This document shows, one piece after another, positions 1 through 64,000 of a DNA stretch of 64,000 nucleotides (position 1 is its first letter; every line of letters begins with the position of its first letter). The stretch is from Maribacter sp. BPC-D8. Its GTDB lineage: Bacteria > Bacteroidota > Bacteroidia > Flavobacteriales > Flavobacteriaceae. The notes beneath the pieces are model-generated. The model worked only from the letters and a program-made list of their open reading frames with translations, searched no databases and was not told where the DNA came from. The translations under genes were made by a program, and so were the position numbers. The stretch spans positions 992,001-1,056,000 of the forward strand of contig NZ_CP128187.1 of NCBI RefSeq assembly GCF_035207705.1, given 5' to 3'.

Positions 1-516
1 CGAGCGAATTTGATGATGGCGACCGGTTTCTAAATCAACTTCTAAAAGAAAATAACGGTCTAATTTTTTTAAGATTTTATACGTTAAAATGGCTTTTTTA
101 CTGTCAGGAACCTCTTTAATATTGGCGTAAGATTTATTTTGTTTGGTGTTGCGCTTCATCCAATGTACTAATCTTTTCTCAGGCGCTTCAGGTTTGTTCT
201 TTACTATTGCCCAATACGTTTTCTTAGCATCTTTTTCTGCAAACATTTTGTTCAGTCTAGGTAAAGCCTTAGAGGTTTTTGCAAATACTACGATACCCGA
301 TGTTGGGCGATCTAGGCGGTGCACAACACCTAAGTAAACATTACCGGGTTTGTCGTACTTTTTCTTTATAAAAGCCTTAACGGTATCGCTCAATGGCTGA
401 TCACCGGTTTTATCACCTTGCACAATATCACCAGGGCGTTTATTAATAACAATTAAGTGATTGTCTTCAAATAATACTTGAAGGTTATCTACTGTAGAGT
501 GTTCTTTTCTTGACAA
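1..516 (-). CDS. RluA-family pseudouridine synthase (3' end cut by window edge)
   Basis: RNA-modifying enzyme that isomerises uridine to pseudouridine in rRNA or tRNA. The reverse strand is open from a TTG at 516 to base 1 (172 codons). It carries the family's catalytic HRLDRPTSG motif; the Asp of HRLD is residue 69. The catalytic Asp, not an S4 domain, defines the family, and no S4 domain is visible at this N-terminus. An in-frame TAA lies just upstream, so TTG is the only plausible start besides ATT. It follows panB and lspA on the same strand and probably belongs to that operon. The family is secure; which uridine it modifies (RluA, RluC or RluD type) cannot be told. Confidence 0.9.
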   Translation of the reverse strand, partial: MSRKEHSTVDNLQVLFEDNHLIVINKRPGDIVQGDKTGDQPLSDTVKAFIKKKYDKPGNVYLGVVHRLDRPTSGIVVFAKTSKALPRLNKMFAEKDAKKTYWAIVKNKPEAPEKRLVHWMKRNTKQNKSYANIKEVPDSKKAILTYKILKKLDRYFLLEVDLETGRHHQIRS

Positions 517-549
517 AATGTAGTCTTAATTATTTGATTGTTGAACTTC

Positions 550-1047
550 TTAAATTGCTAATTTCTTTCTTCTTACTATTAAAAAAATAAACATAAATAC
601 ACCTAGAGTAACAGCAACATCTGCAATGTTGAAAATTCCTGTTCTTAAAATACCTAATCTAATTTGAAAGAAATCTGTTACTGAGCCATATACGATTCTG
701 TCGATTAAATTTCCTAATCCGCCACCTATAACTAATGCAAAGGCAATAATAAGCAATAGGTTTAAGTTGGGTTTGCTCATTATTCTATAGAGCATTATCA
801 ACAGCAATAGCATAGGTAATACTTGTAGCAGAAATCTTTTTAAAATAGGAGGGAAGTCCTGTCCGAAACCCAACATTGCACCCGTATTTTCAACATTGGT
901 TAGAATTAAATGATTCTTGACTACGGGAATAAAAGCTTCAGGTGCTACTTTTTGGCGTGTCAATTCTTTCGATACCTGATCGCAACCAACCGTCATTAAA
1001 ACAATGATTAGAATCAAGAATCTAGAAAAGTATTTAGAACGCCTCAA
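550..1047 (-). CDS. lspA: Lipoprotein signal peptidase II
   Basis: Inner-membrane aspartyl protease that removes signal peptides from prolipoproteins after lipidation. The 165 residues have four hydrophobic segments and the family motifs: D23xxSK, N54TGA, GNLIDR near 112-117, VTDF with Asp125 and FNIAD with Asp143. Asp125 and Asp143 form the expected catalytic dyad. The start is a TTG; the next Met is inside the first membrane helix. It lies 14 nt after panB on the same strand. The window encodes many lipoproteins that would be substrates. Confidence 0.95.
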   Translation of the reverse strand: MRRSKYFSRFLILIIVLMTVGCDQVSKELTRQKVAPEAFIPVVKNHLILTNVENTGAMLGFGQDFPPILKRFLLQVLPMLLLLIMLYRIMSKPNLNLLLIIAFALVIGGGLGNLIDRIVYGSVTDFFQIRLGILRTGIFNIADVAVTLGVFMFIFLIVRRKKLAI

Positions 1048-1061
1048 AAAGAATATTTTAA

Positions 1062-1880
1062 TTAGTATTGCTCATCATCATTAGGGAAATCTTGGCTTTT
1101 TACATCACTAACATAGTTAGAAATAGCATTACCCATTTCTTCATATAAGTTCATATATCTACGTAAAAAGCGAGGATTGAATTCATGTGTCATACCTAAT
1201 AAATCATGAACTACAAGCACTTGTCCATCAGCATGTTTTCCGCCACCAATACCTATAGTAGGTATGGTTAGACTTTCAGAAACTTTTTTGGTAAGCTCAG
1301 CTGGTATTTTTTCAAGAACCAAACCGAAACAGCCTAGTTTTTCTAGTAGTTTGGCGTCTTCCATTAATTGTTCGGCTTCTTCCTCTTCTTTTGCACGAAC
1401 GGTATATGTTCCGAATTTGTATATAGACTGAGGCGTTAAGCCTAAATGACCCATAACAGGTATACCGGCAGCAAGAATTCTTTTAACCGATTCTTTTATT
1501 TCTGCGCCACCTTCTAGTTTTACGGCATGTGCTCCGCTTTCTTTCATAATTCTAATAGCAGAACGCAAAGCTTCTTTTGGGTCGCTTTGGTAGCTTCCAA
1601 AAGGTAAATCAACAACAACCAATGCTCTGTCGATCGCTCTAATAACAGAAGATGCATGATAAATCATTTGATCCAAAGTTATAGGTAATGTGGTCTCATG
1701 ACCTGCCATTACATTACTGGCAGAATCACCTACCAAAATAACATCAACCTTAGCGGCATCAACAATTTTGGCCATTGAATAGTCATATGCAGTAAGCATA
1801 GAGATTTTTTCTCCGTTCTTCTTCATTTCGACTAATGACTTTACCGTAATCCTTTTATATTCTTTTTTAGCTACAGACAT
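1062..1880 (-). CDS. panB: 3-methyl-2-oxobutanoate hydroxymethyltransferase
   Basis: First committed step of pantothenate/CoA synthesis: transfers a hydroxymethyl group from 5,10-methylene-THF to alpha-ketoisovalerate, giving ketopantoate. The 272 residues match the usual length. Visible are the metal-binding VGDSASNVM region (Asp52), [21 protein letters not shown] and [14 protein letters not shown], all typical of PanB. It starts at an ATG and heads an apparent panB-lspA-rluA transcription unit. No other pan gene is in the window. Confidence 0.96.
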
Positions 1881-2012
1881 ATTGTATTATTGATTAAGAG
1901 CTATAAAAGTAAGGAGTTTTACTGAGATTAAGCATTCACGATATCATCCATTTAAAAGTGAGCAATTAAAATATATTTATTTTTATGCTTGGTACTTTAA
2001 AGAAGTTGAAAT

Positions 2013-2486
2013 ATGAAATATATCTATGTCTTAATTGCATTATTTGCGTGTAGTTTAGTTAATGCTCAAATAGAGGAAGAAGTCAAAGATAAATATGCAG
2101 TAGAGACTTTTTTTTACGCTTTTAATGGAAAAAATGAAAGTGCAATAAAACGTGTGGTGGATACTGATAATAAAATGCAGACGGTAAATTTAAATACGGT
2201 AGGAAACATGGTTGTTCAAAACACGAATTTTAATGATTTAGTAAGCTTCATGATTACCACGCCAGATTCTATACCTTTTCATGAAAAGATATTGGATTAT
2301 AAAATACAAATAGATGGTGGTATGGCGCACGTATGGGCACCATATGAATTTTGGTATAATGAAGAATTTAGCCACTGTGGGGTTAATTCTTTTCAGTTAT
2401 TTAAAGATAAAGGTGCTTGGAAGATCATTTACTTAGTTGATACCAGAAGAAAAGAAGAATGTAATCAAGATTCAGATAAAAACTAA
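2013..2486 (+). CDS. Secreted NTF2-like / lumazine-binding-type small protein
   Basis: 157 residues with an N-terminal signal peptide (MKYIYVLIALFACSLVNAQ). The mature part has the alpha+beta pattern of the NTF2/SnoaL fold: an early helix with VETFFYAFNGK, and later strands around GGMAHVWAPYEFW, FQLFKDKGAWKIIYL. No catalytic set is recognisable and no function is assigned. It is a single gene running toward the ThuA lipoprotein gene, with only 4 nt between the two stops. Confidence 0.65.
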   Translation: MKYIYVLIALFACSLVNAQIEEEVKDKYAVETFFYAFNGKNESAIKRVVDTDNKMQTVNLNTVGNMVVQNTNFNDLVSFMITTPDSIPFHEKILDYKIQIDGGMAHVWAPYEFWYNEEFSHCGVNSFQLFKDKGAWKIIYLVDTRRKEECNQDSDKN

Positions 2487-2490
2487 TATT

Positions 2491-3534
2491 CTATTTCCAA
2501 GATCTTGAAATTGTGGCATCCGCTGACGGGAAATCTTTAGGCACCGCTTGTGTAACCTCTCCTGTAGCTGCCCATTCTGTACCTCGCTGTAAAGTCGTAA
2601 TAAAACCTACACATTCCATTGAATAATCGAAATGACCTAGCGTAGAATGAAAAACACGACCTTTTCCATAATTAATTGCCATAAGTTGAGGAACGTTCTG
2701 TCCTAAACCTGTTACATTTGGATCCCATGGCGGAGCATTTTTTTCTAAATCAGCATAGGCTGTTGCTAAAATTGTAGCATTTGTAAACGGACCTCTCATA
2801 CGCTCATATAACTCATCGGGTGTATGTAACCATTTTTCTGGTATACCTTTCATTATTGGATGTTCTGGTGCTCTGGTGGTTAATTGAAATTCATATTCAG
2901 GTCCGTGAGAACCACAAACTCCTTCAGCAGGGTCTTTTATTAGTTCACCTGCATCGTTATAATATACGTAAGGTCCAGATTTTTCATCTCGACCTCCCCA
3001 AGCACCTAATCCGATCATCTTATTAAATTCATCCCATTCACCCCAAGCATTGTCTGCAGCATGTACCACAACTAAACCACCACCATTGTTCATATAAGTT
3101 TCAAAATCATTTCTGGTTTTCTCAGGCCATAAAGGAGAATCAGCGCCAAGGTTAGAAATAACAACATCGTAATCATTGAAATCAAATGTAAAGTCTGATG
3201 TCTGAATTGGGCTCTCAGATATATGATAAGTCTTATCTGTTAATGGGTAAGTTTCTATAAATGAATGGTACGCTTCTGGTCTATCCTTATTGTATTTAAT
3301 ACCCAACCACATAGAATCCATTCTTTGAATATCTACCGTAAATAAGTCGGTCTGCTCTAGGTAATCTTTCATCATCATGGTAGTTTTTGGCCATATATAA
3401 TGATTGTTTTGACCGTCAATAATCAAGGCTTTTAGTTTCACTATAGGTTGAACTTGTTCGGCTACTTCTTTCTTTTTTTCTCCGCAAGACGTTAGCGTTA
3501 AACTTAATAATAAAACTGCCATTAAATTTTTCAT
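2491..3534 (-). CDS. ThuA-domain lipoprotein
   Basis: 347 residues. A lipobox (LTSCGEKK, Cys17) marks it as an exported lipoprotein. The rest is a ThuA / type-1 glutamine-amidotransferase-like domain: ALIIDGQNNHYIWPKTT, DYDVVISNLG, NGGGLVVVHAADNAW and YGKGRVFHSTLGH. ThuA-domain proteins occur near sugar-use genes in Bacteroidota; the reaction is generally unproven. There are no carbohydrate genes next to it here, so the substrate is unknown. Confidence 0.85.
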   Translation of the reverse strand: MKNLMAVLLLSLTLTSCGEKKKEVAEQVQPIVKLKALIIDGQNNHYIWPKTTMMMKDYLEQTDLFTVDIQRMDSMWLGIKYNKDRPEAYHSFIETYPLTDKTYHISESPIQTSDFTFDFNDYDVVISNLGADSPLWPEKTRNDFETYMNNGGGLVVVHAADNAWGEWDEFNKMIGLGAWGGRDEKSGPYVYYNDAGELIKDPAEGVCGSHGPEYEFQLTTRAPEHPIMKGIPEKWLHTPDELYERMRGPFTNATILATAYADLEKNAPPWDPNVTGLGQNVPQLMAINYGKGRVFHSTLGHFDYSMECVGFITTLQRGTEWAATGEVTQAVPKDFPSADATISRSWK

Positions 3535-3689
3535 GCTGATGGTTTCATATAAATGTTGACTTTAAATTTACATGAACTAAATAAGATGACAAAAACCAAA
3601 TTAAAAATAAGTTAGATGTAAAAAATGTAATTCTTGTTGCGGATGAAAAAAACTGCTATTAAATTAGCACTAAACAAAAGTTGAATACA

Positions 3690-4220
3690 ATGAAATTATT
3701 AGGAATAGGGTCTAGGATTCTCCATAAAGAATTAGGTAAAGGTGTAGTTACAAATGTTTCTAGTACCATGTATTGGGTAACATTTATGGATAATGGTTTA
3801 GAAACCATTGATATAGATTCTGAATATGAGGTGATAGATGCTATTGAAAATGAAGTAGATACCGTAAGTTTTTTCGATGTAGAAAGTTCTTTGGTTGCTA
3901 TTCTTCAAAAGTGGAGCGACGCTACGCAACGTGTTGCCATTGCAGATAAATGGAAAGGTGGAAATTTAATTCTGGAACCTGGTGAAGCGGGTATGAGTAA
4001 TAAAGAAATACCGATTAATACTTTCTTTCATAAAATTGTAATGGTGAGAGACCGTATTCGTGTAATGGAGCAAAAAATAAATTCTAGTAAGAACTTAGAT
4101 GATCAAGAGAAGGTAGATTTACAACAATATATTACACGTATATATGGTAGTTTAACCACATTTAATGTGCTTTTTAAAACCAAAGACGATCAGTTTATTG
4201 GAGATAAAGGAGGAAAGTAA
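3690..4220 (+). CDS. Conserved-looking hypothetical protein with Tudor/CarD-like N-terminus
   Basis: 176 residues from the ATG at 3690 (a TTG three codons earlier is a weaker start). The first 45 residues look like a small beta-barrel of the kind seen in SH3/Tudor/CarD-like domains (GSRILHKELGKGVV, then a YWVTFMDNG strand). The remainder is mostly helical and charged, with no signal peptide or membrane segment. I do not recognise the family; it is probably cytoplasmic. It converges on the S33 peptidase gene with 8 nt between stops. Confidence 0.6.
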   Translation: MKLLGIGSRILHKELGKGVVTNVSSTMYWVTFMDNGLETIDIDSEYEVIDAIENEVDTVSFFDVESSLVAILQKWSDATQRVAIADKWKGGNLILEPGEAGMSNKEIPINTFFHKIVMVRDRIRVMEQKINSSKNLDDQEKVDLQQYITRIYGSLTTFNVLFKTKDDQFIGDKGGK

Positions 4221-4228
4221 TTTCTTTT

Positions 4229-5269
4229 TTAATTTTGAACTCTAAGAGCTTTAACAATTTCATATTGCTTATCAATTATAGCTTCGTTAAAACCATGGGC
4301 TGCATTAGAAACAGTGAAATATTCTTTTCTAGGAGCCCTAATTTTTTCGAAATAAGGCTTGTTAAGTTCTGCAGAGCATAGTATATCATGCTTGCCTTGA
4401 ATCATAAAAACGGGTAATCGAAAGACTATAGCAGTTTGCTCAAAGTTAATGTTACTTACCATTGATTTTACGCCAATGTTCTCATCGCCAACAAGGTTTA
4501 GAAAAGAGTAATCATCACCATTATATCGATCTCTACTATCTTCATTATTCTCATATGCTGTTGCGACCTTACCCCAAGAAAAAGGCGCAGGGGTTGCATT
4601 TTCTCTTTCGTATTGTTTAATGACTCGTAATAATTGTCCGTAAGTTTTTGCTTTGATATATGGTGGTGTACCCAAATTATTCAACTTATCCATAACAACT
4701 TTATCATCATTTTGTTCTGCTATTTTTTTAACTTCTAAATATGCATTTTTGATATTGTCAGGAAAATTTACAAATTGTGCATGACCTAAATATGCGTGAT
4801 ATAAATCGGGATTCTTCTGAGCCATTTCAGTAGCCAATATAGAGCCCCAAGAGGTACCTATAAGTATTATTTTTTTCTTATTTAATTGTTTTAAAAGATA
4901 TTGTGTTACCAAAATGCCATCATTGACCATTTCGTTAACTGTCAACGGGTTATTTAAATAAAATTCCTCATTAATAATCTTAGGGCAGTTTTTTCCAAAT
5001 GTTTTGCCAGCACCTCGTTGATCCCAATGAACAATGGTGAATTCTTTCAGCCAATCTGCGTAAACATCATCTTTATAATGGCTCATGGTACTACCCGGGC
5101 CGCCGTGTATTATAAGTATTATAGGGTTTTCAGGGTTATCACCTTTAATAGTAATCCACTGTTCTATACCACCAACGTTTATAAACTTTTCTTCAGCAAT
5201 TTTGTTTTGCCCAATAGATACATGTGTAATGCATATGAAAAATATAAAAATCGATGACTTTAAATGCAT
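4229..5269 (-). CDS. Exported alpha/beta-hydrolase, prolyl aminopeptidase family (S33)
   Basis: 346 residues with a signal peptide ending near SIGQN. S33 hallmarks are present: the oxyanion-hole motif HGGPGSTMS, WDQRGAGKTFG, the nucleophile elbow GTSWGS, GKHD for the catalytic Asp and NAAHGF for the His. Relatives release N-terminal proline or hydrolyse esters; the exact substrate is not readable. It is monocistronic, with a 322-bp AT-rich gap (5270-5591) before kdgK in which I see no gene. Confidence 0.85.
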   Translation of the reverse strand: MHLKSSIFIFFICITHVSIGQNKIAEEKFINVGGIEQWITIKGDNPENPIILIIHGGPGSTMSHYKDDVYADWLKEFTIVHWDQRGAGKTFGKNCPKIINEEFYLNNPLTVNEMVNDGILVTQYLLKQLNKKKIILIGTSWGSILATEMAQKNPDLYHAYLGHAQFVNFPDNIKNAYLEVKKIAEQNDDKVVMDKLNNLGTPPYIKAKTYGQLLRVIKQYERENATPAPFSWGKVATAYENNEDSRDRYNGDDYSFLNLVGDENIGVKSMVSNINFEQTAIVFRLPVFMIQGKHDILCSAELNKPYFEKIRAPRKEYFTVSNAAHGFNEAIIDKQYEIVKALRVQN

Positions 5270-5591
5270 TGTTAAGAAGGTTTGATGATGAGTATATTAA
5301 GATACGAAGATATCGTGCCTTGTACAACTTATAACTACAGCTTAAATACATTAACTAATATTTCACTTATTAGATAATTTATTACACGCTTACTGCTGAA
5401 ATCGAAATGTTAGAACCGTTTTAAATCGTTTTATGTTTTTTCGAAAGTGAAATGATCTAAATAATTTAATAAATTTTGGTCTTTTGTTTTTCTACGCTTG
5501 ATTATAATTCAATTTTTTCTTGTTTTGATATATTTTTTAACAACTATGGTTTTTAATTGTGCATTGGTTATTTTAGGATGAAAATTACAAT

Positions 5592-6596
5592 ATGGGTAAG
5601 ATTATAACCTTCGGTGAAGTCCTAATGCGCATTTCTCCACGTGGCAATAAGAAGTTTGTACAATCGAATATTGTTGAATTTTATTTTGGAGGTACAGAGT
5701 TGAATGTAGGTATCTCTATCTCTAATTTTGGAGGAAATGTAAAACATATAAGTGCAATTTCTGATGACTTTATTGGAGATACTGCAATGACTTATATTCA
5801 AAAATTTGGTGTAGATACATCTTCTATTGTAAAATCTAAAAGACCTTTGGGAGTCTACTTTCTTGAAGTAGGTGCAGTTATTAGACCAAGTATGATCTCT
5901 TATAACCGATCACATTCCGCATTCTCTGAAATTGAACCTTCAAAGGTAAATTGGGAAAATGCATTAGAAGATGGAGAATGGATGCATTGGACAGGAATAA
6001 CACCTGCCTTGTCTCAAGGAGCTTTTGATGTTTTAAAAGACGGTTTAAAGTTAGCAAGGCAAAAGGGACTTACCGTTTCTGCAGATCCAACGTACCGCAG
6101 TGGACTCTGGAAATATGGTCAAGACCCGAAAGAGGCACTAATAGAACTCTTACATTATTCTACAATATTTATTGGTGGTGTAAATGAGATTAATGAGGTG
6201 TTAGGAACAGATTTTAGCTACAGTAATGAAGATTTTATTGAAGCTAGTAAACAGCTAATAGCAGAGTTTCCATCCATAGAAAAAGTATTCGATAAAATAA
6301 GAACTTCTTTGAACTCTTCATGGCATAAAATTAGAGCTAGAATGTGGAATGGTGTCGAGTTTAGAGAAACTGAAGATATTGATATTACCCATGTTGTTGA
6401 CCGTATTGGTACAGGTGATGCTTTTGCGGCAGGTTTAATTTATGGATTGCAACAATATGATGATTATAAGGCATTGGAGTTTGCAAGTGCCGCATGTGCT
6501 TTGAAACATACTTATGAAGGTGATGTAAACTTTGCAACCGTTAATGAGGTCAACAATATTATTGCAGGAAATATTACCGGTAGATTAATGCGTTAA
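5592..6596 (+). CDS. kdgK: 2-dehydro-3-deoxygluconate kinase (PfkB family)
   Basis: Phosphorylates KDG to KDPG, the product cleaved by KDPG aldolase in uronate (alginate, pectin) degradation. 334 residues with the PfkB N-terminal pattern ITFGEVLMRISP and GGTELNVGISISNFGG, and the C-terminal anion-hole signature DRIGTGDAFAAGLIYG with its catalytic Asp. RPSMISYNRSHSAF fits KdgK rather than ribokinase. Usually it sits beside KDPG aldolase; here it stands alone. The substrate assignment is by resemblance. Confidence 0.82.
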   Translation: MGKIITFGEVLMRISPRGNKKFVQSNIVEFYFGGTELNVGISISNFGGNVKHISAISDDFIGDTAMTYIQKFGVDTSSIVKSKRPLGVYFLEVGAVIRPSMISYNRSHSAFSEIEPSKVNWENALEDGEWMHWTGITPALSQGAFDVLKDGLKLARQKGLTVSADPTYRSGLWKYGQDPKEALIELLHYSTIFIGGVNEINEVLGTDFSYSNEDFIEASKQLIAEFPSIEKVFDKIRTSLNSSWHKIRARMWNGVEFRETEDIDITHVVDRIGTGDAFAAGLIYGLQQYDDYKALEFASAACALKHTYEGDVNFATVNEVNNIIAGNITGRLMR

Positions 6597-6609
6597 GTTA
6601 TCATTAGAA

Positions 6610-7038
6610 TTATTTCCACTTGCGTAACCTAAGTATCGCTTTTAGTTTATGAACACTTTTAGAAAAAGCAAATGAAAAAGCAAAGGTGGTTAACAGCGCA
6701 ATAAATGCTAGAGCACCAAGAGCACCACCAAAGCCTTGAAATAAATTATTCTTATTAATATATATAATACTAAATAGACAGCCTGCTATTGCTAAATGAA
6801 TATAACTTCTTCTAGTTGTTGTTGAAATCATACCTATAAAAGAGGTTCCTATGAATACTATAGGTATATTTTTAGTTAGGTAAGTATTTAGCAAATCAGG
6901 GAAACAGTAAAAAAATAAGCCCACTAATAATGATAATAGTGCAGATGCTCTTACTGCACCTTGATTGTGATGATGACTCACGTAAAAAGTCATTGTTGCA
7001 CCTAAAATGCCAGTAACTATTATAATGAAATTATTCAT
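6610..7038 (-). CDS. Small integral membrane protein, paired with the upstream paralogue
   Basis: 142 residues, about four or five hydrophobic helices and a basic C-terminus (KLKAILRLRKWK). Its second half resembles the C-terminal half of the protein encoded directly upstream: both have an F(I/V)GM stretch followed by NLF, G(F/I)GG, LG and AF. Start and upstream stop overlap as TAATG, implying translational coupling. No known family is recognised. A hetero-oligomeric two-subunit membrane protein is an inference. Confidence 0.6.
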   Translation of the reverse strand: MNNFIIIVTGILGATMTFYVSHHHNQGAVRASALLSLLVGLFFYCFPDLLNTYLTKNIPIVFIGTSFIGMISTTTRRSYIHLAIAGCLFSIIYINKNNLFQGFGGALGALAFIALLTTFAFSFAFSKSVHKLKAILRLRKWK

Positions 7039-7598
7039 TACGCCATGAGATTAATTAGATAGACAATAAATACACCAAGAAAAGCCATAGTACCTAGCTT
7101 ACCACCAATACCAATAAATAGATTTTTAGATAGTAGAAAGAATAATCCTGCTAAAATACCTGCAGATAATACAAAGCCTATTGTTGGTGTAATGGTATTA
7201 CTTGACATACCAACAAATACTCCGCAATAAATGGCTCCCGGTAATTTCTTTAGATAATTAGACTGCTTATTGAATATGGGAATGAATGAACCTAACGTAC
7301 CAATAAAACCTGCAGATAAAACGCTACCTAGTCCATAATTAACGTTTAATATATGGCAAGCAATGGCACCTAAAGGCACCCAAACTACAACAGATAATTT
7401 TTCATAATCATGTTTGGTATGATGTAGGTCTAAATAGCTATGGCTAAATAAGACAACAGCTGAAATTAATAAAATAGCAATTATTGCAAAATAGTTATTT
7501 GTGTCGTAATTGTTTTTTGCAATTAATAGCAGAAATATAATTTGTATTATTAAAACAGTAGCTAACGTAAACGTACGGATTGCTTTGTTTTTCTTCAT
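7038..7598 (-). CDS. Integral membrane protein, upstream partner of the tandem pair
   Basis: 186 residues with five or six predicted helices. The C-terminal ~110 residues align with most of the downstream protein (GVFVGMSSN, SKNLFIGIGGKLGTMAF). An N-terminal two-helix extension is extra. The ATG at 7598 is preceded by an AT-rich stretch with no exact TAnnTTTG match. The function is unknown; it is not an obvious transporter family. Confidence 0.6.
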   Translation of the reverse strand: MKKNKAIRTFTLATVLIIQIIFLLLIAKNNYDTNNYFAIIAILLISAVVLFSHSYLDLHHTKHDYEKLSVVVWVPLGAIACHILNVNYGLGSVLSAGFIGTLGSFIPIFNKQSNYLKKLPGAIYCGVFVGMSSNTITPTIGFVLSAGILAGLFFLLSKNLFIGIGGKLGTMAFLGVFIVYLINLMA

Positions 7599-7685
7599 CA
7601 GGTAATTTGTATTTTACGATTATAGTAAAATCATTTTAAGCTCATTTGCAAAGTTTAATAATATGTTTTAATTATACTATTCACA

Positions 7686-8208
7686 CTAGGGTATATTTTT
7701 ATTTAAAATGTTAGTTTTTAAAATAGGATTCCACTTAAAATCGGCTATTTCTGTAATAGTAAAATTGTTCTTAAGATTGGTAGTTAAGAGTTTTTCGGTA
7801 AAATTATCTTCCAATCCCTTTAATCTATCTAACTCACATGAAGGTAAATCACCTTTAACAGCTAAAGAGCAAGAAGAGGTTTACTTACTATTCAAGTATT
7901 TGTAAGGTCAATAGTGCCATCTGGTATAATTCGAGAAGAGTTTGTTTTAGAGCAAGATGACCAACTACCAATCCGTCACAAAAATGGCCATGAAATTTTG
8001 CAAGATCTACTAATTCTATATTTTGAATTTTTTCTAAACGTCCTTTTGAGAAATCAATATCATTAACTCGAATTACTGTGTTTATATATTTTTTCTTCTT
8101 TGGTAAGAAAAGCTTGTAAGAACGGTTTTTAGTTGAGATTTTATCTAGGTGTCCCGTAAAAATTTTGAGCGGTTTATTTGTTTGTGAAATGAGTAGGGTT
8201 TTATATAG
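7686..8208 (-). pseudogene. Broken FmdE-family (formylmethanofuran dehydrogenase subunit E-like) gene
   Basis: Reading the reverse strand, 8208 to about 7905 is open without a start codon and encodes NIELVDLAKFHGHFCDG followed by LVVGHLALKQTLLELY, the HGHxCxG signature of FmdE-type proteins. A frameshift follows: the next frame gives PDGTIDLTNT, then a TGA, then IVSKP. A third frame from about 7870 to the TAG at 7686-7688 gives AVKGDLPSCELDRLKGLED and FTITEIADFKWNPILK, which looks like the C-terminus of the same family. The middle of the protein is missing. At least one frameshift, one stop and one internal deletion separate the parts, so it is a decayed gene. Confidence 0.7.
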
Positions 8209-8289
8209 TTACTTATTTAAACAATAAACCCTAATACTAGTTTTCAGAGTATAATTTTAGGCTGTAATTGAAATGAGCAATTATATGAA

Positions 8290-8490
8290 CTAATACAATA
8301 ACAGTTGTCCAAATTGTAGTGAAAATTGCTTAGGAATTAGATGTAGTAAATCAAAATCAGAGATGATGTTAGCATAAGAATCAATATTCTTCTGCATAAA
8401 AATTAGCTTATTGTGATTGCAATTTTTTAAAAGAGTAGTTGAAGGATTAAGAACTCGGGAAAACACTAATTCTAAAACCTGAAAATCTGG
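8290..8490 (-). other. Unrecognised 66-codon open remnant
   Basis: The reverse strand is open for 66 codons between in-frame stops, with an internal ATG whose product begins MQKNIDSYANIISDFD. I recognise no family. It sits between the FmdE pseudogene and the SDR terminator, in a ~1-kb stretch without an intact gene, so it is more likely a fragment of another lost gene than a working one. Confidence 0.2.
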
Positions 8491-8549
8491 TCAATTGAAT
8501 GAAGAATTATGAGATAATTTATTTAGTGATTGTTTTAAAATGGACTTAG

Positions 8550-8594
8550 AAAAAAGAATAAAGCCACGACCAGGCTACATTTGGTCGTGACTTT
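8550..8594 (-). terminator. Intrinsic terminator of the SDR gene
   Basis: CACGACCA at 8564-8571 pairs with TGGTCGTG at 8581-8588, extended by an A/T-rich outer stem after one mismatch. On the reverse strand the stem is followed by a T-rich tract (TTATTCTTTTTTC). It lies 12 nt past the SDR stop. Confidence 0.8.
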
Positions 8595-8605
8595 ATATCT
8601 ATTAT

Positions 8606-9352
8606 TTAATTTCTACCAGCCATTACTCCACCATCCGTATCCCAAATGGCACCGGTAACCCATGCGGCTTTATCTGATAATAAAAAAACTATGCTATTGG
8701 CAATATCTGCAGCCTCACCAAAACGACCTATCGGGTGAAAACCATTAAAGCCAACTAAGGCTTCTTTAGCTGCCTCTTCACCTCCAAAAACGCCATGATA
8801 GACAGGCGTATTTACTAGGGCAGGAGATACTGCGTTTACTCGAATATTATCATCTGCCAATTCCATAGCTAAATGTTGTGTTAAAGAATGTAAACCAGCT
8901 TTTTGCATGGAGTATGCCGATGAGGGTGTTGCTTTTACAGCTTGTTTAGCCCACATAGATCCAACATTTACAATCGATCCCCCTTTAGTTGCTTTCATCT
9001 TTTTTGCAACACTTTGTGTTATAAAAAAGAAACCTCTATTTAAATCTTGGTAAGAATTGTAATCTTCCATAGTGTGATCTAAAAATGGTTTAGGTCCAAA
9101 TATACCTGACGCGTTTACCAAATAGTCTAAGTTATCTAAAGTGTCAATTTTAGAGACCAAGGCGTCTACATCGGTAGTGTTAGATATATTAGCTGTATGT
9201 TTTATCAAGTTTGGTGCATCTGCGATTTTATCAGTATTTCTACCTACAACATGTACAGTTGCTCCACCTTCTAATAATGCATTTGTAGTTGCATTACCAA
9301 TACCACTTGTACCTCCAATTACTAAGGCTACTTTGTTTTCAAATTCTTTCAT
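8606..9352 (-). CDS. Short-chain dehydrogenase/reductase
   Basis: NAD(P)-dependent oxidoreductase of the classical SDR type, 248 residues. Cofactor motif [10 protein letters not shown] is at 11-20; NASG, catalytic Ser in NVGSMW, YxxxK as YSMQK, and [11 protein letters not shown] follow in order. The substrate is unknown. The gene is directly downstream of a TetR regulator and has its own copy of that regulator's apparent operator, so it is probably the regulator's target, perhaps for an aldehyde or xenobiotic. Confidence 0.9.
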
Positions 9353-9379
9353 TGCAATTATGTTTAATTATTAAAAAAT

Positions 9380-9397
9380 AGACAGACAAGTCTGTCT
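9380..9397. promoter_or_regulatory. TetR-type operator upstream of the SDR gene
   Basis: Perfect inverted repeat: AGACAGAC, two-base centre AA, GTCTGTCT. It lies in the 63-bp gap between the TetR stop and the SDR ATG, 28 nt before that ATG. A core copy occurs upstream of the tetR gene at 10008-10021, which is what a TetR repressor controlling itself and its neighbour would need. Confidence 0.8.
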
Positions 9398-9415
9398 TAG
9401 TAAATTCAAATTTTT

Positions 9416-9979
9416 TTAGGCTATTATTTTTTCACATAAATTTTTAGACTCATGAATTGGCCAGTTTTCTTGGTGAAGATGACTTTCGCCAACAGCACTT
9501 TCATATAACAAGTAAATTTGTCTAGCTAAAGAATTGACTTGCTCAATTTTAATTTCGTTTAAATTATTGGATATTAATTTTGCAATAACCGCTATGAAAT
9601 CATTTTTTTGAGCTTGTATTTCAGTTCTTATTATTTCATTATCCTTTGGTATTTCTGATACTGTCTTTATGCACCAACATCCATTAAAATCTTTGTCTTG
9701 ATAAAACAATTCAAGAAAGTCGAAAATGGCTAAAATTTGAGATCTCCCTTGTGGTTTGGAACTTATGAAATTTTTAAAATCTTTCAGAAAGTTCATATTC
9801 TTATACTGTAGGTATGCTACGCAAATCTCTTCTTTAGACTTAAAATGATTGTAGAGGGTTGCCTTGGCGATGCCTGCTTCAGCAATAATTTGATTTATAC
9901 CGGTAGAATTATAACCATTCTTATAAAATAAAAATGACGCAGTTTCAATAATCTTATTTTTAACCTCTGCATGTTTCAT
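9416..9979 (-). CDS. TetR/AcrR-family transcriptional repressor
   Basis: 187 residues from the ATG at 9979. The N-terminal helix-turn-helix is canonical: TGINQIIAEAGI, then AKATLYNHFKSKEEI. The C-terminal ligand domain is divergent, as usual. A longer reading from a TTG at 10015 would put the operator inside the coding sequence, so the ATG is preferred. TACATTTG at 9991-9984 is a good -7 box with TTG 21 nt upstream inside the operator, which points to autorepression and a very short or absent leader. Confidence 0.9.
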   Translation of the reverse strand: MKHAEVKNKIIETASFLFYKNGYNSTGINQIIAEAGIAKATLYNHFKSKEEICVAYLQYKNMNFLKDFKNFISSKPQGRSQILAIFDFLELFYQDKDFNGCWCIKTVSEIPKDNEIIRTEIQAQKNDFIAVIAKLISNNLNEIKIEQVNSLARQIYLLYESAVGESHLHQENWPIHESKNLCEKIIA

Positions 9980-9983
9980 GATG

Positions 9984-10021
9984 CAAATGTAATCAAATAT
10001 TTTAAATACAGACAAGTCTGT
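9984..10021 (-). promoter_or_regulatory. tetR promoter with overlapping operator
   Basis: The 14-bp palindrome ACAGAC-AA-GTCTGT at 10008-10021 shares its core with the site at 9380-9397. The -33 TTG lies in its centre on the reverse strand. The -7 TACATTTG occupies 9991-9984, 21 nt away. Repressor binding would therefore block the promoter. Confidence 0.7.
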
Positions 10022-10155
10022 CTATTTTCTGTAAATAGGTTTTGATCATTATGAAAAGTAATGATGTTAACAAGTAGAAGTTGCTGCGAATAGTGCTGTA
10101 TGATATTCTTGTAAAATTATTTTATCCCTTTTATAAGAATAAAGCTGTAATATCT

Positions 10156-10932
10156 TTAAACAGCTTCTTTCTTCTCTGAGAGATATTTCCAATAACGCTT
10201 TGGTACATGTTGAAAATGTAGTTTGTTATTAATTCGAGATTTTATAGTTGTGCTTTTGAAATAATTATTCCAAAGGTCTTGATATTCATATTCAGCATTT
10301 GTGAAAGCAGCACTTTTCTCCATACTATTGGTATGAATATCAGATAAATCTAATGAAATGATTTCAACAGTATTCAAATCATAGAATAGTCCGTATTTAC
10401 GTTTTACATCATAAATAATCCATTGTTGGTCAGCATATCTATTTCTAAAATGCTTGGAGATTAACGGCAATACATCAAAATCTGGTTCTATGTTCGCAAA
10501 ATATACATCATCTTTTGTTAATTGAAATCGTACAAATGCTTCCATACGATGCTTTTCTCTACCGACCTTATGTGAAAGCTGATTTATTTTTAAAACTCCA
10601 TCATCACTAAAATCAGTGGCCCCATTATATTTACTTCCCATAAGCTTTTGAATATAGCGGTAGATTAGTGCTTCCATATTATTCTGTTCGCTCAAAAATG
10701 CAAAGTATATATTTTTAATAGCGCTGTTGCTCTTTTTACGTACACCGTTCCAAACCCGTTGTGCTTTTTCAATGTTGGTAAATATAGTTTCCGTTTCAGC
10801 AAAAAGTCCGCTTTGTAATTGCCCTTTTTTCTGAATATCGGCATGCGTAAGCTTTTGTTCAAAGCCTATAAATACAGCAGTTAAAAAACCATTAAAACTA
10901 CCGTCGTAAACTAAAGTTTTTGAAGCATTCAT
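10156..10932 (-). CDS. TIGR03915-type DNA metabolism protein (DUF4130), partner of the radical SAM enzyme
   Basis: 258 residues from the ATG at 10932; the longer TTG reading adds a non-conserved tail. It begins MNASKTLVYDGSFNGFLTAVF, close to the family start, and keeps DFSDDGVLKINQLSHKVGREKH, RFRLxxDD-like RFQLTKDD and FANIEPDFDVLPLISKHFRNR. Proteins of this type are found next to a SplB-like radical SAM enzyme and are sometimes fused to a uracil-DNA glycosylase-like domain; no such fusion is present here. A role in nucleic-acid repair or modification is inferred from the partnership. Confidence 0.85.
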   Translation of the reverse strand: MNASKTLVYDGSFNGFLTAVFIGFEQKLTHADIQKKGQLQSGLFAETETIFTNIEKAQRVWNGVRKKSNSAIKNIYFAFLSEQNNMEALIYRYIQKLMGSKYNGATDFSDDGVLKINQLSHKVGREKHRMEAFVRFQLTKDDVYFANIEPDFDVLPLISKHFRNRYADQQWIIYDVKRKYGLFYDLNTVEIISLDLSDIHTNSMEKSAAFTNAEYEYQDLWNNYFKSTTIKSRINNKLHFQHVPKRYWKYLSEKKEAV

Positions 10933-10942
10933 ATAAACAGTT

Positions 10943-11113
10943 TTAGAAGTTGAAGAAAAAGATTCGTGACACAATTTTTAGCCTTTTTTTAATCTTAGTT
11001 TTTAATAATACCATTTGGTATCCTATTGCTAATATTTGACTCTGACTACGGTCAATAACAGTATTTGAAATTGAAATATTAGTCGAATTCAAGGTGTTAT
11101 TAATATTTTCCAT
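10943..11113 (-). CDS. Possible 56-residue small protein inside the radical SAM operon
   Basis: An ATG ORF that exactly fills the gap between the radical SAM gene (stop 28 nt upstream) and the DUF4130 gene (ATG 10 nt downstream). It starts MENINNTLNSTNISIS and ends in a basic/aromatic tail (KIKKRLKIVSRIFFF). Its Asn/Ile-rich composition is also what AT-rich noncoding DNA would give. No family is recognised. Confidence 0.25.
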   Translation of the reverse strand: MENINNTLNSTNISISNTVIDRSQSQILAIGYQMVLLKTKIKKRLKIVSRIFFFNF

Positions 11114-11141
11114 AGTCATTAGGTTTAATTAAATTATTAGT

Positions 11142-12401
11142 TTAGTTAAATAAGGATAATTGATTGTTGTACTGATTTTTGAATTTGCTATTTTGAGATT
11201 GAAGAATCATTCCTTTTATAGTAGCTGCGTCTAAATCTCTTCGTTCCCAATCAGAGGAATTACAGATGATAAAATACTTTGCTCGATTGAGTGCAATACC
11301 CATTTTTTTTAGATGCTCCCAGCTTAATCGGCGGTATTTTCTTCCGCTTATAATTTTATGAACAGAGCCCATTCCTATACCCGGAATTCTTGCTAACATT
11401 CGTGGTTCTGCCTTATTAATATCTATAGGAAAATGATTTAGATTTCGAAGTGCCCACATCAATTTGGGATCTATATCCATATCTAAATTCGGATTATCGG
11501 CATCTAAAATTTCATTGACACTAAAGCCGTAAAAGCGAAGTAACCAATCTGTCTGATATAATCTATTTTCTCTGAGCATGGGTACTTCAGAACCCAAAGA
11601 AGGTAATCTGCTATCTGTGGAGATGGGTACGTAACCAGAATAGTAAACCCGTTTCATCTGATAGTTTTTGTAAAAGTGAGTTGCAGAATACATAATATCC
11701 TTATCGCTTTCGCCAGTAGCACCAACAATCATTTGGGTACTTTGCCCTGCAGGAGCATATTTTGCAGTGCTTTTAATTATTTTACGCTCCTCCTTATAGC
11801 GTATAATTTCATTCTTCACCTTCAACATCGGTTTAATAAAATCTTCATGTTTTTTATCCGGAGCTAAAAGTTTAAGGCCGGAGATAGTGGGGATTTCAAT
11901 ATTGACAGATAAACGATCAGCATATAAACCGGCCTCGTACATTAATTCATCACTTGCACCAGGTATAGATTTAAGGTGAATGTACCCGTTGAAGTTTTCT
12001 TCTTCACGAAGTTTTTTGGCAACGGCTATCAAACGTTCCATAGTATGATCGGCACTTTTAAAGATGCCAGAACTTAAGAACAGCCCTTCTATATAGTTTC
12101 TTCTATAAAAATTGATGGTCAAATCGACTACTTCTTGAATTTTAAAAGCAGCTCGTTTAATATCATTGCTTTTACGCGTAACACAATAGGCGCAATCAAA
12201 AATGCAATGATTAGTAAGTAAAACTTTTAATAGAGAAACGCAACGACCATCTTCTGTGTAGGTATGGCAAATACCATTACCGGTATCACCTAAGCCATTA
12301 TCCTTGTTTTTGCGGTTACTACCGCTACTTGAGCAAGACACATCGTATTTAGCTGCATCTGCCAGTATATTTAATTTTTCTTTTATTCTATTAAAATCCA
12401 T
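11142..12401 (-). CDS. Putative DNA modification/repair radical SAM protein (TIGR03916 type)
   Basis: 419 residues. The radical SAM cluster motif CxxxCxxC is Cys66-Cys70-Cys73 (NHCIFDCAYC). An extra Cys-rich N-terminus precedes it (CSSSG, GNGICHTYTEDGRCVSLLK). Near 335-360 a helix-hairpin-helix follows (ARIPGIGMGSVHKIISGR), suggesting DNA binding. The family is known by genome context with DUF4130/uracil-DNA glycosylase-like proteins; the reaction is not established. The gene diverges from the S24 regulator across a 139-bp operator-rich gap. Confidence 0.9.
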   Translation of the reverse strand: MDFNRIKEKLNILADAAKYDVSCSSSGSNRKNKDNGLGDTGNGICHTYTEDGRCVSLLKVLLTNHCIFDCAYCVTRKSNDIKRAAFKIQEVVDLTINFYRRNYIEGLFLSSGIFKSADHTMERLIAVAKKLREEENFNGYIHLKSIPGASDELMYEAGLYADRLSVNIEIPTISGLKLLAPDKKHEDFIKPMLKVKNEIIRYKEERKIIKSTAKYAPAGQSTQMIVGATGESDKDIMYSATHFYKNYQMKRVYYSGYVPISTDSRLPSLGSEVPMLRENRLYQTDWLLRFYGFSVNEILDADNPNLDMDIDPKLMWALRNLNHFPIDINKAEPRMLARIPGIGMGSVHKIISGRKYRRLSWEHLKKMGIALNRAKYFIICNSSDWERRDLDAATIKGMILQSQNSKFKNQYNNQLSLFN

Positions 12402-12419
12402 AGTAATTGGTAATTAATC

Positions 12420-12496
12420 CAAAATTATGGAAATATTCCTAATTATGGAAATAATCCAAATAATATTTTGGATATAATCCATAATCACTATATTTG
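12420..12496. promoter_or_regulatory. Divergent control region with three TGGA-N5-TCC operators
   Basis: Three spaced copies of a small palindrome lie between the radical SAM and S24 genes: TGGAAATATTCCT at 12428, TGGAAATAATCCA at 12446 and TGGATATAATCCA at 12469. A half-site, TTTGGATTA, is at 12493. The rightward promoter is TTG at 12468 with TATATTTG at 12489-12496 (18-nt spacer), overlapping the third site. On the reverse strand TAATTTTG at 12427-12420 is a -7 candidate for the radical SAM gene, abutting the first site. This fits repression of both units by the S24 protein. Confidence 0.75.
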
Positions 12497-12540
12497 GATT
12501 ATAAAGAGGTATAAAAATCTTTATTGAAGCGGAAAAGAAT

Positions 12541-13308
12541 ATGGAAAACGAACTAACATTAAAGCGATTTACCGATTTAAGAAGAGAACTGGGTTATACT
12601 CAAGCAGACTTTGCTGCACTAATTGGCGTTTCTAATACAACAGCAGATATAGAGCGTGGTAGAACCAAGCTTTCTGGTAAAGTTGTTTTAGAGTTGTTGA
12701 AACAATTTAAAATTAATCCGCTTTGGTTGTTTGGAGAAAGTGAAGAACAATATTTAGAGACTTCAAGAACTAGTGTTATACCTAAAGTGGTGACAGTTGA
12801 TTCTGCAAATCGTGAGAATATGGTTTTGGTAAATGCTAAAGCAGCTGCTGGTTATCCTCAGAATATATCAGATACTAGTTGGTATCAACAATTACCTGCA
12901 TTCGATCTACCTATTCCTGAATTTAGAAATGCAACCTATCGAGGGTTTCAAGTAGAAGGTGATAGTATGTTACCTAATTTACACCCTGGTGAATGGGTTT
13001 TGGCAAGGGCAATTGAACATATAGATTATGTGAGTGCAAATAAGATGTACGTAGTTGTGCTCCAAGATTCCATAATGGTCAAGAAGGTAGAAAAGCGACC
13101 GAACTCTAATAACATTACACTAATCTCTTTAAACGAAACTTATCCGCCTTACGATATTAAACCATTTCAGATTCAAGAAATTTGGGAGGTGAGTAGTAAA
13201 ATTACTTTTAATGTAGATGCTACTACCGATAATAGTCTTTTACGTCAGTTACAAGAATCAATGAAAGAGTTAAAAGATCAATTACAACATGTTAAGAAGG
13301 TTAATTAA
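12541..13308 (+). CDS. LexA-like XRE/S24 transcriptional regulator
   Basis: 255 residues. An N-terminal XRE helix-turn-helix (QADFAALIGVSNTTADIERG, 21-40) is joined to an S24 peptidase-like domain. The Ser/Lys dyad is EGDSM with Ser142 and MVKK with Lys181. Ala103-Gly104 in AKAAAGY is a plausible self-cleavage bond. The C-terminus is a short coiled coil (LLRQLQESMKELKDQL). As in LexA or CI, DNA damage could cause self-cleavage and derepression; that is inferred. It probably controls itself and the divergent radical SAM operon. Confidence 0.88.
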   Translation: MENELTLKRFTDLRRELGYTQADFAALIGVSNTTADIERGRTKLSGKVVLELLKQFKINPLWLFGESEEQYLETSRTSVIPKVVTVDSANRENMVLVNAKAAAGYPQNISDTSWYQQLPAFDLPIPEFRNATYRGFQVEGDSMLPNLHPGEWVLARAIEHIDYVSANKMYVVVLQDSIMVKKVEKRPNSNNITLISLNETYPPYDIKPFQIQEIWEVSSKITFNVDATTDNSLLRQLQESMKELKDQLQHVKKVN

Positions 13309-13318
13309 AAGTATAGCT

Positions 13319-13744
13319 TTAATATTTTTTAATATACATACCGCTCTCTTTTAATTTAAAACCTAAGCTTTTATAAAGTGAAATTGCTGCAGTTCTGTGG
13401 TGACCGCTGAATAATAGCACATCGTCAAGTTTTGATTTTTCTGCTTGTTCTAAAAGCTTTTCCATTAGCTTTCTGCCAATACCTTGGCCTCTATATTCAG
13501 AAGAAACAACCACATCTTCAATCATTCCTTTGTGTCCAGATACTACCTTGTATTTTGCCATCATAGCAATACCAACTAATTTATCATCATCTAAACAAAT
13601 TACAACATCTGTGGTATTGTAATCAGAAAGAGCGGTTGCCAAATCTAATTGCGTTAACTCAGCATTCAATTGTTTATAGAGTTCAGTAAGTTGAGATTGT
13701 AGGTCTGCTGTAACTTCGTTGAAAGTGATTAATTTAATATCCAT
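13319..13744 (-). CDS. GNAT-family N-acetyltransferase
   Basis: 141 residues covering one GNAT fold. Motif A is clear: VEDVVVSSEYRGQGIG, then RKLMEKLLEQA, with the RGQGIG pyrophosphate-binding loop. LYKSLGFK near the end is motif B. The acceptor is unknown; resemblance to glucosamine-phosphate or small-molecule acetyltransferases is only general. It converges on the S24 gene with 10 nt between stops. Confidence 0.88.
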   Translation of the reverse strand: MDIKLITFNEVTADLQSQLTELYKQLNAELTQLDLATALSDYNTTDVVICLDDDKLVGIAMMAKYKVVSGHKGMIEDVVVSSEYRGQGIGRKLMEKLLEQAEKSKLDDVLLFSGHHRTAAISLYKSLGFKLKESGMYIKKY

Positions 13745-13854
13745 AGCCTAAGTTGCTTTAAGAACCTAAAATTACTTCATTTTAGGTGAATAGGTTAATC
13801 TGTCGATACTTTCTAAAATGATTATATTTAAAAAAATGTAAACCCGACCATTTT

Positions 13855-14925
13855 ATGAGAATTCTTCTATTAGTAATTGTGTTTGTAATTTCAATCTCGG
13901 CAAGCGGTCAAGTTGATGATGAAAAATTACGTATTGGCTATACTGCTGCAGCACCTTTTATAGTTGAAAACGGAGAGGATGTGGAGGGGCTTAATGTCTG
14001 GTTATGGAAAAGAGTGGCTAGTGATTTGAATATTGAATATGAGATGATACCAATGGAGTTTTCATCTATGTTAGATTCTCTTCGCACTGGTGGAATTGAT
14101 TTAAGTATTAATCCGCTAACCATTACCAGTCAGCGTAGTAAAGAGATGGAGTTTACACATTCTTTTTATGCTTCTAATGCTACAATAGCTATTGCCCAAG
14201 TTTCTTCTTTTGATAGATTGAAGTCATATTTAAGTGGTTTTTTAAATGTCGGATTTCTAAGTGGTTTATTGATATTGCTATTTATTATCTTTCTATTTGG
14301 GGTTCTCGGGTGGTTGTTTGAACGTAAGAAAAATCCGGAGGCATTTAGACCGGGAAGAAGTGGATTATGGGATGGCATGTGGTGGTCTGCTGTAACTTTG
14401 ACTACTGTGGGTTATGGCGATAAGGCACCGGTCACCAAATTTGGCAAGATAACCGCCTTGGTTCTAATGTTTGGCGGACTCCTATTTATTTCTGGATTAA
14501 CAGCTAGTATAGCATCGAGTTTAACCGTAAATCAACTAACCAATAATCCTGATGGGTTTAATGAATTTAAAGGTAGGGCAGTGGGTACTATAACTAATTC
14601 AGGTACTGAAAACTTCTTGTCAGAACACTTTTTTAAAGATATACACACCTATTCAAATGTACCAACTGGTTTAAAAAATTTAGATCAAGGTAATATAAAG
14701 GCTTTCATATATGATGAGCCTATTTTAAAATATGCCATTCAAAGAGATTCTACATTACATAAATTAGAGTTGCTACCTGTAAAATTCGATATACAGTTCT
14801 ATGCCTTCGGACTCCCGAAAACACATGTAGAATTAGAGCAACGCATTACTCAGCGAATTCTTGAAATAATAGAAACCGAAGAATGGGATATTGTTTTAAA
14901 TGAATATGGTCTGGCAGAATTTTAG
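13855..14925 (+). CDS. GluR0-like ligand-gated potassium channel
   Basis: 356 residues: signal peptide (1-18), first lobe of a type-3 solute-binding domain (~25-115, KLRIGYTAAAPFIVENG), membrane helix ~130-153, pore helix and K+ filter TTVGYGD (Thr184-Asp189), second helix ~197-222, then the second binding lobe (~235-350). An amino-acid-binding domain split by a two-helix pore is the architecture of prokaryotic ionotropic glutamate receptors such as Synechocystis GluR0. The ligand is not known. The gene overlaps the convergent downstream gene by 4 nt. Confidence 0.9.
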   Translation: MRILLLVIVFVISISASGQVDDEKLRIGYTAAAPFIVENGEDVEGLNVWLWKRVASDLNIEYEMIPMEFSSMLDSLRTGGIDLSINPLTITSQRSKEMEFTHSFYASNATIAIAQVSSFDRLKSYLSGFLNVGFLSGLLILLFIIFLFGVLGWLFERKKNPEAFRPGRSGLWDGMWWSAVTLTTVGYGDKAPVTKFGKITALVLMFGGLLFISGLTASIASSLTVNQLTNNPDGFNEFKGRAVGTITNSGTENFLSEHFFKDIHTYSNVPTGLKNLDQGNIKAFIYDEPILKYAIQRDSTLHKLELLPVKFDIQFYAFGLPKTHVELEQRITQRILEIIETEEWDIVLNEYGLAEF

Positions 14926-15518
14926 CCTTTACGTCGTTCTAACAATACCATCATCATTAAGCTTAATATGATAATGTCATCATCATTACCATTCAGTTTT
15001 TTTACTTCACTAACCTTAAAGCGACGACCAACTAATGATTTTTCTTTTGACAATCGAACTACGGTCTCATTGTTACCGTTAATTACCAAATAAGCTGGGT
15101 TTAAAAATAATCCTGTAAATAGGTTAATAACAGGTATTTGACCCACTAAACCATCCATCACCTTTACCCAAGCATTTTCTTCTCTAATTGTATACTTTAG
15201 TTGCTTGTTCTCGTCAAAAACTTCGTAATGTGCTTTCCATAAAGAAGCCCATCCCTTGCGACCTATTTTACCAAATTCTTTACCAGACGGGTCAGAAAAA
15301 GAATAACATGCCGAGAAGTCTATCCATCTATCTGCCTTTATATTGTAAAGTAAATTAGTTTTACTATCATTTTGATAAACGCCAACAGCCTCTTTAAATT
15401 TAAATAGTTTCTGTTTTACATAGGCAACCATATTACCATTGGCATCAACTGCAGAAAAATCGTTGGATAGTGTACCAATATGGAATTTGAAATCTAAAGG
15501 AAATTTATAATCTTGCAT
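14922..15518 (-). CDS. LURP-one/scramblase-like hypothetical protein
   Basis: 198 residues, rich in beta strands, without a signal peptide. It begins with a short strand set including NDFSAVDANGNMVAYVKQKLF, KFKEAVGVYQ, later FGKIGRKGWASLWKAHYEVFD. This resembles the Tubby/LURP-one-related/phospholipid-scramblase superfamily in pattern, though the match is weak. The C-terminus has a short hydrophobic Met-rich helix (IILSLMMMVLLERRKG). The function is unknown. Confidence 0.6.
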   Translation of the reverse strand: MQDYKFPLDFKFHIGTLSNDFSAVDANGNMVAYVKQKLFKFKEAVGVYQNDSKTNLLYNIKADRWIDFSACYSFSDPSGKEFGKIGRKGWASLWKAHYEVFDENKQLKYTIREENAWVKVMDGLVGQIPVINLFTGLFLNPAYLVINGNNETVVRLSKEKSLVGRRFKVSEVKKLNGNDDDIIILSLMMMVLLERRKG

Positions 15519-15569
15519 AAAATGGTTTTCTTAGGTGTAGTAGTTTAACTTTAATTAAATAATTATATT

Positions 15570-16271
15570 TTAATAAGTACCCTTAACTTCTCCCATTGAT
15601 ATAGAAAACGGACCAAGTTTATGTTGGGTAGGTAAGAAAACGCCGCTTTCTGTTTCAATCCAATCTTGCCATGTCGCTTCAACACCACCAATTGGGATGA
15701 TCTTTGTCCAAAGTTTAAAACTCTTAGGTTTTCCACTAGGTTCTATAATCCATAGATATGAATCACCAGGTGTATCGCCACCTTGTGTGTAAGTAACTAG
15801 CAGCGCTTCAGATCCATCTTCCAAATGGACTAAATAGCGTTCGGTACCACGATCAAAAGCTTTAAATGGCGCTACTAACCAAAAAGAATCATTGTTAAAA
15901 TAGCTTTGGGCTTTTTCAATTAACTCTTGTGACTTCTCATAAGACGCAGGTACGTTATTGATTGTAGCAATACTTGAATGCGGAGTAATCAAATCTAAGT
16001 TTACAATAACGTCATCATAACCTACTGTAACTATTTGCTTTTCGCGATCCCATTTATAGGTATGGTCATCTCGAAAAGACCATTCTAAAACTTTAGTATT
16101 ATTGAAGTTTTTATAATTAAGGGCATCAAACATTCTGTATGCCAAAGCATCAGCTTCAGGTCCAGATTCGCCTGTAGGTACGGGTTCATTATATATGTAA
16201 TATAAGACACCATAGCCTATTATAGCAAGTAATATTAAGATACCAATTAACTTAAATAATTTCTTTAGCAT
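15570..16271 (-). CDS. Membrane-anchored hypothetical protein, LolA-like in pattern
   Basis: 233 residues with one N-terminal membrane anchor (LIGILILLAIIGYGVLYYIY) and an exported remainder. The body is beta-rich with Trp-containing strands (VLEWSFRDDHTYKWDREK, DSYLWIIEPSGKPKSFKLW, VEATWQDWIETESG), which recalls LolA/outer-membrane lipoprotein-sorting folds. No catalytic motif is seen. It lies 51 nt after the start of the LURP-like gene region and upstream of it on the same strand, so they may be co-transcribed. Confidence 0.55.
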   Translation of the reverse strand: MLKKLFKLIGILILLAIIGYGVLYYIYNEPVPTGESGPEADALAYRMFDALNYKNFNNTKVLEWSFRDDHTYKWDREKQIVTVGYDDVIVNLDLITPHSSIATINNVPASYEKSQELIEKAQSYFNNDSFWLVAPFKAFDRGTERYLVHLEDGSEALLVTYTQGGDTPGDSYLWIIEPSGKPKSFKLWTKIIPIGGVEATWQDWIETESGVFLPTQHKLGPFSISMGEVKGTY

Positions 16272-16345
16272 AATGTATTCAAATAATTCATTAATAATAT
16301 ATTGTAACTAATTTTAATTCTATTAAAAATTAGATTTAGATAAGG

Positions 16346-18037
16346 CTAGAACCCTATTGCAGCATCGTCTCCACGTTTATCGGCACCACCTTCAAGCTTG
16401 CCATTTGCTAAAACGCGAATAGCATCAACTTTTCCAATAATAGGGGTTCTTTCTTCGTTGATTATATATCCTTTGGTCTTTAGTTCTTCTTTCAGTTCAA
16501 TAGGGAATCCGTCTGGTTCAAAGATAACCATGTCTGGTAACCATTGATGATGGAATCGAGGAGCGTTAACAGCATCTTGCATACTCATTTTAAACTCATA
16601 TCCATTTAAAATGGTTTGAGCTACAGCAGTAATAATTGTAGATCCACCCGGTGTGCCAACAACCATCCATAATTTACCATCGCGTTCAACGATAGTTGGG
16701 GTCATGCTACTGAGCATTCTTTTTTCAGCTGCTATACTGTTAGCTTCTGCGCCAACTAGACCGAACATATTGGGTACACCGGCTTTAGCGCTGAAATCAT
16801 CCATTTCGTTGTTTAAAAAGAAGCCAAGCTCATCTGAATACAACTTAGAGCCATACGCACCGTTTAGTGTAGTTGTTACCGAAACAGCATTACCTTCTTG
16901 ATCAACAATAGAGTAGTGGGTAGTTTCCATACTTTCAACAATTTCAATATTGCCATGTTCTACTTCAGAAGATTTAGTCGCTTTGTCAAAAGAGAAGTTT
17001 GCCATTCTTTCGGCAAGGTATTCATCACTTAATAATTTGTCATAAGGTATTTCAACAAAATCAGGATCACCTAAAAAGTAGTTTCTGTCTGCATAGGCTC
17101 TTCTAGATGCTTCGGTAAATAATTGCACCATTTTAGGTGAATTATGACCAAGTTTTGCAATATCGTATTTTTCCATCATCTTGAATATTTGATTGATGGT
17201 TACGCCACCACTACTTGGCGGACTCATAGAAATTATATGCAGGTCTTTGTAGTTAAAAGTGATAGGATCTCTCCATATTGCTTGGTATTTTTCTAAATCT
17301 TCTTCTGTAACATACCCACCTTTTTCTTGAATAAATGCAGCAAGTTTTTTTGCTACTTCCCCTTTATAGAATCCGTCTCTACCATTTTTTGCAATACTTC
17401 TAAAGGTATTTGCCAAAGCAGGGTATTTAATAGTATCGTTCATTTTGTACACGGTCGCAAACTTGGTACTGTCGCTATTTACTTCAATAAACTTATCGCG
17501 TTGACTTGCTAGTCTTTTTTCTTGATTGGCGGTTACCACTACGCCACGCTCTGCCAAAGCAATCACAGGAGCCATAATTTCTTCAAGTGGTAGAGATCCG
17601 AATTTTTTGTGAACCTCAATAATACCAGCAACAGTACCTGGAACACCAACTGCGGTAGCCCCTAATGTACTTTTACCAGGTATTACATTACCCAATGAAT
17701 CTAGGTACATGTTTTTATGCGCAGATAACGGTGCTTTCTCGCGATAATCTAAAGATCCCGATTCACCATTTGCTTTTCTGTATACCATGAATCCGCCACC
17801 ACCTAAATTACCTGCAAAGGGATAAGCGACAACTAATGCCATTTCAGTAGCCACCATTGCATCAAAAACATTACCGCCTTTTTGCATAATATCACTACCT
17901 ATTTTAGAAGCTTCTTCACGTGCTGAAACTACCATTGCTTTTTCTGTAACCGTACCCGTTGGTACTGCAGGATTCTCTTTGCAACTGCCAAAAGATATCA
18001 AGGCAACCAGCAAAAGTGTTATTTTAATTTGATTCAT
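16346..18037 (-). CDS. ggt: Gamma-glutamyltransferase (lipoprotein)
   Basis: Cleaves gamma-glutamyl bonds, for example of glutathione, in the periplasm. 563 residues; lipobox SFGSC at Cys19. The proenzyme self-cleaves before a Thr, here Thr372 in METTHYS. Other signatures: GNLGGGGFMVYR (78-87), Arg in LDYREKAP, SPPSSGGV (272-279), TPGGSTIIT. It appears complete and monocistronic, with a 187-bp AT-rich leader. Confidence 0.95.
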   Translation of the reverse strand: MNQIKITLLLVALISFGSCKENPAVPTGTVTEKAMVVSAREEASKIGSDIMQKGGNVFDAMVATEMALVVAYPFAGNLGGGGFMVYRKANGESGSLDYREKAPLSAHKNMYLDSLGNVIPGKSTLGATAVGVPGTVAGIIEVHKKFGSLPLEEIMAPVIALAERGVVVTANQEKRLASQRDKFIEVNSDSTKFATVYKMNDTIKYPALANTFRSIAKNGRDGFYKGEVAKKLAAFIQEKGGYVTEEDLEKYQAIWRDPITFNYKDLHIISMSPPSSGGVTINQIFKMMEKYDIAKLGHNSPKMVQLFTEASRRAYADRNYFLGDPDFVEIPYDKLLSDEYLAERMANFSFDKATKSSEVEHGNIEIVESMETTHYSIVDQEGNAVSVTTTLNGAYGSKLYSDELGFFLNNEMDDFSAKAGVPNMFGLVGAEANSIAAEKRMLSSMTPTIVERDGKLWMVVGTPGGSTIITAVAQTILNGYEFKMSMQDAVNAPRFHHQWLPDMVIFEPDGFPIELKEELKTKGYIINEERTPIIGKVDAIRVLANGKLEGGADKRGDDAAIGF

Positions 18038-18224
18038 ACGTTATTAAATTATAGGTTTAGGTAGATTATTTTAAAATAATGATGTTAAAGTGTTTATATT
18101 GTAATTAATAGGATGATTATTAAGGTTTTTAATGATGTAATTAATTGATAATACAGATTATTAAATTTCTTTTTGGGCATTTCAAAGTCCAATAGATTTT
18201 TTAAAAGTAAAATCTATTTTGTCA

Positions 18225-18824
18225 TTATTCTAATACTTCAAAAGTATATTCATTTGGGTTTGTTGATGACCTGAAACTAGTTTCAAGGTTTATAAAATTA
18301 ATCAAGCCATCATTATTTTCTGATGAAAAATAATAAACCAAATTATCATTAAATAATGATTTGATTTTGAATTGACCTGCTTGCCTTAATAATATACCAT
18401 GCTTCGCAATATAGAATTCATCAATTAATGTAGCTTCAGATGAAACTAGTCGTGTGTCATATTCATAGGGGCTAAGAGTACCTGTCACATTTATTATTTC
18501 GCTTTCAGAAATATTAATAGTTGCTGGTTGGTCGAATTCTGTTTCTAAAAACAGTGTTAAGTTTATTAAAGCAGTATTTTCAGCTGTAAGCTCATAGATA
18601 TTTAATTCTTTCCCATCCACATCGTTTAATACATTCGATATTTGAACATTTATCCATAAAGTGTCGCCAACTGCAAACATTTTTTTATCATCTTGTATAA
18701 AAATAGCATCAGACGTTTTTATGTCATATTCTTCGAAATAAGGTTCGTCATCATCTCCGCAGCACATACTTGCGCAAAGAATATATAGCGGACAGAAAAC
18801 ATAAATTAAAAATGACTTTAGCAT
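18225..18824 (-). CDS. Hypothetical exported protein
   Basis: 199 residues with a hydrophobic N-terminus containing several Cys (FCPLYILCASMCCGDDDE), probably a lipoprotein signal with the lipid on one of the CC pair. The mature part is beta-rich and acidic (KMFAVGDTLWINVQISN), reminiscent of an Ig-like domain. I do not recognise the family. It begins 7 nt after the AcpH stop on the same strand, so the two are likely co-transcribed. Confidence 0.6.
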   Translation of the reverse strand: MLKSFLIYVFCPLYILCASMCCGDDDEPYFEEYDIKTSDAIFIQDDKKMFAVGDTLWINVQISNVLNDVDGKELNIYELTAENTALINLTLFLETEFDQPATINISESEIINVTGTLSPYEYDTRLVSSEATLIDEFYIAKHGILLRQAGQFKIKSLFNDNLVYYFSSENNDGLINFINLETSFRSSTNPNEYTFEVLE

Positions 18825-18831
18825 TAAACGT

Positions 18832-19422
18832 CTATTTAGTAAGAGATTTGAATTCTTGCTTTGAGAATGTTATTAGTTCTTCAAAGAATTCGGTAAACTC
18901 TGCCTCAAAGGCATCGTAATGTTCTTCAAGGTCTAGAATGGCAAAATTCATTTTAGATTTATTATTCGTTCTACGGTTCATACCGTTAAGCACACGAGCG
19001 ATTCCATCCATTTTAGAATAGTTGAATATCCAATTATCGCTAATCATATAAGGCATCATTTTTTTGACACCGATAGGTAGTATTTCGTAATTATCCTCTA
19101 AAAGGTCATAGAAATTATCCACAAAAACATCCAACGGTACATCAGAATATTTAGACCAATTTTTTGCTAAAAAGTGATCGTAGTAGATATCAACGATAAC
19201 TCGGCTGTAATGACTATAGTTAGCATGAAGTCTTTTGCTGCTTATTTTTGGTATCGCATGGCTATCAGTATACGTGTCTATATGACGATGAAGTTTTATA
19301 CCTTTTTGTACTTTAATTGGTAGGTGGTCAAATTTATTGGCACGAATGCTATCGGCTATAAAATTGCCTATGGTAATTTCTTTGTCATTAAAAGACAGGT
19401 AAATATGAGCTAAAAAATTCAT
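18832..19422 (-). CDS. acpH: Acyl carrier protein phosphodiesterase (DUF479)
   Basis: Removes 4'-phosphopantetheine from holo-ACP. 196 residues, full length. Family motifs include MNFLAHIYLS, IGNFIADSI, GIKLHRHIDTYTDSH and VIVDIYYDHFLAKNW, with the His/Asp residues expected of this HD-like phosphodiesterase. It is divergent from glmM. Confidence 0.9.
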   Translation of the reverse strand: MNFLAHIYLSFNDKEITIGNFIADSIRANKFDHLPIKVQKGIKLHRHIDTYTDSHAIPKISSKRLHANYSHYSRVIVDIYYDHFLAKNWSKYSDVPLDVFVDNFYDLLEDNYEILPIGVKKMMPYMISDNWIFNYSKMDGIARVLNGMNRRTNNKSKMNFAILDLEEHYDAFEAEFTEFFEELITFSKQEFKSLTK

Positions 19423-19488
19423 TCGCTTAAATTATGCTTAGTAGTTCGAATTTACAAAGAAGGGCAATAGTGATAAGTATGATACGTT

Positions 19489-19496
19489 TATATTTG
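19489..19496 (+). promoter_or_regulatory. -7 element of the glmM promoter
   Basis: TATATTTG matches TAnnTTTG exactly and lies 21 nt before the glmM ATG. No exact -33 TTG is found at the usual distance. Confidence 0.55.
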
Positions 19497-19517
19497 CAAA
19501 AAACTTATTAAGATTAT

Positions 19518-20906
19518 ATGACACTAATAAAATCTATTTCAGGAATACGAGGAACAATTGGAGGTAAACCAGGAGAAAATCTTACACCTATTGATGCGGT
19601 AAAGTTTGCGGCATCTTACGGAGTCTGGTTAAAAGACTATTCTAAAAAGGATAAATTAAAAGTTGTTATTGGTCGCGATGCCCGTTTATCTGGTGAGATG
19701 ATGCAGAACCTTGTGGTATCTACTTTGGTAGGTTTAGGTATCGATGTAGTCGATTTAGATTTGTCTACAACACCAACCGTAGAGATTGCGGTGCCAATGG
19801 AGAATGCCGATGGTGGAATTATTTTAACAGCAAGTCATAATCCAAAACAATGGAATGCATTAAAGTTGTTGAATGAAAAAGGCGAATTCTTAGATGCTGC
19901 TCAGGGAGCTAAAATTCTTGAAATAGCAGAAAAAGAAGATTTCGATTTTTCTGATGTTGATGATTTAGGAGTGATAAATAAAAACGACAGTTATATTGAT
20001 ATTCATATTGATGAAGTTTTAAACCTTTCTTTGGTAGATGCCGAGGTGGTTAAAAAAGCGAAATTCAAAGTAGTTGTTGATGGAGTGAATTCTACTGGTG
20101 GTATTGCAATTCCAAAACTTTTAAAGGAGTTCGGAGTAGAAGTGGTTGAGTTGTATTGCAAACCAACCGGTCATTTTCCACACAATCCAGAGCCGTTAAA
20201 AGAGCACTTAAAAGATATTTGCGATTTAGTAATTAAAGAAAAAGCTGATTTCGGTATCGTAGTAGATCCAGATGTTGACCGTTTGGCGTTCATTAGTAAC
20301 GATGGCGAAATGTTTGGTGAAGAATATACCTTGGTCGCTTGTGCTGATTATGTGTTAGGTAAAACAAAAGGTAATACGGTTTCTAACCTATCATCTTCTC
20401 GTGCATTGCGCGATATTACCCAAAAGCATGGTGGTACATATGAAGCTGCAGCAGTAGGTGAAGTAAATGTAGTTACCAAAATGAAAGCGAATAATGCTAT
20501 TATTGGTGGTGAAGGTAATGGAGGTATCATATATCCAGAAAGTCACTACGGTAGAGATTCATTAGTAGGTACTGCTTTGTTTTTAATGTTAATGGCTGAA
20601 AAAGGTGGTACAGTAGCAGAATTAAGAGCTAGCTACCCAAGTTACTTTATGAGTAAGAAGAAAATTCAATTGACTCCTGGTTTAGATGTTGATGGAATTT
20701 TAAAAGCTATGGCTGAAAAGTATGCAAATGAAGAGCTGTCTACTATTGATGGTGTAAAGATCGATTTTGCAGAAAACTGGGTTCATTTAAGAAAATCGAA
20801 TACAGAGCCAATCATAAGAATTTACACAGAAGCTAAAAGTCAGACAGAGGCTGACGGCTTAGCAGATAGAATTATTGGTGAGATAAAATCTATAGCAGGT
20901 TTATAA
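19518..20906 (+). CDS. glmM: Phosphoglucosamine mutase
   Basis: Interconverts glucosamine-6-P and glucosamine-1-P for peptidoglycan and LPS precursors. 462 residues. The catalytic phosphoserine loop is TASHNPKQWNALK near 100-112; the metal loop is DPDVDR near 252-257; sugar-binding GEGNGG near 334; phosphate-binding RKSNTEPIIRIY near the C-terminus. The family also contains phosphomannomutases, so a dual role is possible. It ends at a strong bidirectional terminator. Confidence 0.9.
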   Translation: MTLIKSISGIRGTIGGKPGENLTPIDAVKFAASYGVWLKDYSKKDKLKVVIGRDARLSGEMMQNLVVSTLVGLGIDVVDLDLSTTPTVEIAVPMENADGGIILTASHNPKQWNALKLLNEKGEFLDAAQGAKILEIAEKEDFDFSDVDDLGVINKNDSYIDIHIDEVLNLSLVDAEVVKKAKFKVVVDGVNSTGGIAIPKLLKEFGVEVVELYCKPTGHFPHNPEPLKEHLKDICDLVIKEKADFGIVVDPDVDRLAFISNDGEMFGEEYTLVACADYVLGKTKGNTVSNLSSSRALRDITQKHGGTYEAAAVGEVNVVTKMKANNAIIGGEGNGGIIYPESHYGRDSLVGTALFLMLMAEKGGTVAELRASYPSYFMSKKKIQLTPGLDVDGILKAMAEKYANEELSTIDGVKIDFAENWVHLRKSNTEPIIRIYTEAKSQTEADGLADRIIGEIKSIAGL

Positions 20907-20923
20907 TAATCATATTTGCCGAT

Positions 20924-20961
20924 AAAAAAACCGGAAGCAGTTCAACTGCTTCCGGTTTTTT
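20924..20961. terminator. Bidirectional intrinsic terminator, glmM / acyltransferase
   Basis: ACCGGAAGCAG pairs with CTGCTTCCGGT around a TTCAA loop. It is flanked by A-runs on the left and T-runs on the right, so it can stop transcripts from both convergent genes. Confidence 0.92.
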
Positions 20962-20974
20962 ATTTTCTATAATT

Positions 20975-21871
20975 TTAACTAACATCAGCAAAAGCTGCAG
21001 GTTTTTTACCTCTATGTTTCCAGCGTTTGTGGGTCCATAGGTAGTATTCAGGTTTTTCTCGAATTTGCTCTTCGGTGAGTCTTAAGAATTTGTCGGTGAT
21101 TTCATGTTCTTTGGTCTCTTTGCTATTTATAGAGATAGGTGTGAATTCTGCTTTATAGTGTCCGCGCCTAACTTTGCTTACTTTTAAAAATACCGTTGCT
21201 AATCCTGTCTTTCGTGCTAGCGCTTCGCCACCATTAAATATGGGAACAGTAATACCCATGAAATCTGTCCAATAATGAGCTCTATGTGCTTGAGGAGACT
21301 GATCACTTACCATACCGTAGGTAGCACGAACATTATTTCTATAATTATGAATGATTGTTTTAGCAGTCTGCCCTTGGGTTATTAAAGTTGTATTCCATCT
21401 AGCCCTCGTTTTTCTAATGAAATTATCAAAATAAGAGTTGTTTATTTTTTGATAAACTGCATACCCTTTAGAGTTTACATAATTGTTGATGCTTACATTC
21501 CATTCCCAATTGGCATAATGTGCGCATAAAATAATAATGCTACGTTCTTTTTCGATTTCCAGTAATACTTCAGGATTTACTAGGTGGTATTTTTTAGCAA
21601 CGGCCTCTTTACTAAGATTCATGGTCTTGACCATTTCTAAAAACATATCACAAAGGTGTTTGTAGAATTCCTTTTCAATACGATGAATTTCATCTGCAGA
21701 CTTATCTGGAAAAACCAAATTCAAGTTCTCTTGCACCACTTTTCTTCTATAACCGAATACGCGATATATAAAGAAACACGCAATATCAGATAAACCATAA
21801 AATAAGCGATGTGGCAAAATAGAAACAACCCATAAAAAGGGATAGATCAAAACAAAGGCCAGTAGTTGCAT
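20975..21871 (-). CDS. LpxL/HtrB-family lipid A acyltransferase
   Basis: Transfers secondary acyl chains to lipid A precursors or related lipids at the inner membrane. 298 residues from the ATG at 21871: a hydrophobic N-terminal helix, the HX4D/E active-site motif as CAHYANWEW, then MVSDQSPQ, TDFMGI and the basic C-terminus LWTHKRWKHR. A TTG at 21892 overlaps the -7 box, so the ATG is preferred. Which secondary acyltransferase it is cannot be told. Confidence 0.88.
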   Translation of the reverse strand: MQLLAFVLIYPFLWVVSILPHRLFYGLSDIACFFIYRVFGYRRKVVQENLNLVFPDKSADEIHRIEKEFYKHLCDMFLEMVKTMNLSKEAVAKKYHLVNPEVLLEIEKERSIIILCAHYANWEWNVSINNYVNSKGYAVYQKINNSYFDNFIRKTRARWNTTLITQGQTAKTIIHNYRNNVRATYGMVSDQSPQAHRAHYWTDFMGITVPIFNGGEALARKTGLATVFLKVSKVRRGHYKAEFTPISINSKETKEHEITDKFLRLTEEQIREKPEYYLWTHKRWKHRGKKPAAFADVS

Positions 21872-21889
21872 TTTCAAAAAAATTATGGG

Positions 21890-21907
21890 CAAATATAGTT
21901 ATATTTG
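21890..21907. promoter_or_regulatory. Back-to-back -7 elements for two divergent genes
   Basis: CAAATATA at 21890-21897 (TATATTTG on the reverse strand) faces TATATTTG at 21900-21907, separated by GT. Both match TAnnTTTG. One would serve the acyltransferase gene (ATG at 21871), the other the rhomboid gene (ATG at 21929). Confidence 0.6.
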
Positions 21908-21928
21908 ACGCCAAATAAAGGGCAGATA

Positions 21929-22579
21929 ATGTACAACATTGATATAGCGACCATAGCAATAATAGCGGCAAATGTATTAGTGTCAATGAAGGGGTTCAGT
22001 GATACTACTTTTTTTGAACGCTACAAATTTAGTATTGGGGCAATTAAAGCAGGTCAGAAAGAACGTATGGCAACATCGGGATTTCTGCATGTAGATATTT
22101 CACATTTATTGTTTAATATGCTTACCCTTTATTTCTTTGCAGGGGTAGTCATCAATTGGTTTGGAACAACTCAGTTTTTAATCATTTATGCTGTAAGTCT
22201 TATTGGTGGTAGTTTGTTGGCTTTAAGTTTTCATAAAGACGAACCTTATTACTCTGCGGTTGGTGCAAGTGGTGCGGTAACCGGTATTTTATATTCGGCA
22301 ATTCTCTTACAGCCAAACATGCAGTTGGGTATTATGTTTATTCCAATTCCGGTTCCTGCGTATGTTGTTGGTATTGGTTATTTGCTATATTCTATTTATG
22401 GTATGAAAAAACGATTGGGTAATATTGGGCATACTGCTCATTTTGGAGGAGCGATAGGAGGGTATGCTTGTACCTTATTATTCATGCCTAGCTTGTTGCA
22501 AACAGAAACCCTAATGGTGGGTTTATTAGCATTGCCAATACTATTATTATTGGTGCTTGAGAAAATGGGTAAGATTTAG
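21929..22579 (+). CDS. Rhomboid-family intramembrane serine protease
   Basis: 216 residues with six hydrophobic helices. The catalytic Ser lies in GASGAVTG and the His in GHTAHFGGAIGG; LFNMLTLYFF supplies the conserved Asn/Phe region near HLLFN. It cleaves transmembrane substrates that are not identifiable here. The ATG at 21929 is preferred to a TTG at 21905 that overlaps the promoter. Confidence 0.92.
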   Translation: MYNIDIATIAIIAANVLVSMKGFSDTTFFERYKFSIGAIKAGQKERMATSGFLHVDISHLLFNMLTLYFFAGVVINWFGTTQFLIIYAVSLIGGSLLALSFHKDEPYYSAVGASGAVTGILYSAILLQPNMQLGIMFIPIPVPAYVVGIGYLLYSIYGMKKRLGNIGHTAHFGGAIGGYACTLLFMPSLLQTETLMVGLLALPILLLLVLEKMGKI

Positions 22580-22602
22580 ATTACTTTCCCGTTTTTTAAC
22601 CG

Positions 22603-22636
22603 ATAAAGTGTATTATTAACCCTAATAAAGTGTATT
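22603..22636 (+). repeat. Two 12-bp direct repeats before the LVIVD gene
   Basis: ATAAAGTGTATT occurs at 22603-22614 and again at 22625-22636, 22 nt apart, about two helical turns. The pair is about 70-100 nt upstream of the ATG. It could bind an activator or repressor of the LVIVD lipoprotein gene. Confidence 0.45.
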
Positions 22637-22675
22637 TCATCGTATTTGCCTGTATATAGACAACAAGAGGGCAGT

Positions 22676-22701
22676 TCGGGGCGTTAGTGCAAAAACCCCG
22701 A
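22676..22701 (+). promoter_or_regulatory. Hairpin directly before the LVIVD start codon
   Basis: TCGGGG at 22676-22681 pairs with CCCCGA at 22696-22701 around a 14-nt loop, ending 5 nt before the ATG. It would occupy the ribosome-loading region. There is no T-tract, so it is not a terminator. Confidence 0.4.
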
Positions 22702-22706
22702 TTAAA

Positions 22707-24365
22707 ATGAAATCAAACCTATCTGTAAGAAAAGTATGGCTAATGGCTATAACCGCTTCACTTTTTATAGCAAGTTGTAGTGATGAAACCACAGTTTTTG
22801 AAAACCCTGAAGATAATTTAGTTAGTGAAACCGACCAATCTAAGCTAGATAATAGTGTAAGCTTTGATCGTGCCGGTGTTTTAAACATTTTTGAAGATCC
22901 TATTGCCAGCGCAAAAAGATCGAGTATAACAGGCAAAGATGCAGAAGCTGGTGATTATCCACTTTCTTTAGTCGCTCAAATAGCACCTCCGTCATTTACA
23001 AATGGAGAAAATTTAGCTGCTACCCATGTTGCCTTAGATGGTGATTATGGTTATGTATCTTACAATACTGTAGGTCAAGATTATGTTGGTGCTATTGATG
23101 TCATCGATATTAGTGATCCTACCAACCCGACAGTTACATCTAGAGTATATTATACAAACGCAGATTTGAATTCTATAGCGTATGATAATGGTTATATATA
23201 TGTCGCAGGTGGCGTAGATGCTGAGCAATCTGTTACTGCAACTGCAAATTCATTAGTAGCTAAAATTGCTGTTAGCGGGGGTAGAATGAATACTTCTAAT
23301 ATCGCTTACGGTTTTCAAGAGGGCTTTAATGCAACAGATGTTAGAATTATAGGTAACAACGTCGTGGTAACAAGTGGTCAAGACGGCTTGGTGGTTGTTT
23401 ATGATAAAAATGATTTAACTACTTTAAGTGAAGCACCCTTTTCAGATTTACGTGCTGTAGCGTATAGTGGTAATGAAATTGCTGTTTTAGATGCTGCGCA
23501 AGGTATTAGCTTTTTAGATCAGAATTTAAATACCCTTCGTAGCATAGCTATAGAATCTGATTTCGGTATAGATGCCAAACGTACTTTAGATTATTTAAAT
23601 GAAAATATAGTTGTTTCGGAAGGAACAAAAGGAGCCGGAGTATATAATGCCACATCAGGAAGCTTTGTAGAATACTTGCCGATTTTAACTAGTCCGGAAA
23701 ACGCTGAACCAGGTGAAATTGTAACCAATGGCGTTGCAGTGAACGAAAATGTTCTATTGATGGCTAACGGTGCTGGCGGATTAAGTCTTTCGGAAACTAA
23801 TGATAATAGTACTGTAGGTGTTGGTGTAATTGAACTAACAGGTTCAATAAATTATGTAGCAACAAAAGGTGATTATATCTTTGCGGCATCTGGTAAATCA
23901 GGATTTCAAATTATTAAACTTAACAGACCTAGCGATAGCTTGGCAGAACGTTGTTCTGAATTGCAAAGCTATTCTGGTAGTGCAAATTTAAACGTGAATA
24001 GCGGAGACGATTTTGCATACAGAGGGTCAAAAAGATTTAATAGTATGAATATTGGTGGCAATTTGTTGTTATGTGGATCTTGGACTGTTAGTGAAGGTGT
24101 CAATATCAATTCAGATGGCTTGTTTGAAATGAATGGAACTATAGTAGTTGGAAGGAATAATAAAAGAAGAAATATAACTGTAAACTCAGGGGCAACCTTA
24201 AGAGTTGAAGGTAATTTAACTATATATGGTGATTTAATTCTTAATGAAGGTGCGACTTTAGAATTTCTAGGTGATGATTCGGTAGTAAATATCTTTGGTA
24301 GTGTTACCAGAGGATCGAATACGACGGTTGAAGGTACTTACAGAGATGTTAGAGGTGCATTCTAA
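22707..24365 (+). CDS. LVIVD-repeat lipoprotein with C-terminal polymer-forming-type region
   Basis: 552 residues; lipobox IASCSD (Cys24) marks a surface or periplasmic lipoprotein. Residues ~90-430 form a beta-propeller-like set of repeats with the LVIVD pattern (YVSYN..GAIDVIDISDPTNPTV; VVTSGQDGLVVVYD; FAASGKSGFQIIKL). The last ~120 residues are a separate beta-helical stretch (GGNLLLCGSWTVSEG, SGATLRVEGNLTIYGDLIL), similar in style to bactofilin-like or passenger beta helices. The function is unknown; binding or adhesion at the surface is a guess. Confidence 0.8.
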   Translation: MKSNLSVRKVWLMAITASLFIASCSDETTVFENPEDNLVSETDQSKLDNSVSFDRAGVLNIFEDPIASAKRSSITGKDAEAGDYPLSLVAQIAPPSFTNGENLAATHVALDGDYGYVSYNTVGQDYVGAIDVIDISDPTNPTVTSRVYYTNADLNSIAYDNGYIYVAGGVDAEQSVTATANSLVAKIAVSGGRMNTSNIAYGFQEGFNATDVRIIGNNVVVTSGQDGLVVVYDKNDLTTLSEAPFSDLRAVAYSGNEIAVLDAAQGISFLDQNLNTLRSIAIESDFGIDAKRTLDYLNENIVVSEGTKGAGVYNATSGSFVEYLPILTSPENAEPGEIVTNGVAVNENVLLMANGAGGLSLSETNDNSTVGVGVIELTGSINYVATKGDYIFAASGKSGFQIIKLNRPSDSLAERCSELQSYSGSANLNVNSGDDFAYRGSKRFNSMNIGGNLLLCGSWTVSEGVNINSDGLFEMNGTIVVGRNNKRRNITVNSGATLRVEGNLTIYGDLILNEGATLEFLGDDSVVNIFGSVTRGSNTTVEGTYRDVRGAF

Positions 24366-24388
24366 TTCATCAAATAATAAGATATAAA

Positions 24389-24422
24389 AAAAGCCCGAAC
24401 ATTTAATGTTCGGGCTTTTTTA
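24389..24422. terminator. Bidirectional terminator, LVIVD gene / TlpA lipoprotein gene
   Basis: AAGCCCGAACAT pairs with ATGTTCGGGCTT around a TTA loop, with A-run before and T-run after. It lies between convergent stops at 24365 and 24439. Confidence 0.92.
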
Positions 24423-24438
24423 CGTTTTGTTTCGAAAT

Positions 24439-25557
24439 CTAGTTCAGTAACTCTGCAACCTTAGCTTCAAGTGCAGGACCTCTTAAATTTTTAGCAACGA
24501 TTATTCCGTTTTCATCCAATAAAAATGCTGCGGGTATTGCATCAACATTGTATAGTTTAGCGATTTTATCATCGAAATATGCGATGTTTGAAATATGGTT
24601 CCAAACCAATCCGTCTTCCGCGATAGCTTTTTTCCATGCTTCATCAGTTCTATCTAAAGAAACACCTAGAACGTTTAATCCTTTGTCGTGGTATTTATTA
24701 TAAACAGCAACGATATTCGGGTTTTCAGCTCTACAAGGTCTACACCATCCAGCCCAGAAATCGATTAAAGTTACTTTTCCCATTACATCTTTTAAAGCAA
24801 GTTCAGTTCCATCAGGACTAGGACCAGAGAAATCAGGAGCTTTAGCGCCAATACTAGAATTTTTACCAGCTGCTTCAGATACCTTTAAATCTTCAATGCC
24901 CTTTAAAATTTGTTTTCCTGGTTTAGAGCTTTTGATTTCTTCAGATAATGTTTTGTAAATTTCTTCAGCTTCTTCTAATTCAACAGCTTTAGTCGCAACT
25001 GCTCTATCTAACACCAAAGCAGATATTAATGCTTTTGGATGAGCTTTTACATAGTCCAATTCGAATGTTTTATACTCTTCTTGCAACTCCTTCATTTCAT
25101 CTTGCAAAGCCAAAGCTGCTTCACCAGATGCAGCTTTCATATCTTTTTGAATAGATTGCGCTTGCATTGAAATTTCTCTCGATTGCTCCATATAATCGGA
25201 GAAAGAGTCATTTTGAAAAGTTCCGCTTATATCAGCGAAGCCCATGCTGTCTCTTTGTGCACTAAATTGTATTTCACCATTTTCAAGAATTACAGCAGTA
25301 TAGCCAGGTAGTTGTTCAACAAAGATGTAGTGAAGTTCAGGAATATCAGATTTTCCAGTAAAAGTAAACTCACCATTTGTTGTGGTAGCGGTATCAACTT
25401 CCATCGGTTGATTGTTTTCTCCTATTTTCTTCAAGAAAACACGAGTGCCATCAGTCATTTCGCCTCTAAGCTTTCCGTTAAGGGTGAAGCTTTCTGGCTT
25501 TGAGTTACAACTAAACAATAAGACTCCTGCAAGCAGTATTAAAATACTATGTTTCAT
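24439..25557 (-). CDS. TlpA-like thiol-disulfide oxidoreductase lipoprotein (DUF4369 N-terminus)
   Basis: 372 residues from the ATG at 25557 (a GTG three codons earlier is possible). Lipobox FSCNS, then a DUF4369-type domain (FTLNGKLRGEMTDGTRVFLKK) to about 110, a helical linker, and a C-terminal thioredoxin fold with WAGWCRPCRAENP; the CxxC is CRPC. This is a periplasm-facing redox protein common in Bacteroidota. TACATTTG on the reverse strand at 25587-25580 is its -7 box. Confidence 0.9.
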   Translation of the reverse strand: MKHSILILLAGVLLFSCNSKPESFTLNGKLRGEMTDGTRVFLKKIGENNQPMEVDTATTTNGEFTFTGKSDIPELHYIFVEQLPGYTAVILENGEIQFSAQRDSMGFADISGTFQNDSFSDYMEQSREISMQAQSIQKDMKAASGEAALALQDEMKELQEEYKTFELDYVKAHPKALISALVLDRAVATKAVELEEAEEIYKTLSEEIKSSKPGKQILKGIEDLKVSEAAGKNSSIGAKAPDFSGPSPDGTELALKDVMGKVTLIDFWAGWCRPCRAENPNIVAVYNKYHDKGLNVLGVSLDRTDEAWKKAIAEDGLVWNHISNIAYFDDKIAKLYNVDAIPAAFLLDENGIIVAKNLRGPALEAKVAELLN

Positions 25558-25579
25558 AAATTTCACTTAGGTTAAGTTG

Positions 25580-25587
25580 CAAATGTA
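25580..25587 (-). promoter_or_regulatory. -7 element of the TlpA lipoprotein gene
   Basis: TACATTTG on the reverse strand, an exact TAnnTTTG match, 22 nt before the ATG at 25557. It supports that ATG over the GTG at 25566. Confidence 0.55.
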
Positions 25588-25604
25588 CTTATATATAGGA
25601 TATA

Positions 25605-25641
25605 AAAAAAGACCTCTAACGCAATGGTCAGAGGTCTTTAT
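25605..25641 (-). terminator. Terminator of the outer-membrane protein gene
   Basis: AAAGACCTCT at 25608-25617 pairs with AGAGGTCTTT at 25630-25639 around a 12-nt loop. On the reverse strand it is followed by a run of T. It lies 20 nt past the stop of the gene at 25661. Confidence 0.85.
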
Positions 25642-25660
25642 TATATTGGTTTAATTGCCG

Positions 25661-26140
25661 TTAAAACTGGTAACGAATACCTAGTCCGATATCAAAATCA
25701 AAATTATCAGAGAATCCGTCATAACCAATGACTCCCAATTCTGGTCTAAAATCTAATGATAATATTAGTGGAATGTCAAAGTTGTACTCAATACCAATGT
25801 CACCAGCTGCAAAAACAAACAAGCCGCCATCATCACCGGGGAAATCAACATTTCCTAATCCGCCACCAACACCGTAGTACCATTGAAAGTCACCTTCAAT
25901 AGGGCGTACCCATTGGTAAAGTCCTGCTATTTTAAATGCATTAAAATTTCTGCTATCTCTCCATCCTAAATCAAATTCAACCCTTGTGTCGCGTGTAAGA
26001 GATTTTTGATAACTGATTTCAGCACCAAACCCGTCACTGTCTCCTAATCGTAATCCTAATGCATGATTCGATATTTCTTGTGCAGAAAGCGAACAGGTTG
26101 CCATAAATAATAATACGGTAATACCTTTTAAAATCTTCAT
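25661..26140 (-). CDS. Small outer-membrane beta-barrel-like protein
   Basis: 159 residues with a signal peptide ending near SLSAQE. The mature part alternates polar and hydrophobic residues in strand-length runs (FGAEISYQKSLTRDTRVEFDLGWRD is interrupted by turns; FQWYYGVGGGLGNVDF) and ends in Phe (LGIRYQF), the usual barrel sorting signal. The size suggests an eight-stranded barrel like OmpW/OmpX types. No function can be given. Confidence 0.75.
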   Translation of the reverse strand: MKILKGITVLLFMATCSLSAQEISNHALGLRLGDSDGFGAEISYQKSLTRDTRVEFDLGWRDSRNFNAFKIAGLYQWVRPIEGDFQWYYGVGGGLGNVDFPGDDGGLFVFAAGDIGIEYNFDIPLILSLDFRPELGVIGYDGFSDNFDFDIGLGIRYQF

Positions 26141-26230
26141 ATAGTTATTCTTTTTTGTGATGAAAAATGAGCCGATTTGTAATGTAGCTCACACAATAAA
26201 ACTTAATTTAGCAATCAAAATTGTGTTAAG

Positions 26231-29149
26231 TTGGATAATAATTCGCTGTCAAAGTTACGACAAGATATAGAGGGAGAAGTACGATTTGATAATCTTACCA
26301 AGACTATTTACGCTACAGATGCATCTGTATATAGAAAAATACCTTTAGGGGCTGCTTTTCCAAAAAGTGTTGATGATATTAAAAAAATCATACGATTTGC
26401 CAACGATGAAAATATTGGTCTTATACCTAGAACGGCAGGTACATCGTTAGCAGGGCAATGTGTAGGTGACGGTTTAGTTGTTGATGTATCAAAACACTTT
26501 ACAGAAATCATAAGTCTAGATCAAGAAAAGAAGCAGGTAACTGTTCAGCCAGGTGTTATTAGAGATGAGTTGAATCAATATCTAAAACCCTTCGGGTTGT
26601 TCTTTGGTCCTAATACATCAACTTCAAATAGATGTATGATCGGTGGTATGGTTGGTAACAATTCATCAGGTACAACTTCAATTCAATATGGGGTTACGAG
26701 AGATAAGGTCATCTCAATGAAAACCATTTTATCAGACGGTAGTGAGGCGGAATTTGGAAGAATAACAGCATCAGAATTCAAGCAAAAGCAGCAAGAACAG
26801 ACGCTTGAAGCATCACTTTATAATAGTATATTTAAAGAACTCGATAATAGTGATATAGCTTCTGAGATAACAGAACATTTTCCGAAACCAGAAATACATA
26901 GAAGAAACACAGGTTATGCTGTAGACGAGTTATTGAAGTCCGATTTATTTGGAGGTAAATTACCTTACTTTAATATGGCAGAATTGCTGTGTGGTAGTGA
27001 AGGTACTTTAGCTTTTACAACAGAAATTACGGTTCAATTAAATGATTTGCCGCCAGCCTTATCGGCAATGGTCGTTACGCATTATACGTCTTTAGAAGAT
27101 TGTTTAATGGATGTGGTTCCGGTAATGAAACACCCATTGCAATTGTGCGAAATGATGGATAAAGTCATTTTAGATTGTACAAAGAATAACCGTGCGCAAT
27201 TAGCAAATCGATTTTTTGTTGAAGGTGATCCAGCAGCATTATTAATGCTACAAGTATCAGCGCATACAGAAGCTGAATTGAAAGTGGCTGTTGCTTTGTT
27301 ACAAAAGACGATAGCGCAATCGGGACTCAGTTATGCCAATCCTGTATTATTTGGAGATCAAATACCAAAAGCAATCGAGTTGCGTAAGGCTGGTTTAGGT
27401 TTGCTGGGTAATATAGTAGGTGATATGAAAGCTGTGGCCTGTATAGAAGATACTGCGGTAGCTTTACCAGATCTTAAAGATTTCATAGCAGAGTTTTCTG
27501 TAATAATGAAGGGTTATGGACAAAGTGCGGTGTATTATGCACATGCAGGTGCAGGCGAATTGCATTTAAGACCTATTCTGAACCTTAAGAAATCTACCGA
27601 TGTTGGGTTATTTAGAGATATTACTACCGATGTCGCTAAACTTACTAAAAAGTATAAAGGTTCGTTTAGTGGAGAGCATGGTGATGGTATTGTGCGTGCT
27701 GAGTTTATACCTATAATGATAGGTGATAAGAACTATGAACTTTTAAGAAGAATCAAATCTTATTTTGATCCTAAGGGCATATTCAATCCGGGTAAAATTG
27801 TAGATGCTTACCCAATGGATAAGTCGTTTCGATATGAAATTGACCGCAAAGAGCCAGAGATTAAAACATTAATGGATTTTTCTGATAGTGAAGGTATACT
27901 TAAGGCTGCAGAAAAGTGTAATGGTAGTGGTGACTGTAGAAAGACGCATCATATGAATGGTGGCATGTGCCCTAGTTATCATGCAACCAAAAATGAAAAA
28001 GATACTACCAGAGGTAGGGCTAATACGTTAAGAGAGTTTTTAACGAACCCTAATAGTACGGCTAAGAATAGTTTCGATAGTCCTGAAATTAAAGAGGCAT
28101 TTGACCTTTGTTTAAGTTGTAAGGCATGTGCAAGTGAGTGCCCTAGTAATGTAGATGTAGCTACTTTGAAAGCAGAGTTTTTGTATCAATATCAAGAAGC
28201 AAATGGCTATTCTTTACGAGGGAAATTGTTTGCCTATAATACCAAACTAAATGGGTTAGGAAGTAAGATTTCTGGTTTAACAAATGCTATTTATGACTCC
28301 AAATTTCTAGGCGGATTGTTAAAAAAGACAAGTGGAGTAGCCAAAGAACGTACCTTGCCTAAGGTTTATAGTTTTAATTTCGATAAACACCTTCAAGAAT
28401 ATGGTAATCAAAATACTAAGTATAAGAAAAAAGTAGTTTTATTCATCGATGAATTTACTAAATACTTAGATATTGAAGTTGGTAAAGATGCTATTGAGCT
28501 ATTAACGAAACTTGGCTACGATGTTGAATTGTATTATGCTGAAAGTGGGAGAACATTTCTTTCTAAAGGCTTTTTGAAACAAGCTCAAAAACTAGCGATT
28601 AAGAATACGCAAGAATTAAAAAAGTTCGCAGAAGCTGGTTTGCCAGTTTTAGGTTTAGAGCCTTCGGCAATCTTATCTTTTAGAGATGAATACAAACGTA
28701 TGACATCAGATAAAGACACGGCTCAGAAAATAGCTGATAATTCATTTTTGATAGAAGAGTTTCTAGCAAAAGAAATAACAGAAGGCAATTTAAATTCGTC
28801 TGATTTTACCGCTGAAGCTAGAGATATAAAAATTCATAATCATTGTCATCAAAAAGCATTGAGTAACCAGAAAGTAACATTTGATGTATTGAATCTGCCA
28901 ACAAATTATAAGGTTACTATTATAGCATCTGGTTGTTGTGGTATGGCTGGTTCTTTCGGGTATGAAGAAGAGCATTATGAAACTAGTATGAAAATTGGCG
29001 GATTAAAATTATTCCCTGCGGTCAATAAATCAGCTCCAGAGACAATTATCGCTGCCAATGGAACAAGTTGTCGACATCAAATATTTGATGGTACGAAGAG
29101 AATAGCACAGCATCCGGTGAGTATATTGAAAGAAGCTTTGGTGTTATAA
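26231..29149 (+). CDS. FAD-linked oxidase / Fe-S fusion dehydrogenase (D-lactate or D-2-hydroxyacid type)
   Basis: 972 residues in one chain. N-terminal FAD_binding_4 domain (~25-270) with PRTAGTSLAGQCVGDGLVVD and GGMVGNNSSGT; FAD-oxidase C-terminal domain (~270-520) ending FSGEHGDGIVRAEF and FDPKGIFNPGKIVD; a ferredoxin-like part with CNGSGDC...C and CLSCKACASECP; then two CCG-type segments (HNHCHQKAL, SGCCGMAGSFGYE). This is a GlcD-GlpC fusion as in YdiJ/D-lactate dehydrogenases. The start is a TTG; an in-frame TAA lies 27 nt upstream and no early ATG exists. The substrate is probably D-lactate or D-2-hydroxyglutarate. Confidence 0.88.
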   Translation: MDNNSLSKLRQDIEGEVRFDNLTKTIYATDASVYRKIPLGAAFPKSVDDIKKIIRFANDENIGLIPRTAGTSLAGQCVGDGLVVDVSKHFTEIISLDQEKKQVTVQPGVIRDELNQYLKPFGLFFGPNTSTSNRCMIGGMVGNNSSGTTSIQYGVTRDKVISMKTILSDGSEAEFGRITASEFKQKQQEQTLEASLYNSIFKELDNSDIASEITEHFPKPEIHRRNTGYAVDELLKSDLFGGKLPYFNMAELLCGSEGTLAFTTEITVQLNDLPPALSAMVVTHYTSLEDCLMDVVPVMKHPLQLCEMMDKVILDCTKNNRAQLANRFFVEGDPAALLMLQVSAHTEAELKVAVALLQKTIAQSGLSYANPVLFGDQIPKAIELRKAGLGLLGNIVGDMKAVACIEDTAVALPDLKDFIAEFSVIMKGYGQSAVYYAHAGAGELHLRPILNLKKSTDVGLFRDITTDVAKLTKKYKGSFSGEHGDGIVRAEFIPIMIGDKNYELLRRIKSYFDPKGIFNPGKIVDAYPMDKSFRYEIDRKEPEIKTLMDFSDSEGILKAAEKCNGSGDCRKTHHMNGGMCPSYHATKNEKDTTRGRANTLREFLTNPNSTAKNSFDSPEIKEAFDLCLSCKACASECPSNVDVATLKAEFLYQYQEANGYSLRGKLFAYNTKLNGLGSKISGLTNAIYDSKFLGGLLKKTSGVAKERTLPKVYSFNFDKHLQEYGNQNTKYKKKVVLFIDEFTKYLDIEVGKDAIELLTKLGYDVELYYAESGRTFLSKGFLKQAQKLAIKNTQELKKFAEAGLPVLGLEPSAILSFRDEYKRMTSDKDTAQKIADNSFLIEEFLAKEITEGNLNSSDFTAEARDIKIHNHCHQKALSNQKVTFDVLNLPTNYKVTIIASGCCGMAGSFGYEEEHYETSMKIGGLKLFPAVNKSAPETIIAANGTSCRHQIFDGTKRIAQHPVSILKEALVL

Positions 29150-30019
29150 TTAATCTGAAAGTCCGTCTTTCTCTTTTTGATTATTTAATTCTCTTGTCTT
29201 TCGTTGTGTAATTGTTTCAATAAGCTCATTTATGTTCATAGACTTAAGTTCTTCATCCATATAGAATGTAGCAAGCTTATCATTCTCGTAACGATAGAGT
29301 TTCCAACGTTTAAAAGAATATTCAAGAGCAGTCATATGCTTTACCCAATCTCCAGAGTTTAGGTAAAGACATTCTCCTTTCTTCGTTTCAAATAGTTGTT
29401 TGTTGGGAGCATGGCTATGGCCGCATACAACATGGTCATAATGTTGTTTAATAGCCATTTTGGCTACATTTTTCTCGAATAGCGCAATTTGTTTGGGATC
29501 ACGTTCTCCATATTCCAATTCCGGATTTGAGAAGGGTTTGTTCTTTTTGCCAAAAAGGTTCATCGTTTTTGTTTTGAGCTTTGCAAGTTTTAAAAGCAAG
29601 TCAAAACCTGTATCCCCAAAATTCAAAAGCCATTGCGAGTGTCGAAATGAAAAATCGAAAATGTCTCCGTGAAAAAAGAGTGTATTTTTCCCGTTTAGTT
29701 TTAATGACATTCTATTAGAAACTTTTATAGCTCCCATGTAAATCTCATCAATTTTACGAAAAGGTTCATCGCGGTTACCGGTGATATAATGTACATCGGT
29801 ACCTTTTGAAGCTAGTGAAAATATTTTCTTTACTACTTTTAAATGGGAGGGAGGAAAGTAATTGTTCCGCATTTTCTTAGCGTCTAGTATATCGCCATTC
29901 AGAATTAAGATTTTTGGGTCAATACTAGATAGGTATGTTAGTAATTCTTCTGCGTGGCATGCGTAAGAACCTAAGTGAATATCAGAAAGCACAACTATTT
30001 CAAGACGTCGTTTTTTCAA
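29150..30019 (-). CDS. LpxH-like UDP-2,3-diacylglucosamine phosphoesterase
   Basis: Metallophosphoesterase; LpxH members cleave UDP-diacylglucosamine to lipid X in lipid A synthesis. 289 residues with the five metal motifs: LSDIHLGSY, LNGDILD, TGNRDEP, FHGDIFD and CGHSHAP. TTG is the start, since no in-frame ATG exists near it. Its stop abuts that of the FAD/Fe-S gene with no spacer. The assignment to LpxH rests on size and motif order; other calcineurin-type roles remain possible. Confidence 0.8.
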   Translation of the reverse strand: MKKRRLEIVVLSDIHLGSYACHAEELLTYLSSIDPKILILNGDILDAKKMRNNYFPPSHLKVVKKIFSLASKGTDVHYITGNRDEPFRKIDEIYMGAIKVSNRMSLKLNGKNTLFFHGDIFDFSFRHSQWLLNFGDTGFDLLLKLAKLKTKTMNLFGKKNKPFSNPELEYGERDPKQIALFEKNVAKMAIKQHYDHVVCGHSHAPNKQLFETKKGECLYLNSGDWVKHMTALEYSFKRWKLYRYENDKLATFYMDEELKSMNINELIETITQRKTRELNNQKEKDGLSD

Positions 30020-30181
30020 AGGGATAATTTTTAAGGCAAAATTAAACCTAACGATGTAAGCAACAACTACTTAATGGGTCAACAATTTTTAATCATAAGG
30101 TTAAATAATCATTATCACAAATGCGTAAGGTTAAGCTAATATTATGCGCTTTTAAAATTTTTCTTTCCAGCATTTAACATT

Positions 30182-30189
30182 TACCTTTG
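30182..30189 (+). promoter_or_regulatory. -7 element of the aroC promoter
   Basis: TACCTTTG fits TAnnTTTG and lies 58 nt before the aroC ATG at 30248. Confidence 0.5.
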
Positions 30190-30247
30190 AAGTCGGTTGA
30201 TTTGTAAGTATTACAATCAGTATTACATCATTAAGAACGCATTTATT

Positions 30248-31312
30248 ATGGCTGGAAATACCTTCGGAAACATATTTAGGGTAAGCACTTTTGGAGAATC
30301 TCACGGAAAAGCAATCGGAGGGGTTATAGATGGCTGTCCGTCAGAAATTGAATTAGATTTTGATGCCATACAAAATGATCTTAATCGTCGTAAACCAGGG
30401 CAATCAGCAATTGTTACTCAGAGAAAAGAGCCAGATGAAGTAGAGTTTTATTCTGGAATATTTGAAGGTAAAACTACGGGAACGCCAATTGGCTTTGCTA
30501 TTCATAATACCAATCAAAAATCTAAAGATTACGGACATATAAAAGACTCGTACCGACCATCGCATGCAGATTACGTGTATGATAAGAAGTATGGTTTTAG
30601 AGATTACCGTGGTGGTGGAAGAAGTTCTGCGCGTGAAACGGCAAGTAGAGTGGTAGCAGGTGCTATTGCAAAGCAGTTTTTGAAAGGAATAGAAATTCAA
30701 GCTTTTGTATCTCAAGTAGGAGATATGAGTTTAGGTAAGCATTATACTGAATTAGATTTATCGTTGACAGAAACTAATGATGTACGTTGTCCTGACCCAG
30801 AAATGGCAGTAAAGATGGAAGAATATATCAAGGCCATTAAAAAAGACGGCGATACCATTGGCGGAATTATTACGTGTGTAGCCAAAAATGTACCGATTGG
30901 TTTAGGAGAGCCCGTTTTCGACAAACTTCATGCCGAATTAGGTAAGGCTATGTTATCTATAAATGCTGTAAAAGGCTTTGAATATGGTAGCGGCTTTGAA
31001 GGCGTTAAGATGAAAGGCAGTGAACACAACGACCAATTTAATAATGATGGTTCTACAAAAACCAACTATAGTGGTGGTATTCAAGGCGGAATAAGTAACG
31101 GAATGGATATCTATTTCAATGTAGCTTTTAAGCCAGTCGCAACTGTAATTCAAGCCTACGAAACAATTGATAAAGAGGGTAATACCATTAAAACCCAGGG
31201 TAAGGGTAGACATGATCCTTGTGTAGTTCCAAGAGCGGTACCTATAGTCGAAGCGATGACCGCATTGGTTTTGGCAGATTACACCCTATTAAACCGGACT
31301 ATTAAATTATAG
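30248..31312 (+). CDS. aroC: Chorismate synthase
   Basis: Converts EPSP to chorismate using reduced FMN, the last shikimate-pathway step. 354 residues from the ATG at 30248 ([20 protein letters not shown] is the family start; a longer in-frame reading is not conserved). Signatures: [24 protein letters not shown] and [15 protein letters not shown]. It is complete and no other aro gene is nearby. Confidence 0.97.
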
Positions 31313-31373
31313 GTTGCGTTTTTAGTACTTTTCCTTGCAAAATACTATCTTACTTCCCTAAACTAATTTATAT

Positions 31374-32675
31374 ATGAGGAAGCTTGAGTTGCATTGGCAA
31401 ATTCTAATAGGAATGTTAGCGGGAGTTTTATTTGCTTTAGCCATGGTTCAATTAGAATGGGGACCAAAATTCATTTCAGATTGGATCAAGCCTTTTGGTA
31501 ATATTTTTATCAACTCATTAAAGTTAATTGCCGTTCCTCTTATTTTAGGTTCATTGATAAAAGGAGTATCTGATTTAAAGGATATCTCTAAACTTTCTCA
31601 AATGGGCGGTCGTACTATAGGTATCTATATCGCTACTACAGTTGTTGCGGTTACTATTGGTTTAGGTGTTGTAAACATTATAAAACCAGGAGCTTCAATA
31701 AGTGAGGCTACACGTATCGAACTTGTTGAAAATTACAAAGGTGATGCTGATGCCATTAAATCTAAAGCAGACAAGCAAAAAGAAGCAGGACCGTTACAGG
31801 CGTTAGAAGATTTAGTGCCAAGTAATATTTTTGCGGCAGCTTCTGACAACGGCAATATGCTACAGGTTATATTCTTTGCCATTTTCTTTGGTATAGGTTT
31901 AATATTGATTCCAGAAGAGCAATCAATCCCGGTTAAAAAGTTTTTTGACGGCTTTAATGAGGTAATTCTCAAAATGATAGACCTTATCATGTTAGCAGCA
32001 CCATTTGGTGTTTTTGCATTATTGGCAGCTTTAGTAGTAGAATCCCCAAGTCTAGATTTGTTTAAAGCATTGGCATGGTATGCTTTCTGTGTTGTTTTAG
32101 GGCTATCGTTAATGTTAGGTGTATATCTACTTTTGGTTTGGGTATTTACGAAAACATCTCCGAATACATTTATGAAAGGTATGTCACCGGCTCAACTCCT
32201 AGCATTTTCAACGAGTTCAAGCGCAGCTACCCTACCAGTAACCATGGAAAGGGTGGAGGAGCATTTAGGTGTAGATGAAGAGGTAACAAGTTTTGTGTTG
32301 CCCATAGGTGCCACTATAAATATGGACGGTACTAGTTTGTACCAAGCCATTGCTGCTGTTTTTATAGCGCAGGCATTTGGTATGGACTTAAGTTTGTCTG
32401 CACAATTAGGAATTATCGTTACGGCAACCTTAGCTTCGATTGGTAGTGCTGCTGTACCAGGAGCTGGTATGGTTATGTTAGTTATCGTACTAGCTCAAGC
32501 GGGTATACCAGAAGCTGGTTTAGCATTAATATTTGCTGTAGATAGACCGTTAGATATGTGTAGAACGGTTATAAACGTATCTGGAGATGCAACTGTATCT
32601 ATGATGGTAGCGAAATCTGTGGGTAAATTACATGAACCTAAAGTCAAGAATTGGGATGACAATTATAAAAAGTAA
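31374..32675 (+). CDS. Dicarboxylate/amino acid:cation symporter (DAACS family)
   Basis: 433 residues, GltP/DctA type. Substrate-binding features are the serine-rich hairpin FSTSSSAATLPVT, the NMDGTS motif, and DRPLDMCRTVINVSGDA near the C-terminus. It imports glutamate, aspartate or C4-dicarboxylates with Na+ or H+; which one is not readable. It starts 61 nt after aroC on the same strand without an evident terminator, so read-through is possible. Confidence 0.93.
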   Translation: MRKLELHWQILIGMLAGVLFALAMVQLEWGPKFISDWIKPFGNIFINSLKLIAVPLILGSLIKGVSDLKDISKLSQMGGRTIGIYIATTVVAVTIGLGVVNIIKPGASISEATRIELVENYKGDADAIKSKADKQKEAGPLQALEDLVPSNIFAAASDNGNMLQVIFFAIFFGIGLILIPEEQSIPVKKFFDGFNEVILKMIDLIMLAAPFGVFALLAALVVESPSLDLFKALAWYAFCVVLGLSLMLGVYLLLVWVFTKTSPNTFMKGMSPAQLLAFSTSSSAATLPVTMERVEEHLGVDEEVTSFVLPIGATINMDGTSLYQAIAAVFIAQAFGMDLSLSAQLGIIVTATLASIGSAAVPGAGMVMLVIVLAQAGIPEAGLALIFAVDRPLDMCRTVINVSGDATVSMMVAKSVGKLHEPKVKNWDDNYKK

Positions 32676-32677
32676 GA

Positions 32678-33790
32678 TTATTTCTCTTTAGATTTTTTGT
32701 TATTTAACTTATCGGCACCTTCAGTGGCATCTTGATAATCAAGGTCGTCATCTGCAACATTTTTATAGGCTTGAATCCATGCATTTCTAAATATTCTTGT
32801 TACCGTTGGCCAAATCTTTGTTTTCACATTGTTTAGATCCCCTTCAACAGGTATTTTGGTAGCAAGAGTATCATTCTTATGGTTTTTGAGAACAAACTTA
32901 AAAAAGCCTACAAATCCCTCCCAGAGGGTTTGTAGAAATCCGTCGTCTTTACCTATAAGTTTTGCATTCTTTAAAATGGGTTTAAAAGAACCTTTCATAT
33001 AGCCATCGGCAATAGCTAGTTCTCCGAATAAATCGAAAGAACCTTCATCAAAGTCAATACCTGCATAATAGTTGGTGAAATCATTAAGTGCCTTGGCATT
33101 TGCGTTTTCAAGACTAAAAGAAACATCCATATCAGGAATCTCCTTTACCAAGTTCATATTGCCATCTAATACCATTTTTCCATTACCAATAGATGTTGCT
33201 GTTGCATGAATGCTAGAGGGTAGTGTTCTCGTTTTTTCAACAACGTTTCTAAGGTTAGAAGCTGATAATTGTACGTTAGATAGATTTAAATCAATGTTTG
33301 GGTCTGCTTGTAGTTGTAAAAATGCGAATTTTCCATTTTCAATCGTCAGTTGGTTGATGTCGATAGGAACTAAATTAGTAAGTGCTTTTGACCAATCCTC
33401 CGTATTGGCTTGACCGGTGGTGTCTTGTTGATCTTCAAATACATAAATTACTGTCGGTTCAGTCATTTCAATTTCACTAACGATTTTACCTTTAAATAGC
33501 GCATTCCATTCTATGGAGATATCAGTTTTCTTAAAATCTAGAAAGGGAATTTCTGTATTTGCATTAACAGTGTTTAGGTACATACCGTGTATCGTATAGG
33601 CACCACGAATAATTGATAAGTCAATATCATCAACTTGACCATAATACCCCGGTATATCAGCAAGAACATTGTTCACATAATTCTTTACTAGATAGGGGAG
33701 AGATAAACGAATTATAATAAGTAGTATGATAATAGTAACCGGCACTGCATATCTTTTCTTCTTATACCGTTTTCTTTTTACTTCGCTCAT
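32678..33790 (-). CDS. AsmA/DUF748-like inner-membrane anchored protein
   Basis: 370 residues from the ATG at 33790. A basic start (SEVKRKRYKKKRY) precedes one transmembrane helix (VPVTIIILLIIIRLSLPYLV); the rest is periplasmic and beta-rich, with YGQVDDIDLSIIRGAYTIHGM and FDEGSFDLFGELAIADGYMKG typical of DUF748/AsmA-like repeats. Such proteins are linked to envelope or lipid transport. It ends in a basic Lys-rich tail. Confidence 0.75.
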   Translation of the reverse strand: MSEVKRKRYKKKRYAVPVTIIILLIIIRLSLPYLVKNYVNNVLADIPGYYGQVDDIDLSIIRGAYTIHGMYLNTVNANTEIPFLDFKKTDISIEWNALFKGKIVSEIEMTEPTVIYVFEDQQDTTGQANTEDWSKALTNLVPIDINQLTIENGKFAFLQLQADPNIDLNLSNVQLSASNLRNVVEKTRTLPSSIHATATSIGNGKMVLDGNMNLVKEIPDMDVSFSLENANAKALNDFTNYYAGIDFDEGSFDLFGELAIADGYMKGSFKPILKNAKLIGKDDGFLQTLWEGFVGFFKFVLKNHKNDTLATKIPVEGDLNNVKTKIWPTVTRIFRNAWIQAYKNVADDDLDYQDATEGADKLNNKKSKEK

Positions 33791-33923
33791 GTAATTCAAT
33801 GTTTAACGTCAACATCGAAAAGATAAGTTTTTGAATTATAAATGGTTGAAGTAATGATTGATAGGGATAAAAGTATTGGGGTAAGGATTAAAAATAGCCT
33901 AGTAGAGTGATATTGCTGTAGTT

Positions 33924-34328
33924 TTAAATGAATTTGCTCTTTAATTCTTCGGTAGGAATCATGCAGGCCTCCTTTTTACCGTACCATTTGTACCGATTTG
34001 CTGCAACAAAATCGTATACGATATTTCTAAAGGACTCCGGCAGCCACAGTAAAATAGAAGATATGCTACTAAGTCCTTTTAAATGCTTACCAATTTCAAG
34101 AGCAGCTGTTGATTTGGTGTAGTAGGCGATATTTGGTTCTATTAGAATAATAGAATCCATTTCATTAGTATCGATATTGCGTTCGGCCAATAACTTTTTA
34201 CCAGTTTCACTTTGTATGGCAGAATATCTGAAAATATCGTTTTCATCTCGCTTTATGGCAAACTGAACACTGCTGTTGCATAAGTTGCAGACACCATCAA
34301 AAAGAATGATTTTTTTATTTGAATTCAC
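33924..34328 (-). CDS. DCC-family thiol-disulfide oxidoreductase-like protein
   Basis: 134 residues, thioredoxin-like. The defining DxxCxxC motif is FDGVCNLCNSSVQF near residues 10-23. No signal peptide, so probably cytoplasmic or membrane-associated. A copy of the 12-bp palindrome ATCGTATACGAT lies inside the gene at 34011 and another 121 nt upstream of its ATG. Confidence 0.85.
   Translation of the reverse strand: MNSNKKIILFDGVCNLCNSSVQFAIKRDENDIFRYSAIQSETGKKLLAERNIDTNEMDSIILIEPNIAYYTKSTAALEIGKHLKGLSSISSILLWLPESFRNIVYDFVAANRYKWYGKKEACMIPTEELKSKFI
34011..34022. repeat. ATCGTATACGAT palindrome, copy 1
   Basis: Perfect 12-bp palindrome inside the DCC gene, read there as codons ATC GTA TAC GAT. 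The same 12-mer occurs at 34450, 41249 and 48971. Confidence 0.6.
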
Positions 34329-34442
34329 AATGCAAAATTAAAACAATATTTAATCAACAACTCACAACAATTTTATAATAAAAAAACTAGCAAATATTCG
34401 AGAATGAGTTGAAATGAATACTATAGTTAGTTTTAAAAGCCC

Positions 34443-34468
34443 TACATAAATCGTATACGATTTATGTA
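34443..34468. repeat. 26-bp perfect palindrome containing ATCGTATACGAT copy 2
   Basis: The half-site TACATAAATCGTA is followed by its exact reverse complement with no spacer, giving a 26-bp palindrome. It sits 18 nt past the mutS2 stop and 114 nt before the DCC ATG. Neither side has a T-tract, so an operator or DNA-binding site is more likely than a terminator. Confidence 0.6.
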
Positions 34469-34486
34469 ACTAGCTGCAATAGAGTG

Positions 34487-36658
34487 TTATTTTTTCCTTT
34501 CTACCAGTTCAAGCTGGTCTACACTTACGTTTGTCGTAAATATGCCATAGTTAACAATAGCTTTACCTTTTTCAAGGGAATCTATACTACCCACAGCTTT
34601 TCCATCTAACATACGAACACGGTCACCTATATTAAAAACGGGTCTTGGCTTATTCTTTTCCTTAAAGACGGCTTTTTTCTTTTCTACCTTCTTTTTCTCA
34701 CGAATTACCTTCACTTCTTTTTGAACTTCTTCGGCGACTTTGGCTTTTTTAACACGTTCGGCTTTGGCTTGATTAGCAGTCTTCTTCTTTCTTTTGCTGT
34801 TCTCTGTTTCAACGATTCTCAATAGCTCAGATACTAAAGGACGTTTCTTATTGTCTTGAAAATACTTGTCGGCAGCAACATTTACTTTGTTGCCCAATTG
34901 TATCATACGTTGGTCGTGGTCGTATAGCTCTTGGTAGTTCTCAAGTTTAGATTTGATTTTAGCATTTAGCTTTTCTAATCGTTCGTTTTCATCTCTTGCT
35001 TTAGACTCCTCTTCTTTTAACCTTGAGCCGGTTTCAGCCATTTTACTACGCTCTTTCTGCAGTTTGGCAATGGTGGCATCGAAACGAACTTTGCCACGCT
35101 CTATTTTCTTCTTCGCTTTATTGATAAGCGAGTAGGGGATGCCGTTCTTCTGCGCCACCTCAAACGTAAATGAACTACCAGCTTGCCCTAAAATCAGTTG
35201 AAATGTAGGTTCTAAAGTTTTACCATCAAATAGCATATTGGCATTGGTGACATGTGGCAATTCATTAGCCAATGCCTTTAAGTTTGCGTAGTGTGTTGTT
35301 ATAACTCCGAAGGAACCTCTTTCATAAAAGACCTCTAAAAAGGCTTCGGCTAAAGCACCACCTAGTTCGGGATCACTACCGGTACCAAATTCATCGATTA
35401 GAAAAAGGGTGTTTTGGTCACAGCGCTTTAAAAATTGGTTCATGTTCTTTAAGCGGTAACTGTACGTACTTAGATGATTTTCAATACTTTGGTTGTCACC
35501 AATATCTGTTAAAATCTTTTTAAAGAAGCAAACTTCACTTCTTTCATGTACAGGAATTAACATTCCGCTTTGAAGCATTACTTGAAGTAAACCAATGGTT
35601 TTCAACGTAATACTTTTACCGCCTGCATTGGGTCCAGAAATAACTATAATTCTGTTTTCTTGATGCAATTCAATGGTCTGCGGATATGTATTTTCATTCT
35701 TGCGCTTATTGTTCAAAAACAATAGCGGATGGTATGCATCTCGCAAATACAATCTATTGTTTGAATTAATTTTAGGCAGTAGGGCGTCAATATCTTCTGC
35801 GTGCTTAGCTTTTGCAGCAATAACGTCCACTTGCGTTAAAAAATCTTGATAATCGCTTAAAAGCGCTCTAAATGGTCTTATCTGATTCGTAAGCTGCTTA
35901 AGAATACGCTGTACTTCTTCCTTTTCTTCAAACTCTAAGTTATTGAGCTCTCTACTATATTTCAAAGCCGCTTCAGGTTCTATGTAAACAATGCTTCCGG
36001 TCTTTGATGTACCCATAACGGCACCCTTAACTTTCTTGCGATACATTGCTTTAACTGCTAAAACACGTCTATTCTCAACAACAGATTCCCTGATCTCATC
36101 CAAATAATCAGATGCTTGGTACGTGTTTAAAGCGGAACCAAAGCTTTGACTGATTTTACCGCGAACTGCATTTATTTGCCTTCTAATCGTAAACAACTCA
36201 TCAGATGCGTTGTCTTTCACTTCACCAAAACGATCAATGACATTGTTAATTAAAATCGGAATTTCAGCGTTCTGCTCCAGTTTCAAAGCAAAATCATAGA
36301 AAAGGGGATAATACTCTTTGAACTTTTTAAAGAATTTTTGATGTAGTGCAACAGTAGTACAAATACTAGCGATTCTTTTGAATCCTTGTAATTCTAAGGT
36401 TGTATTTTCAATCTTCAGAAGCTTCAGGTCGGCATTAATAGCATCGAATCCATGATTGGGAATTCGGTTTTCACTAATAAGTGAAGATAGATATTCGGCT
36501 GTTTTGCCAAGTTCTACTTTGATAACCTCGTCAGTGATAAATGGTGCAATTTCTAATGCAGCTTCTTTACCCAATTCTGTATGGCAACGCGCAGAAACTT
36601 GTTTTAATACAGAAGGAAATTCTAAGTCTTGTAATGTTTTGGAATGTATGTTAGCCAC
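34487..36658 (-). CDS. mutS2: MutS2-family ATPase lacking the Smr domain
   Basis: 723 residues. MutS core and lever domains occupy ~1-310; the ABC ATPase follows with Walker A SGPNAGGKS, then LIDEFGTGSDP (Walker B) and TTHYANLKALA. A long coiled coil and Lys-rich linker (~510-660) lead to a KOW-like end (IGDRVRMLDGKAVGSIDSL). Textbook MutS2 is nearer 780 residues and ends in an Smr nuclease domain; here the chain stops after the KOW-like segment. MutS2 acts in recombination control and ribosome rescue in other bacteria; loss of Smr limits which applies. Confidence 0.88.
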   Translation of the reverse strand: MANIHSKTLQDLEFPSVLKQVSARCHTELGKEAALEIAPFITDEVIKVELGKTAEYLSSLISENRIPNHGFDAINADLKLLKIENTTLELQGFKRIASICTTVALHQKFFKKFKEYYPLFYDFALKLEQNAEIPILINNVIDRFGEVKDNASDELFTIRRQINAVRGKISQSFGSALNTYQASDYLDEIRESVVENRRVLAVKAMYRKKVKGAVMGTSKTGSIVYIEPEAALKYSRELNNLEFEEKEEVQRILKQLTNQIRPFRALLSDYQDFLTQVDVIAAKAKHAEDIDALLPKINSNNRLYLRDAYHPLLFLNNKRKNENTYPQTIELHQENRIIVISGPNAGGKSITLKTIGLLQVMLQSGMLIPVHERSEVCFFKKILTDIGDNQSIENHLSTYSYRLKNMNQFLKRCDQNTLFLIDEFGTGSDPELGGALAEAFLEVFYERGSFGVITTHYANLKALANELPHVTNANMLFDGKTLEPTFQLILGQAGSSFTFEVAQKNGIPYSLINKAKKKIERGKVRFDATIAKLQKERSKMAETGSRLKEEESKARDENERLEKLNAKIKSKLENYQELYDHDQRMIQLGNKVNVAADKYFQDNKKRPLVSELLRIVETENSKRKKKTANQAKAERVKKAKVAEEVQKEVKVIREKKKVEKKKAVFKEKNKPRPVFNIGDRVRMLDGKAVGSIDSLEKGKAIVNYGIFTTNVSVDQLELVERKK

Positions 36659-36801
36659 GTTATATTTTAATGAGTTGCAAAGGTACGCATTGACAATGAA
36701 ATTTTATAAATGAGAATGTGTCGGACTCATAAAAGACAATGCGAATACAATTAACCAATTTATGTTGGGTGAAATAGAACATGGTTCTAGCAATTTTGGT
36801 A

Positions 36802-36832
36802 TTGTCTTACAGCAGGGTTAATAGTAACTTTG
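36802..36832 (+). promoter_or_regulatory. Promoter of ung
   Basis: TTG at 36802-36804, a 20-nt spacer and TAACTTTG at 36825-36832, matching both Bacteroidota promoter elements. It lies 24 nt before the ATG. Confidence 0.65.
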
Positions 36833-36856
36833 ATGTAGTGTAAAAAAATAAGTGCC

Positions 36857-37522
36857 ATGGATATTGATTTGGTTAAGAGTTGGAAAGATCAGTTGCGGTC
36901 AGAATTTGACAAGCCCTATTTTAAAGATTTAATGCAATTCGTTGAACGTGAATATGAGGAGCATACCTGTTATCCGGAATATGCTGATATATTTTCTGCT
37001 TTTAATCACTGTGAATTTAAAGATACAAAGGTGGTTATCATTGGTCAAGACCCATATCACGGGCCTGATCAAGCAAAAGGTTTATGTTTTTCGGTCAAAG
37101 ATGGTGTTAAACATCCTCCTTCGCTAATCAATATTTTCAAAGAAATTGAGAGTGACCTAGGTATTCCTTACCCAGAGAGTGGAAATCTTGAACGATGGGC
37201 TAAACAAGGCGTTCTGCTATTAAATGCTACGCTTACGGTAAGAGCTCATGAAGCCGGAAGCCATCAAAAACAAGGTTGGGAGGTTTTTACAGATGCTGTG
37301 ATTTCAAAACTATCAGAAAATAGCGAGCATGTGGTTTTTATGCTTTGGGGTGGTTATGCTAAGAAAAAGGCAAAACTTATCGATGCAGAGCAGCATTATT
37401 TATTGACATCTGGTCATCCATCGCCATTAAGTGCCAATCGAGGATATTGGTTTGGGAACAAGCATTTTTCATCTTGTAATAAAATACTAGGTGATTTAGG
37501 CAATAAAAATATAGTGTGGTAA
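36857..37522 (+). CDS. ung: Uracil-DNA glycosylase
   Basis: Excises uracil from DNA. 221 residues, family-1 UNG. The water-activating loop GQDPYHGP has Asp65 and His68; the Leu-intercalation loop HPSPLSANRG has His187. Length and motifs are complete. The cytoplasmic repair role is well established for the family. Confidence 0.97.
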   Translation: MDIDLVKSWKDQLRSEFDKPYFKDLMQFVEREYEEHTCYPEYADIFSAFNHCEFKDTKVVIIGQDPYHGPDQAKGLCFSVKDGVKHPPSLINIFKEIESDLGIPYPESGNLERWAKQGVLLLNATLTVRAHEAGSHQKQGWEVFTDAVISKLSENSEHVVFMLWGGYAKKKAKLIDAEQHYLLTSGHPSPLSANRGYWFGNKHFSSCNKILGDLGNKNIVW

Positions 37523-37601
37523 GTTAGATACTTATTACATGTTTAAATTTAGATTGTACTTTGGGGTACAATAGTGGCTAACAACTTAAATAACAGCTCA
37601 A

Positions 37602-38030
37602 ATGAATAACTTAGAAAGGTTAAATACTATTTTACTGGTAGACGATGATGATGCTAGTAACTTCTTACATTCCATTTTTATCAATAAGTTAGATATGGAT
37701 GTGAATATTAATTCAGCACTTAACGGTCAAGAAGCGATAGACTTCATTCTTGGTAAAGGTCAAGAGCAATTAGAATTGCCATGTATGGTCATGTTAGACT
37801 TAAGAATGCCAGTAATGGACGGGTGGCAGTTTATGGATGCTTACGAAGAGTTGGTGCCTAAAAAACTAAAAGATCAAATTACCATTGTACTTGTTACAAT
37901 CAGTGATAATAAAGAGGATAAAGTGCGCGCAACCGATAATAAGTATATCGCCGATTTTGCACAAAAACCACTTTCTGATGAAACTTTTAAAGCCTTGATA
38001 CAAAAGCATTACAGCTTAGCTGCAATCTAA
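37602..38030 (+). CDS. Single-domain response regulator
   Basis: 142 residues, receiver domain only. Acidic pair in LLVDDDDASN, phospho-acceptor Asp in VMLDLRMPVMDGWQF, the Thr/Ser switch in VLVTISDN and the Lys in FAQKPL. No output domain, so it works by protein contact. No histidine kinase is next to it. It is 79 nt after ung and probably separately transcribed. Confidence 0.9.
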   Translation: MNNLERLNTILLVDDDDASNFLHSIFINKLDMDVNINSALNGQEAIDFILGKGQEQLELPCMVMLDLRMPVMDGWQFMDAYEELVPKKLKDQITIVLVTISDNKEDKVRATDNKYIADFAQKPLSDETFKALIQKHYSLAAI

Positions 38031-38032
38031 AA

Positions 38033-38878
38033 TCATTTTAGAATTTCAGAAACCGGAATTAATTTATCTATTAAATTAAGTTCTTTCAGCGTATTTTGAA
38101 CTTTAATCAATGTAGATTCCGGTAGTTGTTTTTGGCTCCATTCGGTAATTTGCAGCCATTCTTGTATATCTTCTAATTTTTGATGGTACCGGTTTGCTAA
38201 CGTAGAATCAATTCTCGGAATTTCTTTGAATTCAACCGTATACATGTTGATGATTTCAAGAATATGCTTTAATATGCCCTCATTTTCCTTCAAAAATGAA
38301 TTAGTCCCGACTAAAACAAAACACGGCCATGGTGTAGGGCAATTTCCTAAGTGCTTAAAAACACCACTATCCACAAGAGGCTTTGTTGTAAAACGCTCCC
38401 ACATAAAATAATCTGCAGTACCAGAAGACAAACCTTCAACAGCCCCATCAAGATTATTTATTAAATTGAATTTCAAATTCTCAGTGTCCCAGCCCATGTT
38501 TGTAGCTTGAACGTAAGACATTAGGTGGCTTCCGCTACCGTAACGGCTAATTGCCGCTGTAGTGTCCTTTAAATCGTTAAGAGAAGTGTAAGCGCTATTG
38601 GCGTCGACGTGAATTCCCCAAAGTAGGGGCGAGGCAATGTATTCTTGAATAATTTTCACCTCATTACCTTCAGTAATACTTTTTACGATCCCTTCGGTTA
38701 AGATAATTGCAAGGTCGGTATCCTCATTTTTAAGCATTTCGCTCATTCTACCAGTGCCTTCAGGTACTTCTGTCCATTCTAAATTGATCCCTCTTTCTTT
38801 AAAAGCACCTTCTTCAATAGCTAAATGCCACGGAAGGTTAAAATGTTCGGGTACACCAATAATCTTAACGGTTTTCAT
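38033..38878 (-). CDS. Periplasmic-binding-fold protein without a signal peptide (NMT1/THI5-like)
   Basis: 281 residues starting MKTVKIIGVPEHFNLPWHLA, so no signal peptide. The layout matches NMT1/THI5-like or taurine/nitrate-type binding proteins: EEGAFKERGINLEW, TDLAIILTEGIVKSI, AISRYGSGSH, SGTADYFMWERF. Without export it may be an enzyme or cytosolic sensor. The start overlaps the end of ppk1 by 14 nt, so translation is coupled to polyphosphate kinase. Confidence 0.75.
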   Translation of the reverse strand: MKTVKIIGVPEHFNLPWHLAIEEGAFKERGINLEWTEVPEGTGRMSEMLKNEDTDLAIILTEGIVKSITEGNEVKIIQEYIASPLLWGIHVDANSAYTSLNDLKDTTAAISRYGSGSHLMSYVQATNMGWDTENLKFNLINNLDGAVEGLSSGTADYFMWERFTTKPLVDSGVFKHLGNCPTPWPCFVLVGTNSFLKENEGILKHILEIINMYTVEFKEIPRIDSTLANRYHQKLEDIQEWLQITEWSQKQLPESTLIKVQNTLKELNLIDKLIPVSEILK

Positions 38879-40901
38879 CTAATTTATTTTTAAGGTAATC
38901 GTAAATGGCATATTGAGAGCGTATGTCTTCTTGACCAGGAGCCTGAGCAACCTTTTTATTAGAATTTTCTATATCTAATACACGTGCTTTTTGGTTGTCA
39001 TTTAGCTGCAGGGTAAGAATATGTTTTAACTCATCAAAAATGTCCGGGTCTAGAATTGGGGTTAACACTTCTATTCGTCTGTCTAAGTTTCGGGTCATCC
39101 AATCTGCAGAACCTATATACATAAGCTCGTCTCCGCCATTTTCAAAAAGGTAAATTCTACCATGTTCTAGATAGCGATCCACAATACTAGTTATATAAAT
39201 ATTGTCTTTCATTCCCGAATTAAGGTCGTCGTTAGCTGTTAGGTAACAACAAAACCCTCTAATTATAAGGCGAACATTAACACCAGCATTAACAGCCCTG
39301 TATAAAGCTCTAATCATATCAGAGTCTTCAAGACTGTTCATTTTAGCGGTAATGGCAGCTTTTTTACCTTCGCGAGCAGCATTAATCTCGTTCTGAATAA
39401 GATTTAAAAAGGTAATTCTAGTCGTAAAAGGCGATACCAATAAGCGTTTCAACTTTGGTACTATGATTTTTCGTTCCAAAACTTGAAACACCTGACCTAA
39501 ATCTTTCGTAATCTTCTTGTCGGCAGTAAAGAGTCCGTGATCACAATAGATTTTAGAGGTTTTGGCATTGAAATTACCAGTACCGATGTAGGCATAACGC
39601 TTTATTTTATTTTCTTCGTTACGATAGACCATTGCTATTTTAGAATGCACCTTTACTTGCGGAATACTAAAAATTACTTTGGCTCCTTTCTCTTCGAATA
39701 TACGTCCCCATTTAATGTTATTGGCCTCATCGAACCGAGCTTGGGCTTCAACGAATAGGGTGACTTTCTTGTTATTATCTAATGCCGTTAAAATGGCATC
39801 TGCAAGAGAAGAAGACTTTGCAATGCGGTAAATAGTCATTTTTATAGCAATGACATTTGGGTCTGTAGCTGCTGTGGTCAAAAAATCTTCAACTACTTTA
39901 AAGTCTTGATACGGAAAATGTACCAATTGGTCTTTTTTAGCAATGCTTTCAAAGATATTCTTAGTATAGCTTAACTCTGGATGTGGTAAAGCCGGTTTTT
40001 CTTGGTATTGTAAATGTTCTGTGCCTTTCGGAAGCGGAAAAGAAAAGAAGTCAGATAAATTATGATAGGTTCCACCGGGCGATAAATCAACCGAACCTAA
40101 ATTGAAGTCCGTTTTTAAAGCATCTATTAGCCAGCTTGGCATAGTTTCATCGTATAGAAGCCTTGTCGCTTGTCCTGATAAACGCTTATCTAATGAATTA
40201 TAAATCTTCTCTACTAATTCTAGATCCGAATAGTCGTCTTCTAAATACAATTCGGCATCCCTAGAAAGTTTGATAGAGTAGCAGGCGTCAATGTCTTTGT
40301 TGGGTAATAACTTTTGAATGTTCAACCTAATAGCATCATCTAAATAGCAAAATTGATGTCCGTCGCCCGGCAAAGCTATAAAGCGATCTTGATTTTCTAT
40401 TGGTATTTCAACAATGCTGTATTTGTGACCTGAGTGTGTAACTGCTAAATATAGTGCCCCATCGGTTAATTCTAAGTTTTCTTTATGTACCGAACAAAAT
40501 TCTTTAATGCTCTTATCGAATAACGATTCTAAGAATTGTATTTGCTCGTTTGTAAAGTTAGATGTGTTGCGAACATATATGTTATGTTCTTCAAGTTCTG
40601 AAAGTGTCGCTTTAATTACATTTCCAAATTCGACTTGCTGCTCATTGATGGTTTTTAAAATGTGTTGTAACGTACTATTAGCTTTAAACATTAGTTTCTT
40701 TCGAAACTTTTTATCTAGATGCTTGATTTGTCGAAGTTGAGAAACACGCACTTTAAAGTACTCATCTAAATTAGAAGAAAAAATGGCTAAGAATTTCAAT
40801 CGTTCTAACAATGGCGTGTCGGTACTTTTAGCTTCAAGCAAAACGCGTTCATTGAAATAGAGCCAATTAATATCTCTATGCTTCAGGTTGTCTTTTTTCA
40901 T
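38865..40901 (-). CDS. ppk1: Polyphosphate kinase 1
   Basis: Makes inorganic polyphosphate from ATP, reversibly, via a phosphohistidine. 678 residues. N-terminal RDINWLYFNERVLLEA matches the family start. The phospholipase-D-like core holds the second conserved His in KVHSKIAMVYR and the autophosphorylated His455 in CDHGLFTA. The gene overlaps the downstream binding-fold gene. Confidence 0.96.
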   Translation of the reverse strand: MKKDNLKHRDINWLYFNERVLLEAKSTDTPLLERLKFLAIFSSNLDEYFKVRVSQLRQIKHLDKKFRKKLMFKANSTLQHILKTINEQQVEFGNVIKATLSELEEHNIYVRNTSNFTNEQIQFLESLFDKSIKEFCSVHKENLELTDGALYLAVTHSGHKYSIVEIPIENQDRFIALPGDGHQFCYLDDAIRLNIQKLLPNKDIDACYSIKLSRDAELYLEDDYSDLELVEKIYNSLDKRLSGQATRLLYDETMPSWLIDALKTDFNLGSVDLSPGGTYHNLSDFFSFPLPKGTEHLQYQEKPALPHPELSYTKNIFESIAKKDQLVHFPYQDFKVVEDFLTTAATDPNVIAIKMTIYRIAKSSSLADAILTALDNNKKVTLFVEAQARFDEANNIKWGRIFEEKGAKVIFSIPQVKVHSKIAMVYRNEENKIKRYAYIGTGNFNAKTSKIYCDHGLFTADKKITKDLGQVFQVLERKIIVPKLKRLLVSPFTTRITFLNLIQNEINAAREGKKAAITAKMNSLEDSDMIRALYRAVNAGVNVRLIIRGFCCYLTANDDLNSGMKDNIYITSIVDRYLEHGRIYLFENGGDELMYIGSADWMTRNLDRRIEVLTPILDPDIFDELKHILTLQLNDNQKARVLDIENSNKKVAQAPGQEDIRSQYAIYDYLKNKLDENR

Positions 40902-40955
40902 GATAAGATTTGCGTAAAAATAAGCAGTACAATAGTAAATTATTGTAAATGTATG

Positions 40956-41822
40956 TTAAGCCAATCGTTTCAAGCAATATTCAATAAGATTATCGACCGA
41001 TTCGGCAGGTGTAGCAGAAAATTCGCCAGTAGATCTATTTGCTACAACACAGTTTAACGATACTGCCTCATGACCTAATAGCTGTGCAAGTGCATAAATA
41101 CCCGAGGTTTCCATCTCAAGATTGGTCAATTTTAAATCATTGTAACCGAATGTAGATAATTTCTCCATCAATTCCATTTGACTAGGCTTTATTCTCAATT
41201 GACGCTGTTGTGGTCCGTAAAAGCCTGTATTTGTTGCTGTAAAACCTAATCGTATACGATTGTCGTTAAACAATTCTCCTAGCTTTTCAGAGTAAGAGAG
41301 TACATATGGTCTTGCTTTATTGGTGTCCCAAGAAGTGTGAGCAATAAATTCATCTTCTATCTTAGGGTAGTTGATTTCATTATGCTCATAGTAATGTAAA
41401 AGCCCGTCAAAACCAATTGAATATTTACTGATCAAGAAAGAATCAATAGGAATATCTGGCTGTATAGCACCGGTAGTTCCGATTCTAATAATATTTAACG
41501 GCGTATGATTTTCTTTAAGTGTTCTTGTCTTAAAATCGATATTTACCAAGGCATCTAATTCGTTTAAAACGATATCGATGTTGTCAGTACCAATTCCAGT
41601 AGAAATCACTGAAATGCGCTTACCGTTCAAATGACCGGTATGTGTATGAAATTCACGCTTGCCTTTTTTAACCTCAATAGTATCAAAATGTTTAGATACC
41701 TGATGCACCCTATCTGGGTCGCCAACGGTTATAATGGTGGTTGCAATATCTTCTGGTAATAAATTAAGGTGGTAGATGCTACCATCTTCGTTGATGATAA
41801 GCTCAGCAGGCTTTAGTTGCAT
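40956..41822 (-). CDS. Nucleoside phosphorylase (uridine-phosphorylase family)
   Basis: 288 residues. Phosphate-binding GDPDRV (32-37 region), STGIGTDNIDIV, IRIGTTGAIQPD and NLEMETSGIYALAQLLG are all family motifs. It cleaves nucleosides with phosphate for salvage; uridine is the best guess. It begins one nucleotide after the DUF1835 stop, so the two are tightly coupled. Copy 3 of ATCGTATACGAT is inside it. Confidence 0.88.
   Translation of the reverse strand: MQLKPAELIINEDGSIYHLNLLPEDIATTIITVGDPDRVHQVSKHFDTIEVKKGKREFHTHTGHLNGKRISVISTGIGTDNIDIVLNELDALVNIDFKTRTLKENHTPLNIIRIGTTGAIQPDIPIDSFLISKYSIGFDGLLHYYEHNEINYPKIEDEFIAHTSWDTNKARPYVLSYSEKLGELFNDNRIRLGFTATNTGFYGPQQRQLRIKPSQMELMEKLSTFGYNDLKLTNLEMETSGIYALAQLLGHEAVSLNCVVANRSTGEFSATPAESVDNLIEYCLKRLA
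41249..41260. repeat. ATCGTATACGAT palindrome, copy 3
   Basis: Inside the nucleoside phosphorylase gene, read there as AAT CGT ATA CGA TTA (a different codon phase from copy 1). Confidence 0.6.
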
Positions 41823-41823
41823 G

Positions 41824-42756
41824 CTATAATTTTAATATTCGGTTCGTACTAGTGTTGTAAAGGAAATTGTACTTTAAAGCACCACCTAAATACACATCGT
41901 TGTCTTGAATGCAAGAATAATAACTTGTTTGACCATCTAAAATCTCTTTGCCTTTTTTAGAGAGGCGAACAGGGTTTAGACTGGTAATTAATGGTTTTAA
42001 CCTCGTTAAAGCACGGTCATATTGTGTATTAGAAAAACCTAAGTTGCCTTGATTTTTAAGTAAAACATCTATGTATTCCGTTTTTGACTTCGGTTTCCTA
42101 TCAATTGCAAGCTGTAAAATGGTATTTTCCATTTCATTTAAGCCGTTGTTGATACTAGGAAAACGTTTTAGATGCGATTTTACGGCATCACCAAGATAAT
42201 CGAATTGGTAATCGTTAAAATCGGTAAGGTTTTCTAATCGAATCGGATTATTGCTACAGTATAATTGCCAAACATAATCAGCATACTCAGTATCGTCTTG
42301 TGTTAATATCTTTTTATTCCTGTATAAACCTAATAATTGGTCATCGGTAAGCTCATTAAGGCTGTACATTTTATCGGTACCGTCTTCTTTGCCACTGCAC
42401 ACTAAAGATATTTGAGCATATTTTCTGTGTGTTAATAGCCAGCTAATAACAGCAAGCATATTTACCTGACAAAAAAGATCATACTCGAACCAAAGAACGA
42501 TATGATCTTGTTGTTTGTGGTTACAAAGAGACCTATATTCTTTAAGGGTCTTTTCAATAAACCACGATTTTGAAACTTTATAGTTTTTATGGAGAAACTC
42601 AAAACGAGCTTTCCAAAAGGTTTCTGAACCAACATTAGGTAGTGTTTGTCCTTCACATAGCATTTCGCGCCAAGTGATGACATCGCCATCTAAGTTTAAT
42701 TTTTGAAGACGTTCGGTGAAAACATCTCCATTGGTTATGTGCAAGAGAGAACTCAT
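41824..42756 (-). CDS. DUF1835 domain protein
   Basis: 310 residues. The N-terminus LLHITNGDVFTERL and TWREMLCEG match DUF1835; KQQDHIVLWFEYDLFCQVN is the conserved central part; a DUF3658-like end is not clear. The biochemical role of the family is unknown. It is the first gene of a two-gene unit with the nucleoside phosphorylase. Confidence 0.8.
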   Translation of the reverse strand: MSSLLHITNGDVFTERLQKLNLDGDVITWREMLCEGQTLPNVGSETFWKARFEFLHKNYKVSKSWFIEKTLKEYRSLCNHKQQDHIVLWFEYDLFCQVNMLAVISWLLTHRKYAQISLVCSGKEDGTDKMYSLNELTDDQLLGLYRNKKILTQDDTEYADYVWQLYCSNNPIRLENLTDFNDYQFDYLGDAVKSHLKRFPSINNGLNEMENTILQLAIDRKPKSKTEYIDVLLKNQGNLGFSNTQYDRALTRLKPLITSLNPVRLSKKGKEILDGQTSYYSCIQDNDVYLGGALKYNFLYNTSTNRILKL

Positions 42757-42865
42757 ACCAGGTTTGATTTTAGTTTGATTAGATTAAAAATAATACTAAT
42801 AACAACGTTATAAAATTATTTAACAGAAAACAAATGGAACTTTCAAGGTAGTGTTTTTTACTAAA

Positions 42866-43195
42866 TTATCCACCTACACGTTTAACAGAGAAGCCTTTAT
42901 CTTTCAATATTGCCATGATTTTATCTCTATAGTCTCCTTGAATAATAATTTTGCCTTCTTTAAAACTACCGCCAACACTCAATTTTGTCTTTAATTCTTT
43001 GGCTAATTTCTTAAAATCTTCATCGGCACCAGTGTATCCTTCTAAAATGGTAATTGGTTTACCTTTTCGCTTTTCGTACTTGCAAATGATAGGGTCATCT
43101 TGAAGCCAAATAGGATTATCCGCTTTTTTTTCAACGGGGGTTTCCTCTGGTTGGTGCTCTGGAAATAGATTTTTTAACTGGTCTTTAAGATCCAT
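42866..43195 (-). CDS. SUI1/YciH-type translation factor
   Basis: 109 residues; eIF1/SUI1 fold at 45-109. Signature residues: EKRKGKPITILEGYTG, LAKELKTKLSVGGSFKEGKI and IIQGDYRDKI. The bacterial homologue YciH affects initiation fidelity. It follows the 2OG oxygenase gene by 5 nt and is probably in its operon. Confidence 0.9.
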   Translation of the reverse strand: MDLKDQLKNLFPEHQPEETPVEKKADNPIWLQDDPIICKYEKRKGKPITILEGYTGADEDFKKLAKELKTKLSVGGSFKEGKIIIQGDYRDKIMAILKDKGFSVKRVGG

Positions 43196-43200
43196 ATAGA

Positions 43201-44151
43201 CTATTTTTTGATTAATCCTAAATCGATTAATCTTTCATGTAAAAATTCACCTGCAGATATATCTGTATACAGTTTAGGGTTTTCATCATCAATGCAGTTC
43301 TCTAAACAGTTTAAAGACATTTCACTCACCGGATGCATAAAAAACGGCACGGAGTATCTTGAAGTTCCCCATAATTCTCTTGGTGGGTTTACTACTTGAT
43401 GTATTGTAGATAGCAATTTGTTATTAGTAAGGCGAGATAGCATATCGCCTACGTTAATCATTAACTGATCAGGTCTTGCAATAGCATCTACCCATTCGCC
43501 ATCATGGTTTTGAACCTGAAGTCCTTTACCATGTGCTCCCATTAACAATGTAATTAAGTTAATATCACCATGCGCAGCAGCTCGTACTGCATTTTTAGGT
43601 TCTGAGGTAATAGGTGGGTAATGTATAGGACGTAAAATTGAATTTCCATTTTTAATATAATTATCAAAATAGAATTCATCTAAATTTAAATGTAAAGCCA
43701 GCGCACGTAACACGTATCTCGCTGTTTTCTCTAGCATTTTATAGGTTTCTTTTCCTACTTTATTAAATTCAGGTAATTCTTTAACCATTACATTGGCAGG
43801 GTATTCCTTTTCCAATTCATCATTATCCTCAACATATTGTCCGAAATGCCAAAACTCTTTTAAATCGCCTTCTTTTCTGCCTTTAGCATGTTCTTTACCG
43901 AATGAGGTGTAACCACGCTGACCGCCAATACCTTCAATCTGGTATCCGTCTTTTACATCCTCAGGTAAATCGAAGAATTCTTTAATATCACTATATAAGG
44001 TATCTACTAATTCTTCAGACAAAAAATGTCCGCTTAAAGCAACAAATCCGATTTCTTCAAAGGCTTTTCCGATTTCATTTATAAACTTTAGTTTTCTTTT
44101 TGGGTCTTCCGAAAGAAAATCCGACAAATCAACACTAGGTACTAAGCTCAT
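43201..44151 (-). CDS. Isopenicillin N synthase-family 2-oxoglutarate/Fe(II) oxygenase
   Basis: 316 residues. Iron ligands are His and Asp of HGDINLITLL and the distal His in LLSTIHQVVN; the 2OG-binding Arg is in TSRYSVPFF. N-terminal DIOX_N-like segment (VPSVDLSDFL, FVALSGHFL) is present. The substrate is unknown. Nothing else in the locus hints at a beta-lactam or flavonoid pathway. Confidence 0.88.
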   Translation of the reverse strand: MSLVPSVDLSDFLSEDPKRKLKFINEIGKAFEEIGFVALSGHFLSEELVDTLYSDIKEFFDLPEDVKDGYQIEGIGGQRGYTSFGKEHAKGRKEGDLKEFWHFGQYVEDNDELEKEYPANVMVKELPEFNKVGKETYKMLEKTARYVLRALALHLNLDEFYFDNYIKNGNSILRPIHYPPITSEPKNAVRAAAHGDINLITLLMGAHGKGLQVQNHDGEWVDAIARPDQLMINVGDMLSRLTNNKLLSTIHQVVNPPRELWGTSRYSVPFFMHPVSEMSLNCLENCIDDENPKLYTDISAGEFLHERLIDLGLIKK

Positions 44152-44272
44152 ATTATAAAGATTTTACGTAAAATTAATAATTATTGTCGATTTAATAGCG
44201 TTGTTGTATTCTATACTTTCTAGATACATTTTTGTTACATTTATAATTTAATATCCAAAACTGACCTTATCA

Positions 44273-46249
44273 ATGAATTATACCGATTTTAAAGTAGCAA
44301 AAGATGTTAAGTTAAAGCTTTATAAATCAATACTTAAACCTCGCATGATAGAGGAGAAAATGTTGATTCTATTACGACAAGGTAAAGTCTCTAAATGGTT
44401 TAGTGGTATTGGTCAAGAGGCAATATCGGTTGGTGTTACCACTGCCTTAAACAACGATGAGTACATATTACCTATGCATAGAAACTTAGGTGTATTTACA
44501 ACAAGAGAGATACCATTGTATAGGTTATTTACGCAATGGCAAGGAAAAGCAAGCGGATTCACCCAAGGTCGCGATCGTAGCTTTCATTTTGGTACACAAG
44601 AGTTTAAGATTGTAGGTATGATATCTCATTTGGGTCCGCAACTAGGTGTTGCAGATGGTATAGCCCTAGCTCATAAATTAAAGAATGAAAAGAAGGTGAC
44701 TGCCGTATTTACTGGAGAAGGAGCCACAAGTGAAGGTGATTTTCATGAGGCTTTGAATGTAGCTTCCGTTTGGAGTTTACCTGTTCTTTTCTGTGTTGAG
44801 AACAATGGTTACGGATTATCAACACCTACTAACGAACAGTTTAAATGTGAAAACATCGCAGATAAGGGAGTTGGCTACGGCATGGAATCTCATATTATTG
44901 ATGGTAATAATATTCTTGAAGTTTATTTTAAAGTAGCTCATTTAGTTAGGGACATGAGAATTAACCCGAGACCGGTCTTGTTAGAATTTAAGACTTTTCG
45001 CATGCGCGGACACGAAGAAGCGAGTGGAACAAAATATGTACCTCAAGAGCTTTTAGATACCTGGGCAGAGAAAGATCCATTAGAAAATTACACTCAATAT
45101 TTATTAGGTGAAAGTATATTATCAGATGAAAGTATAGCAAAGTACAAAGCAGATATTCAATCTGAAATCGACGAACATTTAAAAATCGCGTTTGCAGAAG
45201 AGGCAATTATACCTGATCAAAGTAAAGAATTAAGTGAGGTTTATCAAAAATTTGATTTAAAAGAAGTTGAACCTAGTAAATTTGTAACCAAAATTCGCTT
45301 GGTAGATGCTATATCGGAAGGATTAAGGCAATCGATGAAGAAATTTGACAACCTTGTAATCATGGGTCAAGATGTTGCCGAGTATGGTGGCGTATTTAAG
45401 ATTACAGATGGCTTTGTAAATGATTTCGGTAAAGAGCGTGTACGTAATACACCTATTTGCGAATCGGCAATTGTATCTGCCGCGATGGGCTTATCTATAA
45501 ACGGAATGAAGGCTGTTATGGAAATGCAATTTGCAGATTTTGCAAGTAGTGGCTTTAACCCAATAGTAAATTATTTAGCTAAAAGTTTTTATAGATGGGG
45601 AGAGAATGCAGATGTTGTAATTCGTATGCCTTGCGGTGGCGGAGTATCTGCTGGTCCGTTTCACTCACAGACAAATGAGGCCTGGTTTACTAAAACTCCC
45701 GGTTTAAAAGTAGTGTACCCAGCATTCCCGTATGATGCAAAAGGCTTATTGGCAACTTCGATAGAAGACCCAAATCCGGTGTTATTTTTTGAGCATAAAG
45801 GTTTGTATAGAAGTTTTTACCAAGAAGTACCTGTTGACTATTACACATTGCCTTTAGGGAAAGCATGTCTTTTAAAACAAGGTGATCAAATAACTATTGT
45901 TACTTATGGTGCAGGAGTACATTGGGCTTTAGAAACATTAGAAAAGAATACAGAAATACGTGCAGATCTATTGGATCTACGAACGTTACAGCCACTAGAT
46001 GTCAAAGCAATTTACGATTCGGTAAAGCGAACAGGTAAACTAATTATATTACAAGAAGACAGCCTTTTTGGTGGTATCGCCAGTGATATTTCAGCAATGG
46101 TGATGGAGAATTGTTTTGAGTATTTAGACGGTCCTATAAAAAGGGTGGGTAGTTTAGAGACACCGATTCCTTTTAACACAAAGCTTGAAGAGCAATACCT
46201 GGCAAAGTCTAGGTTTGAATCTGATTTAAAAGAACTTATGGCATATTAA
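44273..46249 (+). CDS. Fused alpha/beta E1 component of a 2-oxoacid dehydrogenase (branched-chain type)
   Basis: 658 residues. The N-terminal ~330 are the E1 alpha part with the ThDP motif GEGATSEGDFHEALN; the C-terminal ~330 are the E1 beta part starting TKIRLVDAISEGLRQSM and containing GQDVAEYGGVFK and KTPGLKVVYP. Separate subunits in most bacteria are fused here. It probably decarboxylates 2-oxoisovalerate-type substrates to make branched-chain acyl-CoA, abundant in flavobacterial lipids. E2 and E3 are not in the window. Confidence 0.92.
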   Translation: MNYTDFKVAKDVKLKLYKSILKPRMIEEKMLILLRQGKVSKWFSGIGQEAISVGVTTALNNDEYILPMHRNLGVFTTREIPLYRLFTQWQGKASGFTQGRDRSFHFGTQEFKIVGMISHLGPQLGVADGIALAHKLKNEKKVTAVFTGEGATSEGDFHEALNVASVWSLPVLFCVENNGYGLSTPTNEQFKCENIADKGVGYGMESHIIDGNNILEVYFKVAHLVRDMRINPRPVLLEFKTFRMRGHEEASGTKYVPQELLDTWAEKDPLENYTQYLLGESILSDESIAKYKADIQSEIDEHLKIAFAEEAIIPDQSKELSEVYQKFDLKEVEPSKFVTKIRLVDAISEGLRQSMKKFDNLVIMGQDVAEYGGVFKITDGFVNDFGKERVRNTPICESAIVSAAMGLSINGMKAVMEMQFADFASSGFNPIVNYLAKSFYRWGENADVVIRMPCGGGVSAGPFHSQTNEAWFTKTPGLKVVYPAFPYDAKGLLATSIEDPNPVLFFEHKGLYRSFYQEVPVDYYTLPLGKACLLKQGDQITIVTYGAGVHWALETLEKNTEIRADLLDLRTLQPLDVKAIYDSVKRTGKLIILQEDSLFGGIASDISAMVMENCFEYLDGPIKRVGSLETPIPFNTKLEEQYLAKSRFESDLKELMAY

Positions 46250-46396
46250 GTAAATCCGTTAAGAAATATGTTAAAAGAGGTAATAGGTATTTATATTTAG
46301 CAGCATCTTTGCAATGTTATTTGGTCGAATAAATAGAATTTATCCATCCAAAAAATGACAAGCAACGTATATAGATCAAACCTAAATTTTTTACTT

Positions 46397-46876
46397 ATGA
46401 AAAAAATAATTTTACTTTTTAGTATTGTACTTTTTATAACCTCATGTTCCGTGTCTAAAGATGCTCGAGGAAAAAGAAATCTACTAAGTGGTACATGGAC
46501 TTTAAATGATGTTTCCTTTGAAGGTAATACTGGTAATGTGAAGGCGGTGTTATTTAATGATGTAGAAGATATATGTCTAGAAGGCAGCGAGTGGTTCTTC
46601 CGTGATAACAATAGTACTGGTAGATACACTATTGACCAATCTACATTTTGTACCGGTGGTGACCGTTATATAAGATGGTCGGTTGTAGAACGTGAAGAAA
46701 ACTACACAAGCCAATTACAATTCAAATTCATTAACGAAAAAAATCAAGATATTTCTGGAGGTGCGGGTTATCGTTTAAATATTGAAAACCTTACCGAAAC
46801 AGCTATGATATTAAAATCTAATGTGATTGTAGAAGGTGCTCCAATAAATGTTGTTTACCAATTCAGTAAAAAATAA
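46397..46876 (+). CDS. Lipocalin-like lipoprotein
   Basis: 159 residues from the ATG at 46397, whose leader ends in the lipobox FITSCSV. The mature part resembles lipocalin-like domains: LLSGTWTLNDVSFEG, WFFRDNNSTGRYTI and FKFINEKN. It lies 26 nt before an OmpA-type lipoprotein on the same strand, so they may be co-expressed at the outer membrane. Confidence 0.8.
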   Translation: MKKIILLFSIVLFITSCSVSKDARGKRNLLSGTWTLNDVSFEGNTGNVKAVLFNDVEDICLEGSEWFFRDNNSTGRYTIDQSTFCTGGDRYIRWSVVEREENYTSQLQFKFINEKNQDISGGAGYRLNIENLTETAMILKSNVIVEGAPINVVYQFSKK

Positions 46877-46902
46877 ACCTACTTAAATTTTAAAATAAGC
46901 AT

Positions 46903-47595
46903 ATGAAAACAATGATATTACGTAGAACAAGTTACATTCTAGCTCTTGCCTTGGTAATGAGCTGTAGTACGGTTAAAAACGCAAATAAAACACAAAAAGG
47001 AGCCGTAATAGGTGCTTCAGGAGGCGCTTTAATTGGTGGAATCTTAGGGAATAATGTTGGTAGCGGTAATAATACGGCTCTTGGTGCCATTTTAGGTGCT
47101 GCAATAGGTGGTGCTGCCGGTGGTTATATCGGAAATAAAATGGATCGTCAAGCAGAACGTATTGAAGAAGAAATACCTGGAGCAGAAGTAAAGCGTGTTG
47201 GTGAAGGTATCAACGTAACCTTTAATGAAGAAGCTGGTGTGTATTTCGATACCAACAAATCTAATGTCCAAGGCACATCTGCAGTTACTTTAGATAAATT
47301 AGTAGGTATATTTAAAGAATATCCTAAATCTAATATTTTAGTTGAAGGACATACCGATAGTGCTGGTGCAGAGGAGTATAATTTGAACCTATCTAAGCAA
47401 AGAGCAGAATCTGTTACGAGCTATTTAATAAGTCAAGGTATAGATGCTAGCCGTTTTGATACGAAATGGTATGGTGAGACACAACCAGTAGGTGACAATA
47501 CAACAGCAGCTGGTAAAGCTAAGAACAGACGTGTTGAGTTAGCTATTGTTGCTAGTGAGTCTTTAAAACAAGAAGCACAGACACAAACGAACTAA
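46903..47595 (+). CDS. OmpA-family lipoprotein with glycine zipper
   Basis: 230 residues: lipobox VMSCST, a glycine-zipper segment (IGASGGALIGGILGNNVGSG and a second GAILGAAIGGAAGG), then a C-terminal OmpA domain with LVEGHTDSAGAEEYNLNLSK-type peptidoglycan-binding residues (Asp in HTDSAG and Arg in KNRRVEL). It anchors the envelope to peptidoglycan. It ends before a strong terminator. Confidence 0.92.
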   Translation: MKTMILRRTSYILALALVMSCSTVKNANKTQKGAVIGASGGALIGGILGNNVGSGNNTALGAILGAAIGGAAGGYIGNKMDRQAERIEEEIPGAEVKRVGEGINVTFNEEAGVYFDTNKSNVQGTSAVTLDKLVGIFKEYPKSNILVEGHTDSAGAEEYNLNLSKQRAESVTSYLISQGIDASRFDTKWYGETQPVGDNTTAAGKAKNRRVELAIVASESLKQEAQTQTN

Positions 47596-47626
47596 GAGAT
47601 ACAAATTTTAGTATTGAGTTAAAATA

Positions 47627-47656
47627 AAAGCCCTGCACTTGCAGGGCTTTTTTGTT
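47627..47656 (+). terminator. Intrinsic terminator after the OmpA gene
   Basis: AAAGCCCTGCA pairs with TGCAGGGCTTT, followed by a T-run. It separates the OmpA unit from the polyketide cluster, whose first start is 21 nt later. Confidence 0.9.
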
Positions 47657-47676
47657 TTTGGTGTAACTTCCATGCA

Positions 47677-48798
47677 GTGAAAGAACACGGCATACTTATT
47701 ATTGGAGGTGGACTAGCTGGTTTGACTGCTGCTATTCATTTGGCTTCGGAAGGATTGGATGTTGCTGTGATTGAAATGCAGCAATACCCGCATCATAAAG
47801 TTTGTGGCGAATATGTATCTAAGGAAATTGATCCGTATTTAAAACGGTTAGGGGTAGACCTAAAGGCTGAAGGGGCTAAAGATATTTCACAATTTAAAAT
47901 AAGTACGGAAGACGGATTTATCGTTGAGACCGATTTGCCATTAGGCGGATTCGGCATAAGTAGGTATGCGCTTGACAATTTACTCTTTGAACGTGCAAAA
48001 GAGCTTGGAGTCGTTTTTTACTTCGAGAAGGTTATAGCAACCGCATTCAAGAATGATGTTTTTACTATTACTACCAAGTCTAATAGCTATTCTTCTAAAA
48101 TTGCCATTGGAGCTTACGGTAAACGATCGGTCTTAGATAAAAATTTAGATAGAGCGTTCAGTAAGAAAAAACAGTCGTGGCTGGCGGTAAAGGCACATTA
48201 TGAACTTGAAGATTTTCAGGAAGACCTAGTGGCGCTACACAATTTTAATGGCGGTTATGGCGGACTTTCAAAAACGGAAACCGGAGTAGTTAATTTTTGT
48301 TATCTCGTTAATTATGAAAGTTTTAAAGAATATAAAGATATTCAAAGTTTCAATAAAGAAGTAGTTGCCGAAAACCCATATCTAAAAGAGTTTTTATCAA
48401 ATGCAAAGCCAATTTTTGAGCAACCTATGACCATAGCCCAAATTGCCTTTGACGAAAAAGATAATGTCGTTGATCATATGCTTATGTGTGGCGATACGGC
48501 AGGTCTAATTCATCCACTTTGTGGTAATGGTATGGCAATGGCTATTCATAGTGCTAAGATTGCATCTGAATTTGTATTGCAATTTTTTAATGAACCAGAT
48601 TACAAACGAGATGAATTGGAAAGGGACTATAAAAAGGCATGGTCAAAAGCTTTTAGTGCTCGTTTATGGTTTGGCAGAAAATTACAGTCCGTATTAATGA
48701 ATAAAAGATTAGTTTCAATGGGAATTAAATCTGTCGGAAAATCAAAAACAATATTGAAGTTTATTATTTCTAAAACCCATGGAGAATTAATATCGTAA
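47677..48798 (+). CDS. FAD-dependent oxidoreductase (geranylgeranyl-reductase/FixC type), type III PKS cluster
   Basis: 373 residues with a Rossmann GGGLAGLTAAIHLASEG near 9-25, a PHHKVCGEYVS substrate loop and the second FAD motif CGDTAGLIHPLCGNGMAMA near 267-285. The start is a GTG. It begins a tightly packed set: the next gene's ATG overlaps its stop. By analogy with the flavoprotein SrsC in the Streptomyces srs phenolic-lipid operon it may oxidise the polyketide product, but it could equally reduce a double bond. Confidence 0.85.
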   Translation: MKEHGILIIGGGLAGLTAAIHLASEGLDVAVIEMQQYPHHKVCGEYVSKEIDPYLKRLGVDLKAEGAKDISQFKISTEDGFIVETDLPLGGFGISRYALDNLLFERAKELGVVFYFEKVIATAFKNDVFTITTKSNSYSSKIAIGAYGKRSVLDKNLDRAFSKKKQSWLAVKAHYELEDFQEDLVALHNFNGGYGGLSKTETGVVNFCYLVNYESFKEYKDIQSFNKEVVAENPYLKEFLSNAKPIFEQPMTIAQIAFDEKDNVVDHMLMCGDTAGLIHPLCGNGMAMAIHSAKIASEFVLQFFNEPDYKRDELERDYKKAWSKAFSARLWFGRKLQSVLMNKRLVSMGIKSVGKSKTILKFIISKTHGELIS

Positions 48799-49505
48799 TG
48801 GTAGATTTTACACAAAGAAGTAGTGAAGTGGAGATCATGGATACCTTTTCGGGTACCACTAATGAGCTAGAAACCATTCTGCAAGACATCAATAGGGTAA
48901 ATAGGTTACTTGGGGGTTATGGTATTACATTAGATGCTGTATTTGAGTTACTTGAAAAAAATAAACAAGAATCGTATACGATTTTAGATATGGGTTGCGC
49001 TGAAGGAACCATGCTTAGAAAGCTGGCGCTAGCGGCTAGAAAGAAGAATATAAAACTCAAATTGATTGGAGTGGACTTTAATGAACAAGGATTGCAATTA
49101 GCAAAACAATATTCATCTGATTACCCTGAGATTAGTTACCTGAATACTGATATTTTAAGAACCGATTTTTCTGAATGGAATGTTGATGTGGTTATGACGA
49201 CATTAACCTTGCATCATTTTACAGATGAAGGTGTAGTGGAGTTTGTAAATCGTTTTGTAGAAATAGCAAAGTTGGGGGTAGTAATTAATGATTTGGAACG
49301 GAGCCCTATTGCATATTATTTGTTCAAAGCATTTAGTTTGTTTTTTATCAAAACTGAAATTGCCAAGAAAGACGGATTATTATCTATCCGCAGGGCATTT
49401 ATAAAGAAAGAATTATTGCGTTTTGCTGATCAAGTTACTAATGCCTCTCATTATATTAAATGGAAATGGGCCTTTAGATATGCATGGGTTTTACAAAAGA
49501 ATTAA
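48798..49505 (+). CDS. SAM-dependent methyltransferase, type III PKS cluster
   Basis: 235 residues, class I fold. Motif I is ILDMGCAEGTMLR near 62-74, acidic LIGVDFNEQG, and TLTLHHFTDE. Start overlaps the preceding stop as TAATG. Candidate O- or C-methylation of the polyketide; SrsB occupies this role in the srs operon. Copy 4 of ATCGTATACGAT is inside. Confidence 0.85.
   Translation: MVDFTQRSSEVEIMDTFSGTTNELETILQDINRVNRLLGGYGITLDAVFELLEKNKQESYTILDMGCAEGTMLRKLALAARKKNIKLKLIGVDFNEQGLQLAKQYSSDYPEISYLNTDILRTDFSEWNVDVVMTTLTLHHFTDEGVVEFVNRFVEIAKLGVVINDLERSPIAYYLFKAFSLFFIKTEIAKKDGLLSIRRAFIKKELLRFADQVTNASHYIKWKWAFRYAWVLQKN
48971..48982. repeat. ATCGTATACGAT palindrome, copy 4
   Basis: Inside the methyltransferase gene, read as TCG TAT ACG ATT, a third codon phase. 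Confidence 0.6.
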
Positions 49506-49529
49506 GTAGATTGAAGATTAAGAGCAACT

Positions 49530-50585
49530 ATGAATCATACAAGAATTGTTAGTGTTACGAAAGAATTACCACCGTATTCAAAAGATACCAAGGATATCAT
49601 TCCCCTTGTTGAATTTTGGTTGAGCGGTCAAGAAGAGCGTTTCTCTAGAAAGGTCGTTAAGATATTTGAAGGTGCTGCGGTAGACAAGCGGTATTCCATC
49701 ATGCCGCCCGAAGATGTGTTTGTGACTACTTCTTTCGAGGATAAGAACAAGATTTATAGTAAAGAAGCCAAACGTATGGGTACGAACGTGCTTAGAAACG
49801 CGCTGCAAAAAAGTAATTGGAATGCATCTTCAATCGATTATATTATTACAGTTAGCTGTACGGGTATTATGATTCCGTCTTTAGATGCGTATTTGATTAA
49901 TGAATTGGGTATGCGTCAAGATGTGGTAAGACTTCCGGTCACTGAAATGGGTTGCGCTGCAGGAGTATCTGGGCTCATATATGCGCATAACTTTTTAAAA
50001 TCAAATCCTGGTAAACGTATAGCTTTGGTTGCTGTTGAGAGTCCCACGGCAACTTTTCAGTTAGAAGATTATTCGATGGCAAATATGGTAAGTGCTGCAA
50101 TTTTTGGAGACGGTGCAGCTTGTGTGCTACTATCGTCAGAAGAAGATGCTGTTGGTCCGAAGATAATAGGGGAAGAAATGTATCACTTTAAAGATGCTAC
50201 CGAAATGATGGGTTTTGATTTAACCAATCACGGATTAAAAATGATTCTTGATCCGGCTGTACCAGAAACGATATCTAATCATTTTGCAGAAATTGTACAT
50301 CCGTTTTTAGAAAAGTATGGTAGTGACATTCAGAATGTAAACCATTTAATATTTCATCCCGGAGGAAAGAAAATAGTACAAACCGTAGAATCGCTATTTG
50401 GTGCACTAGGTAAAAATATAGATGATACCAGAGAGGTGTTACGACTTTATGGAAACATGAGTAGTGCTACTGTTTTATACGTGTTAGAACGTTTTTTAGA
50501 AAAAGATATAGCAACAGGAGAGCAAGGGTTGATACTGAGTTTTGGTCCCGGTTTCTCGGCACAACGCGTATTGATAGAATGGTAG
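49530..50585 (+). CDS. Type III polyketide synthase (chalcone/stilbene synthase family)
   Basis: 351 residues, complete. The Cys-His-Asn triad is Cys142 (TEMGCAAG), His276 (IFHPGG) and Asn309 (LYGNMSS); the GFGPG-like loop is FGPGFSAQ near the end. It condenses an acyl starter with malonyl units to pyrones, resorcinols or phloroglucinols. Neighbouring ACP and fatty-acid-type enzymes suggest an ACP-bound or long-chain acyl starter. The product cannot be read from the sequence. Confidence 0.93.
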   Translation: MNHTRIVSVTKELPPYSKDTKDIIPLVEFWLSGQEERFSRKVVKIFEGAAVDKRYSIMPPEDVFVTTSFEDKNKIYSKEAKRMGTNVLRNALQKSNWNASSIDYIITVSCTGIMIPSLDAYLINELGMRQDVVRLPVTEMGCAAGVSGLIYAHNFLKSNPGKRIALVAVESPTATFQLEDYSMANMVSAAIFGDGAACVLLSSEEDAVGPKIIGEEMYHFKDATEMMGFDLTNHGLKMILDPAVPETISNHFAEIVHPFLEKYGSDIQNVNHLIFHPGGKKIVQTVESLFGALGKNIDDTREVLRLYGNMSSATVLYVLERFLEKDIATGEQGLILSFGPGFSAQRVLIEW

Positions 50586-50603
50586 CTTAAGTAAACGACA
50601 ACT

Positions 50604-51386
50604 ATGAAAAATACCTATTGGGCTTTAATATTGGGAGGAAGTAGCGGACTCGGACTCGCCACCGCTAAGAAATTGGCTAGCCATGGCTACCATATTTTAA
50701 TTATGCACCGAGATCGACGTGCAGCCATGGATGAGATTGAAAAAGGATTCGATGAAATTCGTGCCTTTGGTAATCAATTGATAGCAATGAATGTAGATGT
50801 TTTAAATGCTGAAAAACGAGCAGATATCATTTCTAATATCCAGCAACAGTTACCAGAAGGTCATCAGATTAAGGTAATGGTACATAGTGTAGCAAAAGGA
50901 ACACTTAAGCCCATGTATTCAGAAAGTAGACCAACCTTGGTCGACACCGATTTTAGAATCACTTTCGATGCCATGGCGTTGAGCTTGTACGATTGGACAA
51001 AAGCACTGGTTACGGCAAATTTATTTGCAGACGATACGCGTATAGTTTCATTTACAAGTGAAGGTAATACCAAAGCATTACCAAATTATAGTGCCGTTTC
51101 AGTGGCTAAAGTAGCTTTAGAAGCGCTGACCAGAAGTATTGCGTTAGAATTTGCACCAATCGGTATAAAAGCAAACTGCATACAGGCAGGCATTACGATG
51201 ACCAAATCGTTATCTATGATTCCCGGTTACGAGCAGATTAAAGAAAATGCATTAAAGAGAAATCCGCAGAACCGCTTAACCACTCCTGAAGACGTTGCAA
51301 ATGCGGTGTACTTACTAACAATGGATGAAGCAAGTTGGATTACGGGAACCGTCATAAAAGTTGATGGCGGAGAAAGTTTGATGTAA
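50604..51386 (+). CDS. FabI-like SDR, probable enoyl-ACP reductase of the cluster
   Basis: 260 residues, GGSSGLGLAT cofactor loop. The active site is Tyr162-x6-Lys169 (NYSAVSVAK), the FabI spacing, instead of the YxxxK of ketoreductases, and AGITMTKS fits the FabI substrate loop. It would reduce enoyl-ACP in a local acyl-chain cycle. No dedicated ketoreductase is in the cluster. It starts 18 nt after the polyketide synthase stop. Confidence 0.8.
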   Translation: MKNTYWALILGGSSGLGLATAKKLASHGYHILIMHRDRRAAMDEIEKGFDEIRAFGNQLIAMNVDVLNAEKRADIISNIQQQLPEGHQIKVMVHSVAKGTLKPMYSESRPTLVDTDFRITFDAMALSLYDWTKALVTANLFADDTRIVSFTSEGNTKALPNYSAVSVAKVALEALTRSIALEFAPIGIKANCIQAGITMTKSLSMIPGYEQIKENALKRNPQNRLTTPEDVANAVYLLTMDEASWITGTVIKVDGGESLM

Positions 51387-51394
51387 TAAGAAAG

Positions 51395-51847
51395 ATGATG
51401 AAGGAATCTTATAATTGGATATTGAACCAACTACCGTATTCAGAGCCTTTTCTATTTGTGGAAGAGATATTGAATATTAATGATAAAGGCGCTGAGGGGA
51501 ATTATACGTTTTCATCAGATGCGGATTTTTATAAAGGACACTTCAAGAATAATCCCGTAACACCGGGAGTAATTTTAACAGAATGTTGCGCACAAATTGG
51601 CTTGGTCTGTTTGGGTATTTATTTATTAGGTCAAAACTCCGGACTAGAAAATGTAGGTATCGGTATGAGTAGCTCTCAAATGGAGTTTCTGCAACCCGTA
51701 TTTCCTGGAGAACGGGTCAAGGTAGTTTCTGAATTGGTATATTTTCGATTTCAGAAGCTAAAATGTGAGGTAAAAATGTATAACGAAAATGATAAACTGG
51801 TCTGTAAGGGAGTTTTGGCAGGCATGATAGGTGTAGCAAATGAATAG
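51395..51847 (+). CDS. FabZ-like 3-hydroxyacyl-ACP dehydratase
   Basis: 150 residues, hot-dog fold. Catalytic His49 in YKGHF and Glu63 in LTECCAQ keep the FabZ spacing; PVTPGV is present. It overlaps the downstream synthase start by 8 nt. It likely dehydrates the 3-hydroxyacyl-ACP intermediate. Confidence 0.88.
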   Translation: MMKESYNWILNQLPYSEPFLFVEEILNINDKGAEGNYTFSSDADFYKGHFKNNPVTPGVILTECCAQIGLVCLGIYLLGQNSGLENVGIGMSSSQMEFLQPVFPGERVKVVSELVYFRFQKLKCEVKMYNENDKLVCKGVLAGMIGVANE

Positions 51848-53117
51848 ACGCGTAGTTATTACAGGCTTAGGAGTATGTGCACCAAATGGTGTAGGTTTCA
51901 CCGATTTTACAAATGCGTTGTTAGAGGGTAAAAGCGGAATTCGGCATCAACCAAATCTAGAGAAGCTAGGTTTTGGATGTCAGGTTGCTGGTGAGCCGTT
52001 GGTGAAAGACAATCTCATAGATAATTATTTTACTCCATTAGAACGTAGAGGATTAAATGCTACAGGAATTGTATATGGAGTAATTGCAGGAATAGATGCT
52101 TGGAAAGATGCCGGACTAGAAGAAAACATGACCGATGAACCTAGTTGGGATCGCGGAATCATTTTTGGTACCGGAATTTTAGGAGTCGATAAGTTTAGGG
52201 AAGCTATTCATTTAATAGATGAAGGAAATGTACGTAGACTTGGTAGTACTTCAGTTATTCAGACTATGGCAAGCGGCATAAGTGCCTATTTAGGCGGATT
52301 ATTAGGTTGCGGAAATCAAGTAACTACAAACTCTGCAGCATGTACAACAGGTACAGAAGGTATACTAATGGCGTATGATCGTATTAGTCAAGGTAAGGCA
52401 GAAATCATGTTGACCGGTAGTTGTAGTGATAGTGGTCCGTATGTATGGGGTGGCTTTGATGCTATGCGTATTTTACCAAGAGGCTATAATGACAATCCGA
52501 CGAAAGCAAGTAGACCCATGAGTGCCACTGCAGCAGGATTCATTCCTGGTAGTGGAGCAGGAGCATTGGTATTGGAGTCTTTAGAAAGTGCTCAAAAACG
52601 AGGTGCCCATATTTATGCAGAAGTATTGGGAGGTGAAATTAATAGCGGCGGACAATTAGGAGAAGGATCCATGACTGCACCAAATAGTATTGCGGTACAA
52701 CGTTGCATACGAAATGCAGTGACTAATGCAGGTATTGAAGCTTCGGATATTGATGTCATTAACGGACATTTGACTGCAACTACTAAAGACGGACTAGAAA
52801 TAGAAAATTGGAGTAAAGCGCTGGGGAGAGGACATGACGATTTTCCGTATATCAATTCCTTTAAAGGTTCGGTAGGTCATTGCTTGGCAGCGGCAGGTAG
52901 TATTGAAAGTGTCGCCACGGTATTACAGTTTAAAGAGCAGGTAGTTTTTAAGAATGTTAACTGTGACGATATACATCCTGAGATCTCAAAGCTGATATCT
53001 GACACCTGTATTCCGAGAGAAACAAAAAATCATGCTCCGAAAGTAATCGCAAAAGCAAGTTTCGGATTCGGAGATGTAAATGCTTGTGTTATATTTAAAG
53101 CGTTTTCAAAAGAATAA
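51840..53117 (+). CDS. Beta-ketoacyl-ACP synthase (FabF/KAS II type)
   Basis: 425 residues, complete. Triad Cys168 (NSAACTTG), His310 (NGHLTAT) and His347 (SVGHCLA). The fabF-like KS is expected to elongate ACP-bound acyl chains. It overlaps the dehydratase gene by 8 nt; the ACP follows. Confidence 0.92.
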   Translation: MNRRVVITGLGVCAPNGVGFTDFTNALLEGKSGIRHQPNLEKLGFGCQVAGEPLVKDNLIDNYFTPLERRGLNATGIVYGVIAGIDAWKDAGLEENMTDEPSWDRGIIFGTGILGVDKFREAIHLIDEGNVRRLGSTSVIQTMASGISAYLGGLLGCGNQVTTNSAACTTGTEGILMAYDRISQGKAEIMLTGSCSDSGPYVWGGFDAMRILPRGYNDNPTKASRPMSATAAGFIPGSGAGALVLESLESAQKRGAHIYAEVLGGEINSGGQLGEGSMTAPNSIAVQRCIRNAVTNAGIEASDIDVINGHLTATTKDGLEIENWSKALGRGHDDFPYINSFKGSVGHCLAAAGSIESVATVLQFKEQVVFKNVNCDDIHPEISKLISDTCIPRETKNHAPKVIAKASFGFGDVNACVIFKAFSKE

Positions 53118-53162
53118 TCAAAACTATAATAATACCAAAGAGTATTTTAATTGAACTTATAT

Positions 53163-53417
53163 ATGCTTAAAGAAGAAAAATACGAAAAATTAAAAGATAT
53201 CATTAAAATCTATCTTCCCGAAGACGTAGCGGTTACTGATATTAAGCAAGATAGTCACTTCATGAATAATCTAAATATAAATTCTGCAAATCTTGTAGAT
53301 ATTGTATTAGACGTAGAAGACGCTTTCGACATTCGCTTAGAAAATGATGATATGGATCAGATGCAAACAGTCAATGATGCCATGGCGATTATCGACGCCA
53401 AGCTAGCAGAAAAGTAA
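53163..53417 (+). CDS. Acyl carrier protein of the polyketide cluster
   Basis: 84 residues from the ATG at 53163 (an in-frame TTG is 12 nt upstream). The phosphopantetheine Ser is Ser41 in NINSANLVDI; canonical DSL is NSA here. Helices II and III follow (VLDVEDAF, MQTVNDAMAII). It is the last gene of the cluster and presumably carries the acyl intermediate. Confidence 0.85.
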   Translation: MLKEEKYEKLKDIIKIYLPEDVAVTDIKQDSHFMNNLNINSANLVDIVLDVEDAFDIRLENDDMDQMQTVNDAMAIIDAKLAEK

Positions 53418-53441
53418 TATTTTAAATAGCTTTAAAAAGAA

Positions 53442-54380
53442 CTATTCTTTATCCTTAATTAGCATTGACGCTAAAATTCCCGATACCAATGCCACTGAAA
53501 TAACAGTCAGCGATACCCATTCAGGTAAATGTATGTAATGGGAGAATAACATCTTTAGTCCTACAAAAGCAAGAATAACGACCAAGCTGTAATTGATGTA
53601 CTTAAATTTCTCTAGCATTCTAGAGATTAAAAAGTACATAGAACGCAAACCTAAAATAGCCAAGATATTCGAAGTAAAGACAATAAACGGATCAGCTGTA
53701 ATTGCCAGGATTGCTGGTATACTATCTAAAGCGAAAAGAATATCGGTAAGTTCGATAACAATAAGTGCTACAAATAGGGGAGTAGCAGCATTGAGACCCA
53801 TTCTCTTTACAAAAAAATCATGACCGTGCATGGTAGAAGTTACCGGGTATATTTTTTTGATTTGTTTAAATACGAAAGAGTTCTTAGGATCAAAGTCATC
53901 GTCATCACCTTTTAACATGTTAAATGCAGTGTATAGTAAGAATACGCCAAACACATAAATGATCCATTCAAATTTGGTGATTAGGGCAACTCCGAAAAAT
54001 ATCATCAATGCTCTAAATACAATTGCACCAAGAATACCCCAAAACAATACACGATGTTGATATAAAGGCGGAATCTTAAATGATGAGAATATAACGGCAA
54101 TTACAAAAACGTTGTCTACACTTAATGAAAGTTCAATAAGATAGCCGGTAATATATTTTAATACGGCATCATTGGGTGTTAGACCAGTTGGGTTGGCAAT
54201 TATTTCTGCACTGAATAACCAATAGATAACGCCGCTAAAGGCAAATGCAACGGTTACAAAGATAGCCGTCCAGATTCCTGCTTCTTTAGATTTGATTACA
54301 TGTTCATCTTTATGAAAAACACCTAAATCTAATGCAAGAAATATAAGTACGAAGGCAATAAAAATAATCCAGACTATCAT
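53442..54380 (-). CDS. TerC-family integral membrane protein
   Basis: 312 residues from the ATG at 54380. Several membrane helices with the TerC signature SLSVDNVFVIAVIF and VIELTDILFALDSIPAIL. The family takes part in metal (manganese) handling or tellurite resistance elsewhere. TACCTTTG on the reverse strand at 54406-54399 supports this start over an upstream TTG. Confidence 0.92.
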   Translation of the reverse strand: MIVWIIFIAFVLIFLALDLGVFHKDEHVIKSKEAGIWTAIFVTVAFAFSGVIYWLFSAEIIANPTGLTPNDAVLKYITGYLIELSLSVDNVFVIAVIFSSFKIPPLYQHRVLFWGILGAIVFRALMIFFGVALITKFEWIIYVFGVFLLYTAFNMLKGDDDDFDPKNSFVFKQIKKIYPVTSTMHGHDFFVKRMGLNAATPLFVALIVIELTDILFALDSIPAILAITADPFIVFTSNILAILGLRSMYFLISRMLEKFKYINYSLVVILAFVGLKMLFSHYIHLPEWVSLTVISVALVSGILASMLIKDKE

Positions 54381-54398
54381 ATAGAATTTTTCAAGATG

Positions 54399-54406
54399 CA
54401 AAGGTA
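54399..54406 (-). promoter_or_regulatory. -7 element of the terC promoter
   Basis: TACCTTTG on the reverse strand, an exact TAnnTTTG match, 18 nt before the terC ATG; TTG is 23 nt further upstream. Confidence 0.55.
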
Positions 54407-54804
54407 TTAAAAATTGACATTACCTATTTCAATTCTTTGAAATGTTGGTGAATAGGCAATCAATTTACAAGTACATCCTATTATATTACAAATTTGAATT
54501 AATATCTCTTCATAGATTGATGTTTTCATTCAAAATAGTAATCTGAAAAAGCAGAATCTAAAATTAGAGCGTATCCCTGTTAAAAAACAGAGGTCAGCAG
54601 CTTTATTCAAATTAACAAGGTTACGGTGTATTTGCGAGTTAATTTTTTAAAATACTGAAAATCAGATGGTTTAAGTGAGCGATTTTGGTTTATTGTATAA
54701 ATTGGATAAACGAACTTGTTTATCCGATTAACTGCCATTTTATTTCATATTCAAAGGAAAATCCGATTTTTTAGCTTAATTTTAAAGTAGAACAAGCTAT
54801 TAAA
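54407..54804. other. 398-bp intergenic region
   Basis: AT-rich, no convincing ORF on either strand. It contains a perfect inverted repeat, GGATAAAC at 54704-54711 and GTTTATCC at 54718-54725 with a 6-nt loop, 80 nt upstream of the next gene. No T-tract follows, so it could be an operator. I see nothing else. Confidence 0.5.
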
Positions 54805-55146
54805 ATGAAAAAACTAACCATTTTTTGTGGTTTTTTGCTATGCTGTATTTTGAGCATGCAAACTGCCGAAGCACAAGACTCTTTGCGGTCAGATGTTAGA
54901 GTAAAACAACGTATGCTTTTAAATCAATTTGAATCTGATTATGTATTAACCGCTTCTGAGCGTGTGGCATTAAAGCAGAGTCGTATTGCATATCAATTGC
55001 GTATGAAAGAAATATTAGATACTATTAATATATCTGATTCAAGAAGAAAACGCTTAATACAAGAATTGAAGAAAAACCCATTTTCTGAACGGGTTCAAAC
55101 CGTGATCGCCAATCACACCGTTTCTGATGATACTATAAAACAATAA
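54805..55146 (+). CDS. Small secreted protein, paralogue of the one at 56126
   Basis: 113 residues, signal peptide ending near TAEAQD, the rest helical and charged. It shares LDTINISDSRRKRLIQEL with LDTLDISDRKRQRLIKAL of the protein at 56126, i.e. pattern LDT-x-x-ISD-x-x-R-x-RLI-x-x-L. I know no family for it. A terminator follows. Confidence 0.7.
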   Translation: MKKLTIFCGFLLCCILSMQTAEAQDSLRSDVRVKQRMLLNQFESDYVLTASERVALKQSRIAYQLRMKEILDTINISDSRRKRLIQELKKNPFSERVQTVIANHTVSDDTIKQ

Positions 55147-55177
55147 AAAAAATGCAGTCTAATGAGACTGCATTTTT
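55145..55177 (-). terminator. Intrinsic terminator overlapping the end of the hibernation-factor gene
   Basis: AAATGCAGTCT pairs with AGACTGCATTT around an AATG loop. On the reverse strand a run of 8 T follows, so the last codons of the convergent gene (stop at 55159) lie in the stem. On the forward strand the T-run is short, so forward termination is weaker. Confidence 0.8.
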
Positions 55178-55461
55178 GCTTTTCTTTTTTCCAATTGTCG
55201 TTGTAAATCTTCTATAGATGAAGCAATTGCTGCTTCAAAACTAGCAGAAGACGACTGTGCGAACAGGCGAGGACCTGGTGCACTCAAGCGTATATTACAT
55301 ACCATACCTGAATCGGGGGAAGAGGTATTCTCCTTTTTAAAGAAAACATCGGATCTTACAATAAAATCGAATTTATCCAATAATTTCTCTAATTTCTCAG
55401 CAGCCATTATCTCTAATCGGTTGCTTGCTTTTACATCGTCGTATTCAAAATTGATATTCAT
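55159..55461 (-). CDS. HPF/RaiA-type ribosome hibernation factor
   Basis: 100 residues, short form. VKASNRLEIMAAEKLEKLLDKF and FKKENT, then VCNIRLSAPGPRLFAQSSSASFEAAI match the family. It binds the 30S subunit in stationary phase. The gene's own end is part of the terminator stem. Confidence 0.88.
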   Translation of the reverse strand: MNINFEYDDVKASNRLEIMAAEKLEKLLDKFDFIVRSDVFFKKENTSSPDSGMVCNIRLSAPGPRLFAQSSSASFEAAIASSIEDLQRQLEKRKAKMQSH

Positions 55462-55693
55462 AAGCTAAAAGTTTAGTTTAAGGTACTCATTTCAATGATG
55501 CATTGCAATTAAAAAATTCTTAATATTTTTCATTAAGTAAGTTAAGAATATCTAATCCTTTTGTTTCTATAAAGTTAGCAAAATCGGTACCAATTTAAAA
55601 TTAAGTTAAACTTACACAAACATAATTTAAATATGCAGTCTTTATCTTAAATTGAAGTAGTTTTCCCACAATTGTGTTTTTAAATCTACGGCT

Positions 55694-56008
55694 ATGGAGA
55701 ATGTACAGAATAAATCTATGTGTTTAGGTAAATTAGAACGTTGTTACAATACCATACAGCAATTTAAGGTAAGAGTAGATTCTTATTTATATGAACCAAA
55801 AACTGTAGCTCTTTTTGAGACGAAAACATATTTAAAGAATAAGATTTTAAAGCTTTCTGATGCTAATGAAAAGCTATTGAATTATATGAGGTCTTCTAAA
55901 GAATTAGTACCAGAACAATACAAACTGGTCAACCATCATATTAGGGAAACTTTTGAGCTCGAATTTGATTTTTTAGAGTATACCATGCGATTTAGACAAC
56001 CCGTTTAA
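55694..56008 (+). CDS. Small cytoplasmic helical protein, LYEP family copy 1
   Basis: 104 residues, helical, no signal peptide. The stretch SYLYEPKTVALFETKTYLK matches SYLYEPQTHSCFEKKESLK in the protein at 61528, the same distance from the N-terminus. No domain is recognised. A 232-bp AT-rich gap precedes it. Confidence 0.65.
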   Translation: MENVQNKSMCLGKLERCYNTIQQFKVRVDSYLYEPKTVALFETKTYLKNKILKLSDANEKLLNYMRSSKELVPEQYKLVNHHIRETFELEFDFLEYTMRFRQPV

Positions 56009-56125
56009 ATACCTATATTTTAGTTTATTGGTCATTATTAATTTAATTTCCTGTTAAGTTTTCTGTTTTAGAGCGATTTAAAGAAAATGTTACTAATTTA
56101 GACGTAGAACACTAATGAAATTGAT

Positions 56126-56452
56126 ATGAAAATTTTTATGCGGCTAGCTATATGCTGCACATTTTTCTGTACAGGTATTTCGTACTCACAAGCGAATGAT
56201 TCTACAAAAGTAAACTCGAAAGAAGAAGACGAAGGTCCGGTTATGTTTCAATTTGAACCTAATTATGAAACAGCGGTAATGCTTCATAGAGCTGCACTAC
56301 AAGAAAAAATTAGAGGATTGGATACCTTAGATATTTCTGATCGTAAACGTCAACGATTAATCAAGGCATTATATAAAGAATCTCGAAACTTTAATTTCAA
56401 GAAATCGGTTTTAGTAAATACCGAATTTGAAGAAGAGGAGTTTGAAGATTAA
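56126..56452 (+). CDS. Small secreted protein, paralogue of the one at 54805
   Basis: 108 residues, signal peptide ending near SYSQAND, acidic tail. Shares the LDT-ISD-RLI motif with the protein at 54805. The function is unknown. Confidence 0.65.
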   Translation: MKIFMRLAICCTFFCTGISYSQANDSTKVNSKEEDEGPVMFQFEPNYETAVMLHRAALQEKIRGLDTLDISDRKRQRLIKALYKESRNFNFKKSVLVNTEFEEEEFED

Positions 56453-56507
56453 ACTTCATCTTCTGGCATAGATTTCGTAAGTTATTAGGTGATTTAAAAT
56501 AACACTT

Positions 56508-57050
56508 ATGAGAAACTCATTTATATTTCTATTCACTTTAAGTATACTATTTGGCTGTTCCTCTTCAAAAACTGCAATTAGCGATACACATGCTATACAT
56601 GGTTTGGTAGTGTCAAAGCAAATAGAATTTACGGCAACATCTGCTAACCCAACAGTCACGCAAAGTTTAAATGCCGTTGCAAATAGCGGACTCATTCCGC
56701 CCGGTAGTACCGTTTCACGTATCGATTTAATGGGTAATGGTAATTACCTAAAGATTTTTGGCGATAGTGTATCGGCAAACTTACCTTATTATGGAGAGCG
56801 TCAATTTGGTGGTGGTTATGGTTCTACTACAGGGGTTGAATTTAACGGGCTACCAGAGAATTATACCCAAGAGTTTAATAGCGATAAGCAAAAGTACACT
56901 ATAAGCTTTCAAGTAACCGACACATCTGATCGGTATACTATTTACATTGATATCTATCCGAGCAAGTCAAGTGTTGTTTCTGTAAACATGGCAAATAGAA
57001 ATGCTATTCAATATAATGGGAACGTAAATGCTATCAAAGAAGATGAATAA
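56508..57050 (+). CDS. DUF4251 domain lipoprotein
   Basis: 180 residues; lipobox LFGCSSS. The mature part fits DUF4251: FTATSANP, LKIFGDSVSANLPYYGE and YTISFQVTDTSDRYTIYIDIYP, a beta-rich fold. The role is unknown. Confidence 0.85.
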   Translation: MRNSFIFLFTLSILFGCSSSKTAISDTHAIHGLVVSKQIEFTATSANPTVTQSLNAVANSGLIPPGSTVSRIDLMGNGNYLKIFGDSVSANLPYYGERQFGGGYGSTTGVEFNGLPENYTQEFNSDKQKYTISFQVTDTSDRYTIYIDIYPSKSSVVSVNMANRNAIQYNGNVNAIKEDE

Positions 57051-57157
57051 GGTATTCAATAAGAGGTATTTGACCGTATTTTTTAACTTTTTATGTTAAG
57101 AAGAGGCTAAAAAGAGAAGGTTTTGTCATAATCTTCGTTATTCCCTATTGAGAATAA

Positions 57158-57165
57158 TATCTTTG
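57158..57165 (+). promoter_or_regulatory. -7 element of the FKBP gene
   Basis: TATCTTTG fits TAnnTTTG, 35 nt before the ATG at 57201. Confidence 0.5.
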
Positions 57166-57200
57166 CACCTCATTTAAGTTAAATAGTAGAATTTAATAGT

Positions 57201-57629
57201 ATGAGTAAAGTAAAAGCAGATAGTCAGGTAAAAGTACATTACACAGGTAAACTAAGTAATGGTCAAATATTTGATAGTTCAGTAGATAGAGAGCCTTTAG
57301 AAGTAAAATTAGGACAAGGTAGTTTAATACCTGGTTTCGAAAAAGGTTTATTGGATATGGTGGCAAATGATAAAAAGACTATCGTTATCGCCAAAGAAGA
57401 TGCATACGGTGAAAAGCAAAAAGAGCTTTTTCAAACTGTACCAAAATCAGAATTGCCACAAGAAATGGAGCCAAAAGTAGATATGGCACTTATGGCAACC
57501 AATGCAGATGGTAGTGAAAGACAATTACGTGTTGCAGAAGTAAACGAAAATGATATCGTTGTAGATGCAAACCATCCTTTAGCTGGTGAAGATTTAACCT
57601 TCGAATTAGAATTGGTTGAAGTTAAATAA
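57201..57629 (+). CDS. SlyD-like FKBP-type peptidyl-prolyl isomerase
   Basis: 142 residues, cytoplasmic. FKBP core VHYTGKLSNGQIFDSSVDREP and LIPGFEKGLLDM are interrupted by an insert-in-flap domain (AYGEKQKELFQTVPKSELP), the SlyD layout. There is no His-rich tail. It folds or chaperones proteins. A strong terminator follows. Confidence 0.9.
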   Translation: MSKVKADSQVKVHYTGKLSNGQIFDSSVDREPLEVKLGQGSLIPGFEKGLLDMVANDKKTIVIAKEDAYGEKQKELFQTVPKSELPQEMEPKVDMALMATNADGSERQLRVAEVNENDIVVDANHPLAGEDLTFELELVEVK

Positions 57630-57649
57630 TAAGTAATAGTTATTATATG

Positions 57650-57679
57650 AAAAACCGCCTAATAGGCGGTTTTTTTGTT
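57650..57679 (+). terminator. Intrinsic terminator after the FKBP gene
   Basis: AAAACCGCCTA pairs with TAGGCGGTTTT, then a T-run. Confidence 0.92.
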
Positions 57680-57711
57680 TCTATGCGTGTCGGTTTGATA
57701 GCGCTAAATAT

Positions 57712-57719
57712 TATATTTG
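57712..57719 (+). promoter_or_regulatory. -7 element at the TlpA-like gene start
   Basis: TATATTTG, 3 nt before the ATG at 57723. Transcription from it would start at or next to that ATG. The nearest TTG is only 14 nt upstream, so the match is imperfect. Confidence 0.4.
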
Positions 57720-57722
57720 AAT

Positions 57723-58229
57723 ATGCATTTAAGAATAGTATGTTTTTTGATTTTAGGGGTTGTATTGGTTAGCTGTAAAGAAGAAAAAACCAAGACCGTT
57801 GAACCCGAAGTAATAGAGGCTGTAGTCGAAAAGGTCGCTACTTCAACCTATGAAGATTTAGAAGGTAACCCTATAGAATTAAGCGATTACAAGGGTGAAC
57901 GTGTGTTATTAAACTATTGGGCAACCTGGTGCAGACCTTGTATCGAAGAAATGCCAGATATGGAGAAAGCACAGACGATTCTAGAAAAAGAAAATTATGT
58001 GTTTCTATTTGCATCTGATCAGTCTGTAGATAAGATAAATAAGTTTAAAGAAGTACGCGGATTTCAATTAGATTTTATAAAATTCAACGGAGTCTATGCA
58101 GAAGAAAATATAAGTGCATTGCCCGCAACTTTCATTTATAATGAAGAAGGGGAGCAGGTATTGCGTTTTGATGGCGGATTGAAGTGGGATAGCCCTGAAA
58201 TAATCGAAAAACTTAGAGCAGTAAAGTAA
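57723..58229 (+). CDS. TlpA-like thioredoxin lipoprotein
   Basis: 168 residues from the ATG at 57723. Lipobox VLVSCKEE; thioredoxin fold with WATWCRPC (CRPC) and a cis-Pro region SALPATFIYNEEG. The stop overlaps the next ATG, so it is coupled to the BNR lipoprotein. Periplasmic reductant or disulfide carrier. Confidence 0.88.
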   Translation: MHLRIVCFLILGVVLVSCKEEKTKTVEPEVIEAVVEKVATSTYEDLEGNPIELSDYKGERVLLNYWATWCRPCIEEMPDMEKAQTILEKENYVFLFASDQSVDKINKFKEVRGFQLDFIKFNGVYAEENISALPATFIYNEEGEQVLRFDGGLKWDSPEIIEKLRAVK

Positions 58230-59470
58230 TGCGTAACATAACGAAAACCTTTTTTATTTTCTCAGCCATTAGTTTGATACTTGGTTGCAAAGAAGAACCT
58301 AAAAATGTAAAGCCAGAAGCTCCGGTAAGCGCGATTTTAGAAATGATTTCTCCTGCTGGTGATGCTAGTGCTTTGCCACACTTAATGTCGAATAAAGACG
58401 TTGCCTTACTTTCATGGGTAGAAATTTCTAATGATACTGTGGCGACAATGCGGTATTCAGAATTGATTGATGGCGAGTGGCAAGAAGCGCAAAAAATATG
58501 GAGTGGTACAGATTGGTTTGTCAACTGGGCAGATTACCCTATGATTACCGAAAACCATGGTAATTTATGGTCTCACGTTTTAAAGAAATCCACAGAAGGT
58601 ACATATTCATATGATATAAAAATGAATGTGAAGCCAAAGGGAGCAACAGATTGGAAGACCGATTTAGACTTGCATACCGATGGTACACCGACCGAACATG
58701 GCTTTGTAAGTATAGTACCTTATAATAACAATTTCTTTGTCAATTGGCTAGATGGTAGAAATACCGTAGAAAATGAAGTAGGAGAACGCGGGGCGATGAC
58801 CTTACGTGGCGGTGTAGTTTCTACTACAGGTGAAATGTTAGAAGAATATGAATTAGATAATAGCACATGCGATTGTTGCCAAACGACTGCTACGATAACA
58901 GATAACGGTCCGGTTGTGATCTATCGAGATCGCTCAGACGATGAAATTCGCGATATTAGTATTGTGCGTCAGGTGAAAGGGGAGTGGACGGCACCTAAAG
59001 TAATACATGAAGATGATTGGCAGATCAAAGGGTGTCCGGTAAACGGACCAAAAGTAGATGCCTTGGGTAATAATTTGGTAGTAGCATGGTTTACTGGAGC
59101 TTCAAATAAACAAAAAGTTCAAATCGCTTTTTCTTCAGATGGAGGGGCGGAATTTTCAGAACCGGTTTCCGTTGCAGAAGGTGCAATAATGGGTAGGGTA
59201 GATGTACTTTGGATGGATGAAGATCAAGCCGTAGTAAGTTGGATGGAAGCCGATCACAAAACCGCATTGTTTAAAGCCATGATAGTAAGTAAAGACGGAA
59301 CAACTTCCAGAATACAATTGATTGCTAAAATGGCCGATTCTCGTAAATCGGGATTTCCTCAAATGGAAATAGTAGAAGAAACCCTATACTTTGCTTGGAC
59401 CGAGCAAGTTGGTGCAGTTACGCAAGTACGCACTTCAAAGATGTCTGTTGATACATTTTCGATTAATTAA
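58229..59470 (+). CDS. BNR/sialidase-like propeller lipoprotein
   Basis: 413 residues; lipobox LILGCKEE. The rest is a propeller with BNR-like repeats (FSSDGGAEFSEP) and the Cys-rich DNSTCDCCQTT. Coupled to the TlpA gene upstream; its Cys cluster could be that protein's target. It overlaps the convergent FKBP lipoprotein gene by 8 nt. Confidence 0.8.
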   Translation: MRNITKTFFIFSAISLILGCKEEPKNVKPEAPVSAILEMISPAGDASALPHLMSNKDVALLSWVEISNDTVATMRYSELIDGEWQEAQKIWSGTDWFVNWADYPMITENHGNLWSHVLKKSTEGTYSYDIKMNVKPKGATDWKTDLDLHTDGTPTEHGFVSIVPYNNNFFVNWLDGRNTVENEVGERGAMTLRGGVVSTTGEMLEEYELDNSTCDCCQTTATITDNGPVVIYRDRSDDEIRDISIVRQVKGEWTAPKVIHEDDWQIKGCPVNGPKVDALGNNLVVAWFTGASNKQKVQIAFSSDGGAEFSEPVSVAEGAIMGRVDVLWMDEDQAVVSWMEADHKTALFKAMIVSKDGTTSRIQLIAKMADSRKSGFPQMEIVEETLYFAWTEQVGAVTQVRTSKMSVDTFSIN

Positions 59471-59933
59471 CCGAAACCAATTCAATATCAAAAATTAAAA
59501 CAGAACCACCAGGTATAGAGCGAAAGTCAAAACTACCATAACCTAAATGCGCAGGTACTAATAGCATGCCGTTGCCACCTTCATTAAATAACTGAATACC
59601 TTCTGTCCAACCAGCGATTACTTTGTCAAGTCCTGTAGTAAAGCCCGAATTATTTTGGTCAAAAACTTCACCATCAAGAAAATATCCTTTATAAGCAACG
59701 GTTACATTAGAAGACGCAGATGGTTTTGCGCCATCACCAGGGTTTTCTATAATATAGTGTAAACCAGAAGCGGTAGTTTCCGATACTAAATCATTAGCGC
59801 TTAAATACACGTTTATTTCCTTCTCATTGATATCTGTATAATCAATAGGTTCAAGCGGAGTTGGACCATTATCATCAGAAGATCCACAAGAAATCATAGT
59901 AGTTACGAGTAGAAGTATAGCAAAGTATTTCAT
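59463..59933 (-). CDS. FKBP-type peptidyl-prolyl isomerase lipoprotein
   Basis: 156 residues; lipobox MISCGSS. C-terminal FKBP domain: VAYKGYFLDGEVFDQN, GWTEGIQLFNEGG and YGSFDFRSIPGGSVLIFDIEL. It assists folding in the periplasm or at the surface. Confidence 0.9.
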   Translation of the reverse strand: MKYFAILLLVTTMISCGSSDDNGPTPLEPIDYTDINEKEINVYLSANDLVSETTASGLHYIIENPGDGAKPSASSNVTVAYKGYFLDGEVFDQNNSGFTTGLDKVIAGWTEGIQLFNEGGNGMLLVPAHLGYGSFDFRSIPGGSVLIFDIELVSVN

Positions 59934-60029
59934 TTTATATTTATTTTTTTGGAATATAGTTGTTACTTAAGTAAGAGGTGTTGAATTGTAATGGTCTTAA
60001 CCATTAAAGAGAATAGTAGGGTAAAGCAG

Positions 60030-60227
60030 TTATGCAATAAAGGTGTTCACCGAAAAACGGACGCTGCAATTTTTGTAGAGGTATTTTTGAAACTTTATGG
60101 CATGAGATTGCGAATCAAAAATAACGGCTTCGGTAATGCTGTTCGCTAGAACGAGATGCCCAATAAGGTATTCTACGTAGTAGGTGTTGTTTTCAGAAAG
60201 AAGAACAAAATTTGGCTTTGTTGTCAC
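60030..60227 (-). CDS. Small hypothetical protein
   Basis: 65 residues from a GTG. YYVEYLIGHLVLANSITEAV and a basic end have protein-like composition, but I do not recognise it. Isolated between the FKBP gene and the cspA region. Confidence 0.45.
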   Translation of the reverse strand: MTTKPNFVLLSENNTYYVEYLIGHLVLANSITEAVIFDSQSHAIKFQKYLYKNCSVRFSVNTFIA

Positions 60228-60531
60228 ACTATTTATTTTACGATACTAAAATAAAGCATTTATTTATGTGATCCTAATTTTTTCGAGTTTCCTTGTTAAA
60301 TGGTTGTTCTAGTAGGGTTTTTTAGCTACCCTATTTTAAAAACATAAGCTTTTTAGATTATTGTGAAAATGATTGAAATATGGGGGAGGAGTTTATATAA
60401 TTACCATTTTAAGTTTATTAACTTTAGACTGCCAATGTCTAAAGGGAAATAAAAATTATTCCTTTTTGCAATTCTTGGCATCATAGTTGCAATTCATCTA
60501 GTAATTATTAATATTAAATTATATTACCATT
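60228..60531 (+). other. 304-bp region upstream of the cold-shock gene
   Basis: AT-rich, no ORF. It may include a long cspA leader of the kind used for temperature-dependent control in other bacteria; no single conserved structure can be shown. No exact TAnnTTTG was found near the gene. Confidence 0.35.
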
Positions 60532-60726
60532 ATGAGTACAGGAACAGTAAAATTCTTCAACGATGCTAAAGGCTTCGGATTTATTACAGAAGAAGGTTCA
60601 AACGAAGAGCATTTTGTTCACATTTCAGGATTAGTTGATGAGATTCGCGAAGGCGATGAAGTTGAATTCGAACTAAGCCAAGGAAAAAAAGGATTAAACG
60701 CAGTTAACGTAAAAGTTATAGATTAA
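60532..60726 (+). CDS. Cold-shock domain protein
   Basis: 64 residues, one OB fold. RNP1 is KGFGFI and RNP2 is HFVHISG. Nucleic-acid chaperone. A terminator with a GCAA loop follows directly. Confidence 0.95.
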   Translation: MSTGTVKFFNDAKGFGFITEEGSNEEHFVHISGLVDEIREGDEVEFELSQGKKGLNAVNVKVID

Positions 60727-60733
60727 ACTTCAG

Positions 60734-60764
60734 AAAGTCCGTCAGCAATGACGGACTTTTTTTT
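60734..60764 (+). terminator. Terminator of the cold-shock gene
   Basis: AAAGTCCGTCA pairs with TGACGGACTTT around a GCAA loop, followed by a T-run. Confidence 0.92.
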
Positions 60765-60908
60765 GGAACATTATCCAAATGCGGTGTGTAGACAGCCGAG
60801 CCTATTAAATGTTTATGTTCAACTTAGCGTATTCAAGGTCTTTACAATCTTGTAACACTTAGTTCAAAAACGAATTATACCATTATTAACTATAAATTTT
60901 AAACACAA

Positions 60909-61346
60909 ATGTTAGATCAATTAAAGCAAATGGCAATTCAAAAATTGCAAGAAACAATGAGCGCAAATTCTTTAAATGCTGACGCAACTAGCGGAGCTGC
61001 AGAAGAAGGAGCATCTTCACTTATTAATAGCCTTATGGAGAAAGTAGGTGCAGGAGATTTAAGCGCAGTAACAAGCTTATTTTCAAATGACGGTAATGCA
61101 ACTGAAGACAGTGGTATTGTTGAAAACCTAAAAGGCAAACTAGCTGAAATACTAGAGAGCAAAGGTATGAATGCTGCAGATGCTCAGGCAGAAGCTAGCA
61201 ATGTTGCACCAGGTTTAGTAGACAGCCTTAAAGAAAAGTTCGTATCGAACGAAGCTTCAGATTCTGCTTTCAGCCTAGAGAGTCTTAGTGGATTAGTTGG
61301 TGGCGATGCCGGCAGCTTACTTGACAAGGCAAAAGGTCTTTTCTAA
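60909..61346 (+). CDS. Small acidic helical hypothetical protein
   Basis: 145 residues, no signal peptide, Ala/Glu/Ser rich and helical; two similar ends (LINSLMEKVGAGDLSAV; SLVGGDAGSLLDKAKGLF). No domain is recognised. Terminated at 61374. Confidence 0.65.
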   Translation: MLDQLKQMAIQKLQETMSANSLNADATSGAAEEGASSLINSLMEKVGAGDLSAVTSLFSNDGNATEDSGIVENLKGKLAEILESKGMNAADAQAEASNVAPGLVDSLKEKFVSNEASDSAFSLESLSGLVGGDAGSLLDKAKGLF

Positions 61347-61373
61347 GAGATTAACTTAGCATATTAAATGTAG

Positions 61374-61401
61374 AACCGCTCAGAAATGAGCGGTTTTTTT
61401 G
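61374..61401 (+). terminator. Terminator after the gene at 60909
   Basis: AACCGCTCA pairs with TGAGCGGTT around GAAA, then a T-run. Confidence 0.92.
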
Positions 61402-61527
61402 TTTTAAAAAACCAGGTAATCGGTTCTGCTATTATTCGATATGGAGAAAGAAACTTTGTTTTTTAACACAATCAAATCAATAATGTCTCGTTAGTTATAT
61501 AAAATAAATTGGTTTATGAAAATTATA

Positions 61528-61824
61528 ATGAGTTCCAAAAAAATAGCTGTGTTGACCGAATTAGAACGAAAACGTAAATCGGTCGAGCAATTATTATTGA
61601 AATTGGAATCTTATTTATATGAACCTCAGACGCATAGTTGCTTCGAGAAAAAAGAAAGCTTGAAAACAACTATTAACCGTACTGCAAATAGCACCGATTC
61701 ATTGATGACTATTCTAAAAATGAACGATATTTCTATTATGGAAAGTATGGATGATGTAGAGCGCCAAATGGAAGAATGCTACGAATTAGAATTAGAAGTA
61801 GCATCGTACATGTTAAACAGATAA
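61528..61824 (+). CDS. Small cytoplasmic helical protein, LYEP family copy 2
   Basis: 98 residues from the ATG at 61528 (an ATG 12 nt earlier is also possible). Shares SYLYEP-x-T with the protein at 55694 and a similar acidic, helical C-terminus. The function is unknown. Confidence 0.65.
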   Translation: MSSKKIAVLTELERKRKSVEQLLLKLESYLYEPQTHSCFEKKESLKTTINRTANSTDSLMTILKMNDISIMESMDDVERQMEECYELELEVASYMLNR

Positions 61825-61847
61825 ATAAAACCTTTATTTAATATTAG

Positions 61848-61878
61848 AAACCGCTTAGCAATAAGCGGTTTTTTTTGT
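61848..61878 (+). terminator. Terminator after the LYEP copy 2 gene
   Basis: AAACCGCTTA pairs with TAAGCGGTTT around GCAA, then a T-run. Confidence 0.92.
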
Positions 61879-62012
61879 GTCTATTAGTGATGTATTTAGA
61901 TGCTTAAAATATAAATAGGGTAGTGGTTTAGCATTTGAAATAGGGGAGTTGGTACACTAAAACGCGAATACCATTGTTGTATATATAACCGTAAACTTTA
62001 AATAAACCACTG

Positions 62013-63188
62013 ATGGATACATTGTTGCCAATATTAAAAACTTCAGATTACCGTAAAGACGAAAAACTACAGTTCAAAGAGTTCTTATTCAATGATGCTA
62101 TAGCACCAGTAGTCGCTTATGGTAAAGATAGCGGTAATGCTATGGTTTATGAAGGTGCAGCCGATGAATCAGATCTGTACGCTAGGTTTCCAGATATTAA
62201 AAAAGAAGCCCTTGCGAACCTTAAGGCGATTGATGTACCGTATCAAATTACCGAGGCAGAAGGTACGAATGTGCTGTTTGCCGAAGGTCATGAATATGCC
62301 AGTGAAAAGATTTTAGATAAAGCTTATATGATTAAAATTGCGGCTGATTTGAAATGCGATACCCTTATGGTCGGTATTCCTTTTAAAGGTGTATTGATGG
62401 CGATCGATTCTAATTCAGACATGCGTTTAAAGCTACCTGTTATTGTAAAGCAGTATTTTGAAAATCCGCAGCAAGATCCTATTTCAGATAAGGTATTTTT
62501 GGTTCAAAATGGGGAAGTGGTTGCTATGGGAGGCGAGAAATTACCAGAAAATGAATCTGACGATAATTTTGTCATTTCTGAGAATAAGGCGCAAAACTAT
62601 GGTATTGAACTAAAAAGTAAAAATGTAGAAGAACTGGTAGCAGATGTAAATACGTCGTTTAAGCAGGTAATGCTCATGATTTTACAACGTAAATCGTTTG
62701 GTGGTGAAATCACTTTTAAATTGAGTAGTGCTATTCCTTTAGATCAAGCGCTAATAAATAAATGTAATTCTATTATTGAGCAGATCGAGAAGAACGAAAT
62801 GCTACAAACCATTTCTCAGGCATTGGCATCGAGTAAAGTACAATTTAAGTTTCTGCATGATGGCAATCTAATAGCGCCAACGACAGCATCTAAAATAGCG
62901 CAATCGGAGTCTATACAGGAATCTAAACCAGCAGCACCTAAATTAGAGCAGGAAACTAAAAAAGTCATTGCAGATACGAGTGAGAAAATAAAAACGGTTG
63001 CTGATAAGAAACAGAAACTGGGAATTACTAAGAAGTCTAAACCATGGTGGAAATTTTGGGCAAGCGAAGAACAAGACTCTCCAGAAATGATTAAAGCTGC
63101 AGAAGAAAAAGCAAAACTAGACGAGCTAAAATCTAGTACACAGAAAGATTTTGATAAATCGGACCATAATAAGTTTATGCCGAAATAA
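62013..63188 (+). CDS. Hypothetical cytoplasmic protein
   Basis: 391 residues without a signal peptide. The first ~260 residues look like a folded alpha/beta region (DTLMVGIPFKGVLMAIDSN, KVFLVQNGEVVAMGGEKL); then a Lys/Ala/Ser-rich linker and an odd end with KPWWKFWASEEQDS. I do not recognise the family. Confidence 0.6.
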   Translation: MDTLLPILKTSDYRKDEKLQFKEFLFNDAIAPVVAYGKDSGNAMVYEGAADESDLYARFPDIKKEALANLKAIDVPYQITEAEGTNVLFAEGHEYASEKILDKAYMIKIAADLKCDTLMVGIPFKGVLMAIDSNSDMRLKLPVIVKQYFENPQQDPISDKVFLVQNGEVVAMGGEKLPENESDDNFVISENKAQNYGIELKSKNVEELVADVNTSFKQVMLMILQRKSFGGEITFKLSSAIPLDQALINKCNSIIEQIEKNEMLQTISQALASSKVQFKFLHDGNLIAPTTASKIAQSESIQESKPAAPKLEQETKKVIADTSEKIKTVADKKQKLGITKKSKPWWKFWASEEQDSPEMIKAAEEKAKLDELKSSTQKDFDKSDHNKFMPK

Positions 63189-63217
63189 CGCGAGTTTTAT
63201 AAATGATCTTAATGAAT

Positions 63218-63378
63218 GAAAGTCTATTTTACATACACGAGCTTTTAGATTATCCTGTGGATGATTTAAAAAGTCGGCGAGGCGATTCATGTGGACTTAT
63301 ATGTTAGAATATCTAAGGTTTCTAATGGGGATGAAATGTGTCCGTGATAGTGGGTTGTCAGAAAGTCTATTTTACATA
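63218..63378 (+). repeat. 18-bp direct repeat pair
   Basis: GAAAGTCTATTTTACATA occurs at 63218-63235 and at 63361-63378. The second copy runs into the dif-like site at 63370. Confidence 0.6.
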
Positions 63379-63397
63379 ATATAAATTATAGTACAAT
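63370..63397 (-). other. dif-like XerC/XerD site A
   Basis: On the reverse strand: XerC-like arm TTGTACTATAA, 6-bp centre TTTATA, XerD-like arm TTATGTAAAAT. The XerD arm matches 10 of 11 bases of the classical dif arm in both E. coli (TTATGTTAAAT) and B. subtilis (TTATGTAAACT). The arm length and centre are those of dif. Confidence 0.5.
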
Positions 63398-63433
63398 TTT
63401 AACACATTCTAGATTATAGGGGAATTCACGTTT

Positions 63434-63462
63434 GTAAGCTATAATTCTATATTATGTAAAAT
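63434..63462 (+). other. dif-like site B, inverted to A
   Basis: Arm GTAAGCTATAA, 7-bp centre TTCTATA, XerD-like arm TTATGTAAAAT identical to site A. With site A it makes a near-perfect 24-25 bp inverted repeat (63368-63391 and 63439-63463) around 47 bp. Confidence 0.4.
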
Positions 63463-63545
63463 ATCCCTCAAGTGTATATATTTGATTAAACCGTAGAACA
63501 GGGTCATCAATCTTTTTAAGCGGTGCCTGCGGCGCATGTTTTCAT

Positions 63546-63574
63546 TTGTACCATAATTAGTCGTTATGTAAAAT
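63546..63574 (+). other. dif-like site C
   Basis: XerC-like arm TTGTACCATAA (10 of 11 identical to site A), 7-bp centre TTAGTCG, XerD-like arm TTATGTAAAAT. Same orientation as B. Confidence 0.4.
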
Positions 63575-63616
63575 TGCCGCTAGCCAATCGCTCGATTGCT
63601 TTTTTAAAATAAACGC

Positions 63617-63670
63617 TAAATGGCGTTCATTTTAAAACACAATTTGCCATCGCTTGGCCAACGCCATTTA
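63617..63670. repeat. 11-bp inverted repeat
   Basis: TAAATGGCGTT at 63617-63627 is the exact reverse complement of AACGCCATTTA at 63660-63670, 32 bp apart. There is no coding between. Confidence 0.5.
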
Positions 63671-63674
63671 AAAG

Positions 63675-64000
63675 CTAACCTTTTAGATTCTTTCAAAATT
63701 CTCGTATTCGAGGAAATGTGTGCAAGATTATTTTCTACAACATTCTCGACAGCTTGTCGCAACAGCACACGGCAGAAATTTGGAAGATTAATAATCTTTT
63801 GAATTTTGAGCGAGATGTAGCGTTGGACTTTACTGTTACAATAGCCATGTGCACTTGCTAACCATTTAGTAATGATTCATCCTTTTTAAATAATTCTTAT
63901 CTTTTTTTCTTGAAACAAAAGAAACAAAAATTCAAGGCTTCAGAATGCTTTGGAAACAAATCACGGTTCATTCACTATATTTTAGAATACATTGTTACTT
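63675..64000. other. Gene-free tail of the window
   Basis: No supported ORF. A CTTGAA / TTCAAG pair brackets an A-rich stretch (ACAAAAGAAACAAAAA) at about 63909-63936. It resembles dispersed intergenic sequence; nothing more is seen. Confidence 0.3.

Follow-up and report, generated by a model that had tools for sequence, protein, structure and literature searches.

Seven open reading frames, all on the plus strand, were confirmed by an ORF check at positions 47677–53417 of the window, the 64,000-nucleotide stretch of the Maribacter sp. BPC-D8 genome that was analysed, and each of the seven encoded proteins gave a Pfam match above cut-off (Table 1). The FAD oxidoreductase and MT genes share one base (TAATG) and the DH and KS genes overlap by 8 bases, so that both junctions are coupled; the remaining intergenic gaps are 8–33 bases. 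A preliminary description of this DNA had reported genes packed on one strand, with coupled starts at two junctions, between a terminator and terC, and the window bears out each of these points. Promoter-like sites were not enriched in the promoter scan (26 versus 27.3 in shuffles). The seven genes are a real, single unit, referred to here as the cassette.

Table 1. Features of the cassette and its borders in the window.
Feature	Position	Strand	Evidence
Intrinsic terminator, boundary between an OmpA-family gene and the cassette	47626..47651	+	11-pair stem, 6 G-C pairs, T tail
FAD-dependent oxidoreductase, PHBH/GG-reductase superfamily	47677..48798	+	GTG start; PF01494, 43.4 bits
Class I SAM-dependent methyltransferase (MT)	48798..49505	+	PF13649, 48.1 bits
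Type III polyketide synthase (PKS)	49530..50585	+	PF02797, 80 bits; PF00195, 77.5 bits (cut-off 27)
Predicted FabL-type enoyl-ACP reductase (SDR)	50604..51386	+	PF13561, 153 bits; Y162-x6-K169
FabZ-like hot-dog dehydratase (DH)	51395..51847	+	PF07977, 49.6 bits; H49, E63
FabF-like (KAS II-like) ketosynthase (KS)	51840..53117	+	C168-H310-H347
Acyl carrier protein (ACP)	53151..53417	+	PF00550, 24.3 bits (cut-off 20.8)
terC, downstream of the cassette	53442..54401	opposite direction	PF03741

A motif check showed that the catalytic residues of the cassette enzymes in the window are intact. The PKS carries the C142-H276-N309 triad of chalcone synthase-like type III enzymes, which was invariant in 32 of 32 aligned sequences. 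The closest solved folds to its AF2 model (pLDDT 84) are Pks11, CylI and THNS, and its C110 lies in an SCTG motif that aligns with the SCTG of THNS. The best NCBIfam model was DpgA, at 189 bits and under its cut-off of 425. The MT scored 133 bits against NF004851 (cut-off 243) and the FAD oxidoreductase 121 bits against TIGR02032 (cut-off 158.8), both below threshold. The AF2 model of the latter has a pLDDT of 90, and its motifs G.G.AG and KVCGE are present in 92 and 94 of 95 loci, respectively. Flavin halogenases, of which a WxWxI motif is the hallmark, ranked at the top in Foldseek, with hydroxylases lower; despite the similar folds we rejected a halogenase, because the motif was found in 0 of 95 loci. 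The enzyme is probably a ring hydroxylase or oxidase. The DH scored 63 and 59 bits against FabZ models, under both cut-offs, and also matched the 4HBT family PF03061 (24.2 bits, cut-off 20.6). The KS scored 276 bits against TIGR03150 (cut-off 494), and its best paralogue in the same genome is 36% identical. The ACP has INSA instead of DSL, with S45 numbered from TTG; INSA occurs in 76 and DSL in 2 of 79 family members. The TTG at 53151 is merely the earliest start, and the ATG at 53163 is likelier.

Broken synteny in close relatives would have counted against the preliminary description, but the genes stay together. Of 80 related loci, 63 show the same order and strand for all seven; contig ends cut 7 others, and in the remaining 10 only the SDR, between PKS and DH, is absent, so that the SDR alone varies. 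Among 22 divergent loci (PKS identity 59–73%), all have the FAD, MT, PKS, DH, KS and ACP genes and 18 the SDR. One locus (L238, in G175) yielded no DH, and its FAD gene is split in two, showing that the gene set can be broken. In two Maribacter genomes without the cassette, the site is empty. Seven of the 102 loci, all under 13 kb, were excluded from clustering, family HMMs, motif counts and the PPTase and SDR tallies.

A close PKS relative (at least 59% identity) was found in 142 of 397 Flavobacteriaceae genomes. The KS was present in 140 of these 142 and in 0 of the 255 others, with relatedness uncorrected, and the key cassette enzymes occur together in about one third of the sampled genomes. 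Culturable carriers include Maribacter, Zobellia and Cellulophaga. The PKS and KS searches each covered 397 family genomes, the sameness of the two sets resting on shared handles, and G130, with a PKS of 33% identity, was excluded from the count. The two genomes with PKS and no KS at the 1e-110 E-value cut (G195 and G349) are assemblies of 130 and 190 contigs. KS and PKS are also kept when unlinked: they lie 356 kb apart in G247 and on different contigs in G385 and G201. They are on separate contigs in G124 as well, and in G333, where the contig stops about 2.6 kb from the PKS. The split genomes reveal two modules, FAD-MT-PKS-SDR and DH-KS-ACP(-PPTase); L202 and L204, where no strong anchor and only the PKS were seen, were excluded from this comparison. 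The synteny and the co-occurrence support the earlier proposal that the fatty-acid-type genes belong with the PKS. The conserved order and strand, the KS-PKS co-occurrence and the clean absence from two congeners indicate a cassette beyond chance, and on the last two of these grounds we rejected a chance neighbourhood.

The SDR is the gene most often missing, being absent from 14 of 95 loci; Arenibacter is among the carriers without it, whereas Maribacter spongiicola has it. All nine of the SDR-lacking genomes tested hold only generic SDRs of at most 35% identity, which rejects relocation of the gene elsewhere. Where the modules are split, it remained on the PKS side in all four genomes inspected (L219, L221, L223 and L231). 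Its Y162/K169 pair has the Y-x6-K spacing of the FabI/FabL catalytic pair, and the motif Y.A...AK is found in 80 of 82 members. Among solved structures its best match was 3oic (103.1 bits, the next scoring 78.7), an enoyl-ACP reductase that we take to be B. subtilis FabL; the FabL model NF005975 gave 166 bits, under its cut-off of 328. Judged by sequence, the SDR belongs with the FabL-type enoyl reductases. The preliminary description had noted the lack of a ketoreductase, which Pfam and NCBIfam searches of the seven proteins confirmed, and had suggested that the SDR might fill this role. The latter is unlikely, and we rejected it on the basis of the Y162-x6-K169 pair, the match to 3oic and the 14 loci without the gene.

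A PPTase gene follows the ACP gene in 20 of 95 loci. The two genes overlap in 14 of 17 measured pairs when the most upstream starts are used; the measured pairs leave out L115, L173 and L188, which gave no gap value. The Maribacter cassette has no PPTase among its genes. A PPTase query, run without a positive control, found no match in 8 genomes, and G000 has two PF01648 proteins outside the cassette. At L229 an MMPL-type exporter gene follows the PPTase, an arrangement confirmed at that locus only. In other loci a small gene without a Pfam match (cluster 18) often lies 3′ of the ACP gene.

In a PKS tree that used 16 of the 95 family members and has several long branches, the cassette family groups with THNS, Pks11 and CylI, whereas four PKSs from MT+FAD+PKS triads group with PKS18, EsPKS1 and Steely1. 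The split is supported at 100/99, and membership of the cassette PKS in the triad lineage was therefore rejected. Family HMMs identified these homologous MT and FAD genes beside a PKS at L205 (FAD weak, 30 bits), L206, L243 and L244. Triads without KS, DH or ACP matches are those of L205 and L206 (Bacteroidota) and of Mesorhizobium and Psychrobacter plasmids; in Psychrobacter the MT and FAD genes run in the opposite direction to the PKS gene. The idea that plasmids carry relatives of the cassette was rejected, as no KS matched at E 1e-60 and PKS identity was at most 35.3% among the 30 rows listed of 223 plasmid records. Of two plasmids inspected, that of Rhizobium had only the PKS and that of Streptomyces the PKS and a FAD match of 63 bits, neither with KS, DH or ACP. 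FAD homologues of Bernardetia and Hymenobacter had no PKS among their listed neighbours. In gene trees of 20 loci (12 for PPT), L187 and L188, from outside the family, cluster together for FAD, MT, PKS, KS and PPT and adjoin L185 in the FAD, PKS and KS trees (SH-aLRT 83–88, under the 95 mark).

The preliminary description also drew a parallel with the Streptomyces srs genes. In Streptomyces griseus, srsABC encodes a PKS, a methyltransferase and a flavoprotein and, to our knowledge, contains no fatty-acid genes. Compared by description, the parallel holds by gene role at most, since the cassette MT is class I and SrsB is ICMT-like. PKS-ICMT pairs of other Bacteroidota (L190 and L193), which resemble BpsA-BpsB, fall on the same side of the PKS tree as the cassette; their methyltransferase is of the ICMT type, and family HMMs matched no MT, FAD, KS, DH or ACP there. 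Aryl polyene and flexirubin clusters contain a KR, an AMP-ligase and several KS/CLF, whereas the seven genes include one KS and no KR or ligase. CylI, of cylindrocyclophane biosynthesis, is the next solved fold after Pks11 for the cassette PKS, at about 25% identity. The cyl cluster includes a type I PKS, and its remainder is missing from the cassette. CylI accepts both CoA- and ACP-bound substrates (PMC8086630).

The picocyanobacterial hierridin genes hidABC and planctomycete MT-oxidoreductase-PKS operons, likened here, as was Srs, by description, also bring together a type III PKS, a methyltransferase and a FAD oxidoreductase; the portions of the reports cited describe no dedicated KS, DH, ACP or enoyl reductase, which the cassette has (PMC8086630, PMC10896814). 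For HidC, a C14 acyl-ACP has been proposed as the starter (PMC8086630, PMC10896814). In Azotobacter ars, a co-encoded fatty-acid synthase makes the chain for a type III PKS (Miyanaga 2008, cited in PMC3098273). There, FAS/PKS megasynthase genes flank two type III PKS genes, whereas the cassette has discrete proteins, none of them multidomain, and one PKS (PMC3098273).

We propose, with a probability of about 0.6, that the cassette is self-contained and makes a tailored polyketide lipid, a scheme in which local acyl-ACP primes the PKS and the MT and FAD enzymes decorate the ring. We infer a route in which a PPTase, co-encoded in many relatives and presumably borrowed from elsewhere in Maribacter, would make the local ACP holo; the KS would extend and the DH dehydrate the chain on it, housekeeping FabG would supply ketoreduction, and the FabL-type SDR, where present, would saturate the 2-enoyl chain. 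The acyl-ACP would then prime the PKS, which may add malonyl units and cyclise the product into a head group, phenolic (resorcinol) or pyrone, for decoration by the MT and flavoenzyme. The product would probably be a modified phenolic lipid. This reading draws on the synteny, the KS-PKS co-occurrence including unlinked cases, the PPTase after ACP and the intact catalytic residues, as well as the Pks11/CylI folds, the ACP substrates of CylI, the L187/L188 grouping and the L229 exporter. Against it count the missing ketoreductase, the dispensable enoyl reductase, the incomplete L238, DpgA as best model, the lack of a PPTase in the Maribacter cassette and the exporter at a single locus.

DpgA and THNS need nothing but malonyl units to build their rings, and one alternative is that the cassette PKS likewise makes a small malonyl-CoA-only head (phloroglucinol-, DHPA- or THN-like), to which an acyl or enoyl group from KS, DH and ACP is joined later. 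The DpgA match, the shared SCTG, the side of the PKS tree and the separability of the two modules are consistent with this; however, the seven genes encode no acyltransferase or joining enzyme (the cluster 18 gene of other loci has no Pfam match), and direct supply accounts for the strict KS-PKS co-occurrence at least as simply. We consider such a head unlikely.

It is quite unlikely that KS, DH and ACP draw on housekeeping FabG to produce a conjugated polyene or a single 2-enoyl starter by aryl-polyene logic, leaving the SDR as a late, PKS-side tailoring reductase. The DH-KS-ACP(-PPTase) module does lack an enoyl reductase, and the frequent loss of the SDR and its place in the split genomes would fit, but the seven genes, with their single KS, lack a chain-length factor, a KR and an AMP-ligase, and a housekeeping enoyl reductase could act on the cassette ACP too. 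An ordinary phenolic-lipid triad that draws on free fatty acyl-CoA, beside fatty-acid genes unrelated in purpose, would resemble the triads without KS, DH or ACP and the planctomycete PKSs that, when expressed in C. glutamicum, were proposed to use acyl-CoA (PMC10896814). It is very improbable, given that all 140 genomes with the cassette KS have the PKS and that the pair is kept even when unlinked.

We suggest tentatively, at somewhat under even odds, that about one third of the sampled Flavobacteriaceae carry a further, separately assembled weld of fatty-acid synthesis and a type III PKS. In it, a KS-DH-ACP(-PPTase) module, discrete and with an INSA ACP of its own kind, would be joined to a Pks11/CylI/THNS-branch PKS whose MT+FAD pair is found otherwise beside PKSs of a different lineage. 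With the SDR the chain would be alkyl and without it 2-alkenyl, and the resulting marine phenolic lipids would be widespread but so far unrecognised. As a class, flavobacterial type III PKS clusters are already known, and they rank among the more frequently predicted clusters of Flavobacteriaceae, at 10.74% (PMC10734526) or 9% (PMC7440613) of clusters; the cassette architecture adds a new variant, and no product for it was found among the literature matches listed. A PKS match at E ≤1e-40 was present in 143 family genomes, 142 of which have the cassette-type PKS, and one two-module cassette may therefore underlie many type III predictions. The empty site in two congeners and the natural SDR-minus versions make the cassette directly testable.

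The seven-gene cassette is a discrete unit, real and widespread. In the 4.78-Mb single-contig genome that contains the window, open reading frames and domain matches bore out the gene set named in the preliminary description, and its two coupled junctions, the terminator on the 5′ side and terC on the 3′ side were also as described there; terC runs in the opposite direction. A strong match to the type III polyketide synthase (PKS) was found in 34 of the 36 genomes of the genus, its own included. The cassette is cleanly missing from the two exceptions, G002 (L248) and G024 (L249), where an OmpA-family gene adjoins terC at the expected site. Because these two genes are contiguous there, the cassette has sharp ends near window positions 47677 and 53417. 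A gene for a fused E1 2-oxoacid dehydrogenase (PF00676, PF02779 and PF02780), which looks to us like the branched-chain type, lies upstream, as it does in 51 of the 57 loci having OmpA and TerC nearby. We rejected it as a cassette member since the same gene is present in both empty-site genomes.

For comparison we took the genome loci of the best 80 of 162 PKS matches, which are 75-98% identical; the closest named relative among them was the PKS of Maribacter spongiicola DSM 25233 (98%). All seven genes were ordered on one strand in 63 of these 80 loci, the SDR gene was gone from between PKS and DH in 10, and contig ends cut 7 (five without ACP, two without DH, KS and ACP). At 22 further, divergent loci (PKS 59-73% identical) the six non-SDR genes were found in every case and the SDR gene in 18. 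One divergent copy, L238 (G175), has the FAD gene as two ORFs and no DH detected between SDR and KS, which may reflect either decay or an assembly error. None of the 18 loci with PKS identity below 36% had DH, KS or ACP matches. Single lineages carry extra ORFs next to the SDR position (L228, L229, L226 and L175, the last MepB-like by Pfam and at an SDR-less junction), as if this junction tolerated insertion. Cluster 18, a short ORF (about 144 aa) with no Pfam match and absent from the window, occurs in 37 of 95 loci, often directly 3′ of ACP in other genera.

Coordinates and residues of the features discussed
Feature	Source	Coordinates	Residues
Fused E1 gene	window	44273-46249	
PKS	window		active site C142, H276, N309
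KS	window		active site C168, H310, H347
DH	window		active site H49, E63
SDR	window		Y162-x6-K169
ACP serine	window		S45
Extra ORF, SDR position	L228	10807-11499	
Extra ORF, SDR position	L229	8692-9249	
Extra ORF, SDR position	L226	8255-8842	
Extra ORF, SDR position	L175	8493-9014	
Cluster 18 ORF (example)	L181	6514-6978	
Candidate megasynthase cluster	L209, L217	G000:C1:3176385-3181250	

Type III PKS clusters are common in Flavobacteriaceae according to two reports (PMC10734526, PMC7440613). The PKS (at least 59% identity) was present in 142 of 397 Flavobacteriaceae genomes, one more having a distant PKS (33%). With a threshold of E 1e-110 or better (weakest accepted match 3.1e-140), the KS was found in 140 genomes, none of which lacks the PKS. 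Only G195 and G349 show the PKS with no KS at E 1e-110. This co-occurrence exceeds the hypergeometric expectation by more than 100 orders of magnitude, a figure that ignores kinship among the genomes. PKS and KS start less than 3 kb apart in 125 of the 140. The KS lies 356 kb from the PKS in G247, and G385 and G201 have intact modules on separate contigs, FAD-MT-PKS-SDR versus DH-KS-ACP; G333 shows the same split, but its contig ends roughly 2.6 kb from the PKS. Five of the 140 KS matches (G344, G341, G117, G343 and G133) contain one internal stop, which is probably terminal, given KS ORFs of 404-424 aa in four of these genomes.

The cassette KS is not the housekeeping enzyme, as it shares 36% identity with the next KS of its own genome and scores 276 bits with the FabF model, far under the cut-off of 494. 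The best solved relative of the SDR is the enoyl-ACP reductase 3oic. Nine SDR-lacking genomes were searched for an SDR orthologue and none had one. The gene is therefore truly absent, and the cell would have to rely on another enoyl reductase; in L076 a 30% SDR match lies about 9 kb from the vacant position. The scattered absence of the SDR suggests that it was lost repeatedly.

A DH-KS-ACP(-PPTase) module with an optional enoyl reductase and no ketoreductase fits a scheme in which the acyl chain would be completed on the local ACP, with assistance from the housekeeping FabG, and the finished chain would then pass from the ACP to the PKS. One could envision two alternatives. The PKS might use malonyl units only, the acyl part being made separately, or the chain might be polyenyl or 2-enoyl, with the SDR acting as a late tailoring enzyme. 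The cassette belongs to the fatty-acid-plus-type-III-PKS class, and its particular form is new; no description of it or its product was found among the matches listed from the open-licence PMC literature.

ORF clustering over 95 loci revealed a phosphopantetheinyl transferase (PPTase) gene (PF01648; Pfam shown for L098) 3′ of ACP in 20, of which 12 belong to the divergent loci. The ACP and PPTase genes overlap in 14 of 17 measured pairs. The Maribacter cassette has no PPTase gene after ACP, and its genome encodes two PF01648 proteins elsewhere. An INSA motif, present in 76 of 79 ACP members, may account for the dedicated PPTase. Outside the window, the same genome holds a candidate megasynthase cluster, in which an open frame of 2473 residues contains a KS match and lies about 4 kb from a PF01648 PPTase. 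Sequence signatures identified an accC-like gene in the fetched stretch of eight other loci, five also with rpmF (L229, L230, L231, L233 and L235; accB in four of the five) and three with accC alone or with accB (L173, L178 and L227). In L229, Pfam confirmed fabH and an MMPL-type exporter, the latter 3′ of the PPTase gene.

The fold of the FAD enzyme is PHBH-like; its top structural neighbours are flavin halogenases (at most 20% identity), and hydroxylases rank further down. Despite the similar fold, we rejected a halogenase, W.W.I being missing in all 95 members. Hierridin-type operons offer an analogy that makes hydroxylation its likeliest activity. A planctomycete study left the role of its oxidoreductase unresolved (PMC10896814).

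In a tree of 42 PKS sequences, which includes 16 of the 95 family members, the family forms a single clade (100/100) and shares its side with THNS, Pks11 and CylI; these three are also the first structural matches of the AF2 model (pLDDT 84). The other side holds PKS18, EsPKS1 and Steely1 and, as one group (89/83), the four PKSs from loci with neighbouring MT and FAD genes (L205, L206, L243 and L244). The two sides are separated with 100/99 support, several rows being long and the inner placement on each side unsure. Because the family and these four lie on different sides, the cassette joins a PKS of one branch to an MT-FAD pair otherwise found with the other. Apart from L205 and L206, the tree has 14 rows of PKSs from other Bacteroidota, which fall on the family's side, and a Streptomyces plasmid PKS (L239), with a 63-bit FAD match beside it, groups with Pks11. 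In both loci tested from these other Bacteroidota, L190 and L193, an ICMT methyltransferase lies directly beside a type III PKS, pairs that resemble BpsA-BpsB.

The cassette also occurs outside Flavobacteriaceae, in three genomes of the phylum sample, G527, G578 and G685 (L187-L189); the SDR is missing from G527 and G578. Each of the five gene trees pairs L187 with L188, and those for FAD, PKS and KS put the pair next to L185 (83-88 SH-aLRT). The simplest reading of these trees would be that the cassette was transferred whole, its fatty-acid part included. The placement of L189 is less consistent; in the MT tree it joins L185 and the L187-L188 pair.
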